Source: Paramicrobacterium fandaimingii (lineage in GTDB: Bacteria > Actinomycetota > Actinomycetes > Actinomycetales > Microbacteriaceae). Taken from it: 64,000 nt of DNA. This document shows positions 1-64,000 of this stretch, one piece after another (positions within the stretch are counted from its first letter, which is position 1; each line of letters begins with the position of its first letter). The translations under genes and the position numbers were made by a program. Location: positions 620,001 through 684,000 of the forward strand of contig NZ_CP061170.1 in NCBI RefSeq assembly GCF_011751745.2, in the 5' to 3' direction. Under the pieces are notes generated by a model that was not told the DNA's origin, ran no database searches, and worked only from the letters and a program-made list of their open reading frames with translations.

Positions 1-34
1 CCGAAGAATCTCGAACGGCTGTAGCGTCGAGACC

Positions 35-850
35 ATGAGTGCACACGATCTGCAGGACATCGCCCGAGACATTGCCGCTCGCGCCGGTGAGCTGGTCCGT
101 GACCGACGGCGCGAGGGAGTCAGCGTCGCAGCGACGAAGTCGTCGCCCGAAGACATTGTCACCGCGGCGGATCGCGAGTCGGAGCAGCTCATCCGAGACC
201 TCATCGTGCGAGCGAGGCCTCATGATGGAATTCTCGGCGAAGAAGGCGGCGGCACAGCAGGGTCCAGCGGCATCACGTGGGTGGTTGATCCGATCGATGG
301 CACCGTCAACTATCTTTACGGGTTGCCCGACTACGCCGTAAGCATTGGCGTTGTGGAGGGCGACCCCGATCCGGCGACGTGGTCGCCTCTTGCGGCAGCC
401 GTGTACGCACCAGCGCGTGATCTGATGTACACGGCGTCGCAGGGCGGCGGCGCTTTTCGCGGAACGAAGCAGATTCACGTCAACACCGCGGTGAACCCTC
501 GAGTGGCGCTCGTGGGAACGGGCTTCGGCTACGATCCCGAGCGTCGCGTACGGCAGGCTGCCATCGTGACAGAGCTGATCGCCGAGGTTCGAGACATTCG
601 GCGAATGGGATCGGCCGCAATTGATCTGTGCCGAGTTGGAGACGGATGCCTCGATGGTTTTTTCGGAGTGGGGCTGAACCCGTGGGATATGGCTGCGGGG
701 GCTCTCGTGGCCAGCGAGGCTGGAGCGCGAGTCGGTGGACTCAGAGGGGCGCCGGCAACAGCATCCATGACCCTTCTTGCCGAACCCAGATTATTCGCAT
801 TCCTTGAAGCAAAGCTTGAAGGTTTGGGCGCGGATCGAATTCTCGACTGA
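35..850 (+). CDS. Inositol monophosphatase family protein
   Basis: This 271-residue protein has the layout of Mg-dependent inositol-1-phosphatases and related sugar-phosphate phosphatases. The metal-binding signatures are visible: GEE near residues 68-70, DPIDGT at 85-90, and the C-terminal NPWDMAAG block with Asp near 218. Length matches the family. It would hydrolyse a phosphomonoester such as inositol phosphate, histidinol phosphate or fructose 1,6-bisphosphate. The substrate cannot be settled from sequence, because the family is promiscuous and no pathway neighbour is in view. The ATG is 34 bases from the window edge, so its promoter is not visible. Confidence 0.9.
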   Translation: MSAHDLQDIARDIAARAGELVRDRRREGVSVAATKSSPEDIVTAADRESEQLIRDLIVRARPHDGILGEEGGGTAGSSGITWVVDPIDGTVNYLYGLPDYAVSIGVVEGDPDPATWSPLAAAVYAPARDLMYTASQGGGAFRGTKQIHVNTAVNPRVALVGTGFGYDPERRVRQAAIVTELIAEVRDIRRMGSAAIDLCRVGDGCLDGFFGVGLNPWDMAAGALVASEAGARVGGLRGAPATASMTLLAEPRLFAFLEAKLEGLGADRILD

Positions 851-976
851 ACCGCCGCCTCGCCCGCCATTGCAGGCGACGCGAAGCAACGACTCTCCGT
901 TCCCCATTTGGGGGACGAAAAAACGGCATGTTGCTCTGGAAATATTCAGCCTGACTTTGCTACTGTTTATCAATCC

Positions 977-1011
977 GTTACCAAACGGCGCCCCCAATGC
1001 TTACTGGTAAC
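977..1011. promoter_or_regulatory. 7-bp inverted repeat in the leader of the M23 gene
   Basis: GTTACCA at 977-983 is mirrored by TGGTAAC at 1005-1011, with a 21-base loop. The repeat lies 38 bases upstream of the GTG start of the M23 peptidase, inside a 199-base leader that has no gene. It could be an mRNA hairpin or an operator. Nothing in the sequence decides which, and I could not match it to a known riboswitch. Confidence 0.35.
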
Positions 1012-1049
1012 AACAGCTGTGCCCCCGAGCGAAGAAAGTCCGTCTGCCT

Positions 1050-2456
1050 GTGTCGAGTCGTGCCTCTGAAGAGAACAAGTCTGTTCTCGACCCCTCAGGC
1101 ACCGCAGCGACCCCTCACACAGGAGCAGCATTCGAATCGCGTCGTGCACGCCGTGACCGTGAAGCTCGAGAGGCTCGTGAGAGTGAGCGCTCCGCCGGTG
1201 TCGCGGAGCTCGATGAGGCGACAACTGCCGCGGCTCCGGCGAACACGGAGTTTCTTTCTCGGCGCGATCGCCGCCGTGCCGAGCAGAAGGCGACAGACGA
1301 TCACTCCGGCATGATGCCAAGCGCATCAGCCACGCCCGCTGAGGTGCAGCTTTCCCGTCGCGCCCGTCGTCGCGCAGCATCGCCGGATCCGCAGCCGATC
1401 GCCACAGAGACCGCTCCCGGCGCAGAGCCCGACGTCGTCGTCGAAGCCGAGGTCATCGAGTCCGCTTCGGCAGTGGAAGCGGCTGTCGAGCCCGTCGCCG
1501 AGATCACACCAGACGACGTGCCGACGACGACAGAATCCTTTGAAGAGATCATCGCGGGTGCCTTTCCGGTTGATGAGGCGTCAACTCCTGACGACGCTCA
1601 TGACGACGACACGGTCGACATTCCCGTCAAGGCCGAACCCGTACCGGCCGCCGCGGCAGAAGACACTCCGACACCGCCTCGTGGTCGCCATGGGGCCTCA
1701 GAATCAGCGCCCGTCGACAATCCGCGCCCGCCGCGGTCGATTCGACGCCTTGCTGCGAAGACGATGAGCATCAGCGCTCTTCTCGCTGTCGGGCTCATGA
1801 CCGTTGCGACGTCAGTGCCCGCAAACGCGCTGCTCAGCGCCGACGAGGTGCAGGCGCAGAAGCGTCAGTCGATTCAGCACGAGACATATGCTCCAGGGCA
1901 GCCGCAGTCGCTCGTCAATACCGCCTCGGCCGACCTTGCTCTGCAGCGCGACACGTACGGTGCTCTGTCGGTTACGCAGGCTGCGACGGAACTCGGGATC
2001 AATCCCGAGAACACCTTCACGAATGACCCGAACGGAACGGTTCAGTGGCCGTTCTCCGTTGGCGTTCACATTGGCAGCGGTTATGGCGCGCGCCCCGGTT
2101 GCTCGCTTGGCTGCTCGACAAACCACCTCGGTCAGGACTTCAACCCGGGCTACGGTGCTCCGATTCAGTCCATCGCCGACGGTGTCGTCGTCGAGTCGAC
2201 CGACTCGGGCGGAGGCTTCGGCGTCAAGATCGTCATCGAGCACGTCATCGACGGGCAGATGATCCACAGCCTGTATGGACACATGGTGCCAGGCTCGCGC
2301 ACCGTTCAGGTCGGAGACCACGTCTCCGTGGGCCAGATCATCGGCAAAACGGGAAACACCGGTATCTCCACCGGAGCCCACATGCACTTCGAGATTCTCC
2401 TCAACGGAACCAAGCACGTCGACCCGCTCGCGTGGCTTTACGCGAACACCAACTAA
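1050..2456 (+). CDS. Membrane-anchored M23 family metallopeptidase
   Basis: This 468-residue protein has a long cytoplasmic N-terminal region, one membrane segment near residues 238-262 (ISALLAVGLMTVATSV) and an extracytoplasmic C-terminal M23 domain. The Zn ligands are seen as HLGQD near residue 360 and the HMH of GAHMHFE near residue 445, so it should be an active peptidoglycan endopeptidase of the LytM type. The N-terminal region carries three related arginine-rich segments (SRRARRDRE, SRRDRRRAE, SRRARRRAA) separated by acidic, Ala-rich linkers. The GTG at 1050 is the first plausible start and has no strong Shine-Dalgarno sequence. It stands alone and is followed by a clear terminator. Confidence 0.88.
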   Translation: MSSRASEENKSVLDPSGTAATPHTGAAFESRRARRDREAREARESERSAGVAELDEATTAAAPANTEFLSRRDRRRAEQKATDDHSGMMPSASATPAEVQLSRRARRRAASPDPQPIATETAPGAEPDVVVEAEVIESASAVEAAVEPVAEITPDDVPTTTESFEEIIAGAFPVDEASTPDDAHDDDTVDIPVKAEPVPAAAAEDTPTPPRGRHGASESAPVDNPRPPRSIRRLAAKTMSISALLAVGLMTVATSVPANALLSADEVQAQKRQSIQHETYAPGQPQSLVNTASADLALQRDTYGALSVTQAATELGINPENTFTNDPNGTVQWPFSVGVHIGSGYGARPGCSLGCSTNHLGQDFNPGYGAPIQSIADGVVVESTDSGGGFGVKIVIEHVIDGQMIHSLYGHMVPGSRTVQVGDHVSVGQIIGKTGNTGISTGAHMHFEILLNGTKHVDPLAWLYANTN

Positions 2457-2475
2457 GACTCGCACAGCTCTTCTT

Positions 2476-2499
2476 CCCGGCACAGATGCCGGGATTTTT
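2476..2499 (+). terminator. Rho-independent terminator of the M23 gene
   Basis: CCCGGCA (2476-2482) pairs perfectly with TGCCGGG (2487-2493) around a CAGA loop and is followed by ATTTTTG. It starts 20 bases after the M23 stop codon. Confidence 0.85.
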
Positions 2500-2532
2500 G
2501 CTGTCACGGGTTCGTGGCTGTGCGCAGATGAG

Positions 2533-2569
2533 AACGGCACCGCGTCGACACGTGCGACGCGGTGCCGTT
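2533..2569 (-). terminator. 15-bp perfect hairpin, terminator-like, 3' of the GH13 gene
   Basis: AACGGCACCGCGTCG (2533-2547) is the perfect reverse complement of 2555-2569 around a 7-base loop. It lies 20 bases beyond the stop codon of the minus-strand alpha-glucosidase, between two convergent genes. There is no T-run on the minus-strand exit side and only TTT on the plus side, so the assignment as a minus-strand or bidirectional terminator comes from position and stem strength. Confidence 0.6.
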
Positions 2570-2588
2570 TCGAGGCGAACTGGATCGT

Positions 2589-4310
2589 CTACGGGGTGAG
2601 GAACCAGACAGTTGAATCGGCCGGAATGCCGCCGTCAGGAGCGGGAGCACTTTCGAGAGCGCGCGTCGCTTCGCTCAGCGACGTCGGCACGACGGCATCC
2701 TGATCGCTCGTATTCGCGACGACGGTGATTGGTCCGTTGCTGAACCACAAAACACTGTCGTCGCCGGCGTCGTGCCACTCGATCGCACCGAGTCCCAGCT
2801 GGTGCGTCTTGCGAAGCCAGAGCGCGCGGCTGTAGAGCTCAAGCGTCGACCCAGCGACGCCGAGCTGGCTCGAGCGCGCATAGGGTGCCCAATCGTCGGG
2901 CTGCGGGAGCCACGACGCGCCCGTCGCGCTGAAACCGTAGGCTGGCGCATCGGCATCCCAGGGAATCGGCACGCGACAGCCGTCGCGGCCGTAGCGCTCG
3001 TGATTCGTGCGAAACCAGGTGGGGTCTTGGCGCGCCTCATCGGGAAGGTCGATGGCCTCGGGAAGGCCGAGCTCTTCGCCCTGGTAGAGATAGGCGCCTC
3101 CGGGAAGCGCAAGCATGAGGGCGGACGCTGCACGCGCGCGAGCCAGGCCGATGTCGATGTTCGGACGGTCGGCGGTCTCGGGCCCGATGCCGTGGCCCTG
3201 TGGGTTCTCTTGCGTCAACGCGAGCCGTGATGCGTGGCGTACGACGTCGTGGTTAGAGAGCACCCAGGTGCTGGGCGCTCCAACGGCCGAGAACGCGGCG
3301 ATGGATTCGTCGATGATGCGGCGCAGCTCCGCGCCGCTCCACGGGGTCTCGAGGTAGGGAAAGTTGAAGGCCTGCTGCATCTCATCCGGGCGCACCCACA
3401 GCGCCATCTTTTGCAGCGGGTCGACCCAGGCTTCGGCGCACAGCACACGCTGGCCGTCGTACTCCGCGAGCACCTGGTTCCATTCGCGATAGATGTCATG
3501 CACGCCGTCTTGCCCCCAGTACGGAGCGAGAACGGCGGTTGAATCCGTTGTGCCCTGGCCTCCCATGCTGCCTGCGCTGCCCGGAGGTGTGAAGTCGGGC
3601 AGCCCGTCGGCCTTGACGAGGCCGTGCGCGACGTCGACGCGAAAGCCGTCAACCCCGCGGTCAAGCCAGAACCTCAGCACGTCGCGGAACATCGACCGTA
3701 CATCGGGGTTGCTCCAGTCGAAGTCGGGCTGGCTCGAGTCGAACAGGTGCAGATACCACTGGCCGGGGGCGCCCTGTGCGTCAACAGTGCGGGTCCAGGC
3801 GGGCCCGCCGAACACGGACTCCCAGTTGTTTGGCGCTTCGGCGCCGTCTGGACCGCGGCCATCGCGGAACATGTAGCGATCGCGTTCGGAAGAGCCGTGC
3901 GCGGCGGCAAGCGCCTGCTGAAACCACGGATGCCGGTCTGACGAGTGGTTGGGAACCAGATCGATGATCACTCGGATGCCGCGTGAATGCGCAGCATCCG
4001 TCATCTCGTCGACGTCGGTGAGCGTTCCGAAAAGCGGGTCGACATCGCAGTAGTCGGCGACGTCGTAGCCGGCGTCTTTCTGAGGCGAAGGGAAGAAGGG
4101 GGACAGCCAGATGGCGTCGATGCCGAGCTGCTTGAGCGCGTCGAGACGAGAGGTGATTCCCGCGAGATCGCCCATGCCGTCGCCGTTCGCATCGGCGAAC
4201 GAGCGAGGGTAGATCTGGTAGATCACCGCGGAGCGCCACCATTCGGCGCCCACGGTGGCGTCTGTTGTGGGCGGCGGCGCGTCGCGGGCAGCGGAACTGG
4301 CTTGAGTCAT
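2589..4310 (-). CDS. GH13 alpha-glucosidase (oligo-alpha-glucosidase type)
   Basis: This 573-residue glycoside hydrolase family 13 enzyme should release glucose from the non-reducing end of malto- or isomalto-oligosaccharides. The four GH13 regions are visible: DLVPNHSS near 117-124, GFRVDVAH with nucleophile Asp226, the acid/base Glu293 in CAEAW, and NHD at 353-355. It has no signal peptide, so it acts in the cytoplasm. The reading frame extends to 4370, but ATG 4310 (MTQASSAARD) places the start just before the first beta-strand (WWRSAVIYQIYPRSF) and leaves room for the divergent promoter. It is transcribed away from the malE-like transporter, and the two should be co-regulated through operators between them. 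Confidence 0.93.
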   Translation of the reverse strand: MTQASSAARDAPPPTTDATVGAEWWRSAVIYQIYPRSFADANGDGMGDLAGITSRLDALKQLGIDAIWLSPFFPSPQKDAGYDVADYCDVDPLFGTLTDVDEMTDAAHSRGIRVIIDLVPNHSSDRHPWFQQALAAAHGSSERDRYMFRDGRGPDGAEAPNNWESVFGGPAWTRTVDAQGAPGQWYLHLFDSSQPDFDWSNPDVRSMFRDVLRFWLDRGVDGFRVDVAHGLVKADGLPDFTPPGSAGSMGGQGTTDSTAVLAPYWGQDGVHDIYREWNQVLAEYDGQRVLCAEAWVDPLQKMALWVRPDEMQQAFNFPYLETPWSGAELRRIIDESIAAFSAVGAPSTWVLSNHDVVRHASRLALTQENPQGHGIGPETADRPNIDIGLARARAASALMLALPGGAYLYQGEELGLPEAIDLPDEARQDPTWFRTNHERYGRDGCRVPIPWDADAPAYGFSATGASWLPQPDDWAPYARSSQLGVAGSTLELYSRALWLRKTHQLGLGAIEWHDAGDDSVLWFSNGPITVVANTSDQDAVVPTSLSEATRALESAPAPDGGIPADSTVWFLTP

Positions 4311-4340
4311 GCCCAATACTGTACGGCAGGTGCCGACCAT

Positions 4341-4453
4341 TCTGGAAACGCTTACGTGAACGTTTATCACGAGATGATCACAATGGCGCGTGTTTTCCTG
4401 GGTGTGGAGTTGTGTTCAACGTGTTGTTCATGTAAAAGTGGAAGCGCTTGCAG
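4341..4453. promoter_or_regulatory. LacI-type operators in the divergent maltodextrin promoter region
   Basis: Two sequences fit the CG-centred LacI/GalR operator pattern: GGAAACGCTTAC at about 4344-4355, and GGAAGCGCTTGC at about 4440-4451, whose core AAGCGCTT is a perfect palindrome. AACGTT at 4359-4364 is a third CG-centred core. They lie between the divergent alpha-glucosidase and malE-like genes. No LacI gene is adjacent, so the regulator must be encoded elsewhere. This assignment is by motif resemblance. Confidence 0.6.
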
Positions 4454-4532
4454 AAAAGCGTGCGAGGACTCTCGAGGCGCAGACGCAAGTTTCGACGGCC
4501 ACATCGGCACACAGCAAACGAAAGGCACACCA

Positions 4533-5765
4533 ATGACGGTGAAGACCAAACCGATTCTCGCCATCGGAGCGATGACCGCGGCTGCCGCGCTCGTGCTCAC
4601 GGGCTGCTCTGCTGGAGGCGGAGATGAGGGAGACAAGAAAGACGGCTCCACGACGCTCACCGTGTGGGTTGACGCCGATCGCGCTCCCGTTCTGAAAGAC
4701 GTCGCCTCGGCGTTCGAAGAGGAGTCCGGCATCTCAGTGAAGCTTGTGCAGAAGGACTTCGGAAAGATTCAAGAAGAGTTCGTTCAGCAGGTGCCGACGG
4801 GCAAGGGCCCCGACATCACCATCGGCGCTCACGACTGGCTCGGCAATTTCGTGACGAACGGCGTTGTGCAGCCCATCGAGCTTGGCGACATCGCCAGCGA
4901 CTTTCAAGACGTCGCCGTGACGGCGATGAGTTACGAGGGCAAGACCTACGGTCTGCCGTACTCCACCGAGAACATCGCGCTTCTGCGCAACACTGAGCTG
5001 GCTCCCGAAGCCCCGTCGACATACGACGAGATGGTGCAGATGGGGAAGGATGCCGGGTCGGAGTTCCCGTTCCTCGTGCAGGTGGGTGAAGAGAGCGACC
5101 CGTACCACCTCTACCCCTTCCAAACGTCGTTCGGCGCCCCGGTCTTCGGAACAAAAGACGACGGAAGCTACGACTCCGAGCAGCTGCTGCTCGGCGGCGA
5201 CGGCGGAATCGACTTTGCGAACTGGCTCGCTGAGCAGGGCGAGGCAGGGCTCCTCAAGACAACAGTTGACGGTGACATTGCCAAAGAGAAGTTCGTGAGC
5301 GGCGACTCGCCCTTCCTCATTACCGGACCGTGGAACGTCGCTCCTGCGCAGGATGCCGGCATCGACGTCGCCGTCGACGCGATTCCAAGCGCTGGTGGCG
5401 AAGCGGCGCAGCCGTTCGTCGGTGTTCAGGGCTTCTTCGTCTCGGCCAAGAGCAAGAACGCTCTGGCAGCGAACGAGTTCCTCACCAACTACATCGGCAC
5501 GAAGGACGTGCAGGTTGAGCTGTACAACGTGGGCAAGCGGCCACCGGCGCTGACCGCCGCATTTGAGGAGGTCAGCTCCGACCCGATCACTGCCAGTTTC
5601 GGCAAGGTCGGCGCAGAGGGCGTGCCGATGCCGAATATTCCCGAGATGGGTGCCGTATGGCAGTTCTGGGGCGTGACCGAGGCCGACATCATCAACGGCG
5701 AAGGCGACCCGGCCGAGCTGTGGGCGTCGATGACATCCGACATCCAGAGTGCCATCGAAGGTTGA
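4533..5765 (+). CDS. malE: Maltose/maltodextrin ABC transporter, substrate-binding lipoprotein
   Basis: This 410-residue extracellular binding protein has a lipoprotein signal peptide with lipobox LTGC (Cys25) and the type-1 solute-binding fold typical of MalE (TLTVWVDADRAPVLKDVASAF at the mature N-terminus; a C-terminal MPNIPEM block with aromatic residues). The frame is open further upstream, but ATG 4533 is preceded by GAAAGG and begins exactly at the signal peptide. It opens an operon with two permease genes and a GH13 amylase, which supports maltodextrin as ligand. No ATPase gene is present here. Actinobacterial maltose transporters commonly borrow a shared MsiK-type ATPase, which I infer is the case. 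Confidence 0.92.
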   Translation: MTVKTKPILAIGAMTAAAALVLTGCSAGGGDEGDKKDGSTTLTVWVDADRAPVLKDVASAFEEESGISVKLVQKDFGKIQEEFVQQVPTGKGPDITIGAHDWLGNFVTNGVVQPIELGDIASDFQDVAVTAMSYEGKTYGLPYSTENIALLRNTELAPEAPSTYDEMVQMGKDAGSEFPFLVQVGEESDPYHLYPFQTSFGAPVFGTKDDGSYDSEQLLLGGDGGIDFANWLAEQGEAGLLKTTVDGDIAKEKFVSGDSPFLITGPWNVAPAQDAGIDVAVDAIPSAGGEAAQPFVGVQGFFVSAKSKNALAANEFLTNYIGTKDVQVELYNVGKRPPALTAAFEEVSSDPITASFGKVGAEGVPMPNIPEMGAVWQFWGVTEADIINGEGDPAELWASMTSDIQSAIEG

Positions 5766-5830
5766 CGTGAGTGCTGGTCGGGCGTGAGCCCGGCCAGCAT
5801 CCAGTCGACGTCACAGCATCGCGGGGAGAC

Positions 5831-7447
5831 ATGAGCAGCACCCAGACCGAAGACGCGCGCGAGACGCGCGTCGTCCAGAAGCGCAGACGCCGCGCCGTTC
5901 GCATTGCCGAGCAGGCGTCAGGCGGCATCACCTCGTTGATCGTCAAGATCACGCTGATTGCCGTCATCGACGCCCTGTCTCTCTACGCCCTTTTCGTCTC
6001 GCTGGCGCAGCAGCAGTGGATCGTCTTCGCTGTGATCCTCGTCATCGCGGCAGCCATCAACATCATCTACTTCAAACGCGGGTGGCTGCCTGCCAAGTAC
6101 CTCGCGCCCGGCCTCATCTTTCTGCTCATCTTTCAAATTTTCGTGATCGGCTACACCGGCTACATCGCGTTCACCAACTACGGAACAGGGCACAACAGCA
6201 CAAAGCAGGATGCCGTCATCGCCCTTGTGCAATCGGCGCAGGATCGCGTGCCCGACTCTCCGACGTATGATCTTACGGTGCTCGACCAGCTCGGCACCTA
6301 CAGCTTTCTCGTCACAGCACCCGACGGCACGGTGAGCATCGGAAACGACACGACTCCGCTGCACGCGGTCGACGGCGCCGAGATGTCGGGCGGCAAGGCA
6401 GTTGGCCTCTCGGGCTACACGGCGCTCGACTTCGAGGGAATTCTTCAGCACCAGGATGAGATCTCAGATCTCGCCGTGCAGATTTCGGACGACCCAAACG
6501 ACGGCGCGCTGCGCACTCCAGATGGCTCAAGCGCGTACCTCTATGTTTCAACGCTGGTCTATGACGAGGCCGCGGGAACAATGACAGACACGACGACGAA
6601 TACCGTCTACACAGACACGGGAGTCGGTGCGTTCACAGCCGAAGACGGCGAACAGCTCATGCCGGGGTGGAGCATACCCATCGGCGTCGACAACTTCACG
6701 AAGGCGTTCACGGATCAGAGCATCCGCGGACCGTTGATTTCGGTGACGATCTGGACGTTCGCCTTCGCTCTTTTGAGCGTTCTGACGACCTTCGCACTCG
6801 GACTGTTTCTGGCGATCGTGTTCAACGACATGCGCATGAAGGGGCGCAAGTTCTACCGAGTGCTTATGATTCTGCCCTACGCGTTCCCCGGTTTTCTCGG
6901 CGCGCTGGTCTGGGCAGGCTTGCTCAACCGGGATTTCGGGTTCGTGAATCTCGTGCTCTTCCAGGGAGCAGAGATACCGTGGCTCACCAACGAATGGCTG
7001 GCGAAATTCAGTGTTATCTGGGTCAACCTCTGGTTGGGCTTTCCCTACATGTTTCTCGTCTGCACGGGGGCATTGCAATCGATCCCGCATGAGCTCACCG
7101 AAGCGGCAACCGTCGACGGCGCTAAGCCATTCGCGGTCTTCCGTCTCATCAAACTTCCGCTGCTGCTCGTCTCGATCGCTCCCCTGCTGATCTCTGCGTT
7201 CGCGTTCAACTTCAACAACTTCAACCTCATCTACATGCTCACCGAGGGAGGACCGCGCGATGCGGCGGCAGGAATCAACGTCGGTGCCACAGACATCCTC
7301 ATCTCGATGGTCTATAAAGTGGCGTTTGTCGGAGCAAGCCGCGATTACGGGCTCGCTAGCGCATTCTCGATAATCATCTTCGTGCTGGTCGCCATCATCG
7401 CGGTCATCAGCTTCAAGCAGACGAAGACGCTGGAGGATCTGAACTGA
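5831..7447 (+). CDS. malF: Maltodextrin ABC transporter permease, MalF type
   Basis: This 538-residue inner-membrane permease has several N-terminal membrane helices, a long extracytoplasmic insertion (about residues 120-290) like the MalF P2 domain, then the conserved permease core. The EAA loop reads ELTEAATVDGAKPFAVFRLI, the site that contacts the ATPase. The frame is open to 5771, but ATG 5831 follows GGGGAG at a good distance and the preceding 65 bases form a natural gap after malE. It is followed by the malG-like gene after a single base. Confidence 0.92.
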   Translation: MSSTQTEDARETRVVQKRRRRAVRIAEQASGGITSLIVKITLIAVIDALSLYALFVSLAQQQWIVFAVILVIAAAINIIYFKRGWLPAKYLAPGLIFLLIFQIFVIGYTGYIAFTNYGTGHNSTKQDAVIALVQSAQDRVPDSPTYDLTVLDQLGTYSFLVTAPDGTVSIGNDTTPLHAVDGAEMSGGKAVGLSGYTALDFEGILQHQDEISDLAVQISDDPNDGALRTPDGSSAYLYVSTLVYDEAAGTMTDTTTNTVYTDTGVGAFTAEDGEQLMPGWSIPIGVDNFTKAFTDQSIRGPLISVTIWTFAFALLSVLTTFALGLFLAIVFNDMRMKGRKFYRVLMILPYAFPGFLGALVWAGLLNRDFGFVNLVLFQGAEIPWLTNEWLAKFSVIWVNLWLGFPYMFLVCTGALQSIPHELTEAATVDGAKPFAVFRLIKLPLLLVSIAPLLISAFAFNFNNFNLIYMLTEGGPRDAAAGINVGATDILISMVYKVAFVGASRDYGLASAFSIIIFVLVAIIAVISFKQTKTLEDLN

Positions 7448-7448
7448 C

Positions 7449-8384
7449 ATGAGACAGACAACACAGGCGTCTCCAGAGACACAGCGCGCTATTCCCATCG
7501 TGACGCCACAGATCCACAGAAAGCGCCATGTCAGCTTCGGGCGATGGTTTCGAGCGACAGGGTGGCGTCACCTTGTCGGCGTCATCGTGCTGATCTATGC
7601 GGTGTTCCCGCTGCTGTACGTTCTGTCGGCATCGCTGAATCCGAACGGAACGCTGCTGAGTTCCAACGGTCTGTTCGCGAAGATCGGACTCGATAGCTAC
7701 GTGACGCTCTTCAACTCTCCTCAGCAGCCGTACGCCTCGTGGTTCGGGAACACGCTCTTCATCGGACTGACAGCATCCGTGTGCACTGTCTTTCTCGGTG
7801 CCCTCGCGGCGTACTGCTTCAGCCGCATGCGCTTCGTCGGGCGACGGTTCGGGCTGATCTCCCTGCTTGTCGTGCAGATCTTCCCTCAGCTGCTCGCCGT
7901 CGTCGCCATCTTCCTGCTGCTGAACACGATCGGCGACATCTTTCCGATCCTCGGCATCGACAACCAGATCGCCCTCATCGTCGTCTACCTCGGCGGCGCA
8001 CTCGGTGTGAATACGTATCTCATGTACGGATTCTTCAATACAGTGCCGAGAGCACTCGACGAGGCGGCGAAGATCGACGGAGCAGGGCATGCGCGCGTGT
8101 TCTTCACGATCATCCTGCCCCTCGTCTCACCGATCCTCGCTGTTGTCGGGCTGCTATCGTTCATCGCCACAACGAATGACTTCGTCATCGCGAGCGTCGT
8201 TCTCGTGACACCAGAGAAGCAGACGCTCGCCGTCGGGCTCTACCAGTTTGTCTCGCAGGAGTTCACCAGCAACTGGAGCGTCTTCGCCGCCGGTGCCGTG
8301 CTCGCATCGATCCCCGTCATGGCGCTGTTTCTGTACCTGCAGAAGTACATCGTCGGTGGGCTCGTCGCCGGCTCCGTGAAATAG
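7449..8384 (+). CDS. malG: Maltodextrin ABC transporter permease, MalG type
   Basis: This 311-residue partner permease has about six membrane helices. The EAA loop is ALDEAAKIDGAGHARVFFTI, and the C-terminus (LQKYIVGGLVAGSVK) is the usual MalG end. The start codon comes one base after the malF stop, so the two are translationally coupled. With malE and malF it forms the membrane part of the importer for maltodextrins, which the downstream GH13 enzyme then cleaves. Confidence 0.93.
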   Translation: MRQTTQASPETQRAIPIVTPQIHRKRHVSFGRWFRATGWRHLVGVIVLIYAVFPLLYVLSASLNPNGTLLSSNGLFAKIGLDSYVTLFNSPQQPYASWFGNTLFIGLTASVCTVFLGALAAYCFSRMRFVGRRFGLISLLVVQIFPQLLAVVAIFLLLNTIGDIFPILGIDNQIALIVVYLGGALGVNTYLMYGFFNTVPRALDEAAKIDGAGHARVFFTIILPLVSPILAVVGLLSFIATTNDFVIASVVLVTPEKQTLAVGLYQFVSQEFTSNWSVFAAGAVLASIPVMALFLYLQKYIVGGLVAGSVK

Positions 8385-8408
8385 TCGCCGTCGAAAAGGA
8401 GCCAATGG

Positions 8409-10250
8409 ATGGCCATGGACACCGCTCTCGAGCCGCACCACGACGGTTCGCCGCTCTACGTCTCGAACCAGCATCCTCATCTGGGTGATGCCGTCGTGCT
8501 GCGCCTGCGCGTTCCCCGCGCACTCGGCACGCTTCAGGGCGTGCGCGTGCGCTCGAACCCCGACAGGGAGCCTGTCTTCGCCGTCGCGCAACTGACGTCA
8601 TCGGCTGGCGGATGGGACTGGTGGCAGGCAGAGGTTGCCGTCGCGAACCGCGTGCACGGCTACCGATGGCTGCTGCGGCTCGCTGACGGAACCGACATGT
8701 GGGTGAACGCGCGCGGCGTCTTCACCACCGAGACGCTTGACTCAGAGGACTTTCGTCTCGCAACCGGCGCGGACGCTCCGGACTGGGCGGCATCGAGCGT
8801 CATGTACCAGATCTTTCCCGACAGATTCGAGAAATCGGATGCTGCAGCCTCGCGCCCCGCACCGGTCTGGGCTGTTCCGGCCGACTGGTCGGACGAGGTG
8901 CGGCTTGAACCGTCGGTTCGGTCGACGCAGCTGTACGGCGGAGACCTCGATGGCGTCGTGGAGCGGCTCGATCATCTCGAGCGTCTCGGCGTGACAATGA
9001 TCTACCTCACACCGGTGTTCCCCGCGCAATCGAACCACCGATACGATGCGACGAGCTTCGACATGGTCGACCCGCAGCTCGGAGGAGATGACGCGCTGAT
9101 TCGTCTGGTCGAGGCTGCGCACGCGCGTGGCTTGACGGTGATCGGCGATCTCACGAGCAACCATTCGGGCGATGCTCACGAATGGTTTCGTGCCGCATAC
9201 GGCAACCCCGCGGCGCCCGAGGGCGATTTCTACTATTGGCGCGATGCGGAGCATGAGCAGTACGAGTCGTGGCTCGGGGTGCCGAGCCTTCCCAAGTTCA
9301 ACTGGAACTCGCGTGAACTGCGCCGTCGGTTCATCGAGGGTGACGATTCTGTGGTGGCGCGGTGGCTGAAGCCGCCGTACTCGCTTGATGGCTGGCGCAT
9401 CGACGTCGCGAACATGACGGGGCGGCTCAGAAATGACGATCTCAACGCGGATGTGCGGCAGACGATTCGCCGCACGATGACCGACGTCAACCCCGACACG
9501 ATCCTGCTCGCCGAGTCGACGAACGACGCATCGAGCGACTTCCAAGGCGACGCATGGCACGGCGCTATGACGTATGCCAACTTCACGCGCCCCCTGTGGG
9601 GGTGGCTGTCTGAGCCGCTAACTGATGCTGGGGGAGGCCTCGGCATGGCGATGCAGACCATTCCGCGGTATGACGGCTGGCAGTTCTACGCCGCACACCG
9701 GCAGTTCAGCGCCGGCTTCCCGTGGAGCGTACGTCTGGGCAACATGAATGCGCTCGACACGCACGACACTCCACGATTTCTCACACGGGCATTGCCTGGG
9801 GTGCTCCCCGTTGCTGTGGGAATGTCGGTAACGCTGCCGGGCATTCCCGTGGTGTGGGCCGGCGACGAGTTCGGGCTCACGGGGGTCGACGGCGAGCATT
9901 CGCGCACGCCGATACCGTGGCACGCTGCGGATGCAGCATCCGGAACCATCGACCTGTACTCGGAGCTGATTGCCCTGCGCCGCAAGCATTCAGCTCTCAA
10001 TGGCGGAGGAATGCGCTGGGTGCACGTGAGCGATGACGCGCTCGCGTACGTGCGCGAAGACGGCGACGAGAGCCTGCTGATCGTGGCAGCGCGCGCTGAC
10101 GTCAGCGTCGATCTGCCTGCCGAGGTCATTCCGACGCCGGATGCTGTCGAGCAGCTGTTCGGCGGGTTGGTGCTGAGCACAGAGGGCGACAGCATCCGCA
10201 TGTCGGGCACTGGTCCTGACTTCTCGGTGTGGCAGACGGCAGGAGCCTGA
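8409..10250 (+). CDS. GH13 maltogenic amylase / neopullulanase-type enzyme
   Basis: This 613-residue protein has an N-terminal beta-sandwich-like region (about 1-115) resembling the CBM34-type domain of cyclodextrinases and neopullulanases, then a GH13 barrel. Catalytic residues are visible: nucleophile Asp332 in GWRIDVAN, acid/base Glu369 in ILLAES, and the third Asp in LDTHDTPRF near residue 452. It lacks a signal peptide, so it should cut imported maltodextrins or cyclodextrins in the cytoplasm. It lies 24 bases after malG and is preceded by AAAAGGA. An overlapping ATG at 8405 is out of frame. Confidence 0.9.
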   Translation: MAMDTALEPHHDGSPLYVSNQHPHLGDAVVLRLRVPRALGTLQGVRVRSNPDREPVFAVAQLTSSAGGWDWWQAEVAVANRVHGYRWLLRLADGTDMWVNARGVFTTETLDSEDFRLATGADAPDWAASSVMYQIFPDRFEKSDAAASRPAPVWAVPADWSDEVRLEPSVRSTQLYGGDLDGVVERLDHLERLGVTMIYLTPVFPAQSNHRYDATSFDMVDPQLGGDDALIRLVEAAHARGLTVIGDLTSNHSGDAHEWFRAAYGNPAAPEGDFYYWRDAEHEQYESWLGVPSLPKFNWNSRELRRRFIEGDDSVVARWLKPPYSLDGWRIDVANMTGRLRNDDLNADVRQTIRRTMTDVNPDTILLAESTNDASSDFQGDAWHGAMTYANFTRPLWGWLSEPLTDAGGGLGMAMQTIPRYDGWQFYAAHRQFSAGFPWSVRLGNMNALDTHDTPRFLTRALPGVLPVAVGMSVTLPGIPVVWAGDEFGLTGVDGEHSRTPIPWHAADAASGTIDLYSELIALRRKHSALNGGGMRWVHVSDDALAYVREDGDESLLIVAARADVSVDLPAEVIPTPDAVEQLFGGLVLSTEGDSIRMSGTGPDFSVWQTAGA

Positions 10251-10252
10251 GC

Positions 10253-11047
10253 GTGCGGAACGTTGAGGAATTCTCTCGCCTGAGCGACGAGCTGGAGCAG
10301 GCGTGCCGTGAGACAGACGGTGTAATCGGATTGGTGCTGCTCGGCTCAGCGGCAGATGCGACTCGTCGCGACGAATGGTCTGATCACGACTTCTTCGTGC
10401 TCCTTGAACCGGGCCGCGAGCGCGACGTGCGCCGCGATATGAGCTGGCTGCCGCGATTCGAGAAAAGCGTGCTGCTCGGGCGTGAAGGCGATATCGGGTT
10501 CGTTGTCGTGTATTCAGACGGTCATATTCTTGAGTTCGCGGCGGCAACAGCCGACGAACTCACTGGCGCGTTGGCCGACGACGCTCTGATCGTTTATGAC
10601 AGTGAAGGCATCGTTGCACGGATCATCGCGGTTGCTCGGGATCGCGCAAACGCCAGCGACGGGCTCGCTGCACCTTCTGAGGAACGCGCGGCGAACGACA
10701 TGCGGCTCGTTCTGGTGAAGCTTCTGATTGGAGTTGGTCGCGCACGTCGCGGGGAGGTTCTCAATGGTTCGAACTTCGTGCGGGGCTGGGCTGTCGAGCT
10801 GCTGGCCCGAGTGGTGCGCGCCCGAATTCCCTCGCAGCTCCCGAGCTCCCGCGACAAGATCGATCCGCTTCGTCGATTTGAACGCGGTTACCCCGAGCTC
10901 GCTGAGCGGATAGATACCGCCCTCGCGCAGGATGTCGAGTCTGCTGCGCATGGCCTCTTCGACGTGGCACGGGATGTGCTCGAGCCCGGCTGGGATGGCT
11001 TCCCGAGTGACGCAGCGGACGCTGTCGCCGCACGTCTTGGTTGGTGA
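10253..11047 (+). CDS. Nucleotidyltransferase-domain protein
   Basis: This roughly 264-residue protein begins with a minimal nucleotidyltransferase core: GSAA at residues 31-34 followed by WSDHDFFVLL, where Asp44 and Asp46 would bind the metal. The rest is helical, as in streptomycin or lincosamide adenylyltransferase-like proteins, but the usual resistance-family signatures are absent, so the substrate is unknown. I prefer GTG 10253 over ATG 10229 because AGGAG sits 7 bases upstream and the start then follows the amylase stop by two bases. It could equally be an uncharacterised small-molecule modifier. Confidence 0.7.
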   Translation: MRNVEEFSRLSDELEQACRETDGVIGLVLLGSAADATRRDEWSDHDFFVLLEPGRERDVRRDMSWLPRFEKSVLLGREGDIGFVVVYSDGHILEFAAATADELTGALADDALIVYDSEGIVARIIAVARDRANASDGLAAPSEERAANDMRLVLVKLLIGVGRARRGEVLNGSNFVRGWAVELLARVVRARIPSQLPSSRDKIDPLRRFERGYPELAERIDTALAQDVESAAHGLFDVARDVLEPGWDGFPSDAADAVAARLGW

Positions 11048-11103
11048 GACGACGACGGTGCTGATGTGGAGGCGCCGTGTTCACGAACCGCTCAAAGGTT
11101 TGA

Positions 11104-11217
<114 letters not shown>

Positions 11218-11241
11218 CGCGCGTTCTTCGGAGCGTCGTGC

Positions 11242-11315
11242 GGCAGGGTAGCTCAGTTGGTGAGAGCGCACGACTCATAATCGTGAGGTCGCGGGTTCAA
11301 GTCCCGCTCCTGCTA
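11242..11315 (+). tRNA. tRNA-Met (CAT), elongator type
   Basis: The acceptor stem GGCAGGG pairs with TCCTGCT, with wobble pairs at both ends. The anticodon stem CACGA/TCGTG encloses CTCATAA, giving anticodon CAT, and the T arm GCGGG-TTCAAGT-CCCGC is intact. An Ile tRNA with a lysidine-modified CAT cannot be excluded by anticodon alone. It lies 24 bases after tRNA-Thr. A degraded hairpin (CCCGG 11327-11331 / CCGGG 11339-11343) follows. Confidence 0.9.
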
Positions 11316-11316
11316 C
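11249..11316 (+). repeat. Direct repeat, copy A: tRNA-Met body
   Basis: These 68 bases, from the D arm to just past the discriminator, recur at 12437-12504 with one mismatch (A11279 versus C12467, tRNA position 37). The intervening 1.1 kb carries a toxin-antitoxin-like pair. Repetition of a tRNA 3' part around inserted DNA is the usual footprint of integration or of recombination between tRNA copies. Confidence 0.9.
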
Positions 11317-11569
11317 ACTGTGAAAGCCCGGTCACGGGCCGGGATCGGTCAATGTAGGGATAGTTTCTGATTCCGGAGAGGCCATGGGCATCTCGGATGA
11401 CGCAGTTGGGAAGCCATTGGTGGCATCCCCGGAAGAGTTCGCTCGCCGCTGAGGCGGAGCGCTGCTCGGACGCCGCCGCTCTGGCTCATCTCACAGAAAA
11501 TTGCGGTGGCACTCAACGCATTTGCATACAACAGGTGCGGATGAAGTCCGCTAATGGGACAATGGGCTC

Positions 11570-11809
11570 ATGCTCGCAACGCCAAGCCGCCTTGACCGGA
11601 TCACCGTGAATCCGGAAGTTTGCCATGGAAGGCCGACGATTCGCGGCATGCGCATCCGCGTTCAAGATGTCCTTGAGCTGCTTGCATCCGGAATGACGTA
11701 CGAGGACATCCTCGCCGACTACGATGAGCTTGAGCGCGACGACATCCTCGCGGTGCTGGAGTTCGCGGCGCTCGGCTCCGCCGCGCGCCTCCAGCGGTTC
11801 GTCGCCTGA
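11570..11809 (+). CDS. DUF433 family antitoxin-like protein
   Basis: This 79-residue protein matches the DUF433 (VapB45-type) pattern: DRITVNPEVCHGRPTIRGMR, then RVQDVLELLASGMTYEDILADY and a C-terminal helix. DUF433 proteins are small winged/HTH-like antitoxins usually encoded just upstream of a PIN-like DUF5615 toxin, as here. The 253 bases upstream, back to tRNA-Met, hold no recognisable gene. It would bind and neutralise the toxin and repress the pair. This is family knowledge and has not been shown for this protein. Confidence 0.85.
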   Translation: MLATPSRLDRITVNPEVCHGRPTIRGMRIRVQDVLELLASGMTYEDILADYDELERDDILAVLEFAALGSAARLQRFVA

Positions 11810-11838
11810 AACCTGACGCCTGGCGCGCAGCATCGCAC

Positions 11839-12201
11839 ATGACGGCCTTCCTCGTTGACCAACAATTGCCCGCAAAGCTTGCGGAGTATCTGAGCAGGTT
11901 TGGCCACGACGCGCGGCACGTAAAGCAATACCCGGGCGGTACGACGATGCGCGACGCAGAGATTGCCGCCCTTGCCGATCACGAAGGCCGAACAGTCTTG
12001 ACCAAAGACGACGACTTCAGGGTGTTGCACCTCACGCGACAGCAGCCCGCCCGAATACTCATCGTCACCTGTGGGAATATCGCAACGCGCGACCTGCTTG
12101 CATTGGTTGACCAGAACTACTCTGACCTGACGGCAGCGGTTGAGAAGTACTCCTTCGTCGAGCTCGACCGCGATGGAGTCTTCATTCATGACCCTCATTG
12201 A
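11839..12201 (+). CDS. DUF5615 family PIN-like toxin
   Basis: This 120-residue protein has the DUF5615 features: an N-terminal FLVDQQLPAKLAEYL with the first acidic residue, central DAEIAALADHEGRTVLTKDDDF with two acidic positions, and RILIVTCGN near the end. These form a PIN-like nuclease site, so it is probably the RNase partner of the upstream DUF433 antitoxin. It starts 29 bases after that gene. Its position between duplicated tRNA sequences suggests the pair came in with, or helps keep, the duplicated segment. Confidence 0.82.
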   Translation: MTAFLVDQQLPAKLAEYLSRFGHDARHVKQYPGGTTMRDAEIAALADHEGRTVLTKDDDFRVLHLTRQQPARILIVTCGNIATRDLLALVDQNYSDLTAAVEKYSFVELDRDGVFIHDPH

Positions 12202-12230
12202 CACCCCAGTACTTCGCTTACGGAGTTTGT

Positions 12231-12386
12231 TTATGGACATTCACATAGCGCGGTCTGGCTGCTCCAATCGAGGCCGTTGAACCAGCCATCGACTAGCGAT
12301 ATCGGGAGCGGCGCGTAGTCGAAGGCATCTACGCCGACGTGGAACTGGCGGCCGTCTAGTTCGTGGCCGCGGCTGTGGATATGGAC
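12231..12386 (-). pseudogene. C-terminal fragment of a metallophosphoesterase
   Basis: On the minus strand this 51-codon stretch reads VHIHSRGHELDGRQFHVGVD followed by a short tail and a stop. The HIHS motif and the GRQFHVGVD block are typical of the C-terminal metal site of calcineurin-like phosphoesterases. No start or upstream domain exists: the fragment begins exactly where the duplicated tRNA leader (12389) starts, so the break point of the duplication cut the gene. It is too short to be functional. Confidence 0.6.
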
Positions 12387-12388
12387 TT

Positions 12389-12445
12389 TATTCTTTAGCG
12401 GTTGCCCTGTGAACGATATGCAGGGCAGTGCCCCGATAGCTCAGT
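12389..12445 (+). repeat. Direct repeat, copy B: tRNA-Thr leader and 5' end
   Basis: This is the second copy of the sequences at 11104-11121 and 11146-11161. Its left edge abuts the truncated phosphoesterase. Its right edge continues into tRNA-Met sequence instead of tRNA-Thr. Confidence 0.85.
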
Positions 12446-12503
12446 TGGTGAGAGCGCACGACTCATCATCGTGAGGTCGCGGGTTCAAGTCCCGCTCCTG
12501 CTA
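12430..12503 (+). pseudogene. Chimeric tRNA-Thr/tRNA-Met pseudogene
   Basis: The first 7 bases (GCCCCGA) and adjoining TAGCTCAG come from tRNA-Thr, while everything from TTGGTGAGAGC onward is tRNA-Met with anticodon CAT. The join falls in TAGCTCAGT, which both tRNAs share. The acceptor stem cannot form: GCCCCGA against TCCTGCT leaves mismatches at pairs 2-71, 4-69 and 5-68. Position 37 is C, where a purine is nearly universal. The cloverleaf is otherwise complete and a good terminator follows, so it may still be transcribed. Confidence 0.85.
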
Positions 12504-12512
12504 CGCACACCG

Positions 12513-12538
12513 AACCCCCGGTCAGACGGCCGGGGGTT
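12513..12538 (+). terminator. Terminator after the chimeric tRNA
   Basis: AACCCCCGG (12513-12521) pairs with CCGGGGGTT (12530-12538) around an 8-base loop and is followed by TC. The stem also lies 3' of the minus-strand LysR gene, so it may act in both directions. Confidence 0.75.
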
Positions 12539-12567
12539 TCGTCGTGTTCGTGCCGCATCGCTGTCTC

Positions 12568-13464
12568 TCACGCGGTTCCGCGCGCGCGACGGGCGATTCC
12601 GACGAGCGCCGCCGCCGGCTCGTGCATGCTGCCCGGCAGCCACACCGCGCGCATGCGGCGCGAGAACTCGCTCACCGTCGGCACAGTGACGAGGCTGCCG
12701 GAGCGCACAGCATCGACGACGGCGAGTTCGCTCAGCACAGCGGGCCCCGCCCCAGATGCGACGCTGATGCGCACTGCAGCATTGCTGTCGAGCTCGAGCG
12801 TCGGTGCTACCGGGTCAAGGTCTGCGAGCTCCGTCTCGAGTGTCGTGCGTGTGCCCGAACCCGATTCGCGAACCACCAGCGGCGTGCGCGCAAGTTCGGC
12901 GTCAGTCACGCGGCGCCGACGTGTGGCCCACGGATGCTCAGGCGCGACAACGACGACGAGCCGATCGCGCGCGACGACGGCGGCGCGCAGACCAGGGTGC
13001 ACTTCTGGAGACTCGACGAATCCCACGTCTGCGCGGCCCGCGGCGACAGCATCCTGAACCTCCTCGGAGTTCTGAGCGGCGAGATGCAGCTGCAGCTCGG
13101 GGCGCTCGACCCTCAGCACCGCGAGCCAGCGCGGCAGAAAGGCTTCGGCGACAGTCTTGCTCGCCGACACCGTCAGGTGCGATTGCTCTGCGTCTCGCAG
13201 GGCCTCGGCGGCCGAGTAAAAGCTCCGCGCCGCCGCGACGACGTCTGCGGCCCAGTCGGCGACCATCGCGCCATTGTCGGTCAGCGTCGAGCCGCGCGGG
13301 CCGCGATCGAGAAGGCGGAACCCCAGATCGGACTCAAGGCGTCGCAGCGTGCGCGACGCATTGGGCTGGGCGATGTCGAGACTCTCTGCCGCCTGGCTCA
13401 GGCTGCCGTGCTCTGCGACGGCGCACAGCAGAGCGAGGGCCGTCAGATCGGGGAGCTTAGCCAT
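12568..13464 (-). CDS. LysR family transcriptional regulator
   Basis: This 298-residue protein has an N-terminal winged HTH (DLTALALLCAVAEHGSLSQA and PNASRTLRRLESDLGFRLLDR, about residues 5-60) and a periplasmic-binding-like effector domain. The reading frame runs much further upstream, but ATG 13464 (MAKLPDL) is the natural LysR start and faces a short divergent promoter with the yeiH-like gene. LysR regulators typically control a divergent target, so the UPF0324 exporter is the likely target. The inducer is unknown. Confidence 0.9.
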   Translation of the reverse strand: MAKLPDLTALALLCAVAEHGSLSQAAESLDIAQPNASRTLRRLESDLGFRLLDRGPRGSTLTDNGAMVADWAADVVAAARSFYSAAEALRDAEQSHLTVSASKTVAEAFLPRWLAVLRVERPELQLHLAAQNSEEVQDAVAAGRADVGFVESPEVHPGLRAAVVARDRLVVVVAPEHPWATRRRRVTDAELARTPLVVRESGSGTRTTLETELADLDPVAPTLELDSNAAVRISVASGAGPAVLSELAVVDAVRSGSLVTVPTVSEFSRRMRAVWLPGSMHEPAAALVGIARRARGTA

Positions 13465-13477
13465 ATCACGATGATAT
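13463..13477. promoter_or_regulatory. Palindrome overlapping the LysR start codon
   Basis: ATATCA (13463-13468) and TGATAT (13472-13477) form a perfect inverted repeat around CGA and overlap the LysR ATG. This fits the T-N11-A type of LysR box for autorepression and activation of the divergent gene. Confidence 0.5.
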
Positions 13478-13534
13478 ACCCCGCACACGAATGAAGCATT
13501 CTGACGGCCGCAAATGGCGGGCAGTCTGAGTACC

Positions 13535-14563
13535 ATGTCGAACTCCATTGAAACCGCAGAGAAAACCGCAACGCGCAGGCAGCGCACGCTCGTGCCCCTG
13601 CTCCCCGGTCTCGGGCTCTGCGCGGCCGGCGTCGCGGTCTCGCTCACGGTCAACCATTTTCTGCCCACCGTCAGCGCACTTCTCATCGCCATCGTGCTGG
13701 GCGTGCTGCTGCGCAACCTCACGCCGCTGCCGGCCGTGTTCGAGGCGGGGCTGGCCTTCTCGGCAAAGAAGCTTCTGCGACTCGGGGTCGTGCTGCTCGG
13801 GCTGCAGCTCGTGATCGGTGACATCCTCGGTCTCGGAGGTGGAGTGATCGTCGTGGTCGTTGCGATCGTGCTCGGCGGTATCGCTGCCACGCTTCTGATC
13901 GGCAAGGTCATGGGGATTGGCCTGAAGCAGCGACTGCTGATCGCCTGTGGGTTCTCGATTTGCGGTGCCGCGGCCGTCGCGGCCGTCGACGGGGTCGTCG
14001 AGCCCGAGGATGACGAAGAGGTAGTGACGGCAATTGCGCTTGTCGTGCTCTTCGGCACTCTGATGATTCCGATCATCCCTCTCGCGGCGGGCGCGCTTGG
14101 CCTTGGTGCCCACGATGCCGGGCTCTGGGCTGGCGGCTCGATTCACGAAGTTGCGCAGGTCGTCGCGGCCGGGGGAATCATCGGTGGTGGTGCCCTCGGT
14201 GTGGCGGTGATCGTCAAGCTCGCGCGCGTGCTGATGCTTGCTCCGGTGATGGCGGTGATCAGCGCCGTGCGCCGGCGTCAGAGTGCGGGGACGGGCGGAA
14301 AGCGTCCCCCGCTCCTCCCGCTGTTCGTCGCGGGGTTCATCGCGATGGTCGCCCTGCGCTCGACCGGCGTCGTTCCCGAGGGCGTCGTCGACGCCGCATC
14401 CGTCGTGCAGAACGCGCTCCTCGCCGCGGCGATGTTCGCCCTCGGCGCCGGCGTGAAGATCCGCAACCTCATCAAGGTCGGTCCGAAACCCTTCGCGCTC
14501 GCCGCGTGCAGCACACTCGTCGTCGCGGGCATCGCTCTCGCAGGCGTCACGCTCGTCGCCTGA
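13535..14563 (+). CDS. YeiH/UPF0324 family putative sulfate exporter
   Basis: This roughly 342-residue integral membrane protein has about ten hydrophobic helices and UPF0324 signatures such as SAKKLLRLGVVLLGLQL, CGFSICGAAAVAA and GGSIHEVAQVVAAGG. The family is annotated as sulfate or anion exporters on limited evidence. Start choice is uncertain: ATG 13535 (MSNSIETAEK) or ATG 13514 seven codons earlier; neither has a strong ribosome site. It diverges from a LysR gene, an arrangement common for this family, and is probably regulated by it. Confidence 0.85.
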   Translation: MSNSIETAEKTATRRQRTLVPLLPGLGLCAAGVAVSLTVNHFLPTVSALLIAIVLGVLLRNLTPLPAVFEAGLAFSAKKLLRLGVVLLGLQLVIGDILGLGGGVIVVVVAIVLGGIAATLLIGKVMGIGLKQRLLIACGFSICGAAAVAAVDGVVEPEDDEEVVTAIALVVLFGTLMIPIIPLAAGALGLGAHDAGLWAGGSIHEVAQVVAAGGIIGGGALGVAVIVKLARVLMLAPVMAVISAVRRRQSAGTGGKRPPLLPLFVAGFIAMVALRSTGVVPEGVVDAASVVQNALLAAAMFALGAGVKIRNLIKVGPKPFALAACSTLVVAGIALAGVTLVA

Positions 14564-14593
14564 GAGTGTGCAACGCCGAGCGGGACGTGCCGG

Positions 14594-15242
14594 TCAGTTC
14601 TCGAGAAAGTGCCGGATGCTGTCGGCGAGAGCCGGCGCATCCTCGAGCATCGGCAGGTGCCGTGTCTCAAGCGATGCCGTCCACGAGGCGCCGATGCGCG
14701 CCGCAGACGCAGACGGTGTCGCGCGACGTCGAGATGTAGCCGCTACGAGCAGGAAATGCGGTTTCGACTGTCTTGTCCAGGTACAGCCCAACGGGTTCCG
14801 GCTCGAACTGCGCAACGAGGCGGTCCGCCGTGTCGTCGTCGAGGCCCGCCCCGAGGCTCGAGCGGATCACCGAATCCGGTGGGCGTGTGCCCGTCATGCG
14901 CAGAGCGAGCGGCATGATCCAGCGTGCGGGGAAGGGGAGGTTCGCGGAGTATGACGTGCCCGGCTTCGGGAACAGCGCTGCGACGCCGAGCAGTGCGTCG
15001 ACCCGATCCCCAGCGAGCGGCAGCAACCGTGTGGCAACAGCGCCGCCAATGGAGTGGGCGACGACGGTGAAGCGCGGCCAGGGGGCGCTCGCGAGTGCCG
15101 CTGCGGCAACGTCGGCGAGTGTTGCCGAGGAGTGCCGCGGCGTAGCTGCGACGGCAGAATCACCATCGAGGCCGTTGCGCACGTCATCCCAGATCCACTC
15201 GGGAAGGCCGGCACCGCTCAGAAAGAGTACGGGTAGCGTCAT
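14594..15242 (-). pseudogene. Alpha/beta hydrolase gene broken by a frameshift
   Basis: The 5' part (15242 down to about 14730) encodes an alpha/beta hydrolase with nucleophile elbow VAHSIGGA (Ser64). After YISTSRDT the frame runs into a non-homologous tail and stops at 14667. The expected C-terminus, LETRHLPMLEDAPALADSIR with the catalytic His, is present in another frame and ends at 14594. A single-base indel at about 14690-14735 explains both. The enzyme is therefore split between its Ser and His, unless this is a sequencing error. Confidence 0.75.
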
Positions 15243-15338
15243 GGCGTCAGACTATCTGTGGTCGTGTCCAGCTGCCGACTCCGCCGTGAATGCGTCGTGC
15301 CACGGGTCGTATGATCGTCTACGAACCCGGGAGGGGCC

Positions 15339-16082
15339 GTGACGATACCGACAGCGCCGGTCGCGATTCCCGAGGCCGTCGCGTCGCTCGGGCGCGGGGA
15401 TCGTCTCGTGCCGGTGTGGCGCAATGCGCTCGGCGGGCTGACGTTTCGCGCCGAGGCCAGAACGAGGCGACGTGCTCCGCGCTATATCAAATGGGGTCCG
15501 CTCCAGAGTGAGACGTCGATGGCGGCCGAGGCCGCGCGCCTGGCGTGGGCCGAGCAGTACATCACCGTGCCGCGCGTGCGTGAGTGCGGCGCCGACGCAA
15601 CGCACGAGTGGCTGGTTACCGAGGCGCTTGCAGGCGAGAGCGCCGTCGCACCGCGCTGGCTCGCCGAGCCCGCGCGCGCCGTCGCCGCTGTCGGGCGAGG
15701 GCTGCGCGCGCTGCATGAAGCGCTTCCCGTCGACGCGTGCCCGTTCGACTGGAGCGTGGAGTCGCGCATCGCGAACGCGGCTCGCCGCGGCATCCATCTA
15801 CCTAAATCTCTGCACGAAGCACCGGATGCTGACACGCTCGTCGTGTGTCACGGCGATGCCTGCTGCCCCAATACGCTCATCGATGACGCAGGGGAGTGGA
15901 GCGGTCATGTTGACCTCGGCGCGCTGGGCATCGCCGATCGCTGGGCCGATATTGCGGTCGCCTCGATGAGCACCGAGTGGAATTACGGGCCCGGGTGGGA
16001 GGGTGCCCTCATCGAGGCGTACGGTCTGACGCCAGACAGGGAGCGCCTCGCGTACTACCGCGACCTGTGGAACGCTACCTGA
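15339..16082 (+). CDS. Aminoglycoside phosphotransferase (APH(3')-like) family protein
   Basis: This 247-residue APH-fold kinase has the catalytic loop CHGDACCPN (Asp173, Asn178) and the metal-binding GHVDLGALGIADRWADIA (Asp192), which is the APH(3') version of both motifs. Lys51 in YIKWGP is in the expected position for nucleotide binding. It is slightly shorter than resistance APH(3') enzymes (about 260-270) and has a very short C-terminal end. It sits alone with no mobile element, so it is probably an intrinsic gene. Phosphorylation of kanamycin-type drugs is possible but not shown. The GTG start follows GGGAGGGG. Confidence 0.82.
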   Translation: MTIPTAPVAIPEAVASLGRGDRLVPVWRNALGGLTFRAEARTRRRAPRYIKWGPLQSETSMAAEAARLAWAEQYITVPRVRECGADATHEWLVTEALAGESAVAPRWLAEPARAVAAVGRGLRALHEALPVDACPFDWSVESRIANAARRGIHLPKSLHEAPDADTLVVCHGDACCPNTLIDDAGEWSGHVDLGALGIADRWADIAVASMSTEWNYGPGWEGALIEAYGLTPDRERLAYYRDLWNAT

Positions 16083-16094
16083 GCCGACTGCACT

Positions 16095-16156
16095 GTTCGT
16101 GCGGCCCAAATGGTTGATCTTGTGGCGGCGAGGTGACCATTTTGGGCCGCGCGAAC
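16095..16156. repeat. Imperfect 20/21-bp inverted repeat
   Basis: GTTCGTGCGGCCCAAATGGT (16095-16114) is mirrored at 16136-16156, differing only by one inserted T and one substitution, around a 21-base loop. It starts 12 bases after the APH stop and ends 48 bases before the YceI start. There is no T-run, so it is not a classic terminator. Confidence 0.7.
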
Positions 16157-16204
16157 GAACCGGCTCGCGAAAGAACCGGAAAAAAGTTGTCGCGGCAAGG
16201 AATA

Positions 16205-16789
16205 ATGCAGAACTTCATGCAGTTGCATAGATACATGACTGAAAACACACTTGTTCACCCCCAGTACACCGTCGGCACCTGGACCCTCGACCCGATGCAC
16301 TCGAAGGTCGAGTTCTCGGTCAAGCACCTCATGATCAGCAAGGTTCGCGGAACCTTCGACGTCGTCGACGCCACAGTCGTCACCGCCGAGAACCCCGCAG
16401 ACAGCTCGGTCGAGGCGACGATCGACGTCTCGAGCGTCAACACCGGACAGGCCGACCGCGACAACCACCTGCGCACGAACGACTTCTTCAAGGTCGACGA
16501 GTTCCCGACCATGACCTTCCGCTCCACGAAAGTCTCGAACGACGGCGACGACTTCACTGTCGAGGGCGAACTCACGCTGCGTGGCGTCACTAAGCCCGTC
16601 ACGCTGACCGGCGAGTTCGGCGGCGTCATCGATGCCCAGGGAGCGACGAAGGCGGGCCTCACGGCGACCACCACGATCAACCGCCTTGACTTCGGCGTCA
16701 ACTGGAACGCAGCCATCGAGGCAGGCGGCATGACCCTCGGTGACAAGGTTTCCATCACGCTCGACCTGCAGTTCGCTCTGCAGCAGTAG
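16205..16789 (+). CDS. YceI family lipid-binding protein
   Basis: This protein has the full YceI beta-barrel pattern: YTVGTWTLDPMHSKVEFSVK, HLMISKVRGTF, NHLRTNDFFKVDEFPTM and a C-terminal RLDFGVNWN. YceI proteins bind isoprenoid or fatty-acyl lipids. This copy lacks a signal peptide, so it is cytoplasmic, as in most actinobacterial forms. Start choice is uncertain: ATG 16205 has AAGGAA close upstream (194 residues), while ATG 16235 (MTENTLVHPQ) begins nearer the conserved domain but has no ribosome site. It is monocistronic. Confidence 0.85.
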   Translation: MQNFMQLHRYMTENTLVHPQYTVGTWTLDPMHSKVEFSVKHLMISKVRGTFDVVDATVVTAENPADSSVEATIDVSSVNTGQADRDNHLRTNDFFKVDEFPTMTFRSTKVSNDGDDFTVEGELTLRGVTKPVTLTGEFGGVIDAQGATKAGLTATTTINRLDFGVNWNAAIEAGGMTLGDKVSITLDLQFALQQ

Positions 16790-16804
16790 GTTCACTCACT
16801 CGAT

Positions 16805-16835
16805 GCGGGGTCGCGGCACGCAGCCGCGGCCCCGC
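16805..16835 (+). terminator. GC-rich hairpin after the YceI gene
   Basis: GCGGGGTCGCGGC (16805-16817) pairs with 16823-16835 apart from one G-T pair, with a 5-base loop, 15 bases after the YceI stop. No T-run follows. Confidence 0.45.
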
Positions 16836-16938
16836 CGCGCGTTAAGCGGATCGGCTCCATCAGATGCTGCGTAGGCGCCGTGCTCGTCGTACGAGAAGCT
16901 CTGTGTGCAGCGTCGATGCCGTGCGTGACCTTTGCGAT

Positions 16939-16959
16939 ACTTCTACGTGACGTAGAAGT
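16939..16959. promoter_or_regulatory. Perfect 9+9 palindrome upstream of the nitrite-reductase locus
   Basis: ACTTCTACG (16939-16947) and CGTAGAAGT (16951-16959) are perfect inverted repeats around TGA. They end 19 bases before the GTG start of the NnrS-like gene, where a repressor would block transcription. The regulator is not encoded nearby. Confidence 0.7.
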
Positions 16960-16978
16960 TCGGCGGTAAGCTGGGAAC

Positions 16979-18127
16979 GTGCCACAGCCCCGGTCCACCC
17001 CTTCGGCCGCGCCGCGCCAGACGCTCCGCGATGGCGTGCGCATCGCGCGACTCGCCTTCGTCGCGCCCGCGGGCGTCGCTCTCATGATCGGCATGGCAGC
17101 GGGGCTCGCGCGCATGGGTGCCTGGCCCACGGATGCCGAGACCCTGCGTGCTGTACACGCACCGGCCATGCTGTTCGGCTTCGTCGGTTCCCTCGTCGTG
17201 CTCGAGCGCGCCGTCGCCATTCGCCGTGCGTGGGCCTTCGCAGCACCGCTGCTTCTGAGCCTCGGCGCCCTCTCGCTCGTCACTCCGCTTCCCGGCGCAG
17301 TCGGTCGCACGGCGATCGTTGCCGGGCTCGCGCTCATGCTCGTCATCTACCGCGTGATCTGGCTGCGGCAACCGGCAGTGGCAACGAGCGTGCAGGCGCT
17401 GGCCGCGGCATCCGGCCTTTTGGCGGCGGGGCTCTGGGCCGTGGGCGTGCCGTTCCAGCACGTGAGCATCGTCGCCGCGGTCTTTCTCGTGCTCACGATC
17501 GTGGGCGAACGCATCGAGCTGGGGCGCGTCGGCGGACTCACCGCTCGGGGCGAGAACGTCGGGCTCGGCCTGGCGCTCGGTGTCGCCGCGGCATCCGTGG
17601 GCACAATTCTGTGGCCTGGGGTCGCGCATTCGGTTCTGGGCGCGGTGCTGCTCGTGCTCGTTGCCTGGCTGCTCATCGTCGACGTCGCCCGCGTCACGAT
17701 CACCTCGACGGGGGCGGCGCGGTACATGGCGGTGTGTCTGCTGAGCGGATACGCCTGGCTTGCCGTGGCGGGCGCGCTTCTACTGGCGGGTGGGGAACCG
17801 GATGCCGCCGCCTACGACGTCGTGACGCACGCCGTGCTGCTCGGCTTCGTGATGTCGATGATCATGGCACACGCCTCGGTCATTCTGCCTGCGGTGCTGC
17901 GCACGGCGCTGCCGTACCGGCGCTGGTTCTACGTTCCCGTCGCCCTGCTGCAGCTCTCGCTCATCGTGCGGGTTCTCGGCGACGTGCGCGGCGTCGACGT
18001 TGCCGTGCGAGTCGGCGGAATCGGCAACGTTGCCGCTGTCCTGCTGTTTCTACTGTGTGCCGTAGCGTCGGCGGTTCTGGCGAGCCGCCCGAGTACCCCG
18101 AAGGGAGCCCCCGATGCAGAACCTTGA
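16979..18127 (+). CDS. NnrS-like heme-copper membrane protein
   Basis: This 382-residue protein is almost entirely membrane helices (about ten to twelve). Histidines sit in helices at VHAPAMLFGFVGSL, VPFQHVSIVAA, THAVLLGFVMSMIMAHASV, as in NnrS and related heme-copper proteins that protect against or respond to nitric oxide. It overlaps the copper nitrite reductase gene by 14 bases, so the two are one operon. A role in NO handling beside nitrite reduction is inferred from context. The GTG start lies just downstream of a strong palindromic operator. Confidence 0.72.
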   Translation: MPQPRSTPSAAPRQTLRDGVRIARLAFVAPAGVALMIGMAAGLARMGAWPTDAETLRAVHAPAMLFGFVGSLVVLERAVAIRRAWAFAAPLLLSLGALSLVTPLPGAVGRTAIVAGLALMLVIYRVIWLRQPAVATSVQALAAASGLLAAGLWAVGVPFQHVSIVAAVFLVLTIVGERIELGRVGGLTARGENVGLGLALGVAAASVGTILWPGVAHSVLGAVLLVLVAWLLIVDVARVTITSTGAARYMAVCLLSGYAWLAVAGALLLAGGEPDAAAYDVVTHAVLLGFVMSMIMAHASVILPAVLRTALPYRRWFYVPVALLQLSLIVRVLGDVRGVDVAVRVGGIGNVAAVLLFLLCAVASAVLASRPSTPKGAPDAEP

Positions 18128-20744
18128 GCGTCGCACCTGGTACATCATCACGAACTCGGTTCTCGGGCTGTGGATGCTCGCTGCGATCGCCGCCGTCATC
18201 GCCCACCGGTTCCTGCCGTACAGCACCTGGCTCATGGTGCACGTGACCATGCTCGGCGCGGTCAGCACGGCGATTCTCATATGGAGTCAACACTTCGCCG
18301 ACACGCTGACCCGCAGACAGGCCCCGGGCGGCCGGGTGAGCCTCGGCATCCGGCTTGGCCTGCACACTGTTGGGGCAGTCGGCGTCGTCGCGGGCATTCT
18401 CCTGAGCGTGATGCCCGTGATTCTTGCCGGTGCGGTGCTTGTGGCCGCGGCGGCGCTCACACACGCCACGGTGATGACACTGCAGTTGCGCGGCGCGCTC
18501 ACCTCGCGCTTCGGCCCGCTCGTGCGGTTCTATGCGATCTCGGCGCTGTGGCTCGTTGTCGGCGTCGGGCTGGGGTTCTGGATGTCACAGCTGCCCGCCG
18601 ACGACCCGCTGCGCAGCCGCCTCTTCGTTGCCCACGTTGCCGTGAACCTGCTCGGCTGGGTGGGAACGACCGTTCTCGGCACGGTGATCCTGTTCTGGCC
18701 GACGGTGCTGCACGCGCGCATGCGACCGACGGACGGTCGTCAGTCGCCGCTCGTTCTCACCACGTCGATCTTCGGCATCGTTCTCGTGCTGGCGGGTGCC
18801 GCGGCGGGCGTGCTCCCGCTTGTCGCCGTGGGCGCCGCGGTGTGGCTCGCCGCCCTGGGCCTGGTGCTGTTCGAGGGAATCAGGCAGGCGAAGGATGCTG
18901 CGCGACTCAGCTACGCCGGCCTCTCCATCGGCGCGGCGCTGTGCTGGCTCGCCGTCGCAGTCGTGTTCCTCGCCGTCGGCGCGGGAACAGCACAGACGTG
19001 GCCCGCCGCCGTGGAGCGGCTCGCCTGGATCGTGCAGCCGTTCATCGCGGGCTTCGCCGTGCAGATCGTTCTCGGCGCCCTCAGTTATTTGCTGCCTGTG
19101 ATCATGGGGCGCCCCAACGCCCGTAAAGCCACAGAGACCGAACTCGACCGCGGAGCGGTGTTCCGCGCAGCGACGGTCAACATCGGCATCGTCGCCTACC
19201 TGCTGCCGGTTCCGAGCGTTGTGAAGGTGCTGCTGAGCCTCGTGGTCTTCAGCGTGTTCATCGCATTTCTGGTGCTCGCCGTGCGCGGCATCGTTGTGGG
19301 GCTGCGTGAGCGCAAGACGGAGCCCGCGCCAACCACGCACACTCCGGGGGAGCAGTTGCGCATCGGTGCGAAGCCACAGCAGACGAAGCCTCGGCGTGCT
19401 GTGAGCGGCCAGCTCGTCACAGCGGCATCCGTCATTCTTCTCGCTGTCGCCGGGGGCATCGCCGTCGACCCCGCCGCTGCCGGAATCAACACGCTTGGCG
19501 GCTCAGAAGCACAGGCGACCGGCGAAACGACAACGCTCGAGGTCACGGTCGACGGCATGCGCTTCGTGCCCGACGTGCTCGAGGTGCCCGCGGGGAACCG
19601 TTTGGTCGTTGAGTTTACGAACACCGGAACAGACATTCACGACCTCACATTCGCCAACGGGGTGAGCACGGAGCGCCTTGCGCCGGGAGACAGCGAGACG
19701 ATCGACGTCGGCGTGATCTCTGACGACATGGAGGGCTGGTGCTCCGTCACGGGCCACCGCGCGATGGGCATGGAGCTGAGCGTCGTCGCCGTCGGAGCCG
19801 GTGATGACGCGGCCGATCCCCACCACAACCACGGCACGACATCGGATGCTGACGACAGCGCCGCCGCCGATCTGGACTTCCACCTGTCGCCCGACGCCGG
19901 CTTCGTTCCCTACGACGCCGAGCTCGACCCCGCACCCGCCGGAGCCGTGCACGAGATCACACTCCCGGTGACCGAGGAAGAGACCGACGTGGCTCCCGGC
20001 GTGACGCAGACCCTCTGGATGTTCGACGGCACAGCGCCCGGCCCGGTGCTGCGCGGCTCGGTCGGCGATGTCTTCAACGTCACCCTCGTGAATAACGGCT
20101 CCATGGGGCACTCCATCGACTTCCACGCCGGCGTGCTCGCCCCCGACGAGCCGATGCGCACGATCATGCCGGGCGAGAGCCTCGAGTACACGTTCACCGC
20201 GACGCGCGCCGGCATCTGGATGTACCACTGCGCGACGATGCCGATGTCAAGCCACATCGCCAACGGAATGTTCGGCGCCGTGATCATCGATCCGCCCGAC
20301 CTCGCCCCCGTCGACCACGAGTTCGTGATGGTGCAGTCCGAGTTCTACCTCGGCAGCCAGGGCGGGCCCGTCGATCCGGATGCTGTCGCGACACAGCAGC
20401 CCGACATCGTCGCGTTCAACGGCTACGCCAACCAGTATCGCGACGTGCCGCTCGAGGTGCAGGCGGGGGACACCGTGCGCTTCTGGGTGCTTGACGCCGG
20501 CCCGAACGTCGCCTCGTCATTCCACGTGATCGGCGGCCAGTTCCACACAGTCTGGAAAGAGGGTGACTACACGCTGAAAGACGGCGGGTCGACGGGAGTC
20601 GGCGGTGCCCAAGCGCTGGGGCTTGCGCCGGCGCAGGGCGGGTTCGTCGAGCTCACCTTCCCCGAGGCGGGCACCTACCCGTTCGTGTCGCACATCATGT
20701 CGGATGCTGAGAAGGGCGCAACCGGAGCGGTCCACGTCAGCTGA
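18114..20744 (+). CDS. nirK: Membrane-fused copper nitrite reductase (NirK/AniA type)
   Basis: This 876-residue fusion has about eleven N-terminal helices (1-410), a further hydrophobic segment near 420-450, a cupredoxin-like domain (to about 560), and a two-domain multicopper nitrite reductase. Copper ligands are visible: GHSIDFHAG near 664 (type 1 His, catalytic Asp, type 2 His), MYHC near 702 (type 2 His, type 1 Cys), SSHIANGM (type 1 His and Met), SSFHVIGGQF near 800 (catalytic His), and FVSHIM near 857 (type 2 His). The Cys-His spacing is one shorter than in classical NirK. It should reduce nitrite to NO outside the membrane, with the extra cupredoxin as a possible electron relay. Confidence 0.88.
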   Translation: MQNLERRTWYIITNSVLGLWMLAAIAAVIAHRFLPYSTWLMVHVTMLGAVSTAILIWSQHFADTLTRRQAPGGRVSLGIRLGLHTVGAVGVVAGILLSVMPVILAGAVLVAAAALTHATVMTLQLRGALTSRFGPLVRFYAISALWLVVGVGLGFWMSQLPADDPLRSRLFVAHVAVNLLGWVGTTVLGTVILFWPTVLHARMRPTDGRQSPLVLTTSIFGIVLVLAGAAAGVLPLVAVGAAVWLAALGLVLFEGIRQAKDAARLSYAGLSIGAALCWLAVAVVFLAVGAGTAQTWPAAVERLAWIVQPFIAGFAVQIVLGALSYLLPVIMGRPNARKATETELDRGAVFRAATVNIGIVAYLLPVPSVVKVLLSLVVFSVFIAFLVLAVRGIVVGLRERKTEPAPTTHTPGEQLRIGAKPQQTKPRRAVSGQLVTAASVILLAVAGGIAVDPAAAGINTLGGSEAQATGETTTLEVTVDGMRFVPDVLEVPAGNRLVVEFTNTGTDIHDLTFANGVSTERLAPGDSETIDVGVISDDMEGWCSVTGHRAMGMELSVVAVGAGDDAADPHHNHGTTSDADDSAAADLDFHLSPDAGFVPYDAELDPAPAGAVHEITLPVTEEETDVAPGVTQTLWMFDGTAPGPVLRGSVGDVFNVTLVNNGSMGHSIDFHAGVLAPDEPMRTIMPGESLEYTFTATRAGIWMYHCATMPMSSHIANGMFGAVIIDPPDLAPVDHEFVMVQSEFYLGSQGGPVDPDAVATQQPDIVAFNGYANQYRDVPLEVQAGDTVRFWVLDAGPNVASSFHVIGGQFHTVWKEGDYTLKDGGSTGVGGAQALGLAPAQGGFVELTFPEAGTYPFVSHIMSDAEKGATGAVHVS

Positions 20745-21486
20745 CCGGCTGAAGCGTCGGCCGCTTCGCCACGCGGCCGTCGCCCGACGAGCGCCCGGTG
20801 AGCCGACGTCCGATCCACGGCAGAACGTACGTGCGGTAGTACGTGAATGTGCGACGTTCGCCTTCAGCAGCATCCGCTACCTCGTCGACTCCCCATTCGT
20901 GCGGCACGGGGATCTCGAGCGCCTCAAGCACGTTCGCCGCGACCCGGGCATGACCGAGTGCGTTCAGATGCAGCTTGTCGGCCGACCAGTAGCGGGCCGC
21001 CTCGAGCTGCTCGTCGTGCCAGTTGTCGACGAACAGCACACCCGTTCCCCCGAGCGCATCGGCGACGGCGTCCGCGAGGGCATCCCCGCGCCCCCGGATC
21101 ACCCGGCCCAACGGAAGCTGCAGCGAGGGGTTGGCCCCCGCCAGAATGACCGGTCGCGTCTCTGTCGCGAGCGTGCGGTCGACGAGATCCATCGTGCGTT
21201 CGACTACCCAGTCGATCTTGACGCGCGGGCGCATGATGTCGTTGCCGCCGCCATTGAAGGTCAGCAGATCGGCGCCGAGCGCGAGGGCGGGCTCCAGCTG
21301 CTCGTCGATGATCGGACCCAGCTTGCGCCCTCGGATCGCGAGATTGGCGTAGCCGACAGAGTCGGCGGATGCTGCCTGCAGCCCGATCGCCACGAAATCA
21401 GCCCAGCCGCGCACGGTTCCGCCCGGGCGGTCATCGCCGACGCCCTCGGTGAAGCTGTCGCCGACGGCGACGTAGCTGCGGATCAT
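20737..21486 (-). CDS. SGNH/GDSL family hydrolase
   Basis: This 249-residue esterase or lipase-like protein has the SGNH blocks: YVAVGDSFTEGVGDD (catalytic Ser, block I), TFNGGGNDI (block III Asn), and KLHLNALGHARVA (block V with Asp-x-x-His replaced by a Lys-Leu-His-Leu context). It has no signal peptide. It overlaps the upstream alpha/beta hydrolase stop by 4 bases, so they are an operon, and its 3' end overlaps the convergent nirK by 8 bases. The substrate is unknown. Confidence 0.85.
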   Translation of the reverse strand: MIRSYVAVGDSFTEGVGDDRPGGTVRGWADFVAIGLQAASADSVGYANLAIRGRKLGPIIDEQLEPALALGADLLTFNGGGNDIMRPRVKIDWVVERTMDLVDRTLATETRPVILAGANPSLQLPLGRVIRGRGDALADAVADALGGTGVLFVDNWHDEQLEAARYWSADKLHLNALGHARVAANVLEALEIPVPHEWGVDEVADAAEGERRTFTYYRTYVLPWIGRRLTGRSSGDGRVAKRPTLQPVS

Positions 21487-22259
21487 GCGTCCTCCCGCAG
21501 AAACTCGAGAGCCGTGCGCCGAAAGAGTCCCGAGGTCGGTGCGTTGAAGTGACTGCGCCCCGGCAGTTCGAGAAATCGCGCGTTCGTCGTGCCCTCGGCG
21601 AGGTCGCGGGCTTCGGCCGCGATCGCGTCCTCGCTTCCGGCGGCGATCAGCAGCGGCTGCGTCGGCGCCTCGTCGATCTCAGCATCCGAGTCGCCACGCA
21701 GACCCTCGACGAGTGCGACGAGTGCGACGAGGTCGTTGTCACGCTGCTCGCTCGCCATCTCCAGGTACGTGCGCGTGACAGCATCCGTGATGGGCAACCC
21801 CATCTCTGTGTACCGCCGAGCCTGCACGACGTCGAGTCGCGCGAACGGGTCTGCTTTCGGGATGCCGCCCAGCACTGCCCTCGTGACGCGCTCTGGTTCG
21901 GTGAGCGCCGCGAACCAGCTGACGCGGGCGCCCATCGAGTAGCCGATCCACGGCGCCGTTCCGATGCCGTATGCATCCATGGCGCGAAAGACGTCGTCGC
22001 GCATGAGCGCCATGCTGTACGCGGATCTGTCGTGCGGCTTATCGCTCTCCCCGTGTGCGCGATGATCCAGTGCGATCACCCGGTGGCCGGCACGCGTCAG
22101 CTCGCGCGACCAGCCGGTGAGCACCCAGTTCGCCTCGGCGCTCGATGCGAAGCCGTGCACGAGCACGACGGGAGGGGCATCCGGATCCCCGATCTGATAC
22201 GTGGCGATCTCAAGATCGCCTGATCGAATGATGCGGGCATCTGGCGCTGACGGAAGCAT
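21483..22259 (-). CDS. Alpha/beta hydrolase
   Basis: This roughly 258-residue hydrolase has the oxyanion motif [14 protein letters not shown], nucleophile elbow [11 protein letters not shown], and a C-terminal [12 protein letters not shown] holding the catalytic His. The frame is open to 22319, but that start would lie only 20 bases from the divergent TauE gene. ATG 22259 ([10 protein letters not shown]) leaves space for both promoters, though its ribosome site (AGAGG) is very close. It is co-transcribed with the downstream SGNH hydrolase. Substrate unknown. Confidence 0.82.
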
Positions 22260-22339
22260 GCCTCTATTCGACCACGACGCGGCGTCGTCTGCGACCGCGA
22301 TAGTCTGGGTGACGTTCACAACACGAGAGGCACTGCTGC

Positions 22340-23107
22340 ATGAGACGACGCGTCGATTGGCTTTGGTTCGTCGTCATCGGTCTGATTGCGGGCTTCATGT
22401 CTGGGCTTTTCGGCGTCGGGGGCGGCATTCTGATCGTGCCGCTGCTCATCACGCTTGCCGGATTCGGGCAGAAGCGGGCTGCGGGAACATCGCTTGCCGC
22501 GATCGTACCGACGTCTCTCGCCGGAGTGATCACGTACGCGATTCACGGCGACCTCGCGCTCATCGCCGCGGCCGTGCTCGCCGTCGGCTCGATCATCGGC
22601 GCGCAGATCGGCAGTCTTCTGCTGCACCGGCTGCCGAAGAACGTGGTGCAGTGGGCATTCATCGTCTTCGTTCTGATCATCGTGGTGTCGCTGTTCTTCG
22701 TCGTGCCGTCGCGCGAAGCGGACATCCATCTCGGGGCGCTGTCGATTATCGGTCTGCTCGTGCTCGGCCTCGCCGTGGGCATCCTCTCGGGGATTCTGGG
22801 CATCGGCGGTGGAGCGGTGATCGTTCCGATGCTGATTCTCCTCTTCGGCGCCAGCGACCTCGTCGCAAAGGGGACGTCGCTCGCCGTGATGATTCCGACG
22901 GCGATCTCCGGAACGATCGGCAACTCTCGGCGACGCAACGTCGACATTCCCGCTGCGCTCACGATCGGCCTCTGCGCGTGTCTGACGACCTCGCTCGGTG
23001 CGCTCGTCGCCGTCGCGATCGACCCGATGCTCGGCAACATCCTGTTCGCCGTCTTCCTCCTGATCATCGCGATCCAGCTCTCGGTGAAGGCGATCCGGTC
23101 GCGGTAA
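22340..23107 (+). CDS. TauE/SafE family sulfite/organosulfur exporter
   Basis: This 255-residue protein has eight or so membrane helices arranged as two halves, each with the family glycine-rich motif ([15 protein letters not shown] near the start, [15 protein letters not shown] in the middle) followed by [10 protein letters not shown] and [13 protein letters not shown]. TauE/SafE members export sulfite, sulfoacetate or other small anions. The substrate here is unknown. It is transcribed divergently from the hydrolase pair. Confidence 0.88.
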
Positions 23108-23205
23108 TCTCACGTGCGTGTGCCCGGGGACGTCTGCAGAGTGTGACGCCGGATGCCGCACGAGAGGGGAATCCTGTCGGTGGCGGAGGGCAGACTGGAG
23201 GAATC

Positions 23206-23757
23206 ATGACTACAGCGCACAGTGTGATCGACACTCCGATCGGCGATCTGACCGTCGTCGGGCACCGTGCGGCCACAGGCGCGCAGGCAGACGCGCGAGC
23301 GCAGATCGCGAAGGCGCCCGTCGTGCTGACCGCTGTGTGGATGACCGTCGAGCGGCACCAGCAGCCGGCCGATGAGCTCGGTGAGCGAGACGACGCGACA
23401 TTCGCGGGCGTCGCGCAGCAGTTCGACGAGTACTTCGCGGGGACGCGCACGAGATTCGATGTCGCGCTGGACCCGGCAGGCACAGCGTTCGAGAAGCAGG
23501 TCTGGCTGCTGCTGCGTGACATTCCGTACGGCACGACGCGCAGTTACGGCGATCTCGCCGCAGACCTCGGCGACCCGAACCTCTCGCGCGCTGTCGGCAC
23601 GGCCAACGGGCGCAACCCGCTCTCGATCATCGTGCCCTGCCACCGTGTCATCGGTGCAGACGGCTCGCTCACCGGCTACGCGGGCGGGCTCGAGCGCAAG
23701 CGGTTTCTGCTCGCTCTCGAGCGGGACACGACTCCGACCGCAGACCAGCTCTTCTGA
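23206..23757 (+). CDS. ogt: Methylated-DNA--[protein]-cysteine S-methyltransferase
   Basis: This 183-residue DNA repair protein transfers O6-alkyl groups from guanine to its own cysteine. The active site PCHRV is present (Cys145), preceded by the helix-turn-helix [20 protein letters not shown] that inserts into the minor groove. ATG 23206 follows GGAGGAATC, which fixes the start although the frame is open far upstream. It is followed after 19 bases by an AlkA-like glycosylase, forming an alkylation-repair unit. Confidence 0.93.
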
Positions 23758-23776
23758 CCTGTAGCCTGCATGCCGA

Positions 23777-24724
23777 ATGACTGAGCCGCCACCCGCACCC
23801 GAGCCGCCCCGCGCGGCGTCGCTGCCGCATCGGCGCGACATCCCCTTCATTCCGCCCTATGACGTCGAAGCGCTGTGTGCTGCGCAGCGTACGCACGCCG
23901 TCGCCGGCATCGACGCGCCAGAGCTGTCGGAGCGTCGGCTCGCCGCACCCACAGACCAGAGCCACCAGGATGCTGACATCAGCCGCGGCATCCGACACAA
24001 CGGCATTAACGGAACCCTGAGCGTCAGGTTCGCCGACGACAGCGTCGAACTGCGCAGCTCTCAGCCGATCGACGCTGCCCTCGAACATCGTGTGCGCCGC
24101 TGGCTCGATCTCGACGCCGATCCCGCCGAGACGGCAGCGCGGCTCGGCGGCGATCCCGTCATGGCGCCGCTTGTCGGCAAGCGCCCCGGGCTGCGGATCC
24201 TCGGCCATATCGACGACATCGAGGCGGCGAGCTTCGCCGTGCTCGGGCAGCAGGTTTCCCTGGCCTCGGCGCGCACATTTCAGCGGCGCTTCGTCGCGGC
24301 GTTCGCCCCGCAAGACGAGACGACGGGGTATCGGCATTTTCCGGATGCCGCCGAGCTCGCCGCCCTCGAGACGGCAGAGATCCGCGACGCCGTCGGCCTC
24401 ACGCGGGCTCGCGCGGCGACGCTGCACGCCGTCATCGCCGAGCTCGCGTCCGGTCTCACGCTGACGGGCGACACGGCAGAGATCCGCGAGCGTCTGCTGC
24501 GGCTCCGGGGAATCGGGCCCTGGACTGCCGACTACCTCGCCGTGCGCGCCGTGGGCGACCGCGACGCGTTTCCCTCCGGCGACCTCGTGCTGCGCCGAGC
24601 GATGGGCGCAGCCGACGCGCGCGCGGCGATCGCACGCGGCGAGGCATGGCGTCCGCTGCGCGCCTACGCGACGTTCCACCTCTGGACGGAGTTCGCGTAC
24701 TGCGCTCAGACAGCGCAGCCCTGA
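23777..24724 (+). CDS. alkA: AlkA-type DNA-3-methyladenine glycosylase
   Basis: This 315-residue base-excision glycosylase has an N-terminal AlkA_N-like domain and the HhH-GPD core: helix-hairpin-helix RLRGIGPWTADYLAVRA and the catalytic Asp in FPSGDLVLRRAM near residue 269. It removes 3-methyladenine and other alkylated bases. It lacks an Ada-type regulatory domain. Its position right after ogt suggests coordinated expression. Confidence 0.88.
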   Translation: MTEPPPAPEPPRAASLPHRRDIPFIPPYDVEALCAAQRTHAVAGIDAPELSERRLAAPTDQSHQDADISRGIRHNGINGTLSVRFADDSVELRSSQPIDAALEHRVRRWLDLDADPAETAARLGGDPVMAPLVGKRPGLRILGHIDDIEAASFAVLGQQVSLASARTFQRRFVAAFAPQDETTGYRHFPDAAELAALETAEIRDAVGLTRARAATLHAVIAELASGLTLTGDTAEIRERLLRLRGIGPWTADYLAVRAVGDRDAFPSGDLVLRRAMGAADARAAIARGEAWRPLRAYATFHLWTEFAYCAQTAQP

Positions 24725-24798
24725 GCCTGCCGCCCAGGCCGAGCATCCGCCCGCCCTTCTCGGCACGCGTCAAGGAGCCGCCCGGTAAGCTTGCACGC

Positions 24799-25245
24799 GT
24801 GTCAGTGAATCCTGAGCTTCAGGGGCGCACGCTGCCCCCGACAGAACCGTACCTCGTGGGCCGCGAGAAGGTGCGCGAATTCGCCAGCGCCGTGCTCGCC
24901 ACCAATGCCATCCACCTCGATGTTGCCGCCGCGCAGGCTGCGGGCCACGCCGACCTGGTCGCGCCGACGACGTTTCCCGTCGTCGTCCAAGAGAAGGCGC
25001 TCGCGCAGCTCCTCGCCGAGCCAGACGCGGGAATCGACTTCAGCCGCGTCGTGCACGGCAATCAGCGCTTCAGCTATTCCCGCGCCGTCGTCGCGGGCGA
25101 CGAACTCACCGCGCAGCTGACCGTCTCAAGCGTGAAGAGCCTCGGGCCGCACGCCATGCTCACGGCAGACACCGTCGTCACCGACGCCGACGGCGAGCAC
25201 GTCGTGACAGCGATCTCCACACTCGTCGTACGAGGAGACGAATGA
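24799..25245 (+). CDS. FAS1-like dehydratase (UPF0336/MaoC N-terminal type)
   Basis: This 148-residue hot-dog-fold protein resembles the HadA/UPF0336 subunit of actinobacterial (R)-hydroxyacyl dehydratases (LVGREKVREFASAVLATN, VAPTTFPVVVQEKA, HGNQRFSYSRAVVAGDEL). The non-catalytic subunit pairs with a MaoC protein, encoded next with a 4-base overlap. The frame is open to 24646, but GTG 24799 (VSVNPELQGR) begins at the conserved N-terminus. Confidence 0.85.
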   Translation: MSVNPELQGRTLPPTEPYLVGREKVREFASAVLATNAIHLDVAAAQAAGHADLVAPTTFPVVVQEKALAQLLAEPDAGIDFSRVVHGNQRFSYSRAVVAGDELTAQLTVSSVKSLGPHAMLTADTVVTDADGEHVVTAISTLVVRGDE

Positions 25246-25673
25246 GCACAGCGACCCCTCAGCCCGCAGAACTGACCGTCGGCGGCATCGTCGCCGAGCG
25301 CCACGTGACGTTCACACGCGACACCCTCGTGCACTATGCCGGGGCATCGGGAGACTTCAATCCCATCCATTACCGCGACGACGTCGCAGCATCCGTCGAT
25401 CTTCCCGGCGTGATCGCACACGGGATGCTGACGATGGGCGCGGCAGTGCAGCCTGTCGTTGACTGGGTCGGCGATCCCGCTCGCATCTCCGACTACCAGG
25501 TGAAGTTCACGCGACCGGTCGTCGTCGACCCGCAGTCGGGCGCCGACGTCACGATCATCGCGACGATCGGCGCTCTCGACGCCGATGCGCAGACCGCCCG
25601 CGTCGATCTGACCGTCTCATTCGACGACGCGACAGTGCTCGGGAAGGCCCAGGTGGTGGTGACGCTCGCGTGA
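25242..25673 (+). CDS. MaoC family (R)-hydroxyacyl dehydratase
   Basis: This 143-residue catalytic hydratase subunit carries the MaoC motif GDFNPIHYRDDVAASV followed by LPGVIAHGMLTMG, with Asp and His of the active dyad visible. With the preceding subunit it would dehydrate 3-hydroxyacyl thioesters in fatty acid metabolism. It overlaps both neighbours by 4 bases, so the hydratase pair and murB are one operon, an order conserved in actinobacteria. Confidence 0.88.
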   Translation: MSTATPQPAELTVGGIVAERHVTFTRDTLVHYAGASGDFNPIHYRDDVAASVDLPGVIAHGMLTMGAAVQPVVDWVGDPARISDYQVKFTRPVVVDPQSGADVTIIATIGALDADAQTARVDLTVSFDDATVLGKAQVVVTLA

Positions 25674-26815
25674 GTGAGCTTGCCGATCCGACGCCGCTCT
25701 CCGAGCTCACGACGCTCGGCGTCGGCGGGGCCCCCGAGCGGATGCTCGTTGCCACCGAAACGGACGACCTCGTCGACCAGCTGATCGAGCTGTGGCAGAC
25801 AGATGCGCCCTGGATGGTGCTGGGTGGCGGGTCGAATACCGTCGCTACCGACGATGAGATCCCCGGAACGGTCGTGCTGATCCGCACGCGCGGCATCGAA
25901 CGCATCGCGACAGACGCCGGTGTGGTGCTGCGCGTTCAGGCGGGCGAGACGTGGGACGATCTCGTCGAGTACGCCGTCCAGCACAATCTTGCGGGAATCG
26001 AGGCGCTCTCCGGCATCCCTGGCTCGGTCGGGGCTGCGCCCATCCAGAACATCGGTGCGTATGGGCAAGAACTCTCGAGCGTGCTTTTGGGCGTCGAACT
26101 TCTCGACGTCGACACCGGTGAACGCAGCCATGTGTCAGCATCCGCCCTGGGGCTCGGCTATCGCACCTCGGTGCTGAAACGCCACGGGGGAGCGGATGCT
26201 GACCGCGACGCCGTCGTGCTCTCTGTCGATCTGCTGCTCACCGAGGCGGATGACGGTGTGGGCCGCCCCATCGCGTATGCGCAACTTGCGTCGGCGCTCG
26301 GCGTCGAGCTCGGGGAACGCGTCGAGCTGATGCGCGTACGCGAGGCGGTCCTTGCGCTTCGCCGCTCCAAGGGCATGATTCTCGACCCCGATGATCGCGA
26401 CACCTGCAGCGCCGGTTCGTTCTTCACGAACCCCATCGTTCCCGAGGCTGCCGCGCGGGCGCTGCCCTCGGACGCCCCGCGCTGGCCGCTGGGCGAGCCG
26501 GACGACTCTGCAACGGTGATCCCGCTCGACGGCTCGAGCGACATCATCGCTCCGCCGCCGATTACCGGTGCCGTTCGACCCCACGTCAAATTGAGTGCTG
26601 CGTGGCTGATCGAGCACGCGAGAATCGAGCGCGGTTTCCACCTGCCGGGTTCGCGCGCGGCGATCTCGTCGAAGCATACGCTCGCGCTGACCAACAGGGG
26701 AAACGCTCGCTCCAGCGATATCGCGGCTCTCGCGCGCTTCGTCCAGGCCCGCGTGCAGGCCGAGTTCGGCATCACGCTGCAGCCCGAACCCGTGCTGATC
26801 GATATCGAGCTCTGA
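25670..26815 (+). CDS. murB: UDP-N-acetylmuramate dehydrogenase
   Basis: This 381-residue flavoenzyme reduces UDP-GlcNAc-enolpyruvate to UDP-MurNAc in peptidoglycan synthesis. It shows the FAD-binding signatures VLGGGSNTVATD and SGIPGSVGAAPIQNIGAYGQE, the catalytic-base region CSAGSFFTNPIV (Ser active site) and the C-terminal HTLALTNRGNA. The GTG start overlaps the MaoC stop. The length is typical for actinobacterial type I MurB. Confidence 0.93.
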   Translation: MSELADPTPLSELTTLGVGGAPERMLVATETDDLVDQLIELWQTDAPWMVLGGGSNTVATDDEIPGTVVLIRTRGIERIATDAGVVLRVQAGETWDDLVEYAVQHNLAGIEALSGIPGSVGAAPIQNIGAYGQELSSVLLGVELLDVDTGERSHVSASALGLGYRTSVLKRHGGADADRDAVVLSVDLLLTEADDGVGRPIAYAQLASALGVELGERVELMRVREAVLALRRSKGMILDPDDRDTCSAGSFFTNPIVPEAAARALPSDAPRWPLGEPDDSATVIPLDGSSDIIAPPPITGAVRPHVKLSAAWLIEHARIERGFHLPGSRAAISSKHTLALTNRGNARSSDIAALARFVQARVQAEFGITLQPEPVLIDIEL

Positions 26816-26819
26816 TCAC

Positions 26820-27632
26820 GTGAGCTTCACGCCGCCGCCGGTTCCGAACGACGTCAATGGGCCAGAAGACGAGAACCGTCCTGTGCCGCCGTCGCGGCGT
26901 CGGCGTGTCTGGGGCTGGGTCATCACGGGGCTCGGAGTCACAGCATTCACAGCCATCGCGATCGTCGCAGTGTCGAGCCTCGTCGCGAGCACCCTGCCGC
27001 AGTCGCCGCCGGATGCCGCTGCCATTCCGACAGCGGGGCCCAGCGCCCCGTGGGGTGCGACGCCCACGCCGCAGCCCACCGAGACGGGCCTCGGCGAACC
27101 GCCCAGCTACGACCCTCCGCCTTATTCGACACCGGTCGACGGTGTCTACCCCCTCTCGAGCTACGCGTACTTCGAGAACGAGGTCAGCTTCGACATGCAG
27201 CTCGCAGACAATTGGTACAGCCAGACAGACAAGTTCGGCGAGTACTGGCTGAGCGACGACCCCGTCTGCAACCTGACAGCCGATACCAAATGGATCTCTC
27301 TGTTCGGGGATCCCGAGCCAGACAAGAATGACGGCTACTACACATCGCGCGACCTGGATCTCAGCGAGGCGAACCTGCGAGCGCAGTTCCCGGATCTCGA
27401 GGACCACGGTGATGACTTCGTCGTTGAGATGCCGGTCTCAGACGGCAATGTCATCGAGTTCGCCGGCCGTCGTCTCGACTACGCTGGCGGCTTCTTCCTG
27501 CAGCTGACCCGCGGCATGATGTGGCAAGACTCGTCGTACGGCATCACTCTCTCGTGCCTCGGATCCGAGTCGTTCGATCACGAGGGCTTTGCTCAGCAGA
27601 TCGTCGATCAGTTCACCATGGCGCTGTCGTAG
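26820..27632 (+). CDS. Hypothetical single-span membrane protein
   Basis: I do not recognise this 270-residue protein. It has a proline-rich N-terminus with basic residues (PPSRRRRVWGW), one membrane segment (VITGLGVTAFTAIAIVAVSSLVAS), a Pro/Thr-rich linker and a C-terminal extracytoplasmic domain with few Cys. The GTG start is 5 bases after the murB stop, suggesting co-expression and a possible envelope role. Its function is open. Confidence 0.75.
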   Translation: MSFTPPPVPNDVNGPEDENRPVPPSRRRRVWGWVITGLGVTAFTAIAIVAVSSLVASTLPQSPPDAAAIPTAGPSAPWGATPTPQPTETGLGEPPSYDPPPYSTPVDGVYPLSSYAYFENEVSFDMQLADNWYSQTDKFGEYWLSDDPVCNLTADTKWISLFGDPEPDKNDGYYTSRDLDLSEANLRAQFPDLEDHGDDFVVEMPVSDGNVIEFAGRRLDYAGGFFLQLTRGMMWQDSSYGITLSCLGSESFDHEGFAQQIVDQFTMALS

Positions 27633-27721
27633 GTGCCGGGCGGCTGAGCGTTCGCCGTTCCCCTCGGTTCCCGCACCGTTCCTGGGTTAGGCTGAAACCG
27701 GACTCACCCGAAAGGCAGCCC

Positions 27722-27985
27722 ATGAGCAACGACAGCGCAGACCAGCAGACACCGGATGCTGTGGGACAGGGCGGTCGTCACGGAGCACCGCTTCCGCGCA
27801 GCGAGCCGTGGACGGGGCAGGGTCCCGTCATTCGCAACCCGCCGGACTCCGCGCATCCGTACGGCACCTCTCCCGAACCTCAGCGGTCACCGGTGCGGCG
27901 CGGCCTTTCACCGTGGATCGTTGCCGCGGTCATCGCGGTTCTTGCGATCATCGTCGCCGGAATCGTTCTTGCGCTCGTACTCTGA
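27722..27985 (+). CDS. Small tail-anchored hypothetical protein
   Basis: This 87-residue protein has a polar, proline-rich N-terminal two thirds and a single C-terminal membrane anchor (IVAAVIAVLAIIVAGIVLAL). The frame is open upstream, but ATG 27722 follows GAAAGGCAG. No domain is recognised. Such C-terminally anchored proteins are frequent in Microbacteriaceae envelopes, but no role can be given. Confidence 0.65.
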   Translation: MSNDSADQQTPDAVGQGGRHGAPLPRSEPWTGQGPVIRNPPDSAHPYGTSPEPQRSPVRRGLSPWIVAAVIAVLAIIVAGIVLALVL

Positions 27986-28148
27986 CGCTTCCGCTCAGGT
28001 CTGCTCGAGTCTGTCCAATTTTCGCCCGCCTCTTCACTGTGAGGCACGGAGCGGAGTATTCTTCATAGTATCCACGAGAAGATGAGGGTTTCTCATTCGA
28101 GCCTAGTGTCGACCCACCCAATCGCGAGCCGGCGAGACGGAGGTCGTC

Positions 28149-28607
28149 ATGAACGTCGCACACTCACCGAAGACCGCAGAGCGGCAGATAGCACCGTGGC
28201 GCATCGCTATCGATCGCGTCTACCAGTGGGTAGCGCTGCTCGGGCTGGTGCTCGCCCTGCTTCAGGTGGCTTTCGCCGCTCTCGGGTTCTGGGGCGCAGA
28301 AGAGAAGCCGGGGGATCAGGCCTGGGGAATGGCGGCGTTTGAACCGCACACGATCAACGGCATGGTGCTCTACGCCGTTGCCGCCGTGCTGTTCATTCTC
28401 GGCCTGCTCTCGCGGGCGAACTGGAAGGTCTGGGTCGTACCGCTCGTGCTGTTCGTCTTGCTCTACGGCGTGCAGGGCATGCTCGTCGGGCTGGGCTTTG
28501 GTGTGAGCAAGTGGTTCGGCTTCCTGCACGCGCTTAATGGCACGGTGATCATCGCGGGGTTCGCATGGATCTACCTCAACCGGGTGTGGCGACCGCTCAG
28601 GTCTTAG
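28149..28607 (+). CDS. DUF6220-like four-helix membrane protein
   Basis: This 152-residue protein has four membrane helices and conserved-looking motifs [14 protein letters not shown] and [21 protein letters not shown], with one His in each of two helices, reminiscent of small heme-type or DUF6220 proteins. GGAGG lies 7 bases before the ATG. It stands alone and converges with the aminotransferase gene with a 4-base overlap. Function unknown. Confidence 0.7.
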
Positions 28608-29803
28608 GCGAACAGCTTCTGCAGTCGTTCGGCGCCCTCGCGCAGCGCATCGTCGCCAAGCGCGTAACTGAAGCGCAAGTACCCGCTCGGGCCGAACGCC
28701 TCGCCCGGGACCGCGGCGACCTGCGCCTTGTCGAGCATCAGATCGGCGACCTCGAGTGAGCTGCTCGGCGTGACGCCGTCGATCTCGCGCCCGATCACTC
28801 CCGAGACGTCGGCATAGACGTAGAACGCGCCCTGCGGCGTCGGCACCGAGAATCCGTTCACGAGGTTCAGCTGTTCGACGATCGTGTGCCGGCGGCGGTC
28901 GAACGCGTGACGCATCTGTTCCACGGGCTCCTGCGAACCGGTGAGCGCAGCGATCGCTGCACGCTGCGCGATGTTGTTCACATTGCCCGACAGATGAGAT
29001 TGCTGATTGGTCATCGCCGTGACGGCATCCTTGGGGCCAATTGTCCAGCCCACGCGCCAGCCGGTCATGGCATAACTCTTCGCGACGCCATTCACCAGCA
29101 GTGCCTGGTTGGCGAGCTCCGGAACGGCTCCGACGATCGAGGTCGCCTCGACACCGTCGTACGTGAGGTTCTGGTAGATCTCGTCCGTGATGACCCAGAT
29201 GCCGTGTTCGAGCGCCCATTCGCCGATCGCGCGCGTTTCGTCTGGCGAATAGACGGCGCCCGTCGGGTTCGACGGAGAGACGAAGAGCAGCACCTTGGTG
29301 CGTTCCGTTCGTGCGGCCTCCAGCTGGTCGACGGTGACCTTGTACCCCTGGTCGGCACCGGCGAACACATCCACCGCGACGCCGTCCGCCAGCCCGATGA
29401 CCTCGGGATACGTCGTCCAGTACGGCGTGGGAACGATCACCTCATCGCCCGGGTTGAGAAGCACCTGGAATGACTCATAGACAGACTGCTTGCCGCCGTT
29501 GGTGATGATGACCTGGTCGGCGCTCACGTCAATCTTCGAGTCGCGCCGCGCCTTCTCGGCAACGGCCTCGCGCAGGTCGGGGAGCCCTTTGCCCGGCGTG
29601 TACCGGTGGTTTGCCGGGTCGCTTGCCGCGCTGATCGCCGCCTCGACGATGTGCTCGGGCGTCGCGAAGTCGGGTTCACCCGCGGCATAGCTGATGACCG
29701 GGGCACCCTGCGCCTTCAGCGCTTTGGCTTTGGAGTCGACCTTCAGCGTTGCCGACTCGGCGATTGCGGTGATCTTCTGTGAGAGTCTCGGTGTCGTAGC
29801 CAC
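28604..29803 (-). CDS. aspB: Pyridoxal-phosphate aspartate aminotransferase, class I
   Basis: This 399-residue class I aminotransferase has the PLP lysine in [16 protein letters not shown] near residue 242 and other family blocks ([55 protein letters not shown]). It should interconvert aspartate and oxaloacetate with glutamate/2-oxoglutarate. The frame is open to 30067, but GTG 29803 ([10 protein letters not shown]) matches the usual N-terminus. Confidence 0.9.
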
Positions 29804-29928
29804 ACAACGAGGGTAGCGCGTACGGTCGTCGTGTCCCAGGCCCGGCTGAATGATTTCCCTTCTTGGGGTGTCGTTGAATCGTCGTCCACAGGTGTGCTGA
29901 GACAGGGGACTTTCCACATCCGAGTCCC

Positions 29929-30171
29929 ATGACGCGGCGCTCAAGCATCGCGACGAGGCCCGGAGGCACTCGCGCAAGGGTGTATTCCATTCGCCTGACC
30001 GAGGCAGAAGTCGCTGCTCTGGAGGCAGTGGCAGAGCGCGACGGTGTTCCGGCCTCGACGCTCGCACGCTCGTGGATCGTTGAGCGGCTGTCGACCGACG
30101 GTGATGTAGACGACGTGCGCGTGATTGCCGATGCGCTCGCCACGTTCTCTCAGCGTCTCGCCGCGCTGTGA
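29929..30171 (+). CDS. Small ribbon-helix-helix-like protein
   Basis: This 80-residue protein contains [20 protein letters not shown] followed by [19 protein letters not shown], the strand-helix-helix pattern of CopG/Arc-type DNA-binding proteins. It would dimerise and bind DNA, like many antitoxins or autoregulators, but no toxin gene is adjacent. It diverges from the aminotransferase. Identification rests on pattern only. Confidence 0.6.
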
Positions 30172-30271
30172 GGGTTACCCGCAGATCCGCGTCGTTCGGT
30201 CAGAGGGCGGGCGCGCCCCGCGGCACTGGTACGCCTTCTCTGCCGCAGTGCCTCGATGACGGCGAGAAAGA

Positions 30272-30306
30272 AGGATGCTGCGGCCCATTGTGGGCCGCAG
30301 CATCCT
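30272..30306 (-). terminator. Perfect 16-bp hairpin terminator of the small peptide gene
   Basis: AGGATGCTGCGGCCCA (30272-30287) is exactly mirrored at 30291-30306 around TTG. On the minus strand it is followed by TCTTTCTC. It lies 77 bases beyond the stop of the 36-residue peptide gene. Confidence 0.8.
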
Positions 30307-30383
30307 GAACTTTCGATTGCGTTCTACGCGATCATCGCGGTGGCTGGTGTGCCGTGCGACTGTTCTGGCGTCGTCCGTGAGGA

Positions 30384-30494
30384 CTAGTCCATCGGAACAG
30401 TGAGGTGGCAGAACGGGTCTTCGTTCCATGCCGCCGCAAGTTCCACAGCCGCGGGGCTCTGTTCGGTGTCGCGCACAATACGAGTGCTTGTCAT
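30384..30494 (-). CDS. 36-residue peptide of unknown function
   Basis: This short gene starts with an ATG preceded by an excellent ribosome site (GAAGGAGG, 5 bases upstream on the minus strand), ends with TAG, and is followed by a strong terminator hairpin. The product begins MTSTRIVRDTE, has an Ala-rich helix in the middle, and ends WNEDPFCHLTVPMD with one Cys. It is polar overall, with no membrane segment. A ribosomally synthesised precursor peptide or a small regulatory protein are possibilities, but no modification enzyme is adjacent. I do not recognise the family. Confidence 0.6.
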   Translation of the reverse strand: MTSTRIVRDTEQSPAAVELAAAWNEDPFCHLTVPMD

Positions 30495-30842
30495 GATGTC
30501 CTCCTTCGCGGTTGTGTTGCGGTGTAGTTACTACTGTGCGCCGTGATGGGGCCGTCCGGGCGAGATTGGTACAAGAAAATTCACGCGAGATTGCTCAGAC
30601 AAGAAAGATGCGTGTTTTTTTGGGCCACTTTGACTCGATCAGGGATTATGCTGCGACGTTCCGGTGGATGTGTAAGAAATGCGTGCACAGTTCTGCTCAT
30701 CGGGCCGATAGCTGACGCTTCAGGTGGTGCGTCTGTAGCAGGCGGGGTGGGAGGCAGCATCCATCATCTTCGAAGTTAGGCTGTGCTAAGTTTGCGGGCG
30801 GACGCACGCCAGTGCTCGGAAACCCGACGATCGGAGGCCGTC
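30495..30842. other. Gene-free region between the peptide gene and the ABC ATPase
   Basis: This 348-base stretch has no convincing gene; the short open frames in it lack ribosome sites and family resemblance. Its middle (about 30565-30650) is AT-rich and probably contains the promoters of the two divergent flanking genes. A possible iron-regulator box lies at its right end. Confidence 0.6.
30775..30791 (+). promoter_or_regulatory. Possible DtxR/IdeR-type iron box
   Basis: GTTAGGCTGTGCTAAGT carries TTAG.C halves in inverted orientation, resembling the TTAGGTTAGGCTAACCTAA iron box in several positions. It lies 51 bases upstream of a siderophore-type ABC ATPase, which makes iron control plausible. 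The match is partial. Confidence 0.35.
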
Positions 30843-31667
30843 GTGACGATCGCGCAGCAGACGCTCGTTGGGAAGGGCCTGACGTTGGGATACGACGGTC
30901 GAGTGATCTCGAGCGAACTCGACGTGTCGATTCCGCCCGGGTCGTTCACCGCGATCATCGGGCCGAACGCCTGTGGCAAGTCAACGCTTCTGCGTGCGCT
31001 GTCGCGGCTGCTGTCTCCGGCAGAGGGGCAGGTGATCCTCGACGGGCGTGCGATTACCGAGTATGGCTCCAAAGAGGTGGCGCGGCGGCTCGGGCTTCTG
31101 CCGCAATCATCGATTGCGCCTGATGGGATCTCGGTATTCGAACTGGTGTCGCGCGGGCGCTTTCCCCATCAAAGCCTCTTCCGACAGTGGTCAGAGGCCG
31201 ATGAGGGTGCGGTGCGCGAGGCCATGGATGCGACGAATATTACGCATCTGGCCGACAGAAGCGTCGATGAGCTTTCTGGCGGTCAACGGCAGCGTGTATG
31301 GCTGGCTCTTGTTCTTGCGCAGCAAACGTCACTGCTTCTGCTCGACGAGCCGACGACGTTTCTCGACATTGCGCATCAGATCGACGTTCTCAATCTGTGT
31401 CGCAGTCTGCATGAGCAGGGCACCTACACGCTGGTCGCTGTTCTGCATGACCTCAACATGGCGTTCCGGTATGCCGACAACGTCATTGCAATGCGCGATG
31501 GCAGAATCATTGCTCAGGGTGCACCGGCCGACATCGTGACGGCAGAACTGGTCCGTGACGTGTTTGGGCTGCGAGCGGTGTGCGTCGACGACCCGGTGAC
31601 GGGCAAGCCCATGGTGGTTCCGCTCGATGCCGCCCCCGATACTCCGAGTGACATCAGCACGGAGTGA
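30843..31667 (+). CDS. Iron-siderophore type ABC transporter ATP-binding protein
   Basis: This 274-residue ATPase is of the FecE/FepC/BtuD type. Walker A is IGPNACGKST (residues 39-48), the signature is LSGGQRQR, Walker B is LLLLDEP, and the H-loop is VLHDLNMAFRYAD. GTG 30843 follows GGAGG at 5 bases and is chosen over an in-frame upstream start at 30783. No permease or binding-protein gene is present nearby, so it must serve a transporter encoded elsewhere. Confidence 0.88.
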   Translation: MTIAQQTLVGKGLTLGYDGRVISSELDVSIPPGSFTAIIGPNACGKSTLLRALSRLLSPAEGQVILDGRAITEYGSKEVARRLGLLPQSSIAPDGISVFELVSRGRFPHQSLFRQWSEADEGAVREAMDATNITHLADRSVDELSGGQRQRVWLALVLAQQTSLLLLDEPTTFLDIAHQIDVLNLCRSLHEQGTYTLVAVLHDLNMAFRYADNVIAMRDGRIIAQGAPADIVTAELVRDVFGLRAVCVDDPVTGKPMVVPLDAAPDTPSDISTE

Positions 31668-31671
31668 CTGT

Positions 31672-32655
31672 TCAGCGGGCCGAGAAGAACCCGCGGCGAC
31701 GAACAGAGGGCCGTGTGGGCCAGCGGAACTGCCGCGTGATGATGAGCGTCGCCACCAGCACAAGGGGGATGATCCATCCCGACCACCCGAGGATCGTCGC
31801 GTGAACCGAATCGATGGTGGCGCCTGATTGCGCGAAGACGGCGGCAAGACCGACGGACGCATTGAGTGTTCCGTGGGCCAGCGCAGCGGGCCAGACTGAG
31901 CGAGACCGGATGCGCAACCACGCGAGAACGGAGCCAACCACGATGCAGAACCCCAGCATCATCAGCATCCCGAACCAGCCTGGTGCGCTCGGGTAGTTGT
32001 AGCCCAGCAAAATGAGCGGTGCGTGCCAGAGCCCCCAGATTGCGCCGCTGAGAAGCAGCGCCGGAACGGTTCCGAAGCGCATCAAGTGCGGCAGCAACCA
32101 GCCGCGCCAGCCCAGCTCTTCGCCAAGGGCGGGGAGGAGGTTCAGGATGCTGCCGACAGCGATGTTGATGAACTGCAATGCCACGAGCACACCGATCGGC
32201 ATTGGCAACTGCCCGCCCGTCTGAGCAGCAACGATGTCGCGGAATGCCGAGAAATCTATGAAGTCTGCCGGGTAGACGCCCAGCATGCTTCCCACGATGA
32301 GCGCGGCGAATACGAGGGTGAGCGGCACGGCGAATCCGAGGCCGAGATAGCCGAGAAGTCGCCCGGCAGGTCGCAGCGGAACAAGCCCGAGTGCTTCGGC
32401 GGGGCGGTCGGGTCTCTCGACGGCATACACCGTCACGAGAGCGGCGATAGCTGGGGTCAGCATCATTCCAAGCGAGATGGTGCCGAATGCAGGTTGCTGG
32501 AGTCCGTCGCCGCTCAGCCAGAGTGGCAGCGCGATGAGCCACGAGAGCCCGAAAGCAAGAGTGAGGTAGACGCCGAGGGCAGTCGAACTCCGCCGCGAAC
32601 CGCGTGACTCGCGAGGTCGTTGACTACGGCGAACGGACAACGTATTTCGTCTCAT
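31672..32655 (-). CDS. CPBP family intramembrane metalloprotease
   Basis: This roughly 327-residue membrane protein has about eight helices and the CPBP (Rce1/Abi) motifs in order: EELGWRGWLLPHL (Glu-Glu), AIWGLWHAPLILLG (His) and AALAHGTLNASV (His, Asn). These form the active site of intramembrane glutamate-type proteases. The frame is open to 32829, but ATG 32655 (MRRNTLSVRR) places the first helix at a normal distance. It converges on the ABC ATPase with a 4-base gap. The substrate is unknown. Confidence 0.85.
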   Translation of the reverse strand: MRRNTLSVRRSQRPRESRGSRRSSTALGVYLTLAFGLSWLIALPLWLSGDGLQQPAFGTISLGMMLTPAIAALVTVYAVERPDRPAEALGLVPLRPAGRLLGYLGLGFAVPLTLVFAALIVGSMLGVYPADFIDFSAFRDIVAAQTGGQLPMPIGVLVALQFINIAVGSILNLLPALGEELGWRGWLLPHLMRFGTVPALLLSGAIWGLWHAPLILLGYNYPSAPGWFGMLMMLGFCIVVGSVLAWLRIRSRSVWPAALAHGTLNASVGLAAVFAQSGATIDSVHATILGWSGWIIPLVLVATLIITRQFRWPTRPSVRRRGFFSAR

Positions 32656-33013
32656 CGAAGTGGGGTTGGGTGGCGGCGGTTGTGTCCACACGGCATTCTC
32701 CCCCACCCCGCCTCTGCTCTTAACAAGCTGTCTCACAAAGCCAAACGGCGACAGGACTGCGAAGCCGCGAATCGGAGAAGCGGTCGCCGTGATGACTTCA
32801 TTCGAAGGTTCTTTAGACGGCAACTTCAAAGAAGCATACGGCGACCGCGCTCACGTCGGAAAAGTAAGAAGCAGGCCGCCAGGCTACAGTTTCGGCTCTT
32901 ACTTGTAAGCGGTACGGAGCTTGTTAGTGACGTGCCTTCCGGTGCTCATCGGAAACTTGCTGTCTATTGGCAAGCTTCGCGCTCAAATTATATTGGGCAA
33001 GTTGCGAACTGCG
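32656..33013. other. Low-GC gene-free stretch at the edge of the accessory region
   Basis: I see no gene in these 358 bases. GC falls sharply from about 32.7 kb onward and short open frames here have no family resemblance. It marks the boundary between the core chromosome and the insertion-sequence-rich region. Confidence 0.5.
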
Positions 33014-33976
33014 CTATACGATTAGCGGCGCTCTACGGCGAGATGGGTAAACCTTGGTTAGGTCAAGTGGTTGTGGCAAATTAGCCATCTCCTCAAGTAT
33101 ACCGGGCCGGGAAGGACGCCAGCCTAGTTCCTTGCGTGCGCGTTCGCTGGACGCTCGCAGATTCCAGATCCAGTCCAACTCGGCAAAACGACCATTAAGC
33201 TCGCGAATGCTCCCTGGATTTACGATCTCGACATTTCCATCGAGACCGACTGCATTGCTTATTCCCACAGCGAGGTCCATATGCGGAACAGTATCTGAGA
33301 CGCCGAAGTATACCCCACGTGCTTTGGGCTCAGATACTACTAGCGAGTAAAGGTCTGCTAGATCTTCGACGTGCACGTGGGAAATGGCATTCCCTGTGCC
33401 TTCAATGCCGTAAATTGCACCGTGTTCTCGAAATGAGTCGAATAGTCTGACCGTGGGGCCAGCGCAGCCGCCCCGATGGCCGTACACCTGACCAGGGGCG
33501 ATGATCGCAGTGCGAACCTCTTGCTCCCCCAGCATCATCTTCATAATTCGGCCAAGATGCTCGTAGAAGTAGGGCGGGGAAATTGGATCCTTCTCAGTAA
33601 CTTCTCGATCGGGATCCAGTAATCCCGTATCCAGCCATACCCCGACGCCAGAAGTCCACAGATACAGCTTGTTTGATCCGCGGAGGGTGTCAAGGATAAC
33701 CTGCGATGTTCGAACGGTCGATTCGCCGGTCGTTAACGCATTCGTCAGCGCCCCTCCGAGCCACATTTGCACTACGCCGTCAGCTAGCTCAGATTGTTCC
33801 GCAATTACGCCTGCGTCGTCCATGGAGCCGCGCACAGGTGTAATACCCATAGAACGAAAGTGTTGTACCGATCTCTCGGTCCTTGCAAGACCAGTCAGCT
33901 CGTGCCCGTCCGCTAATAGGCGTGTACAAACCTCAGTGCCAACATATCCGCTTCCGCCGATAACAAACAGTTTCAT
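33014..33976 (-). CDS. NAD-dependent epimerase/dehydratase family protein
   Basis: This 320-residue protein is an extended or atypical SDR. It begins with the Rossmann motif FVIGGSGYVGTEVCTRLL and continues TERSVQHFRSMGITPVRGSM, IIAPGQVYGHRGG, and ISHVHVEDLADLY, as in NAD(P)-binding epimerase-like proteins. ATG 33976 is preceded by GGAGGA. The upstream leader contains the CATACGTATG promoter found twice more in this region, so it is probably co-regulated with the transporter and the HisD-like operon. The substrate is unknown. Confidence 0.82.
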   Translation of the reverse strand: MKLFVIGGSGYVGTEVCTRLLADGHELTGLARTERSVQHFRSMGITPVRGSMDDAGVIAEQSELADGVVQMWLGGALTNALTTGESTVRTSQVILDTLRGSNKLYLWTSGVGVWLDTGLLDPDREVTEKDPISPPYFYEHLGRIMKMMLGEQEVRTAIIAPGQVYGHRGGCAGPTVRLFDSFREHGAIYGIEGTGNAISHVHVEDLADLYSLVVSEPKARGVYFGVSDTVPHMDLAVGISNAVGLDGNVEIVNPGSIRELNGRFAELDWIWNLRASSERARKELGWRPSRPGILEEMANLPQPLDLTKVYPSRRRAPLIV

Positions 33977-34064
33977 CTGTCCTCCAATAGGTAGCAATTT
34001 CATCTTTGTGATTCGCGGAGCGACGCGGGGTGTAGATGTCACCCTTGTCCGCTTCTTCTCTTTG

Positions 34065-34107
34065 AATCGGGATGGGTAAAGAATCACGCATACGTATGTG
34101 AATGTCA
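34065..34107 (-). promoter_or_regulatory. CATACGTATG promoter, copy 1 (epimerase gene)
   Basis: Read on the minus strand, a perfect -35 TTGACA (34102-34107) is followed after four bases by the palindrome CATACGTATG (34088-34097) and then GATTCTTTACCC. Spacing and order match copies 2 and 3. The homology continues past the promoter as a decayed copy of the hisD leader (about 34020-34065) before the epimerase start. Confidence 0.75.
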
Positions 34108-34189
34108 AGAGCCCGAATTGACCCGTCTAGCACCTCCGCTTGTGCGAGGTCATTGTCTCAAGTGGGGATTTCCGGTTCGGTGTGTCGTT

Positions 34190-34440
34190 GCCTCAGGATA
34201 GGGCCTTCGCGTGAGCACCATAGCGGGTGGAGCTGTCGATGAGGTAACGCAAGGCAGTGACGAAGAAGAAGGCCCTGGCCTACTGGGGCGCGGACCGGGC
34301 TGGAAAGACCTGGATCCTGGATGAGCTGGTGGACCTGACCGGCTGGCACGCGGCTACGCCAGGGCGGCGTTACGGGATGCGCTCGTTGTCTGTGTGTGAT
34401 CAACTATTTGTAGGCCGGGCCCTGCCCCCGAGAGTTGTCA
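34190..34440 (+). pseudogene. Decayed ISNCY-type (integrase-like) transposase fragment
   Basis: The plus strand reads KALAYWGADRAGKTWILDEL then VDLTGWHA, which resembles the N-terminal part of ISNCY-family transposases (RAEKTVILDELCALTGWHRD pattern). An upstream in-frame stop (TAA in the stretch encoding ELSMR) and a frameshift just after GWHA, beyond which YARAALRDAL appears in another frame, show it is dead. The rest of the element is missing. Confidence 0.6.
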
Positions 34441-34466
34441 ACGTCGGCTGAATTTTGACCCTTTAT

Positions 34467-35751
34467 CGTCGGGCGAGTTCTAGGGTGGATTCCAGTTGTC
34501 GTCGCAACAGCGGTCTGGTTTCATCATGGCATGGAATCGTGAAAGAGCTCCGCCGGGGTTGACCAGTTGAGCGTTTTTCGAGGACGGCTATTGAGTCGGT
34601 CGGCGACACGTTGAAGCTCCGTTGGGCTATGGACGCCGAGGTCGCTGCCCTTGGGGAAGTATTGCCGCAGGAGGCCGTTTGTGTTCTCATTCGAGCCGCG
34701 TTGCCAGGGGCTTGCTGCTTCAGCGAAGTAGACGCCGTCGGAGAAGAGATGGGCGAGCCGATCATGGGACGCCATCTCCGATCCTTGGTCCCACGTCAGC
34801 GTTAGTCGCTTCTCCCGAGGCAGGCGGATCAGTTGAGTCTGCATCGCGCGTGTGAGGGCTTCGGCATCGTGTCTGTCAGGCAGGTGGATGAGCTGCACGA
34901 AACGGCTCGTGCGGCACACGAGCGTGCCGATCGCGGACTTGTTCAGCCGCCCCGTGCTCAAGTCTCCTTCCCAGTCTCCGAGCCGGACACGGTCCTCCAC
35001 GGCAGGCGGACGCTGACCGATCAGCAGGGCCGGGGCGATGAACCGTGGCGTGCGTGCGTGTGCTCGACGGCGGCGTTTGCGCATCGGCCTGCCGGTGCGC
35101 AGTTTCCGCGTCAGTACGCGGCTTAGCCCGCTTCGACCCGGATGGTAGAGACCCTGATACATCGTCTCATGACAAATATGCCATGACGGCGTATCGGGGA
35201 ACGCAGCTCGCAGATGCGCGGCAATCTGCTCCGGACTCCACTCCAGATTCAGCTTCTCCTGCACCACCGTTGCCAGGGCAGGATCCTTCATCAGCCGGCC
35301 GCTCTCAGGCCGTCTGGAACGCTGTCCCGCTCGGGCATGAGCGACGGCTGCGTCATAGCCTCCGCGATCATGCCTAGACACGTTTCGCCGCAGTTCCCGG
35401 CTGACCGTGGACGGCGCTCTTCCCAACCGGGACGCCACCTCTCGCACCGATACGCCCTGGGCTTTCAAGACTGCGATGCGCTGTCGTTTTAGCAGTGAGA
35501 GGTAGCGGCCGGAGTGCGCCTCCTGGTCCAATCTCCTCGGCGGTAGACCACCGTTCTCCGTCCGCCACCGATATCCGGTCTTACGACCAACGCCAACTCG
35601 AGTAGCAGCCGCGACTGGAGCGATGCCACCCCGAATCAGCTCCCAAAACTCGTCTTCCAATCTCAACCGTCGCTTACACCCTCGTCTTGCCATCAACACA
35701 TCCCCAGTCTCTAGTAGAAGCGATGCGACAAGAGCTAGAACTCGCCCGACG
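34467..35751 (-). mobile_element. IS30 family insertion sequence, copy A
   Basis: A 17-bp perfect terminal inverted repeat (CGTCGGGCGAGTTCTAG at 34467-34483, reverse complement at 35735-35751) brackets a full IS30-type transposase. The element is about 1.29 kb. It separates the epimerase promoter copy from the transporter promoter copy. I could not confirm a target duplication. Confidence 0.8.
34524..35699 (-). CDS. IS30 family transposase
   Basis: This 391-residue transposase has an N-terminal HTH (SVREVASRLGRAPSTVSREL, about 83-102) and the IS30 DDE catalytic core: GDWEGDLSTG (first Asp), TLTWDQGSEM (second Asp) and SPWQRGSNENTNGLLRQY (Glu). It is full length with no visible frameshift, so copy A may be active. 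It differs clearly from the other IS30 at 41.6 kb. Confidence 0.93.
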   Translation of the reverse strand: MLMARRGCKRRLRLEDEFWELIRGGIAPVAAATRVGVGRKTGYRWRTENGGLPPRRLDQEAHSGRYLSLLKRQRIAVLKAQGVSVREVASRLGRAPSTVSRELRRNVSRHDRGGYDAAVAHARAGQRSRRPESGRLMKDPALATVVQEKLNLEWSPEQIAAHLRAAFPDTPSWHICHETMYQGLYHPGRSGLSRVLTRKLRTGRPMRKRRRRAHARTPRFIAPALLIGQRPPAVEDRVRLGDWEGDLSTGRLNKSAIGTLVCRTSRFVQLIHLPDRHDAEALTRAMQTQLIRLPREKRLTLTWDQGSEMASHDRLAHLFSDGVYFAEAASPWQRGSNENTNGLLRQYFPKGSDLGVHSPTELQRVADRLNSRPRKTLNWSTPAELFHDSMP

Positions 35752-35857
35752 CCACGGGGTCACCTGCGGCGCTTTAGCCCTGCCCCATTGCCGGAGGAAA
35801 GTATTTGAAGCAACGGATGAACCTACAAGGAAATTCTTGGCGAGGTAACATCGGCCC

Positions 35858-35890
35858 TTGACTTTCACATACGTATGCGCGATTCTTAAA
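35858..35890 (+). promoter_or_regulatory. CATACGTATG promoter, copy 2 (transporter operon)
   Basis: TTGACT (35858-35863) is followed by TTCA and CATACGTATG (35868-35877), then CGCGATTCTTAAATCA. A ribosome site AAGGAGG follows at 35903-35909. The palindrome has a CG centre as LacI-family operators do. It would drive the transporter genes through the hisD remnant. Confidence 0.75.
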
Positions 35891-35913
35891 TCATCACGAT
35901 TCAAGGAGGAAAA

Positions 35914-36039
35914 GTGGTCGAATACATCAAGCCGTCGGCATCGACGATGGGCGAGAATGCGCGATGCGCGGCGACCGTTCGTTTGTCGGTCGAGGTTGAC
36001 GATACCGAAATCAAGGAGCGTGGCGAAGCGTTCCACTAA
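35914..36039 (+). pseudogene. 5' fragment of a HisD-like gene
   Basis: The stretch after AAGGAGGAAAA starts GTG and reads VVEYIKPSAS, AATVRLSVEVDDTEIKERGE, then stops. It matches the first 40 or so residues of the HisD-like protein at 45719 (VVKYIKSPTSTTDDNTQRAA, TVRSTVEG, IKERGDEAV). Only the leader and start survived, so it is a duplicated promoter piece now placed ahead of the transporter genes. Confidence 0.75.
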
Positions 36040-36225
36040 TCGTACGGCACAGGTCTCTGCTGCCTCTAGCGTACCTATCGGCTAAATCAGCAGTTCCTAG
36101 TGGGCTTCTATTCGGCACGCGATTCGCGTTAGAACGGTGCGTGCCACTCCCAACTCACCGTGTCGCATGACGCTGTAGTTGCCCAAACGAAACCTCGACA
36201 ATCTGTAGATCACATTAGGGAAATC

Positions 36226-37374
36226 ATGTCAAACTACCGTAGCTCTAGACGATACAAGCGACTTGGGCAACCGAACTGCAATCCTCAGCAGAAGGTTCAC
36301 AAACTGCTTGGTACACCTGTACGGCTTCTGGCTGCTGGAATGGTGCTCGCCCTCAGCGCATGCGCTGGCCCGGGCACGGATCAGTCCCCCGACTCAGTGG
36401 GCCAACTCTCAGACGCCGAAGACCCCTTGGCACCGTTCCCTCTCGAAGAGGAGACAACCGTGACGTTTGGGGTTCCGCAAATGCTCGCATCGCTCGCCAC
36501 TCTGTTCGTTGCGGACTCAATGGGGGAGTTCAAGAAAGAGAACCTGAACGTCGAGATTGAAACGGTTCCCCCTGACTCTATCCCACTCATGCTGGAAAAA
36601 GGAGAACTGGATGTAGGAGTGATTAGCGTCACGCCTAATGTGCTCAACATGCTTAACGAGGACATGGGAATCCGAATAACTATGCCTACTGCTATTGATG
36701 ATCCCAGAAGTGGTTGGTATATAAATAAGTCTCTTCTTGACGCTGATGGCAATATCGAGAGTAGTGGAACTTCGGGTTTGTCAGTTGCAACTTACGTCGG
36801 CGACAAAACTGGGGTTGTCGGGTACTTTACAGAATGGGTACAAACGCATGGTGATCCGGAATTCCAGGCAACAGATCCGGAGTACAAACAACTACCGCAA
36901 GCTAATTCGATGGTAGGAATGCAGAATGGCTCAGTCGATGCAGCATATCTATCGCCTCCGTTCAGTCAAGAGGTAACAAAAAGCGGGTGCTGTGTCCAAT
37001 TGGAAGATGCAATCCCGGAGGGTATGGGGACCGCCTTCTATGGATTCGGGCCAAATCTCCGTACCGAGCGTCCGGACGTCGGACAAGCTGTAGTGCGCGC
37101 GATGGCGCGCACTAATGCGGAGCATCTGCAAGATGGCTATACCGAAGATACAGAAATAGTAGACATACTAGTTTCTGAACTTAGCATGCCAACAGAAGTC
37201 GTCGAGAACCTTGGATATACGTTTGATCCCAAGCTCACTCTTCGCACCGGGTATCTAGACGTTTCGCAAGAACATTTTATGTCGATTGGTATGCTGCGCT
37301 ATTCAGATCCCTTGAGCGATGAAGTCATCTTCGATAGATCCTTCGTCGATCGCCTAAACCCTGGAGGCGAGTAG
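36226..37374 (+). CDS. TauA/SsuA-type ABC transporter substrate-binding lipoprotein
   Basis: This 382-residue lipoprotein has a lipobox LSACAG near residue 45 and the fold of NMT1/TauA/SsuA-like binding proteins (TVTFGVPQMLASLATLFVAD, GELDVGVISVTPNVLN, GSVDAAYLSPPFSQE). ATG 36226 follows AGGG, and the upstream frame lacks a better start. GC is clearly lower than the genome average here. With the next two genes it forms a complete importer for a small anion such as a sulfonate, taurine-like compound or thiamine-precursor analogue; the ligand is not determinable. Confidence 0.85.
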   Translation: MSNYRSSRRYKRLGQPNCNPQQKVHKLLGTPVRLLAAGMVLALSACAGPGTDQSPDSVGQLSDAEDPLAPFPLEEETTVTFGVPQMLASLATLFVADSMGEFKKENLNVEIETVPPDSIPLMLEKGELDVGVISVTPNVLNMLNEDMGIRITMPTAIDDPRSGWYINKSLLDADGNIESSGTSGLSVATYVGDKTGVVGYFTEWVQTHGDPEFQATDPEYKQLPQANSMVGMQNGSVDAAYLSPPFSQEVTKSGCCVQLEDAIPEGMGTAFYGFGPNLRTERPDVGQAVVRAMARTNAEHLQDGYTEDTEIVDILVSELSMPTEVVENLGYTFDPKLTLRTGYLDVSQEHFMSIGMLRYSDPLSDEVIFDRSFVDRLNPGGE

Positions 37375-37445
37375 AAAGTGCGCTGCAAATCGATTAGCCA
37401 AAAGGGTACTGGTGTGTCACTTCGGCTCAAGATCGGAGGGTCACA

Positions 37446-38270
37446 ATGCCTAAAACTTTGAACGGCACGAACACAGAAGCAACCGTGAACACGAAAATTG
37501 ATTGCAGGAATGTGCGTCGGGAGTTTATTGCGGGCAAGACGGTAGTCCAAGCTCTCGGCCCTCTTAACCTGCAAGTGGCGCAAGGGGAGTTTGTATGCCT
37601 CGTTGGGCCGTCTGGTTGTGGTAAATCTACGCTACTTCGGATAATTGCTGGATTGCTGAATCCTTCGGATGGCGAAGTTAGGTTAGCCCATGAACATGTA
37701 GAGCACCCGTTGCTGTCAGTGGTGTTCCAGGATTACAGTATTTACCCCTGGAAAACTGTTAAGAACAACGTCCGTCTGGGTCTAAAAATATCTGGTGTGT
37801 CTGCTGTCGAGGCTGACAACCGAGTGTCCTACTGGTTGGACAAACTGCACTTAACGAGATTCGCGGATTCCTATCCGGGTACCCTTTCTGGCGGCATGCG
37901 GCAGCGAGTGTCAATTGCGCGTGCATTGGTGTTGTCGCCGGAGAACATTCTCATGGATGAACCATTCGCGGCATTGGACGCGCAGTTGCGAAAGCTGATG
38001 CAGGATGAACTCCTTAACATCTGGCAAGAAGACAAGCGCACTGTGTTATTCGTGACGCATAATCTCGATGAAGCAATCTTACTCGGTGATCGTGTTGTCG
38101 TGATGGGCGCGGCGCCAGGGCGAGTGATCGCGGAGTTCAAGGTTCCGTTCGAACGGCCAAGGAATTCTGACTTGCGTAACGACCCCGCTTTCTCTGCACT
38201 TGAGGGAGAGATATGGGCGTGCTTGAGAGACGAGGTCGGCACCGGACTGCAAGTTAAAACTGGAGGCTAG
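37446..38270 (+). CDS. Nitrate/sulfonate/taurine-type ABC transporter ATP-binding protein
   Basis: This 274-residue ATPase has Walker A VGPSGCGKST (53-62), Q-loop VVFQDYSIYPWKTV, signature LSGGMRQR, Walker B ILMDEPFAALD and H-loop FVTHNLDEAI. The sequence is of the SsuB/TauB/NrtC type. GGAGGG lies upstream of the ATG. It is 71 bases after the binding-protein gene and 2 bases before the permease gene. Confidence 0.9.
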   Translation: MPKTLNGTNTEATVNTKIDCRNVRREFIAGKTVVQALGPLNLQVAQGEFVCLVGPSGCGKSTLLRIIAGLLNPSDGEVRLAHEHVEHPLLSVVFQDYSIYPWKTVKNNVRLGLKISGVSAVEADNRVSYWLDKLHLTRFADSYPGTLSGGMRQRVSIARALVLSPENILMDEPFAALDAQLRKLMQDELLNIWQEDKRTVLFVTHNLDEAILLGDRVVVMGAAPGRVIAEFKVPFERPRNSDLRNDPAFSALEGEIWACLRDEVGTGLQVKTGG

Positions 38271-38272
38271 CC

Positions 38273-39196
38273 GTGGGTCGGAAATCGAGCACTGCAAATG
38301 GCCACGGTTATGGGCACGCTGGAGAAAGCGGGATGGAAATGAGCAGCCATGCATCATCAGTTGTGAGCCAGCATGTCGTAACGAGAAAGCCTGGCTTTGC
38401 GCAACGGCGACCGGCCGAACACGCACGTCGAAGGCGTGTTACCGATCGCATATTGATGATAGCGACGCCCATTCTCCTTTTATGCTTATGGCAAGCGGCG
38501 TCGGTTAGCGGTTTGGTTGATAGACGTTTTTGGCCAGCTCCAACCGACATCGGAGTAGCATTCGTCGAGAATATAGAGTCCGGGGTACTAATTTCCGAAG
38601 CAGCGATCTCTCTTAGGCGAATACTCACGGGCTTTGCTTGCGGTACCGCGCTCGGTGTCGTAATCGGCTTGTTGCTGGGGACGGTTCGAACACTACGGGT
38701 AGCTTTTTATCCGATTATTGGCGCTTTGTACACCGTGCCCAAGATCGCCATAATTCCGTTGCTGTTACTGCTATTCGGCCTGGGTGAAGCACCCAAACTG
38801 GTTTTGATTAGCGCGGGCGTATTCTTCATAGTTGTGATTAGTTGCGTAGCCGCAGTTACTGGCGTCTCAAGTAGTTACCTCGAGCCTGTGAGAACGTTCA
38901 ATGCGTCCTTCATGCAGAGGTTGTGCCACGTCGTGATCCCTGCGGCTCTTCCTGAACTATTTATCGCTTTTAGGCTTGCGATGGGTCAGGCGGTACTTCT
39001 GACCATCGGCATTGAGATAATCCAGAGCTCGGATGGTCTCGGATTTATGATCTGGAACGCTTGGGAGTTGTACCTGACCAGCCTCATGTATGTAGGAATA
39101 GTCTTCGTGTCGCTGCTGGGCGTCGTTCTACAGGGCTCCGTCACGTTCGTGGGTAACCGGATAATGCCGTGGAGAAGGACAATCTCGAACCATTGA
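38273..39196 (+). CDS. Nitrate/sulfonate/taurine-type ABC transporter permease
   Basis: This 307-residue permease has six membrane helices and a binding-protein-dependent transport motif near AALPELFIAFRLAMGQAVLL. The N-terminal 55 residues are basic and polar, longer than in most SsuC/TauC proteins. GTG 38273 overlaps almost directly with the ATPase stop; internal ATGs at 38333 and 38339 are alternatives. It completes the three-gene importer. Confidence 0.88.
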   Translation: MGRKSSTANGHGYGHAGESGMEMSSHASSVVSQHVVTRKPGFAQRRPAEHARRRRVTDRILMIATPILLLCLWQAASVSGLVDRRFWPAPTDIGVAFVENIESGVLISEAAISLRRILTGFACGTALGVVIGLLLGTVRTLRVAFYPIIGALYTVPKIAIIPLLLLLFGLGEAPKLVLISAGVFFIVVISCVAAVTGVSSSYLEPVRTFNASFMQRLCHVVIPAALPELFIAFRLAMGQAVLLTIGIEIIQSSDGLGFMIWNAWELYLTSLMYVGIVFVSLLGVVLQGSVTFVGNRIMPWRRTISNH

Positions 39197-39200
39197 ACGG

Positions 39201-39392
39201 TTGACCCTCGACGGTGAGCGACCTGACGGACCTTACTGGACCCCGGCGAAGGACGATGCGTTATTCGCGCCTAAGAAGCGGCGGAGAGTGGGAATTGGTG
39301 ATCTCTGGATGGTGAGCGGCGGTATTCGACCATCACAATCAAGTTTTATCGAAGTCAAGGACATGGAAGGAAAACTATGCAACACTCTGTAG
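39201..39392 (+). CDS. Doubtful 63-residue reading frame between permease and NTF2 genes
   Basis: This frame starts with TTG 4 bases after the permease stop, ends inside the next gene, and contains GPYWTPAKDDALF and KKRRRVGIGDLW. It has no recognisable domain and no clear ribosome site. It may be a remnant of a larger gene or a spurious frame. I list it because it fills the operon gap. Confidence 0.25.
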   Translation: MTLDGERPDGPYWTPAKDDALFAPKKRRRVGIGDLWMVSGGIRPSQSSFIEVKDMEGKLCNTL

Positions 39393-40273
39393 TTGGGACG
39401 CGCGAGAACCTCGACAAAGTTAGGGACTTCTTTCGTCGGAAGCATGTTAACGATCGTTGGGACTTGTTCTCCGATAACGTGTTGATCCGACATCCGTTCG
39501 GCGGCCGCGTGTCATCTCGCTCAGTATGGTACGGGAAGCATGAGGTTGGGTTACTGGAACGTATGATCCAGCACGAGTTTCGCTCGATCACGTATCACGA
39601 TTTAGACATTCACGAATGTTCGGACGGTGCTAATTTTTGGGTTCTTGCGCGGACTCGAGAAGATTCTATTTCGTCGAACGGGAAGCCATACTATCAGCGC
39701 TTCGTTCATCATTTCACATTTGAGGAGGGGTTGATTGCCCGGTGGGATGAGTATTTTGATGCACTGGCACTGAGAAGTTTAAGGACCGGAGAGAAACCCG
39801 TAGAGTTCGGAAACCTGCGCGAATTGCGGCCTGAAGTTGAAACGGCTTCAGTGGGTTCCGAAGAATCGAGAGAGGAAAACCTGTCCGTTGTACGCCAATT
39901 CTTGGACGGGGATCCATATCATCCGGATACGCGGTTGCCGCATTGGGCACCTGACGCAATAAAGGAACTAGCTTGGACGCCGCCTTCTTGGCCAGTTACT
40001 TCTAGCTTCAGCGGTGAAGAATTGCTTGGCGAAACACGCAATGGGAGCGCGGTCTTCGGGAAGTGCATTCATCGGGATGTGGAGCTGTATCCAACTTTGG
40101 ATCCATGTGTGTTCTTCGCGACGAGTCGCATGGATAACGCAGCTACGTTCAGAGGAGAGCTCTATCCTCAGTCATTTGTTCTCGTGTTGAGGGTCGAGCG
40201 CGGAAAGGTGAAGATCTTGCGCGAGTATTTTGATACTGCACTCATAGAGCGATGGGGTCCAACGCTGGATTAG
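39377..40273 (+). CDS. Tandem NTF2-like (SnoaL/PhzA-B type) protein
   Basis: This 298-residue protein contains two copies of an NTF2-like fold (about 1-145 and 160-298). Each has the helical start, WDLFSDNVLIRHPFGG or PDTRLPHWAPDAIKELAWTP, and a conserved end such as RWDEYFDALAL or ILREYFDTALIERWG, the latter resembling PhzA/PhzB proteins. NTF2-like enzymes are isomerases, dehydratases or hydrolases of small cyclic or aromatic molecules, so it may act on the transported compound. GGAAGGAAAA precedes the ATG. Its role is inferred from context. Confidence 0.72.
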   Translation: MQHSVVGTRENLDKVRDFFRRKHVNDRWDLFSDNVLIRHPFGGRVSSRSVWYGKHEVGLLERMIQHEFRSITYHDLDIHECSDGANFWVLARTREDSISSNGKPYYQRFVHHFTFEEGLIARWDEYFDALALRSLRTGEKPVEFGNLRELRPEVETASVGSEESREENLSVVRQFLDGDPYHPDTRLPHWAPDAIKELAWTPPSWPVTSSFSGEELLGETRNGSAVFGKCIHRDVELYPTLDPCVFFATSRMDNAATFRGELYPQSFVLVLRVERGKVKILREYFDTALIERWGPTLD

Positions 40274-40455
40274 TAGCCGAGGCGGCCCTAACTTACCCAG
40301 TCTCCCGTCTTGAGACGGGACACCACTTGAGCCGACTAGTTTAGCCTCGATCCGATGATGAACTCCAAATGAGGGGCAGATTTTGAGGGGCTCAGTCGCT
40401 GAGCAGATAGGACTCTTCTCCAACCCTCGGCTGCCTGGTCGCTGTTTGTCCCACG

Positions 40456-40752
40456 TTATATGGTAAACCGTTCTAGGTTCTGTGCCGTTTCTATACGGGG
40501 AGCGGCACAGAACCTAGAACGGTTCAGGTTCGGGAACATGCCCAGCAGATGCGTTCTCGCGTATCGGATCCACCGTGTCTCGGAATCGAAATGCAACAGA
40601 TGCTGGGCCACGACCAGGCACAGCAGTTCCGCATCGCTCAACGCGCGACGTCGCCCCGGCCCGGATTGCTCCGACAAGCCGAGCCGGGGCAGCACGACAT
40701 CATCGAGAAAGACGTAAAGTGTGGTCAGGAGAGTGTTTAGTTTGTTGTTCAC
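40456..40752 (-). pseudogene. N-terminal fragment of an IS982 family transposase
   Basis: The first 80 or so residues (NKLNTLLTTLYVFLDDVVL, ALSDAELLCLVVAQHLLHFD, RWIRYARTHLLGMFP) match the N-terminal region of IS982 transposases. The catalytic domain is absent: the frame runs into a 22-bp inverted repeat and ends. It is a truncated remnant. Confidence 0.75.
40466..40524. repeat. Perfect 22-bp inverted repeat
   Basis: Bases 40466-40487 (AACCGTTCTAGGTTCTGTGC then CG) are the exact reverse complement of 40503-40524, with a 15-base loop. It replaces the missing part of the IS982 transposase. It may represent two element ends brought together, or a fold-back end. Confidence 0.8.
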
Positions 40753-41584
40753 ACCAAAGACTTAACACTCTCCGCCAACGTTTAACAGCACCCAAGGGGA
40801 CTATCCCATAAACGGTGTATCCGGCGTTTTCTTTTAGCAGTTTTCAGCGGCTGGAAATCGGTCGCTGAAGGTGATGGCGAATGGGTTGAAAGCAGGCTTC
40901 CAGCGCATCGTCCATCGGGTCCTGCCGGCACCGGTCGGATCGAGCGATCGGGTGACCAGTTACAAGCACTTTAGCGCGGCCTGCTCGGTGGGGAAAAGCC
41001 CACGGGCTTTAACCGCGCGCCGGTACCTGGCGTTGAGCGATTCGATGGCGTTGGTCGAGCAGATGAACTGGCGGATCTCCACGTCGTAGTCCAGGAACGG
41101 GATGAACTCTTCCCACGCGTTCTGCCAAAGCCTGATGATGGCGCCGTTTTTCTAGCCCCACCGTTCCGCGAGCTCCTCAACCGCCACGCGGGGAGCGGTG
41201 GCGTTCACGGCGGTATAGATGGGCTTCACGTCCCGTTTGAGCGCGTCCCAGTCCTTCTTCGAGGCCAGACGGAACGTGTTACGGATCAAGTGGGTAATAC
41301 AGGTTTGAACCGTCGTCAGCGGCCAAACATTGGAGACTACCTCGGGCAGGCCTTTGGATCCGTTGCAGACGAGGAAAAGGTGTCCTTGACGCCGCGGTTC
41401 TTAATATCGGTCAGCACGTTCATCCAGAACTTCGCGCCCTCACCACCGGTGCCGGCCCAGAGCCCGAGGATATCTTTCTCCCCGGCCAGAGTGACGCCAA
41501 TAGCGGCGTAGATCGGTCGGTTGGTGACTTGCCCGTCGCGGATCTTGACCACGATCGCATTGATGAAGATCGCGGCGTAGATCT

Positions 41585-42815
41585 GACGGTTTCTAACCAT
41601 CGTTGCGAATCTCTTCTGAAGGGAGATTCTGATGGTGCGTTGGGCATGGAATAAGTCGTCTGGTGACGTGAAACGCCGATACTTTGAAATGATTAGGCAG
41701 GGTTCCAGCGGGTCAGCCGCGGCAGTGGCTGTCGGAGTGTCGTTGAGCTGCGGGTCGAAGTGGTTCGTTGACGCTGGAAGCGTGACATTCATCGACACGC
41801 CGATCAGTAGCCGTTATCTGAATCAGGACGACCGAATCGAGATCGCCGATGGTTTGGCGGCGAAGGAGCCGATAAAACAGATCGCTGCCCGTATCGGTAA
41901 GAGCTATCAGAGCGTGTATCGAGAGATCGCTCGCCATCGTCGACCAAACGGCCGGTATCAGCCGTGGCATGCGCATGGCCAAGCCTGGGAAGCGAGGCGG
42001 CGGGATCGTCCTCGTCGATTCGACGAGGACGAAGATCTGCGCGAGATCGTGGCCGAGAAGCTGAAGGAGAAGTGGTCGCCGCAGCAGATCAGCCGATGGC
42101 TGCGGCGCCGATGGCCGAAGCGCGAAACCTGGCATGTATGCGCTGAAACGATCTACGAGGGCATCTACCGGGGCCTGATCGTCGCGAGGGACGAAAGCGC
42201 CCTGCGCACGGGGCGTGTTTATCGTCATAAGCGGGGCCGGGGACGAACCCGTGATGGTGCGCTCAAGCAATGCACGAATATGAAGTCGATACATGACCGG
42301 CCGAAAACAGTCGAGAAGCGTCGCCAAGTGGGGCATTGGGAAGGCGACCTGATCGTCGGAAAAGGACAGCAATCCGCCATCGCCACGCTCGTCGAGCGAA
42401 AGACCCGACACACCATCCTCGTCCCGTTGGCATCAGGACACACGGCCACAAGAGTCGCCGAGGCCCTGACACGAGTATTCGCCGGGCTTCCGCGGAAGAT
42501 TCGGCGCACCCTCACCTGGGATCAAGGCAACGAAATGTTCCAGCACGAGCGCGTGGAAACAGACACTGGAGTCCAGATCTACTTCGCCGATCCGCACTCT
42601 CCCTGGCAACGCGGCACGAACGAGAACACGAACGGGCTCCTACGGCAGTATTTCCCCAAGGGAACAGACCTTCACCAGTACACCGAGCAGCGGCTAAACG
42701 ACGTCGCCGCAGAGCTCAACGCCAGACCCCGGCTCACCCTCAAAGACCGCACCCCAGCACAGCTCATGAGACGCTGGATAAAACAACCAATTCGCAACGA
42801 TGGCTAGAAACCGTC
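41585..42815 (+). mobile_element. IS30 family insertion sequence, copy B, inside IS256
   Basis: A 26-bp terminal inverted repeat with one mismatch (GACGGTTTCTAACCATCGTT start at 41585; mirrored end at 42790-42815) brackets a complete transposase. The flanking triplet TCT (41582-41584 and 42816-42818) is a 3-bp target duplication, as expected for IS30. Confidence 0.92.
41632..42807 (+). CDS. IS30 family transposase
   Basis: This 391-residue transposase shows the IS30 pattern: HTH region IKQIAARIGKSYQSVYREIA, catalytic GHWEGDLIVGKG (Asp), TLTWDQGNEMFQH (Asp) and HSPWQRGTNENTNGLLRQYF (Glu). It is intact and faces opposite to the interrupted IS256 transposase. Clean ends and target duplication suggest a fairly recent insertion. 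Confidence 0.93.
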   Translation: MVRWAWNKSSGDVKRRYFEMIRQGSSGSAAAVAVGVSLSCGSKWFVDAGSVTFIDTPISSRYLNQDDRIEIADGLAAKEPIKQIAARIGKSYQSVYREIARHRRPNGRYQPWHAHGQAWEARRRDRPRRFDEDEDLREIVAEKLKEKWSPQQISRWLRRRWPKRETWHVCAETIYEGIYRGLIVARDESALRTGRVYRHKRGRGRTRDGALKQCTNMKSIHDRPKTVEKRRQVGHWEGDLIVGKGQQSAIATLVERKTRHTILVPLASGHTATRVAEALTRVFAGLPRKIRRTLTWDQGNEMFQHERVETDTGVQIYFADPHSPWQRGTNENTNGLLRQYFPKGTDLHQYTEQRLNDVAAELNARPRLTLKDRTPAQLMRRWIKQPIRNDG

Positions 42816-43437
42816 TCTCGTCGAGGGGCCGGTTCTGCCAGGCGTTCATCTCCTCGATAACCTTGTCGGTGATCCGACTAATGGTCTCCCTCGAAACGGA
42901 CGCTCCATAGATCTCGGTGAAGTGCGAGCTGATTTCCCCGGTCGTTAATCCCGTCGCGTAGAGCGAGAGGACCATCTCATCGACCCCGGTCAACCGGCAC
43001 TGACTCTTCTTGACGATCTTCGGCTCGAAAGCGCCTTCTCTGTCCCGCGGAACAGTGATTTCCATCGGTCCGGTGGTCTCCGTCAACACGGTCTTACACC
43101 GGCTACCGTTCCGCGTGTTGCCGGCCTGTTTCGCCGCGGTGTCGTGCTTCTCGTGGCCGAGGTGCTCAGTCATTTCTTCATCGAGGGCAACCTCAACCAC
43201 GGTATTCGTCAACTGCTTGAGCAGCTCATCAGGACCAGTCAGTGACAGGCCCTGCTCCTTGGCCATTCTGACTAACTCGCGGGCAGCCTCGGACTCGGAC
43301 TTATAGCTCTTCTTCTCAATGGCTTCGGTGCTTTTCACAGCATCCAGTGTTGCCGTCATACCAGCTCCTACCCGCCAAGCTCGTCGCCCGGCATGTTGGG
43401 CCGGATACACCGTTATTTCCACAGTCCCCACCCAGAG

Positions 43438-43558
43438 ACTGGGCCGCGAGGGCCGGGGAGAACACCACGACCGTCGTGAACCGGATCTTCGAGTCCGTCC
43501 CTGTCGACGAGCAGGGCCTCGGCCCTGCCCCGCCGGGCTCCGCATGACGCGCCGCTAG
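43438..43558 (+). pseudogene. C-terminal remnant of an IS21-type IstA transposase
   Basis: The short stretch encodes WAARAGENTTTVVNRIFESV then PVDEQGLGP, and RMTRR in a neighbouring frame, resembling the end of IstA proteins that precede istB. It is cut on the left by the IS256 end and lacks all catalytic parts. Confidence 0.4.
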
Positions 43559-43689
43559 TCGACAGCACGGGTCGAAGCCGCGTCGGGTGTTGCTTTTGAC
43601 CGTGTTCGGTCGCCGCGCTGCGCGCACCTACGACCCATCCTCGAAACGAAGCAGGACGACCCCGGCAACCACGACGCAGGAGGGACCCG

Positions 43690-44436
43690 ATGAGCGGGCT
43701 CGATATGGAGACGAAGCGGAAGCTGCGGGAGAGAGGCGTCTCCTCGCTCGTCGACGCGCTTGAGATCCAGGACGACACCCTCACGCTCGGGATGGTGTTC
43801 GAGCAGCGACTCCAGCTCGCCGTCGACAACGCCCACGCCGCGTTCACCCAGTGGAAGGTCGATGGCCTGATCCGACGGGCTGGGCTGCGTTACCTGAACG
43901 CGGACCTCCACCGGGTCGACATGATCGAGCAACGAGGCCTGGACAGGGGCGTGATCGCGCAGCTCGGGACCTGCCAGTTCATCACCCGGCACATGAACGT
44001 CGTGTTCCAAGGCTTCACCGGTTCCGGAAAGTCCCATCTCGGATCGGCGCTGGCCAAGCAAGCGTGTTTGCACCGCTACCGGGCACACTACATCCGCATG
44101 CCCGACCTCGAAGAGACCGGGACCGCGGCGAAGGACACGCCTACGGGCAAGGAAAAGTGATTGCGGAAGTACTCCAGGTTCACGCTCCTCGTGATCGATG
44201 AATGGCTGCTCGACCCGCCCACCAACGACGTCAGATCCATGCTGCTCGAGCTCGTATAGCGCCGCTATTACGCCATCTCCACCGTGTTCTGCACTCAATA
44301 CGCGAAGAAGGACTGGCACCAGTGCCTCGGCTCCGGAGCTCACGCCGATGCGATCATGGACCGTGTCGTCCACAACACCCTCTGGATCGAAACCGGCGAC
44401 GTCAACATGCGCGAACACACCGCCACGACGAGCTGA
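43690..44436 (+). pseudogene. IstB-like ATPase of an IS21 element, two nonsense codons
   Basis: The frame begins MSGLDMETKRKLRERGVSSL and contains the Walker A FTGSGKSHLGSALAKQA. TGA at 44158-44160 and TAG at 44257-44259 interrupt it, after which the same frame continues through LLVIDEW, STVFCTQYAKKDWHQ and ADAIMDRVVHNTLWIETGD to the normal IstB end. It is therefore a complete but inactivated IS21 helper gene. Confidence 0.85.
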
Positions 44437-44469
44437 GCCCAGCCGGTGAGCACCGCTCCTGGAGGGGGT

Positions 44470-44513
44470 GGTGCTCACCCGCAATATCGGCTGGTGCTCA
44501 CACTCAATATCCG
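44470..44513. repeat. IS21-type terminal direct repeats
   Basis: GGTGCTCAC-C/A-C-G/T-CAATATC occurs twice in tandem (44470-44490 and 44493-44513), with a further inverted GGTGAGCACC at 44446-44455. Multiple short repeats at the ends are typical of IS21 elements, and this is the end beyond istB. Confidence 0.6.
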
Positions 44514-44609
44514 ATGTTGCTGAAACTCTATACTCGATGGTGCCCAGAGGTTCGAATACTCAATCAAGCAAAACCTCTGCAATCCCCAACGTGCTTACTG
44601 GGCGGGGCA

Positions 44610-45590
44610 TCAGGGCCTGAGCAGCCGCCGTCGCACGATGGATGTGTCCAATGTCACTGTGCGGTACGGCAGGTGGGGTTCGGCGAGACGGCTCAGGAGC
44701 AGCTCGACGGCAGTTCTTGCCATGCGCGAAATATCACTGTGCACGGTTGTGAGATTGTAGACGCGCCATTTCGCGCTTGAAATGTCGTCATACCCGACGA
44801 GCATCGTCTTATGCGATGCTCCGGATTCAAGGAGCGCGTCCGTCGCGCCGAAAGCAAGCACATCGTTCGCGCAGAAGATTGCCGTGGGAGAAACCCGTGA
44901 CACGAGACGAGTCGCGGCGGAGTAGCCGACATCGAACGTGAACTCGCCTCGTTCCACGTGATCGTCGGGCATCCCAATTCCAGCACGACGCAATCCTTCT
45001 CGGAAGCCCGTGTCGCGCTCCTCGCCTGTGCTTGTGTCGTTCGGGCCCATGATCGCCGCTATCTGGGTATGTCCGAGCTCGGCGAGGAGCCGTGCAGCAG
45101 ACTCGGCGCCGGCGAGGTTGTCGCTCACGCAGCGGTCGGCTTCGACCCCGGAGATCGCGCGATTCACGAAGACGAAGGGTATCCGGTGGCGGCGCAAGCC
45201 TGCCGCCACGTGAGACCCTTCACGCGCCGTCGCGAGGATCATCCCGTCGAACACACCTCGCGCCCAGCGATCGGGGTCGAATGGTTCGTCGGGCGAGTCG
45301 GGGATAAGGACGGGGCGGTATCCTGCGGCGAGAAGCGATTCCCTGATCGGCTCAACGAGCTCTGGGTAAAACGGGTTGGTGAGTTCTCCGCTGAGAATCC
45401 CTATGGATCCCGTACGGCGGGTGGAAAGAGCACGCCCAGCGTCGCTAGGCACGTAGGACAGCGATTCTGCCGCCTCGAGAACTCGCCGCCGCGTATCGGC
45501 AGAGATTCCAGGCGCGCCGCGAAGTGCCCGCGATACGGTCGACTGATTGACGCCCGCGAGCTGGGCGACATCGTGGCTCGTAACGTTCAT
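44610..45590 (-). CDS. LacI family transcriptional regulator
   Basis: This 326-residue repressor-type regulator has the N-terminal HTH SHDVAQLAGVNQSTVSRALR and hinge helix VPSDAGRALSTRRTG, followed by a periplasmic-binding-like ligand domain (IGILSGELTNPFYPELVEPI, FCANDVLAFGATDAL). It diverges from the HisD-like gene across 128 bases containing CATACGTATG, a CG-centred palindrome of the kind LacI proteins bind. I infer it controls the three operons carrying that palindrome and itself. ATG 45590 is preferred to an in-frame start at 45626. Confidence 0.9.
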   Translation of the reverse strand: MNVTSHDVAQLAGVNQSTVSRALRGAPGISADTRRRVLEAAESLSYVPSDAGRALSTRRTGSIGILSGELTNPFYPELVEPIRESLLAAGYRPVLIPDSPDEPFDPDRWARGVFDGMILATAREGSHVAAGLRRHRIPFVFVNRAISGVEADRCVSDNLAGAESAARLLAELGHTQIAAIMGPNDTSTGEERDTGFREGLRRAGIGMPDDHVERGEFTFDVGYSAATRLVSRVSPTAIFCANDVLAFGATDALLESGASHKTMLVGYDDISSAKWRVYNLTTVHSDISRMARTAVELLLSRLAEPHLPYRTVTLDTSIVRRRLLRP

Positions 45591-45662
45591 TGAAGTCTCG
45601 TCTCTGTGGGTTGGATCCTGAGGCACAGATGCATGATTCGCGCTCCACGATATCAGCGACCC

Positions 45663-45699
45663 TTGACTTTCGCATACGTATGCCTGATTCTTTAATTAT
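45663..45699 (+). promoter_or_regulatory. CATACGTATG promoter, copy 3 (HisD-like operon)
   Basis: TTGACT (45663-45668) is followed by TTCG and CATACGTATG (45673-45682), extended to the 12-bp palindrome GCATACGTATGC, then CTGATTCTTTAATTAT as -10 region. AAGGAGG follows at 45708-45714. It lies between the divergent LacI gene and the HisD-like gene. Confidence 0.8.
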
Positions 45700-45718
45700 C
45701 ACGTATCAAGGAGGAACA

Positions 45719-47053
45719 GTGGTCAAGTACATCAAGTCGCCGACATCGACGACAGACGACAACACGCAGCGTGCCGCAACTGTCCGTTCAACGGTCGAGG
45801 GCGTCATCGCCGATATCAAAGAGCGTGGTGACGAGGCAGTCCGCGAGTACTCGGAGAAGTTTGACTCGTGGACACCTGAGTCGTTCCGACTGAGCGACGA
45901 GAAGATCGCTGAGATCATCGCGACGGTTCCTCAGCAGGTTCTCGACGACATCCGCGAGGTGCAGCAGAATGTGCGCAACTTCGCACAGCACCAGCTTGAG
46001 TCACTGCACGATTTTGAAGTCGAGACACAGCCGGGTGTGTTCCTTGGTCAAAAGAACATCCCTGTCTCTGCTGTTGGAACGTATATTCCCGGGGGCCGGT
46101 ATCCCCTGCTCGCGTCCGCTCACATGACCATCCTCACGGCCAAGGTCGCTGGCGTCCCGCGTGTGGCAGCTGCAACTCCGCCGATCCGCGGCGAAATTCC
46201 CGCGGCAACGGTTGCGGCAATGAGCCTGGCGGGCGCAGACGAGATCTATCTGCTCGGCGGGGTGCAGGCAATCGCAGCTCTTGGGCTCGGTACCGAAACG
46301 ATCGGAAAGGTCGACCTGATCGCCGGGCCCGGCAACGCGTTCGTCGCCGAGGCCAAACGGCAACTGTTTGGCAGCATCGGGATCGATCTGCTCGCTGGCC
46401 CAACCGAGACGCTCATCGTTGCTGACGAGCAGGCCGATCCGTTCGTCGTCGCTGTTGATCTGTTGTCTCAAGCAGAGCACGGCCCCGACTCACCCGCTGT
46501 TCTCGTCACCAACTCTGAGGAGCTTGGGAACGCGGTATCGCAGCACATCGACGAGTTGTTGCCGGGGATGCCCACTCGCGACTTCGCAGAGGTTGCATGG
46601 CGTGATTACGGCCAGATCCTCGTTACGGACACAATTGACGAGGCGTATGAAGTGGCAGACTCGTTCGCCAGCGAACACGTGCAGATCCTGACCAGTAAAC
46701 CGCGTGCGGCTCTCGAGGCGATGCACAACTTCGGTGCGCTGTTCCTCGGCGAAGGAACCGGTGTTTCGTACGGAGATAAGGTCATCGGCACGAACCACAC
46801 GCTTCCCACGAAGGGGGCGGCGCGCTACACCGGAGGTCTCTGGGTGGGCAAGTTCCTGAAGACCGTTACCTATCAGGAAGTGACATCGACCGAGGCGAGC
46901 GCGAACCTGGGAGCGCTTCTCGGACGTGCCGCGCGCGCTGAATCGTTCGAGGGGCATGCCCGATCTGGAGACGTTCGCGTCGCGAAGTACACCGGCGCTC
47001 CGATTGACTGGATTCCGGAAGGCGCGCTGACGGCGTCCGCCGGTACTCTGTGA
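45719..47053 (+). CDS. HisD-family dehydrogenase, HpsN (sulfopropanediol 3-dehydrogenase)-like
   Basis: This 444-residue NAD-dependent dehydrogenase has the histidinol-dehydrogenase core: YIPGGRYPLLASAHM, LIAGPGNAFVAEAKR, SQAEHGPDS (metal Gln and His), ASEHVQI (catalytic Glu-His), YGDKVIGTNHTLPTKGA (metal Asp), and FEGHARS (metal His). The block GAARYTGGLWVGKFLKTVTY is typical of the HpsN branch, which oxidises 2,3-dihydroxypropane-1-sulfonate, and not of biosynthetic HisD; no his genes are nearby. GTG 45719 follows GGAGG. It should oxidise an alcohol twice to a carboxylate, but the substrate remains inferred. Confidence 0.85.
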   Translation: MVKYIKSPTSTTDDNTQRAATVRSTVEGVIADIKERGDEAVREYSEKFDSWTPESFRLSDEKIAEIIATVPQQVLDDIREVQQNVRNFAQHQLESLHDFEVETQPGVFLGQKNIPVSAVGTYIPGGRYPLLASAHMTILTAKVAGVPRVAAATPPIRGEIPAATVAAMSLAGADEIYLLGGVQAIAALGLGTETIGKVDLIAGPGNAFVAEAKRQLFGSIGIDLLAGPTETLIVADEQADPFVVAVDLLSQAEHGPDSPAVLVTNSEELGNAVSQHIDELLPGMPTRDFAEVAWRDYGQILVTDTIDEAYEVADSFASEHVQILTSKPRAALEAMHNFGALFLGEGTGVSYGDKVIGTNHTLPTKGAARYTGGLWVGKFLKTVTYQEVTSTEASANLGALLGRAARAESFEGHARSGDVRVAKYTGAPIDWIPEGALTASAGTL

Positions 47054-47085
47054 CGATCGGTCTTGGCTAAAAGGAGAGCTGAACT

Positions 47086-48054
47086 ATGACAACGGAACAT
47101 CGTGAGATCACCTTCGAGTTGTTCCATGAGCTGTATAAGTCGTGTTCCAATTGGGGGCGGTGGGGCGAGGACGATCAGCGGGGAACGCTGAATCACATCA
47201 CTCCCGACGTGATTCAGAATGCAGCGACGCTCGTACGCAGCGGTAAGGCAATATCTCTCCAGCTCCCGCTGGACGGCAACGGGCCCCAAACCGGTGCATT
47301 CGGTCGGGTCAACCCCGTGCACCAGATGGTTGCCACAGGAACAGACCACCTCGCTCACACCCAGACGTACAGCAGCGACCCGCTGGGGTGGGGGTTTGCC
47401 GATGACAGTCTGTTCCTGTTCCTTCAGGGGGGTACCCAGTGGGATGCGCTTGGCCACATTTTCCGTGACGGTGTGATGTACAACGGGTTCGGCGCTGAGG
47501 AAGTCACGGCCACGGGAGCCAAAAAGGGCGGTGTCGAGAACTTCCCCACCGTCGTGTCTCGAGGCGTCCTGCTCGATATCCCGCGGGTGAAAGGCCGTGA
47601 CCATCTCGAGCCAGGGGAGGCGATTTACCCGGAGGATCTCGACGAGGCATGCGAGAAGCTCGGTGTGAGCGTGAAGCGCGGAGACGTCGTCTTGATTCGT
47701 ACGGGCGATATGAAGGCGCGCAAAGATCTTCCCGAATGGGGTGGGTACTCGGCCGGAGACTCGCCTGGCCTTTCGCTCTCGTGCGCTCAGTGGATACACG
47801 ACAAGAACATTGCCGCTCTTGCGACAGACACGTGGGGCGCCGAGGTGCGGCCCAACGAACTGCCCGATACCTTCCAACCGCTTCATCTGATCATGCTGGT
47901 GTCGATGGGTCTGCTCGTTGGTGAGATCTGGCAGCTTGATGACCTGGCGGACGACTGTGCCGCAGACGGAATATACGAGTTCATGTTCGTTGGTCCCCCG
48001 TTGCACGTACCGGGCGCCGTTGGGTCGCCACTGAATCCGCAGGCGATCAAATGA
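47086..48054 (+). CDS. Cyclase family protein (PF04199, kynurenine-formamidase-like)
   Basis: This 322-residue protein has the PF04199 metal-binding signature in the GGTQWDALGHIFRDG form, where Asp and His bind the metal, plus LLDIPRVKGRDHLEPGEAIY and the C-terminal FMFVGPPLHVPGAVGSPLNP. The family hydrolyses cyclic amides, formamides or lactones or acts as small-molecule cyclases. AAAGGAGAG precedes the ATG, and the gene overlaps the following SDR by 4 bases. It is the middle gene of the HisD-like operon. Confidence 0.85.
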   Translation: MTTEHREITFELFHELYKSCSNWGRWGEDDQRGTLNHITPDVIQNAATLVRSGKAISLQLPLDGNGPQTGAFGRVNPVHQMVATGTDHLAHTQTYSSDPLGWGFADDSLFLFLQGGTQWDALGHIFRDGVMYNGFGAEEVTATGAKKGGVENFPTVVSRGVLLDIPRVKGRDHLEPGEAIYPEDLDEACEKLGVSVKRGDVVLIRTGDMKARKDLPEWGGYSAGDSPGLSLSCAQWIHDKNIAALATDTWGAEVRPNELPDTFQPLHLIMLVSMGLLVGEIWQLDDLADDCAADGIYEFMFVGPPLHVPGAVGSPLNPQAIK

Positions 48055-48821
48055 TCTCGCCCGAGCACCCTCCTCTTCCCCCGGCCTCCCTGGCGGGCAA
48101 AGAAGCATATGTGACTGGCGGGGGAGGGGATATCGGCCGGGCCAGCGCCATTGCGCTGGCCCGCGCCGGGGCCCACGTGCACCTCATTGGCCGTACAGCC
48201 GAGCGACTTATGGATGCTGCCTCAGAAATCGACGCGTTCGGTGGTCGCGCTTCAACTCTTCAGCTTGATGTCACGGATGCCGCTGCCGTTGAAGAGACTT
48301 TCGGGGCAGCCTCTGTTGACGTGCTCGTCAACTCAGCGGGGACCAATATCCCGCAGCTGCTCGATGATGTGCGCCCTGCAGACTTCGATGCGCTGTTCGA
48401 TGTGAACGTCAAAGCATCATTCTTTGTCACCCAGCAGGCTGTCCGCGCCATGCGCCGCGAGCATCGGTCGGGGTCAGTGATCATGATCTCATCGCAGATG
48501 GGGCATGTGGGCGGCCCGAAGCGGGCACTTTACTGCGGAACAAAATGGGCCATTGAAGGAATGACCCGCGCCCTTGCTCTTGAGCTGGCGCCCGAGGGAA
48601 TCCGCGTGAACACTGTCGCCCCCACCTTCGTTGAGACCGAGATGACCCGCGCGTACCTCGAAGACCCCGAGTTCAAAGACTTTGTCTTAGGCAGCATCCC
48701 GATGGGAATGATGGCGCGGCCGGACGACGTCGCCGGAGCCGTGAGATTCCTCGCCGAGGACGCCTCTCGGATGATCACGGGGACATCAATTCGAGTCGAC
48801 GGCGGGTGGACGGCGCAATAG
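48051..48821 (+). CDS. SDR family oxidoreductase
   Basis: This 256-residue classical short-chain dehydrogenase has the NAD(P) motif TGGGGDIGRASAIALA, NSAGTN, catalytic Ser in ISSQMGHV, and YCGTK (Tyr-x-x-x-Lys), ending with GTSIRVDGGWTAQ. It should oxidise or reduce a secondary alcohol or ketone. It is the last gene of the HisD-like/cyclase operon and overlaps the cyclase stop. Confidence 0.92.
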   Translation: MISPEHPPLPPASLAGKEAYVTGGGGDIGRASAIALARAGAHVHLIGRTAERLMDAASEIDAFGGRASTLQLDVTDAAAVEETFGAASVDVLVNSAGTNIPQLLDDVRPADFDALFDVNVKASFFVTQQAVRAMRREHRSGSVIMISSQMGHVGGPKRALYCGTKWAIEGMTRALALELAPEGIRVNTVAPTFVETEMTRAYLEDPEFKDFVLGSIPMGMMARPDDVAGAVRFLAEDASRMITGTSIRVDGGWTAQ

Positions 48822-49069
48822 AGCGCGCTCGGTAACGACGTCGCATGCAGCATCCGTGTGCGCGGATCGCTCGAGATCCGAGCATCGACGCGGGCAGCGA
48901 CGAGATGGGGGATGCTCGGCTTGGAGATGCCTGCGTCGTCGCGTACACTTATGCAAGGTAGTTGGAGTCTGCCAAGCTTTTCTGTGCCTAATTCAGCATC
49001 CGGCTGGGTGCATTTGGTTCAGTGGTGCTGTGCAGATTTCACCCCTAGAGTAGGTGCAACCCCACTCAT

Positions 49070-49142
49070 AGGGCGGTGGCTCAATTGGTAGAGCAGCGGT
49101 CTCCAAAACCGCAGGTTGCAGGTTCGAGTCCTGTCCGCCCTG
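49070..49142 (+). tRNA. tRNA-Trp (CCA)
   Basis: AGGGCGG (49070-49076) pairs with CCGCCCT (49135-49141). The anticodon loop CTCCAAA gives CCA, and the T arm GCAGG-TTCGAGT-CCTGT is intact. Its location just ahead of secE is conserved in actinobacteria. Confidence 0.95.
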
Positions 49143-49184
49143 CGCGTCGGTGCGTGAGTACCGACACACGAAAGGTGTAACACG

Positions 49185-49460
49185 TTGGCCCGTAAAGTAA
49201 TCGACACCCCAAGCGAGGATGTCGTCGCTGCAGCGAAGAAAGACCGCGCTGCAAAGCGTGGACCCTTCGCCGGGATCATTTTGTTCCTGAAACAGGTCAT
49301 CAACGAACTCAAAAAGGTCGTCACCCCGACGAAGAAAGAGCTGTGGAGTTACACAGGCGTCGTGCTGGTCTTCGTGATCTTCATGATGGCGCTTGTGTTC
49401 GGGCTCGACCAGCTCTTCAGCTGGCTCGTCATCCTGACCTTCGGAAGCCCCGGGGTCTGA
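49185..49460 (+). CDS. secE: Preprotein translocase subunit SecE
   Basis: This 91-residue membrane subunit of the SecYEG channel has the conserved [20 protein letters not shown] before a single membrane helix. It starts with TTG 49185, with GAAAGGTG upstream. Order tRNA-Trp–secE–nusG–rplK–rplA confirms the identity. Confidence 0.95.
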
Positions 49461-49524
49461 TCGGGTCACCTCACACGGCGCCTGTTTCCGAATAGCGGGG
49501 CGGCGCCGGACGATAAGAAATGGA

Positions 49525-50418
49525 ATGAATTCAGTGTCAGAGAGAAACCGAGACGACGTCGACTGGGCAACCGCGGCTGAGCAGTCGTCTGAGGTCGACG
49601 AGGCCCAGGAGGGCAACGTCCTCGCCGGTAACGAGCACGCCGTTGAGCCTGCCGAGAACCGTGCGCTGCACGTCGAAGAAGGAGACGTCGAGGGTTCGCT
49701 CGACGCTGCGCTCGATGCTCTCGGACAGACGCCGGAATCCAGCGATGAAGCGACGCCTGAGGCCGAGTCGGCCGACGACGAGGCCGAGAAAGAGGTCGAC
49801 CCGTATCAGGAGTTCCGCACCGAGCTGCGTATGATGCCCGGCAAGTGGTACGTCATTCACTCCTACGCCGGCTTCGAGCGTCGAGTGAAGGCGAACATCG
49901 AGCAGCGCAAGGGAACGCTCGAGGTAGAGGACTACATCTACCAGGTTGAGGTTCCCATGGAAGACGTGGTGGAGATCAAGAACGGCCAGCGCAAGATGGT
50001 CACCCGCGTTCGTGTTCCCGGCTATGTGCTCGTTCGCATGGAGCTCAACGAAGACAGCTGGTCCGTCGTTCGCCACACGCCTGGCGTCACAGGATTCGTT
50101 GGTAACGCACACAACCCGGTTCCGCTGCGGTTCGAAGAGTCGTTCAACATGCTCAAGAGCCTCGTCGAGATCAAAGAGACTGCTCCGGCCAAGTCCGGCG
50201 GCGGCTCTGGCGGTGGAAAGGCGCCCTCGCGCTCGATTCCCGCAGAGATCGACTTCGAGGTCGGCGAGACCATCACGATCAAGGAAGGCTCGTTCGCGGG
50301 CCTGCCAGGCACGATCAGCGAGATCAAGCCTGAGAGTGGCAAGCTCACCGTGCTCGTCTCGCTCTTCGAGCGCGAGACCCCGGTCGAGCTCAGCTTCGAT
50401 CAGGTGACAAAGCTTTAG
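49525..50418 (+). CDS. nusG: Transcription termination/antitermination factor NusG
   Basis: This 297-residue protein has a long acidic, actinobacterium-type N-terminal extension (about 95 residues), the NGN domain ([45 protein letters not shown]) and a C-terminal KOW domain ([20 protein letters not shown]). A GTG at 49534 is an alternative start three codons later. It binds RNA polymerase and modulates pausing and Rho-dependent termination. Confidence 0.95.
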
Positions 50419-50529
50419 TACCTCGGTCGAGCCGCAAGGCGTCGACCGGATTACCGCGGCCCGGCCAGGGTCGTCGGGAGAGCATCCGCCATATCCGGCG
50501 GAGTTCGATTACCAGAAGAAGGAAGAAAC
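50419..50529 (+). promoter_or_regulatory. Leader of rplK-rplA with a hairpin
   Basis: The 111-base leader contains TCCGCC (50485-50490) pairing with GGCGGA (50497-50502). In other bacteria L1 binds the leader of this mRNA to repress its own synthesis. That this hairpin is the L1 site is only a guess. Confidence 0.35.
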
Positions 50530-50958
50530 ATGGCACCGAAGAAGAAGGTTACTGGTCTGATCAAGCTTCAGATCAACGCCGGCGCCGCCAACCCCGCCCC
50601 GCCTATCGGCCCGGCGCTTGGTCAGCACGGCGTCAACATCATGGAGTTCTGCAAGGCGTACAACGCAGCGACTGAGTCGCAGCGCGGAAACGTCGTTCCG
50701 GTCGAGATCACCGTCTACGAGGACCGCTCGTTCACGTTCATCCTCAAGACCCCGCCGGCAGCTGAGCTCATCAAGAAGGCAGCGGGAGTCAAGAAGGGCT
50801 CCGGAGTTCCCCACACCACCAAGGTCGGAAAGCTGACCCAGGACCAGGTGAAAGAGATCGCCGAGCAGAAGATGGCCGACCTCAATGCGAACGACGTCGA
50901 TGCCGCGAAGAAGATCATCGCCGGCACAGCTCGTTCCATGGGCATCACCGTCGAGTAA
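50530..50958 (+). CDS. rplK: 50S ribosomal protein L11
   Basis: This 142-residue protein has the L11 signatures [33 protein letters not shown] and the C-terminal RNA-binding domain [18 protein letters not shown], ending [11 protein letters not shown]. It belongs to the GTPase-associated centre of the large subunit. AAGGAAG precedes the ATG. Confidence 0.97.
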
Positions 50959-51028
50959 CACTCGTTCCCCAGACATCAGTGGCAGCGCCGGCCAGGCGCA
51001 GATGACCACGTTCTCAACAGGAGAAAAA

Positions 51029-51718
51029 ATGGCACAGAAGTCAAAGGCCTACAGGGCCGCAGCCGACAAGATTGAGGCTGGAAAGCACTACACACCAGAT
51101 GAGGCAGTTGCGCTCGCCAAGGAGACCGGCTCGTCGAAGTTCAACTCGACGGTCGAGGTGGCCCTGAAGCTCAGCGTCGACCCCCGCAAGGCCGACCAGA
51201 TGGTTCGCGGTACCGTCATTCTTCCTCACGGTACGGGTAAGACTGCTCGCGTCATCGTGTTCGCGACCGGTGCAGCAGCTGAGGCTGCCATCGAGGCGGG
51301 CGCTGACGAGGTCGGTGGCGACGAGCTCATCGAGAAGGTAGCCGAGGGCTACACCGATTTCGACACCGCTGTGTCGACGCCGGAGCTCATGGGCAAGGTC
51401 GGCCGTCTCGGAAAGGTGCTTGGTCCTCGTGGCCTCATGCCGAACCCGAAGACCGGCACCGTAACCCCGAACGTTGCGCAGGCGGTCAATGACATCAAGG
51501 GCGGAAAGATCGCCTTCCGTGTCGACAAGCACGCCAACATTCACTTTGTCGTCGGAAAGGCCAGCTTCTCGGCTGAGCAGCTTTCAGAGAACATCAACAC
51601 CGCTCTCGAAGAGGTCGTGCGGCTCAGGCCGACGAGCTCAAAGGGCCGCTACATTCAGAAGGGTGCCGTTTCGACAACGTTCGGCCCCGGAATCCCGCTT
51701 GACGTCAACGTGTTCTGA
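51029..51718 (+). CDS. rplA: 50S ribosomal protein L1
   Basis: This 229-residue protein contains the L1 hallmark [18 protein letters not shown] and the N-terminal [23 protein letters not shown] 51029 follows ACAGGAG; the reading frame is open further upstream into rplK but that part is not L1. It is followed by a strong terminator. Confidence 0.97.
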
Positions 51719-51734
51719 TCCCGTCTGACGAGAG

Positions 51735-51772
51735 AGTGCCCCTGCTGTGAGAAACGGCAGGGGCACTTTCTG
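51735..51772 (+). terminator. Terminator of the rplK-rplA transcript
   Basis: AGTGCCCCTGC (51735-51745) pairs perfectly with GCAGGGGCACT (51757-51767), 17 bases after the rplA stop, and is followed by TTCTGTT. Confidence 0.85.
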
Positions 51773-51821
51773 TTGGGGCCCACCATGGTCGCCAACGCCG
51801 ATCGCCGGTAAGCTACGGAGC

Positions 51822-52355
51822 GTGACCGCAGTTCGGCAGGCGACCGCGAATGACGCGAATGCGGTTTCGGCACTGGCTGTCGAGACCTTCGGACTTGCGT
51901 GCCCGCCCGACATGCCGCGAGCCGATATCGAGAGCTTCGCGAACGAGAACTTGTCGCCGGAACGATTCACGGCATATCTGACGGATCCGACGCACATCGT
52001 GCTGGTTGCTGAGACAGACGAGCTTCTTGCGGGGTACACGCTGCTCATTGACCGCCCGCCGAGCGACCCGCACGTCGACGAAGCCGTCACCGCGCGCCCT
52101 GCCGTGGAACTCAACAAGGTGTACGTTCGCGCGAGCGCACACGGCACGGGTGCAGCGGGCACGCTGATGCGCAGCACGGCCGAAATGGCTCTCGCGCATG
52201 GTGCTCGGGGCGTCTGGCTCGGCGTCAACCAACTCAACGCACGGGCCGTGCGCTTCTACGAGAAGTCAGGCTTCACCGTGGTCGGTAACCGCCGCTTCAA
52301 GGTCGGCGAACGATGGTGCGACGATTTCGTCATGCAGTGCGTGCTGCGCGACTGA
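51822..52355 (+). CDS. GNAT family N-acetyltransferase
   Basis: This 177-residue acetyltransferase shows the GNAT acetyl-CoA site in the LNKVYVRASAHGTGAAGTLM region and the C-terminal GVNQLNARAVRFYEKSGFTVVG. The substrate is unknown. GTG 51822 (VTAVRQATAND) is chosen because ACGGAG lies 5 bases upstream; the frame is open to 51747. It converges with the quinone-oxidoreductase gene. Confidence 0.87.
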   Translation: MTAVRQATANDANAVSALAVETFGLACPPDMPRADIESFANENLSPERFTAYLTDPTHIVLVAETDELLAGYTLLIDRPPSDPHVDEAVTARPAVELNKVYVRASAHGTGAAGTLMRSTAEMALAHGARGVWLGVNQLNARAVRFYEKSGFTVVGNRRFKVGERWCDDFVMQCVLRD

Positions 52356-52360
52356 CCCGG

Positions 52361-53338
52361 TCAGACGGAGAGCACGACCTTGCCGCGCGTGTGGCCCGTC
52401 TCGACGGCAGCGTGAGCTTCTGCGGCATCCGCGAGATCGAACGTCTTGTCGATGTGCACGCGCACCTCACCCTGATCGATGAGACGCGTGATCTTCGTGA
52501 GCACGTCGCCGCTCGGCGTGAGGGTGAACCGCGTTGCGGTGACTCCTGCAGCGTCCGCTTCGTCCTGCATGGTGGGGAAGGAGCCGGTCGGAACGCTCAC
52601 GAAGAGCCCTCCCTGCGAGAGGACGTGCAGGGACCGTGATCCAGTGGCGTCCGCGGCGTTGCCGATGAGATCGATCACGACATCGACCTCCGACACCTCA
52701 TTCTCGAAGCGTGCGGCCGTATAGTCGATCACCGTCGAAGCCCCGAGCGACCTCACGAACTCGACATTGCGTGTGGATGCCGTGGAGATGACCTCGGCGC
52801 CGAAGAAGCGGGCGAACTGCACGGCGAACTGGCCGACGCCCCCCGCACCGGCGTGAATGAGAATGCGCTGCCCATAATGCGCGCGGGCGACATCGACGAT
52901 GGCGCCCCACGCCGTCAGCGCAGCGAGAGGAACGGACGCAGCCTCGACGTGGGAGAGCGTGTGAGGTTTCGGCGCGACGCAGAGCGTCGGCGCCGAGACG
53001 TACTCGGCATGGCTGCCGGAGTACCGGGGGAGCCTCGTCATGCCGTACACCTCGGTCCCCGCACTGAGGGGGTGTGCCTCGTACGGCGAACGCGCGACGG
53101 TGCCGCTGAAGTCGTGGCCGAGGGTGGCGGGGTAGCTGAGAGCAGCGGCCGTCGGGCTCGCTCCCGACCGAATCTTCGTGTCGATGGGATTGACGCTGGC
53201 CGCGGCGACCTTCACGAGAATCTCGCCGATGTAGGTGGGCGGGACAGGAACCGTCGCGGTGCGAAGAACGTTGACCGCGCCCGGTTGATCGGCGACGATC
53301 GCGGTCATGGAATCGGGGACAGATGCGTTCTCGGTCAT
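52361..53338 (-). CDS. Zinc-independent quinone oxidoreductase-like MDR protein
   Basis: This 325-residue medium-chain reductase has the MDR catalytic-domain start TAIVADQPGAVNVLRTATVP, the Rossmann motif HAGAGGVGQFAVQFARFFGA and YPATLGHDFSGTV, without the zinc-binding cysteines. It is therefore of the NADPH:quinone reductase type, reducing quinones or enones. ATG 53338 begins at the conserved N-terminus although the frame is open to 53965. Confidence 0.88.
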   Translation of the reverse strand: MTENASVPDSMTAIVADQPGAVNVLRTATVPVPPTYIGEILVKVAAASVNPIDTKIRSGASPTAAALSYPATLGHDFSGTVARSPYEAHPLSAGTEVYGMTRLPRYSGSHAEYVSAPTLCVAPKPHTLSHVEAASVPLAALTAWGAIVDVARAHYGQRILIHAGAGGVGQFAVQFARFFGAEVISTASTRNVEFVRSLGASTVIDYTAARFENEVSEVDVVIDLIGNAADATGSRSLHVLSQGGLFVSVPTGSFPTMQDEADAAGVTATRFTLTPSGDVLTKITRLIDQGEVRVHIDKTFDLADAAEAHAAVETGHTRGKVVLSV

Positions 53339-53366
53339 ACCCGAAGTCTGCCACAGACGCGCGGTG

Positions 53367-53957
53367 TCAGGCCGGTCGCGACGTGCGGCGATGCAGTTCG
53401 TCGATGAGCTGGTCCGCGAGCGTGATGAGGCGCGAGATCTGCGTCTCGTCACGGTCAACCCACTGACAGAGCGGCTCCTCGCCGATGGGCACGAAATTGT
53501 CGTGCTGCTCCCAGACGACGAGCGTGCGCTCTGCGCCGAGCACGTACTGCTGCCACCACACCTGGCGGAGGTAATTGCGGGGAATCGACCGCCAGGCTTT
53601 CGTCGTTGTCTTGATCTCGGCGAGTATGACGCGTTGGTCAGGGGTCGAGACGACGCCGTCTGGAGTGGCGAGATGACGGTGCTCGATCTCGGCGCGGAAC
53701 AGCGCAGACGACGGCTCGATGCCGTGGGTCGCTGCGACCCACGCGGCAATCTCGGGTTCGCGGCGTCGGCCGTGATCGGTGTAGACGTTGCCCGTGAACC
53801 CGGTGCCGTGCAGTTTCGCATCGGCAGCCACCTGGATCGAGTGCGGCGTCGAAAGCTTGGCGACATCGGTTGCGGTGATGCCGCGTGAGCGTGCACGAAG
53901 CCAGCCGACGCGGTCGCTTGAATCGGCGATGATGCGGCTGGCGAGACGAGAATGCAC
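53367..53957 (-). CDS. YqaJ-domain exonuclease-like protein
   Basis: This 196-residue protein has the YqaJ/lambda-exonuclease pattern: GRRREPEIAAWVAATHGI (metal Glu), HRHLATPDGVV (Asp), ILAEIKTTTKAW (Glu-x-Lys) and YLRQVWWQQYVLGAERTLVV. Such nucleases usually come from phages, but no phage genes surround this one, and it resembles a stand-alone genomic version seen in actinobacteria. A GTG start follows GGGTGA. Its role in DNA repair is inferred. Confidence 0.75.
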   Translation of the reverse strand: MHSRLASRIIADSSDRVGWLRARSRGITATDVAKLSTPHSIQVAADAKLHGTGFTGNVYTDHGRRREPEIAAWVAATHGIEPSSALFRAEIEHRHLATPDGVVSTPDQRVILAEIKTTTKAWRSIPRNYLRQVWWQQYVLGAERTLVVWEQHDNFVPIGEEPLCQWVDRDETQISRLITLADQLIDELHRRTSRPA

Positions 53958-54024
53958 TCACCCATTCTCTCCCCGACAGGTGGATGCTGCTGACACCCTG
54001 CCGCGCGTCGTGTTTTCGCTGCCG

Positions 54025-55047
54025 TTACAGCAGCTCTGCCCGCAGCTGCGACGGCGCCTTGGGTGAGAGCAGTCCAGGGGGAACATCGAGAACGGTGATG
54101 GCGCCGAACTGCTTCCGTTGACTCATGCGGTGAACGGCCCGGGAATAGGCGACGAGCACGCTCGCTGTGAACTCGGGATTGCTCTCGAGGGCGAGACTGT
54201 ACTCGATGACCTGGGAGTGCCCCTCGCCCGTGCTTCCACTGCGCAGGACGAAGCCGCCGTGCGGCATCGTCGAGTGATCGCGAGCCAGCTCGTCGGCTGT
54301 GATGAACGTGACAGTGGTTTCATACTCGGCGAAATAGTGCGGCATTGTGACGATCTCTTGCCGCACAGTCTCCGCACTTGCGCCGTCTTCCAAGACAACA
54401 AAGCACTCGCGTGTGTGTTTCTGACGCGTCGTCAGCGTGGGACGCACCCCGCTGCGCACCGCGTCGACGGCGTCGCGCGACGGCAGCGTGTACTGCACGG
54501 CATCGGCCACCCCCGGCACGCGGCGCACCGCATCGGAATGCCCCTGGCTGAGCCCGCGACCCCAGAACGTGTACGTGTCTCCGTCTGGCAACAGCGCTTC
54601 ACCGAAGAGCCGGTTGAGTGAGAACACGCCTGGGTCCCAACCCGTGGAGATCAGCGCGGTCTTCTGCGCGTGCGTTGCTGCCGCATCCACCGACGCGAAG
54701 TACTCCGGAATGCGCGCGTGTGTGTCGAAGCTGTCGACCGTGTTGAACCGCCCAGCGAGCTCCGGGCCCTGCGCGGGCAGATCGGATTTGGACCCTCCGC
54801 AGAGAATGAGCACGTCGATGGCGCTCTCGTGATCGGACAGCGCGTCGATGGCGAAGACCGACGTCGCCTGATCGACGGGCGCGATGCTGGCCGGCGGCCG
54901 TCTCGTGAAGATTCCGACGAGGCTCATGTCGTCGTTCTTCGCGATCGCCGCCTCGACGCCGCGACCGAGATTGCCGTAGCCGGCGATTCCGATGCGTATG
55001 GGCTTTGACGCTGGGGTGGGTTGCGCGGTCGGTGCTGTGTCGTTCAC
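54025..55047 (-). CDS. ddh: meso-Diaminopimelate D-dehydrogenase
   Basis: This 340-residue NADP-dependent enzyme makes meso-DAP in one step from tetrahydrodipicolinate, for lysine or peptidoglycan. Signatures include IRIGIAGYGNLGRGVEAAI, CGGSKSDLPAQGPELAGRFN, STGWDPGVFSLNRL, TFWGRGLSQGHSDAVRRVPG and the C-terminal EYSLALESNPEFTASVLVAY. The GTG start follows ACGGAGAAAC. This gene is typical of some actinobacteria such as Corynebacterium and Microbacteriaceae. Confidence 0.92.
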   Translation of the reverse strand: MNDTAPTAQPTPASKPIRIGIAGYGNLGRGVEAAIAKNDDMSLVGIFTRRPPASIAPVDQATSVFAIDALSDHESAIDVLILCGGSKSDLPAQGPELAGRFNTVDSFDTHARIPEYFASVDAAATHAQKTALISTGWDPGVFSLNRLFGEALLPDGDTYTFWGRGLSQGHSDAVRRVPGVADAVQYTLPSRDAVDAVRSGVRPTLTTRQKHTRECFVVLEDGASAETVRQEIVTMPHYFAEYETTVTFITADELARDHSTMPHGGFVLRSGSTGEGHSQVIEYSLALESNPEFTASVLVAYSRAVHRMSQRKQFGAITVLDVPPGLLSPKAPSQLRAELL

Positions 55048-55100
55048 GTTTCTCCGTCATCGGCTGAGGTTCACAGGGCTTCGAGTCTCTTCAGGCTACG

Positions 55101-55859
55101 TCAGCTTCGGTGCGGCTGCTTTTCGAACCAGCCTCGTTCAGGGTTTGAGACCGTCGGCATCGCGTTGGGCGCTGCGAGAGCCGGCTCTGCCGCCCAGCGC
55201 ACGCCGTTGGCGAGAACGCGCCGCACCTGCGGGTGGAAGTACACGGGGTACTCCTGGTCGCCAGGGCTGAAGTAGAAGATGCGACCGCGGCCTCTCGTGA
55301 AGGTGACGCCCGAGCGGAACACCTCGCCTCCGCTGAATGAACTGATGAAGACCACGTCATCTGGCGTCGGGATGTCGAAAGGCTCACCGTACATCTCTTG
55401 TTTGTCGATGATGATGGGGTGATCGACGCCCTCGGCGATTGGGTGGCGACCCGCGGCGGTCCACACGAGTTCTCGTTCGCCGTCGTTGCGCCAGGCGAGC
55501 GAGCAGGTCGTGCCGAGCAGGCGGGTGAAGATCTTCGAGAAGTGACCGGAATGCAGCACCAGAAGCCCCATGCCGCCGAGCACTCGCTGTCTCACGCGCT
55601 CAACGACCTCGTCAGACACCTCGTCGTGAGCGATGTGTCCCCACCACAGCAGCACATCCGTCTGCTCGAGCACGTCGGCGCTGAGGCCGTGCTCTGGGTC
55701 AGACAAGACGGCAGTCTGCACGGTGACCGCCGACCCGAGCAGCTCGGCGAGCCCGGAGGCGATGGCGCCGTGAATGCCGTCAGGGTAGATCTCTGCGATC
55801 TCGGACTGGGTGCGTTCGTGCACGCCCTCGTTCCACACGAGTACTTTGATCGTGCTCAT
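55101..55859 (-). CDS. ThuA domain protein
   Basis: This 252-residue protein has the ThuA glutamine-amidotransferase-like fold: [49 protein letters not shown] and [20 protein letters not shown]. ThuA proteins act with oxidoreductases on keto-disaccharides such as 3-keto-trehalose. Its stop-to-start contact with the Gfo/Idh/MocA gene upstream places it as the distal gene of the ROK–oxidoreductase–ThuA operon. Confidence 0.87.
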
Positions 55860-56987
55860 TCATCTGCTCCTTTCGTGTTGGCTGTGCGGGGGGTCGTCGG
55901 AACGTCGAATGACGACTTCTGCGCTCGTCGCTGCGGATTCATAACAGGCGTCGATCACGCGGGCGCGTTCCCGCCCGATGCGCCCGTCGTGTTCAGCCCA
56001 GCTCTCCGGGTCTCGCACATGCTCGAGGAATCGCTCGACGACGGCGACGTGAGCGCGGCCGGGGTCGGCGGTGACGACCCGATCGTCGACTCCGTCGTCA
56101 TTGTCGCGATAGATGGTCAGCTGACCGGAGGGGCTGTAGTCGATCACGCGAAGGTCGGCACCCCCCTCGGTTCCATAGAGCGTGATGCCGAACTCATCGC
56201 CTGCTTCACGATAGGCCGCCCAGCTGGTCTCCAGAATCAGCGAGCCGCCGCCCTCGAGGCGGAGCAGCGCCGATGCGAGGTCTTCGACCTCGAATGCCGA
56301 TCCGGTGTTCTGCTTGGAGTCCGGGGCGCCGCCGCGACCGCGCGGCCCGAGTTCGGCATGCGTCACGGCAGAGACGGCGAGGACGCGCGGCTCTCCGAAG
56401 AGGTGGAGCGAGTAATCGAGTACGTGCACGCCGAGGTCGACAAGCGGGCCGCCTCCGGCCATGTTGCGGTTCGTGAACCAGCTGCCGAGCGAGGGAATTC
56501 CCGATCGCCGCATCCACGTGGCGCGACCGTGGTAGGGCCGCCCGATGAGGCCGTCGTCGACAGCATCCTTCAACGCCTCGATGTCGCCGCGGCGACGGTG
56601 GTTGAAAGCGATCTCGAGCACGCGCCCTGCCCGCTGCGCTGCCTCGACCATCGTCTGGGCTTCGGTCGCGTCGCGTGCGATCGGCTTCTCGCAGAGCACG
56701 TGAATGCCCGCATCGAGAGCGGCGACCGTGATGGGTGCGTGCAGGAAGGTGGGGACCGCGACGCTGACGGCATCGAGATCGCCGCTCCCGATGAGGTCTT
56801 GCCAATCGTGATACCGCCGCGTCACACCGAACCGTTCGCCGAGCTCGGCGAGTGCGTCGTCTTCCTGCCCGGCGATGGCAACGAGCTGCACGTCGTCACT
56901 GTCGTGATAGGCATTCATGTGCTGTTGGCCGGCCCAGCCGAGGCCGACAACTCCGACCCGCATCGGGGCGGCAGAAACGTGGCTCAT
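55860..56987 (-). CDS. Gfo/Idh/MocA family oxidoreductase
   Basis: This 375-residue NAD(P)-dependent dehydrogenase has the Rossmann start VGVVGLGWAGQQHMNAYHD, the characteristic EKP in HVLCEKPIARDATEAQ, and a catalytic-region LVDLGVHVLDYSLHLFG. It probably oxidises a sugar or glycoside at a ring carbon. It overlaps the ROK regulator by 4 bases and abuts thuA, so the three are one operon. Confidence 0.9.
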   Translation of the reverse strand: MSHVSAAPMRVGVVGLGWAGQQHMNAYHDSDDVQLVAIAGQEDDALAELGERFGVTRRYHDWQDLIGSGDLDAVSVAVPTFLHAPITVAALDAGIHVLCEKPIARDATEAQTMVEAAQRAGRVLEIAFNHRRRGDIEALKDAVDDGLIGRPYHGRATWMRRSGIPSLGSWFTNRNMAGGGPLVDLGVHVLDYSLHLFGEPRVLAVSAVTHAELGPRGRGGAPDSKQNTGSAFEVEDLASALLRLEGGGSLILETSWAAYREAGDEFGITLYGTEGGADLRVIDYSPSGQLTIYRDNDDGVDDRVVTADPGRAHVAVVERFLEHVRDPESWAEHDGRIGRERARVIDACYESAATSAEVVIRRSDDPPHSQHERSR

Positions 56988-58168
56988 CGTTCACTTCTTT
57001 CTGATGGTGTTGGTAGCTGGAGGGCAGCGTCGAAATTCTCTGGCGCGAGAACGCTGTTGATCACCATAATCGCCGCGCCGAGAACGCCGGCGGATTCGCC
57101 GCCGCGTGAGGTGACGATCGCAAGATCTTGGGTGGCGAGGGGGATCGAGCGACGGTAGACGACTTCGCGAACTCCCGCGATCAGGTGCTCGCCCGCCCGC
57201 GCGATGCTGCCACCGACAACGATCACCGAGGGGTTGAGCAGGTTGACGACGCCCGCGAGCACCTCGCCGACATCGCGCCCGGCCTGCCGCACTGCCTCGA
57301 ACGCCTGACCGTCGCGTGCTCGCACAGCATCGATCACATCGGAGCTTGTCGTGCCGCCGAGCTTCGCCGCGATGGCCGGGCCGCCCGCGACGTCTTCAAG
57401 GTCGGGGGAGCCCTGAGCCTCCGCGTGGGGGAGGCGGAGGTGGCCGAGATCGCCGGCTGAACCGCGGGCGCCGCGCTGCAGCTTTCCGCCCATGATGATT
57501 CCGGCGCCGATTCCCGTTGCCACCTTAACGAAGATGAGTTCGTCGGAATCGGGCCACGACATGGCGTGCTCGCCCAGCGCGAGAATGTTGACGTCGTTGT
57601 CGACGAGCACAGCGACGGGAATTCGGCTTCGCACGAAGCCGGGCACGTCGAAGCGGTCCCAGCCCGGCATGATCGGAGGGTTCACGGGCAGCCCAGTTGA
57701 GTGCTCGACGGGGCCGGGAAGGCCGACGCCGACACCGAGCAGATCGGCGACGTCGCGATCGATCGAGCGCAGCAGCGTGAGTGCCTCTGTCGTGGCCCAC
57801 TCAAGCACGGGTTCTGGCCCGTCGGTGACGTGAAGCCGGGAGGAGCTCTCGGCGAGGATGCTGCCGGCGAGATCGGCCACGGCGACGATGCCGTGGGTCG
57901 CGCCAATGTCGATTCCGATCACGAGGCGGGATGCCGGTGCGAAGGCGATGCGAGAGGGAGGCCGCCCGCCAGACGACGTCGCTTCGCCCGCCGGCTCGAC
58001 GAGTCCTCGCGCGAGCAGCGCGTCGACGCGAGCGGAGACGGTTGAGCGCGACAGTCCGGTGAGGGCGGCGATCTCGGCCTTCGTGCGCGGAACGCGATCG
58101 CGCAGTATCTGCAGCAGGTCACCTGTCGACGTGGCTCTCGGCGCCGTGTGTCCTGAGACGTTCACCAT
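56984..58168 (-). CDS. ROK family transcriptional regulator
   Basis: This 394-residue protein has an N-terminal winged HTH (RTKAEIAALTGLSRSTVSAR) and a ROK domain with GIDIGATHGIVAVAD, GVGLPGPVEHSTGLPVNPP and catalytic-type VDNDVN. The usual zinc-binding CxCGxxGC cluster after GDLGHLRLP is absent, replaced by HAEAQGSPDLED, so it may lack kinase-type structural zinc. It diverges from the isomerase/oxidoreductase operon and probably represses both sides in response to a sugar. Confidence 0.88.
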   Translation of the reverse strand: MVNVSGHTAPRATSTGDLLQILRDRVPRTKAEIAALTGLSRSTVSARVDALLARGLVEPAGEATSSGGRPPSRIAFAPASRLVIGIDIGATHGIVAVADLAGSILAESSSRLHVTDGPEPVLEWATTEALTLLRSIDRDVADLLGVGVGLPGPVEHSTGLPVNPPIMPGWDRFDVPGFVRSRIPVAVLVDNDVNILALGEHAMSWPDSDELIFVKVATGIGAGIIMGGKLQRGARGSAGDLGHLRLPHAEAQGSPDLEDVAGGPAIAAKLGGTTSSDVIDAVRARDGQAFEAVRQAGRDVGEVLAGVVNLLNPSVIVVGGSIARAGEHLIAGVREVVYRRSIPLATQDLAIVTSRGGESAGVLGAAIMVINSVLAPENFDAALQLPTPSERSER

Positions 58169-58218
58169 GTTTTGAGTAAACCATACGTCTCTACTGGCGA
58201 CGAATATTCAACTTCTGC

Positions 58219-58248
58219 TTGACAGTAATCAAAAGTAGTCATTAAATA
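58219..58248 (+). promoter_or_regulatory. Promoter of the isomerase-oxidoreductase operon
   Basis: TTGACA (58219-58224) and TAAATA (58243-58248) are 18 bases apart in an AT-rich divergent region, 41 bases upstream of the GTG start at 58290. The ROK regulator could bind here. Confidence 0.6.
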
Positions 58249-58289
58249 GAGGCCACAGGCACAACCGCCACCGCTCAGCGAGGAGAACC

Positions 58290-59042
58290 GTGACTACGTC
58301 CGCAATATCAGTGCAGCTCTACACCGTGCGAGAAGCGATCACCGAGGATCTGCCCGGCACGCTCCGCCGCCTTGCTGACGCCGGCTTCGACACGGTCGAG
58401 CCGTTCGCCTTCACGAAATTTCCCGACCTCGCCGATGCCCTCGCGTCGACGAAGCTCGCCGCGCCGACGACCCATCAGGGGTTCATCGCGGACGGCAGCA
58501 TTGCCGAGGTGGCCCGCGCCGCGGCATCCATCGGCATGTCAACGGTGATCGATCCGTTCGTCGGCCCCGATAACTGGACAAGCGCGGAAGGCGTTGCCGA
58601 GACCGCGCGTCGTCTCAACGAGGCGGCTCAGGTCGCCGCGGAGCACGGCATCACTGTCGGCTACCACAACCATGCGCACGAGATCGAGAGCACCATCGAG
58701 GCCGTCACAGCGCTTGAGTACTTTGCCGGGCTTCTCGACCCCGCCGTTGTGCTCGAGGTCGACACGTACTGGGTTGCCGTCGGCGGTGCAGACCCCGTTG
58801 AACTGCTCGGTCGCCTCGGTGATCGCGTTGTCGCGATTCACGTGAAAGACGGACCCGGAACTGCCGAGACGAAGGACCAGGTGGCGGTGGGCAGCGGCTC
58901 GCTCGACATTCCCGCAATTCTCGCAGCGGCTCCGAACGCGATGCGCGTGATCGAGCTTGACGACTCGCGCGGGGACCGCTTCGAGGCTGTCGTCGACAGC
59001 CTCGCGTATCTGACCTCGCTCGAGAGCGGAGCCAGCGCGTGA
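58290..59042 (+). CDS. Sugar phosphate isomerase/epimerase (TIM barrel, AP endonuclease 2 type)
   Basis: This 250-residue protein has the AP2Ec barrel pattern: SVQLYTVREAITEDLPGTLR, GYHNHAHEIE, VLEVDTYWVAVGGADPVEL and VIELDDSRGD, with Glu/His/Asp metal ligands at strand ends. Such proteins epimerise or isomerise sugars, inosose or keto-sugars. It opens a four-gene operon; GAGGAGAACC precedes the GTG. It overlaps the next oxidoreductase by 4 bases. Confidence 0.87.
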   Translation: MTTSAISVQLYTVREAITEDLPGTLRRLADAGFDTVEPFAFTKFPDLADALASTKLAAPTTHQGFIADGSIAEVARAAASIGMSTVIDPFVGPDNWTSAEGVAETARRLNEAAQVAAEHGITVGYHNHAHEIESTIEAVTALEYFAGLLDPAVVLEVDTYWVAVGGADPVELLGRLGDRVVAIHVKDGPGTAETKDQVAVGSGSLDIPAILAAAPNAMRVIELDDSRGDRFEAVVDSLAYLTSLESGASA

Positions 59043-60136
59043 GCCGCGTCGGAGTCGGCGTCATCGGCGCCGGAACAATCAGCACCCAGTACCTCGAGAA
59101 TCTCACGACGTTCCCCGATCTCGATGTGCGGTTCGTCGCCGACATCGACACCGACCGTGCCGCATCGCAAGCGCAGACCTTCGGCATTGCGGCATCCGGA
59201 ACCGTGGACGAGCTGCTCGCAGACGACCAGATCGAGATCGTCGTGAACCTCACGATCCCCGTCGTGCACGTCGAGGTGGCGCTGCAGGCGCTCGCCGCGG
59301 GCAAGCACGTGTGGAGCGAGAAGCCGTTTGCCCTCGACCGGGAGTCGGGAAAGAGACTGCTCGAGGCGGCACATGCCGCAGGCAAGCGGGTAGCCACGGC
59401 GCCCGACACGATTCTCGGATCGGGCATCCAATCGTCTCGGCGGCTTCTCGATTCGGGTGCAATCGGAACCCCACTCACGGCACTCACGCTCATGCAGAGC
59501 CCCGGGCCCGAGTCGTGGCACCCGAACCCGGACTTTCTCTTTCAGGAGGGGGCAGGGCCGCTCTTCGACATCGGTCCGTATTACATCACAACCCTCGTGC
59601 AGCTGTTCGGCCCGATTTCGCGCGTCACGGCGACGGCGTCGAAGGCGCGCGAAACGCGCGTGATCGGCTCGGGCCCGCGCGCGGGCGAGAGCTTCGAGGT
59701 GACCGTGCCCACCCACGTCGCCGCCATGTACGAGTTTGCGAGCGGGCAGACGGCCCAGAGCATCTTCAGCTTCGACTCGAAGCTCGGCCGCACCCAGTTT
59801 GAGGTGGCCGGCGTCGACGGGACTCTCGTCGTGCCCGACCCCAATACGTTCGAGGGCGACCTGATCGTTCACCGCGGAGGCGACGACATCGAGACGATCG
59901 CGTCGACGGGAACGACGACCTCGCGCGGCACGGGCGTCGCGGAGCTCGCTCAGGCGATTCGCGAAGACCGGCCTGAACGCGCGTCGGGAGAGCAGGCGTT
60001 CCACGTGCTCGACGTGATGGTTTCGACGATCGAGTCGGCGCAGTCGCACACGGCCATCGAGATCCAGAGCACTGTCGAGCTGCAGCCCGCCCTTCCGGAA
60101 GGATGGGACCCGCGCCAGGCAGTGATCTCCCGATGA
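59039..60136 (+). CDS. Gfo/Idh/MocA family oxidoreductase
   Basis: This 365-residue dehydrogenase has VGVGVIGAGTISTQYLENL (Rossmann), VWSEKPFALDRESGKRL (EKP) and the sugar-binding region GPLFDIGPYYITTLVQLFGP. It is likely to oxidise or reduce a sugar or sugar derivative. The GTG start overlaps the isomerase stop, and its stop overlaps the next oxidoreductase. Confidence 0.9.
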   Translation: MSRVGVGVIGAGTISTQYLENLTTFPDLDVRFVADIDTDRAASQAQTFGIAASGTVDELLADDQIEIVVNLTIPVVHVEVALQALAAGKHVWSEKPFALDRESGKRLLEAAHAAGKRVATAPDTILGSGIQSSRRLLDSGAIGTPLTALTLMQSPGPESWHPNPDFLFQEGAGPLFDIGPYYITTLVQLFGPISRVTATASKARETRVIGSGPRAGESFEVTVPTHVAAMYEFASGQTAQSIFSFDSKLGRTQFEVAGVDGTLVVPDPNTFEGDLIVHRGGDDIETIASTGTTTSRGTGVAELAQAIREDRPERASGEQAFHVLDVMVSTIESAQSHTAIEIQSTVELQPALPEGWDPRQAVISR

Positions 60137-61212
60137 GCGCCGCCCTGCGCGTGGGGATCGTGGGCGGCGGCTTCATGGCCGCCGTGCACTCCCGCGCGGC
60201 GCGAAGCGCTGGAGCGACGCTCGCCGGTGTCGTCGCATCGTCGCCCGAGCGTTCGCAGCAGGTGGCAGGCGAGCTGGGCATCGAGCGCGGCTTCGAGTCA
60301 CTCGAGGAGCTCGTCGACAACGTCGATGTCGTGCACGTCTGCACGCCGAACGCGCTGCACGCGCCTCAGGCTCTCGCGGTGCTCGAAGCCGGCCTTCCCG
60401 TGGTGTGCGAGAAGCCTCTTGCGACGACGGTTGCCGATGCCGAGCAGCTCGTGCAGGCGGCATCCGGGCTGACCGCCGCCGTTCCCTTCGTCTACCGCTT
60501 CCATCCGCTCGTGCGCCACGCGCGCTCCCGCATCGCCTCGGGCGCGGCGGGCCGGGTGCTGAGCATTCGCGGGTCATACCTGCAGGACTGGATGCTCGAG
60601 AGCTCAGACGACAATTGGCGCGTGGATGCCGCGGCGGGCGGCCGCTCTCGGGCATTCGCCGACATCGGCTCGCACCTCATCGATCTGATCGAGTTCGTCA
60701 CAGGAGACCGCGTGACGCGCATAGCGTCGACGGCACGCACCTTCTTCGACGACCGTGCGCAGCACCAGGCGATCACAACGGAAGACGCCGCCGCCGTCGT
60801 TCTCGAGACCGCGGGCGGAGCGATCGGCACGCTGCTGGTCTCGCAGACTGCCCCGGGGCGCAAGAACGCCCTCACGCTCGAGATCGCGGGCAGCGCCGAG
60901 AGCCTCGGCTTCGAGCAGGAGCATCCCGAAACCCTGTGGGTCGGCAAGCGCTCGGGAAGCCTCATCGTTCCGCGTGATGCCGACCAGTTGAGCCCGGATG
61001 CCGCGCGGCTCTGCACGGTGCCCGCCGGCCACCCGCAGGGCTACCAAGACGCCTTCAACGCCTTTGTGGGCGATGTCTACGCCGCTGTCGGCGGCGCGTC
61101 GCCCGAGGGGCTGCCGCGGTTCGACGACGGGCTGCGCGCCGTGCGCCTGACGGACGCCGTCATGACGGCATCCGAGACGGCCCGCTGGGTCGACGTGCCG
61201 GCGGTCACATGA
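60133..61212 (+). CDS. Gfo/Idh/MocA family oxidoreductase
   Basis: This 359-residue dehydrogenase has LRVGIVGGGFMAAVHSRAAR, PVVCEKPLATTVADAEQL, and AFADIGSHLIDLIEFVTGD with the conserved Asp-His pair. It is the second oxidoreductase of the operon and third of the locus, differing clearly from the others. ATG 60133 overlaps the previous stop by 4 bases; the frame is open to 60103 inside that gene. Confidence 0.9.
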   Translation: MSAALRVGIVGGGFMAAVHSRAARSAGATLAGVVASSPERSQQVAGELGIERGFESLEELVDNVDVVHVCTPNALHAPQALAVLEAGLPVVCEKPLATTVADAEQLVQAASGLTAAVPFVYRFHPLVRHARSRIASGAAGRVLSIRGSYLQDWMLESSDDNWRVDAAAGGRSRAFADIGSHLIDLIEFVTGDRVTRIASTARTFFDDRAQHQAITTEDAAAVVLETAGGAIGTLLVSQTAPGRKNALTLEIAGSAESLGFEQEHPETLWVGKRSGSLIVPRDADQLSPDAARLCTVPAGHPQGYQDAFNAFVGDVYAAVGGASPEGLPRFDDGLRAVRLTDAVMTASETARWVDVPAVT

Positions 61213-61239
61213 TGAACGCACCGACACATTGTGCGCGGC

Positions 61240-61281
61240 TGCGGACATGGTGCAGTGTTCTGCCGATGCACAATGTCCGCA
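61240..61281. repeat. 8-bp inverted repeat in the operon gap
   Basis: TGCGGACA (61240-61247) mirrors TGTCCGCA (61274-61281) between the oxidoreductase and the last isomerase gene. It may be an intra-operon hairpin or operator. Confidence 0.35.
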
Positions 61282-61342
61282 CCTGCATGTTTCGACTCCC
61301 GCACGGTGCAGCTGCGGGCCATACGCACAGAGGAGACACACA

Positions 61343-62359
61343 ATGACCAACGAATCGACGCACCCGGTCACGCTGTTCACCGGGCAATGGGCAGACATGC
61401 CGTTCGAGGAGGTGGCGTGGCACGCAGCCGAGTGGGGCTACGACGGGCTTGAGATCGCGGCATCCGGTGACCACCTTGACCTCGAGCGCGCCGATCAGGA
61501 CGACGCGTACCTCAAGAGCCGCCTCGAGATTCTCGATCGCCACGGGCTCACCGTTCACGCGATCTCGAACCATCTCACGGGGCAGGCCGTGTGCGACGAC
61601 CCGATCGACTTTCGCCACAAGGCGATTGTGCGGCCGTCAACGTGGGGAGATGGCGACCCCGAGGGCGTGCGGCAACGCGCAGCCGAAGACATGAAGCGGT
61701 CGGCCCGCGTCGCCCGAAAGCTCGGCGTGAACGTGGTCGTCGGATTCACCGGATCGAAGATCTGGCCGTACGTTGCGCAGTTTCCTCCCGTTCCCGCAAG
61801 CGTCATCGACGAGGGGTACGAAGATTTCGCTGCGCGGTGGAACCCGATTCTCGACGTGTTCGACGCCGAGGGTGTGAAATTCGCCCATGAGGTGCACCCG
61901 TCAGAGATTGCGTACGACTACTGGACGAGCGTGCGCACCCTCGAGGCGATTGATCACCGCGAGGCGTTCGGCTTCAACTGGGACCCGAGCCACATGATGT
62001 GGCAGCAGATCGACCCCGTTGGATTCATCTGGGAGTTTCGCGACCGCATCTACCACGTGGACTGCAAAGACACGCGCATGCGCCCGGTGCAGGGCCGCGC
62101 GGGTGTGCTCGGGTCACACCTGCCGTGGGGCGATCCGCGTCGCGGCTGGGACTTCGTGTCGACGGGACACGGCGATGTGCCGTGGGAAGATGCCTTCCGT
62201 GCACTGACAGCGATCGGCTACGACGGCCCCATCTCGATCGAGTGGGAGGATGCCGGTATGGACCGGCTGCACGGCGCGAAGGAAGCCGTTGGGTACATTC
62301 GTTCTCTGCTGTGGAAGCAGCCCGAGACGTCGTTCGACGCGGCGTTCAGCAACCAGTAG
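61343..62359 (+). CDS. Sugar phosphate isomerase/epimerase (TIM barrel)
   Basis: This 338-residue AP2Ec-type barrel is longer than its neighbour at 58290. Visible parts are VAWHAAEWGYDGLEIAASGD, FAHEVHPSEIAYDY, FGFNWDPSHMMWQQIDPVGF, IYHVDCKDTR and GYDGPISIEWEDAGMDR, which provide metal-binding Glu/Asp/His residues. ATG 61343 follows AGGAGAC. It ends the carbohydrate operon and is followed by a hairpin. Confidence 0.88.
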   Translation: MTNESTHPVTLFTGQWADMPFEEVAWHAAEWGYDGLEIAASGDHLDLERADQDDAYLKSRLEILDRHGLTVHAISNHLTGQAVCDDPIDFRHKAIVRPSTWGDGDPEGVRQRAAEDMKRSARVARKLGVNVVVGFTGSKIWPYVAQFPPVPASVIDEGYEDFAARWNPILDVFDAEGVKFAHEVHPSEIAYDYWTSVRTLEAIDHREAFGFNWDPSHMMWQQIDPVGFIWEFRDRIYHVDCKDTRMRPVQGRAGVLGSHLPWGDPRRGWDFVSTGHGDVPWEDAFRALTAIGYDGPISIEWEDAGMDRLHGAKEAVGYIRSLLWKQPETSFDAAFSNQ

Positions 62360-62376
62360 CCTCTCTCGCGCGTGAC

Positions 62377-62400
62377 GGTAGGCCCCGTTCGGGGTCTACC
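62377..62400 (+). terminator. Hairpin terminator of the carbohydrate operon
   Basis: GGTAGGCCCC (62377-62386) pairs with GGGGTCTACC (62391-62400), allowing one G-T pair, with a 4-base loop, 18 bases after the stop. No T-run follows. Confidence 0.55.
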
Positions 62401-62431
62401 GCGCGTGCAGCCGCCACCATAGCCTTGGCGC

Positions 62432-63370
62432 ATGCGTGCGCGCGAAGGAGCCGTCCGCGCGGCGATAGCACTCACCCTTATGGCTGCGCTCGGCTTCGAG
62501 TTCGTGCGCACGGCACATCTGCTGGGTGTGAGTCCCCTCGATCACCTCGTCGACTACACAAGCTACTTCACGACAATGTCGAACAGCCTGGCCGCGGTGA
62601 CGTTCGGCATCGGAAGCGTCATTGCTGTGCGCTCCGACAGCGATCCTGAATGGTACGGGCAGCTTGTGATCGCGGCAGTCGCGTACACAATGACCACCTG
62701 CACCGTTTACAACATCTCGCTGCGCGCGGTCTCGACAGCTCCAGACAGCTGGGCAAACGAGGTTCTCCACGTTGTCGGACCGTTGAGCATCGCTCTCGCG
62801 TGGGTCGTGGGGCAGCACCGACGCGTGGTGCCCTGGCGCAGCATCCGGAATATCATGGGCGTTCCTGTCGCCTGGCTCGGCTACACGATGCTGCGCGGCG
62901 AGGCAGTCGGGTGGTATCCGTACGACTTTCTCGACCCTGCTCAGAGTGGAGGGCTGGTCTCTGTGGCCGGCTGTGTGAGCGTGGCGACCGCTCTGATCAT
63001 CGCGTTCGCCCTGTCGGCAATCGCCGCCTCACGCATGCGTGCCTCACGCAGCGTCACTGTGCATCGCAAGGGCGGTGAGAAGCTGATCGGTACGCGGTGC
63101 GCCTTGAGCGCGGAACACCTCGCGACCGCTGGGCGAGTGAATCAGCAGCGTCGGCGTCGCGTCGATGCCGTCGGCCTCAGCTTGCGCTTCGTTCGCAACG
63201 ACATCCCTCTCGGTCGCGGTCACCCACGGAACGAGGCTCTGAACATCGGCCACGGCCCGCCGAGCCGCCGCGCAGGGCGCACAAAACGCAGAGGTATACA
63301 GCACGATCTCCATGCTGGCCTCAACGTTCGCCGCGGTGCTCGTGTTCCCGTTCGGCCATTGTCTCGTTGA
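62432..63370 (+). CDS. Pr6Pr (FAR-17a-like) family membrane protein
   Basis: About 205 N-terminal residues form six membrane helices with the Pr6Pr pattern (LVDYTSYFTTMSNSLAAVTF, WANEVLHVVGPLSIALAWVV, AWLGYTMLRGEAVGWYPYDF). The remaining 105 residues are arginine-rich and non-homologous, and the frame there lies antisense to the thioredoxin-like gene. The original stop may therefore have been lost near 63040. Function of the family is not defined. Confidence 0.7.
   Translation: MRAREGAVRAAIALTLMAALGFEFVRTAHLLGVSPLDHLVDYTSYFTTMSNSLAAVTFGIGSVIAVRSDSDPEWYGQLVIAAVAYTMTTCTVYNISLRAVSTAPDSWANEVLHVVGPLSIALAWVVGQHRRVVPWRSIRNIMGVPVAWLGYTMLRGEAVGWYPYDFLDPAQSGGLVSVAGCVSVATALIIAFALSAIAASRMRASRSVTVHRKGGEKLIGTRCALSAEHLATAGRVNQQRRRRVDAVGLSLRFVRNDIPLGRGHPRNEALNIGHGPPSRRAGRTKRRGIQHDLHAGLNVRRGARVPVRPLSR
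63044..63313 (-). CDS. Thioredoxin/glutaredoxin-like protein
   Basis: This 89-residue protein begins MEIVLYTSAFCAPCAAARRA with a CAPC redox site and contains the cis-Pro in IDATPTLLI. It is a minimal thioredoxin fold, probably a disulfide reductase. ATG 63313 is preferred; the frame is open upstream into marR. It lies 7 bases after the MarR gene stop and is co-transcribed with it, suggesting a redox or stress link. It overlaps the Pr6Pr frame on the other strand. Confidence 0.8.
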   Translation of the reverse strand: MEIVLYTSAFCAPCAAARRAVADVQSLVPWVTATERDVVANEAQAEADGIDATPTLLIHSPSGREVFRAQGAPRTDQLLTALAMHSDAA

Positions 63371-63812
63371 GCTTTCCCAAAAGATCGCGCAGACGCCGGA
63401 TCTCGTCGATCTCCCAGAGAGACAGGCGCGCTCGCAACACCGACCGATTGTCTTCCGCAACGGAGTCGAGCGCGACGTGTGCTTTCTCCGTGAGACGCAC
63501 GAGTTGAGCTCGTCTGTCTGCGGGATCGGGGACGCGGGTGATGAGCTCGAGATCTTCGAGCTGTCGCACAACGCGGCTGACGGCACCCTTGTCCGAAAGG
63601 AGCCTCTCGGCGAGCACCCCCTGCTGCAGGGTTTCGTCACGGTTCAACTCACGGAGAATCTTGAAGCCGAAGACCGTCAGCTCAGGATGCACCGTCTCTG
63701 CGCGCCGAATCATCACACGACGTATCTGCGTGTACATCGTGCCGAACGCCTGCTCGACGTCGCCGATCGCGGCGTCGTGGTCGGATTCCGTGCTCTCGTG
63801 CTTGTCCGCCAT
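63321..63812 (-). CDS. MarR family transcriptional regulator
   Basis: This 163-residue winged-HTH regulator has LTVFGFKILRELNRDETLQQ, GVLAERLLSDKGAVSRVVRQ and the wing ITRVPDPADRRAQLVRLTEK. ATG 63812 follows AGGATG; an in-frame ATG at 63848 has a poor site and would overlap the upstream gene by 26 bases. It is probably a repressor of the upstream transporter-like gene and the thioredoxin gene in the same transcript. Confidence 0.87.
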   Translation of the reverse strand: MADKHESTESDHDAAIGDVEQAFGTMYTQIRRVMIRRAETVHPELTVFGFKILRELNRDETLQQGVLAERLLSDKGAVSRVVRQLEDLELITRVPDPADRRAQLVRLTEKAHVALDSVAEDNRSVLRARLSLWEIDEIRRLRDLLGKLNETMAEREHEHRGER

Positions 63813-63822
63813 GGCCAACATC

Positions 63823-64000
63823 CTAGCGATGGTCCTTTCGGTCTCCATCCTCAGGGTTCACGATCTCAAGCTGCCCGGTGCGCGGCTCGGCGGCGACAGC
63901 GGCCTCGGCAAGCTGAGCGATCTCTTCGCCTGCTTCGTCTGTCGGAGTCTCGGCCAGACGCTCGTGGTTCGTCTTGTCGTTGAGTGGCAGGTTGGGCAGG
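63823..64000 (-). CDS. 3' end of an unidentified gene, possibly an MFS exporter (partial)
   Basis: The minus-strand frame entering at the window edge reads LPNLPLNDKTNHERLAETPT and ends LEIVNPEDGDRKDHR before TAG at 63823-63825. It is a soluble, acidic tail without domain features. MFS exporters often precede MarR genes and have such tails, but this is only a guess. The MarR start lies 10 bases further on. Confidence 0.45.
   Translation of the reverse strand, partial: LPNLPLNDKTNHERLAETPTDEAGEEIAQLAEAAVAAEPRTGQLEIVNPEDGDRKDHR

What the first reader, a model, noticed from the sequence alone, without database searches (positions are those of the whole stretch)
33977..45719. Three copies of a CATACGTATG promoter define one regulon
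The same -35 box, spacing, palindrome and GATTCTT region precede the epimerase gene (minus strand), the ABC transporter operon and the HisD-like operon. The LacI gene diverges from copy 3. A CG-centred palindrome between -35 and -10 is a typical LacI repressor site, so one regulator probably silences all three.
Basis: partly seen in the sequence, partly recalled or inferred. Interest (0 to 1): 0.78.

Follow-up and report, generated by a model that had tools for sequence, protein, structure and literature searches.

The report
Private LacI regulon of an island
Three near-identical promoters with the same repressor-type palindrome probably switch a block of acquired metabolic genes together, and one of them still carries a broken piece of the gene it was copied from.

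Summary
CATACGTATG occurs three times in the 3.62-Mb genome, all in this window, each in a 17-nt spacer between TTGAC(A/T) and GATTCT; allowing 3 mismatches finds no fourth such promoter. The divergent LacI is the only one of the genome's 27 LacI proteins in the clade of LacIs found near those orthologues. Two corrections. The three promoters are homologous DNA: copy 2 carries a 41-codon stub of the HisD-like gene and lies 352 bp before the ABC operon; copy 1 keeps the leader with a degraded ribosome site and start codon. And the whole set lies in a ~16-kb island beside tRNA-Trp, missing at this place in 4 of 4 congeners. Best reading: a local repressor controlling an acquired catabolic island, extended by promoter duplication. 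Binding, repression and substrate are unproven; the HisD-like enzyme lacks the histidine that marks sulfopropanediol dehydrogenases.

The parts
34080..34108 (-). Copy 1: -35 TTGACA (34108-34103), operator CATACGTATG (34098-34089), -10 GATTCT (34085-34080); before the epimerase-like gene
34049..34079 (-). Leader of copy 1, homologous to the leaders of copies 2 and 3; where they have AAGGAGG and GTG it has AAAGAGA and GCG
   Evidence: 20 of 27 bases match copy 2 (0 of 100,000 shuffles), 17 of 27 match copy 3 (16 of 100,000 shuffles)
33014..33973 (-). NAD-dependent epimerase/dehydratase-like gene; start codon 125 bp from the start of the palindrome
   Evidence: PF01370; 12 relatives at 51-54% and one at 32% besides itself; distance
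34456..35762 (-). IS30-type insertion sequence between the divergent copies 1 and 2, with 28-bp inverted ends
   Evidence: PF13936 and PF00665; ends
35858..35886 (+). Copy 2: -35 TTGACT, operator 35868-35877, -10 GATTCT
35914..36039 (+). Stub of the HisD-like gene: GTG, 41 codons, TAA; 20 of the first 38 residues as in the intact gene
   Evidence: tblastn of the HisD-like protein E 1e-5 here
36229..40273 (+). ABC operon: binding protein (36229-37374, start codon uncertain), ATPase (37446-38270), permease (38273-39196), SnoaL-like protein (39377-40273)
   Evidence: no terminator-like site listed between copy 2 and 36229
44610..45590 (-). LacI-family regulator, divergent from copy 3; recognition segment GVNQSTVSR
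   Evidence: PF00356 and Peripla_BP_3; tree
45663..45691 (+). Copy 3: -35 TTGACT, operator 45673-45682, -10 GATTCT; 83 bp from the lacI start
45719..48821 (+). HisD-like dehydrogenase (45719-47053), cyclase (47086-48054) and short-chain dehydrogenase (48051-48821)
   Evidence: PF00815, PF04199, PF13561
32612..48913 (.). Island that holds the LacI gene, all three promoters and their genes
   Evidence: Absent at this place in 4 of 4 congeners with both flanks aligned (the four break points vary by about 50 bases on the left); partly low GC; insertion sequences; tRNA-Trp at 49070. No integrase or attachment sites were looked for

Best explanation
CATACGTATG is the operator of the divergently encoded LacI-family repressor. 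Bound in the promoter spacer, the repressor would keep RNA polymerase from using the -35/-10 pair; an unknown inducer, probably a substrate or intermediate of the HisD-like pathway, would release it. It controls the HisD-like operon (copy 3), the epimerase-like gene (copy 1) and, less certainly, the ABC operon (copy 2), and possibly its own gene. All targets lie in one acquired island of about 16 kb. The three promoters descend from one: promoter, leader and (at copy 2) the first ~40 codons of the HisD-like gene were duplicated in front of other genes, leaving a gene stub at copy 2 and a decayed leader at copy 1, while -35, operator and -10 were kept. Shown by sequence: the sites and their uniqueness, homology of the copies, the footprint in other species, the LacI clade, the island. 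Inferred: binding, repression, inducer, readthrough from copy 2 into the ABC genes, and that copy 3 was the source.
For: Only three such sites in the genome and one promoter frame. YATACGTATR upstream of HisD-like orthologues 25 times in 25,459 bp against 12 times in 1,589,330 bp elsewhere; 10 of 13 other palindromes tested had no upstream hit, the other three 1, 2 and 3. Long perfect forms such as TTTGCATACGTATGCAAA (Bacillota) and TGTATACGTATACA (Arthrobacter and others). In unnamed relative G053, CATACGTATG lies between lacI and the HisD-like gene and CATACGTATA lies before an ABC binding-protein gene. Our LacI is the only one of 27 in the genome that joins 53 of the 55 LacIs from HisD-like loci, support 100/99; 47 of the 55 have Q at the first variable recognition position after VS (VSQ), as ours has (VNQ). 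Homology of copies. Island.
Against: No binding or expression data. No YATACGTATR within 300 bp upstream in 8 of 17 actinobacterial, 14 of 26 Bacillota and 42 of 42 other loci. The site in copies 1 and 2 is a perfect palindrome over 10 nt only (one search counts 3 mismatches to TGCATACGTATGCA for copies 1 and 2, 2 for copy 3), shorter than the usual LacI operator of 16-22 nt (PMC4052901, passages). The LacIs in the tree were picked by similarity to ours, which favours their grouping. Copy 2 is 352 bp from the ABC operon. GATTCT is a weak -10. Two other LacIs of the genome also have Q at that recognition position (L149, L150), though they fall elsewhere in the tree.
Confidence: 0.75

Rival explanations
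1. LacI acts at copy 3 only. Copies 1 and 2 are relics of duplication: their operators persist by recent descent, and the epimerase gene and the ABC operon are read from other promoters or not at all.
For: Copy 2 is followed by a dead-end stub and lies 352 bp from the ABC operon. Copy 1 has a degraded ribosome site and start in its old leader. Homology explains their likeness without selection.
Against: Between copies 2 and 3 the 29-nt promoter is kept better (26 of 29) than leader (22 of 27) or stub (81 of 114), and copy 1 keeps 27 of 29 promoter bases but 20 of 27 leader bases of copy 2; small numbers. In relatives the site also stands before transporter genes (G053; L047 and L087, MFS).
Confidence: 0.17
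2. The palindromes are alike only because they were copied along with the DNA and have no regulatory role at all.
For: The copies are homologous over far more than the palindrome, so their likeness alone proves nothing.
Against: The same palindrome stands before orthologous genes in Bacillota and in several actinobacterial families.
Confidence: 0.03
3. A different regulator binds, for example another LacI paralogue, or the LacI activates instead of repressing.
For: The genome has 27 LacI-family proteins, and two others also carry Q at the same recognition position.
Against: Those two group elsewhere; only the neighbouring LacI groups with LacIs of HisD-like loci. A site between -35 and -10 suits repression (inference).
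Confidence: 0.05

Closest known systems
Local LacI-family regulons (comparative survey PMC4052901; passages seen)
   Same: A local repressor beside its operon, even CG-centred palindromic site, site 30-140 bp before the start codon for copies 1 and 3, catabolic enzymes with transporters
   Different: No regulon with this operator or with a HisD-like dehydrogenase appeared in my searches (listings only); most of the surveyed LacI regulators control sugar use, here the substrate is unknown; the extra sites arose by duplication of promoter plus gene start
HpsN, (R)-sulfopropanediol 3-dehydrogenase (hps cluster of Cupriavidus pinatubonensis, PMC11382572; passages seen)
   Same: Closest solved relative of the HisD-like protein (8v35, E 7e-112); clusters of both hold further oxidoreductases and transport genes
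   Different: GRYPL instead of the HpsN motif GRY[A/S]H: the sulfonate-binding His126 is a leucine here
Histidinol dehydrogenase HisD (PF00815)
   Same: Same Pfam family, E 6e-141
   Different: GRYPL, not the GSAPL reported for HisD; scores higher against HpsN than against any solved HisD; no other histidine gene was seen among the neighbouring genes named

Membership tests
LacI-family regulator | LacI-type N-terminal HTH and periplasmic-binding-type sensor domain | tested here: met
   PF00356 and Peripla_BP_3, both over their cut-offs
LacI-family regulator | Even palindromic operator with central CG | tested here: met
   CATACGTATG, conserved before orthologous genes; only 10 nt are perfect in copies 1 and 2, 12 nt in copy 3
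LacI-family regulator | Binds the operator and is released by a small molecule | not testable with these tools
   needs protein
One regulon for all three promoters | Shared site not found at unrelated promoters of the genome | tested here: met
   3 of 3 places in the genome are these
One regulon for all three promoters | Each site placed to control its gene | tested here: inconclusive
   Copy 3 and copy 1 yes (37 and 125 bp); copy 2 is 37-46 bp from a stub but 352 bp from the ABC operon
HpsN (DHPS 3-dehydrogenase) | Motif GRY[A/S]H with the sulfonate-binding His | tested here: not met
   GRYPL
HisD (histidinol dehydrogenase) | Motif GSAPL as given for HisD in PMC11382572 | tested here: not met
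   GRYPL
Genomic island | Insertion between conserved flanks, odd composition, mobile elements, tRNA edge | tested here: met
   insertion sequences
Genomic island | Integrase and attachment repeats | not tested
   not looked for

The most novel reading that the evidence does not exclude
A LacI regulon grown by copy and paste: a promoter-operator together with the first codons of its own gene was duplicated to place further genes of an acquired island under an existing repressor, leaving the gene stub as a fossil of the event; the regulon serves an undescribed catabolic pathway built on a GRYPL/GRYPM branch of HisD-like dehydrogenases found in Actinomycetota and Bacillota.
Probability: 0.55. 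Interest if true: 0.5.

Novelty: new member of a known kind. Interest (0 to 1): 0.4.

Why it matters
It offers a concrete operator and regulator for a widespread HisD-like dehydrogenase branch without an assigned substrate, so the inducer can be sought by a simple binding assay. It also shows, with a visible fossil, one way in which genes come under an existing repressor: by duplicating a promoter rather than evolving a site from scratch.

Tried and rejected
Chance recurrence: rejected for the full promoter arrangement, though the 10-mer count alone is near expectation. HpsN identity of the dehydrogenase: rejected on the motif; none of 89 HisD-like rows from the related loci has GR[YF][AS]H, 37 have GRYPM and 9 GRYPL at the place, and 41 rows were not resolved by the regular expression. 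Relatives of the ABC binding protein, to see whether its operon carries the site elsewhere: led nowhere (1 of 59 genomes, the own one; itself and one 24% hit among predicted proteins; 9 plasmid records at about 23-28%, not opened). Selection on the stub: differences at codon positions 1/2/3 are 9/7/17, undecided between decay and earlier constraint. Homology of copy 1 further downstream: from about 12 nt after the -10 on, the local alignment with copy 2 scores 12 against a shuffle maximum of 15, so not above chance; only the leader right behind the -10 stands out. More distant operators: TGCATACGTATGCA with up to 3 mismatches has 60 places, fewer than its reversed control's 69, so no sign of a wider regulon. 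Literature: four searches listed no description of this regulon or operator; these were listings (15 of 18, 12 of 58 and 12 of 34 papers shown), the library holds open-licence papers only, and of two papers (PMC11382572, PMC4052901) I saw passages. A pattern scan of viral contigs gave 29 stretches, which I did not read and which say nothing here.

Full report
Observation. CATACGTATG is present exactly three times in the window (up to 1 mismatch allowed, mean 0.5 in shuffles, 1 of 100 shuffles reached 3) and exactly three times in the 3,622,163-base genome, all here; YATACGTATR adds none. The 10-mer alone is about as frequent as composition predicts (1.2 expected; reversed control 3). The arrangement is what counts: TTGAC-N5-CATACGTATG-N3-GATTCT with up to 3 mismatches finds only these three and the reversed control none, and TTGAC-N5-CATACGTATG is in 0 of 397 other genomes of the family. 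The hexamers are 17 nt apart in all three. The -10 GATTCT is poor, and a consensus scan did not list these promoters.

The copies are related by descent. Copies 2 and 3 share 181 nt at 76% (E 7e-32 genome-wide). The shared block begins about at the -35 box (20 of 60 bases match just upstream of it) and runs through leader, ribosome site and GTG into the first ~38 codons of the HisD-like gene. At copy 2 this is a 41-codon frame that ends in TAA: a stub, with 20 of 38 residues as in the window's own HisD-like protein and a better match to it than to any HisD-like sequence from the other loci. Copy 1 shares 27 of 29 promoter bases and 20 of 27 leader bases with copy 2 (0 of 100,000 shuffles; with copy 3, 26 of 29 and 17 of 27, 16 of 100,000), but where the others have AAGGAGG and GTG it has AAAGAGA and GCG; the epimerase-like gene starts further on, 125 bp from the palindrome. 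Further downstream copy 1 shows no likeness above shuffles. So the likeness of the three promoters reflects copying and cannot by itself show joint regulation. An IS30-type element (34456-35762) now separates the divergent copies 1 and 2. That copy 3 was the source is inferred from its intact gene.

Independent evidence for the operator. HisD-like orthologues came from unnamed relatives and 80 loci of named genomes (a capped list). YATACGTATR lies within 300 bp upstream 25 times in 25,459 bp, against 12 times in the other 1,589,330 bp: in 9 of 17 loci grouped as actinobacterial, 12 of 26 Bacillota loci and 0 of 42 others. Of 13 other palindromes tested, 10 had no upstream hit and three had 1, 2 and 3. 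Long perfect forms occur: TTTGCATACGTATGCAAA in Bacillota; TGTATACGTATACA in Arthrobacter, Pseudarthrobacter, Cryobacterium and a Propionibacteriaceae MAG; GTTTACGTAAAC in two Saccharopolyspora and TGCATTCGAATGCA in three proteobacterial loci may be sister operators. In unnamed family member G053, CATACGTATG lies between lacI and the HisD-like gene, and CATACGTATA stands before an ABC binding-protein gene. The species are not independent samples (several Sporosarcina and Lysinibacillus), but the footprint spans two phyla.

The regulator. The genome has 27 LacI-family proteins. In a tree of these and 55 LacIs from the HisD-like loci, ours alone of the 27 joins 53 of the 55, support 100/99. The 55 were picked by similarity to ours and lie up to about 10 kb from the HisD-like gene, which tempers this. 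47 of the 55 have VSQ in the recognition helix (3 not resolved, 5 other); ours has VNQ; of the 27 own LacIs two more have Q there (4 not resolved), and both fall elsewhere in the tree. The survey PMC4052901 (passages) reports LacI operators as mostly even, CG-centred palindromes of 16-22 nt, over 75% of them 30-140 bp before the start codon; copies 1 and 3 fit the place, copy 2 only with respect to its stub, being 352 bp from the ABC operon. No terminator-like site was listed between copy 2 and that operon, so readthrough is possible but unproven.

Setting. Both flanks of window 32.6-48.9 kb align to 4 of 4 congeners; the stretch between does not. The four congeners also have no HisD-like match above true-hisD level and no match for the ABC binding protein. 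Part of the stretch is low in GC (51-57%), it holds insertion sequences and it ends beside tRNA-Trp. The family is probably Microbacteriaceae (inference; no call names the genome). The regulon is thus a private circuit of an acquired island.

Function. Among solved structures the HisD-like protein is nearest to HpsN, but it has GRYPL where HpsN has GRYAH with the sulfonate-binding His126, and HisD has GSAPL (PMC11382572, passages; alignment). None of 89 HisD-like rows from the related loci has the HpsN motif. The substrate is unknown. Three related loci annotated here show short-chain dehydrogenases, 3-hydroxyacyl-CoA-dehydrogenase-like proteins, permeases or ABC binding proteins nearby, as in a catabolic pathway with uptake.

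Verdict. One LacI regulator on these promoters is likely (0.75): best for copy 3, good for copy 1, weakest for copy 2. The kind of system is familiar; the traces of promoter duplication and the unassigned dehydrogenase branch are the parts worth following.

Noticed in passing
L122:3975-3984: In Devosia pacifica the palindrome (TTGCATACGTATGCC) stands before a frame with a SnoaL domain, about 6 kb from the HisD-like gene; the window's ABC operon also ends in a SnoaL-like gene.
   Followed up: partly
window 36229-37374: The ABC binding protein is nearly an orphan: itself and one 24% hit among 5.8 billion predicted proteins, 1 of 59 related genomes (its own).
   Followed up: partly
window 40466-40524: A perfect 22-nt inverted repeat with a 15-nt loop behind the ABC operon, perhaps its terminator or a mobile-element end.
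   Followed up: no
window 41632-44160: A second IS30-like element and further transposase-like and IstB-like frames between the ABC operon and lacI (names from reading the translations and likeness, not scanned).
   Followed up: no
L087:2878, 3034, 9643: In Pseudomonas sp. PD9R TTATACGTATAA-type palindromes stand before two MFS genes and 358 bp before the HisD-like gene.
   Followed up: no
L047 and L052: In Streptomyces sp. RKAG290 and Pseudarthrobacter sp. AL07 the site is not before the HisD-like gene but near lacI, a cupin gene, an MFS gene or a peptidase-like gene.
   Followed up: partly
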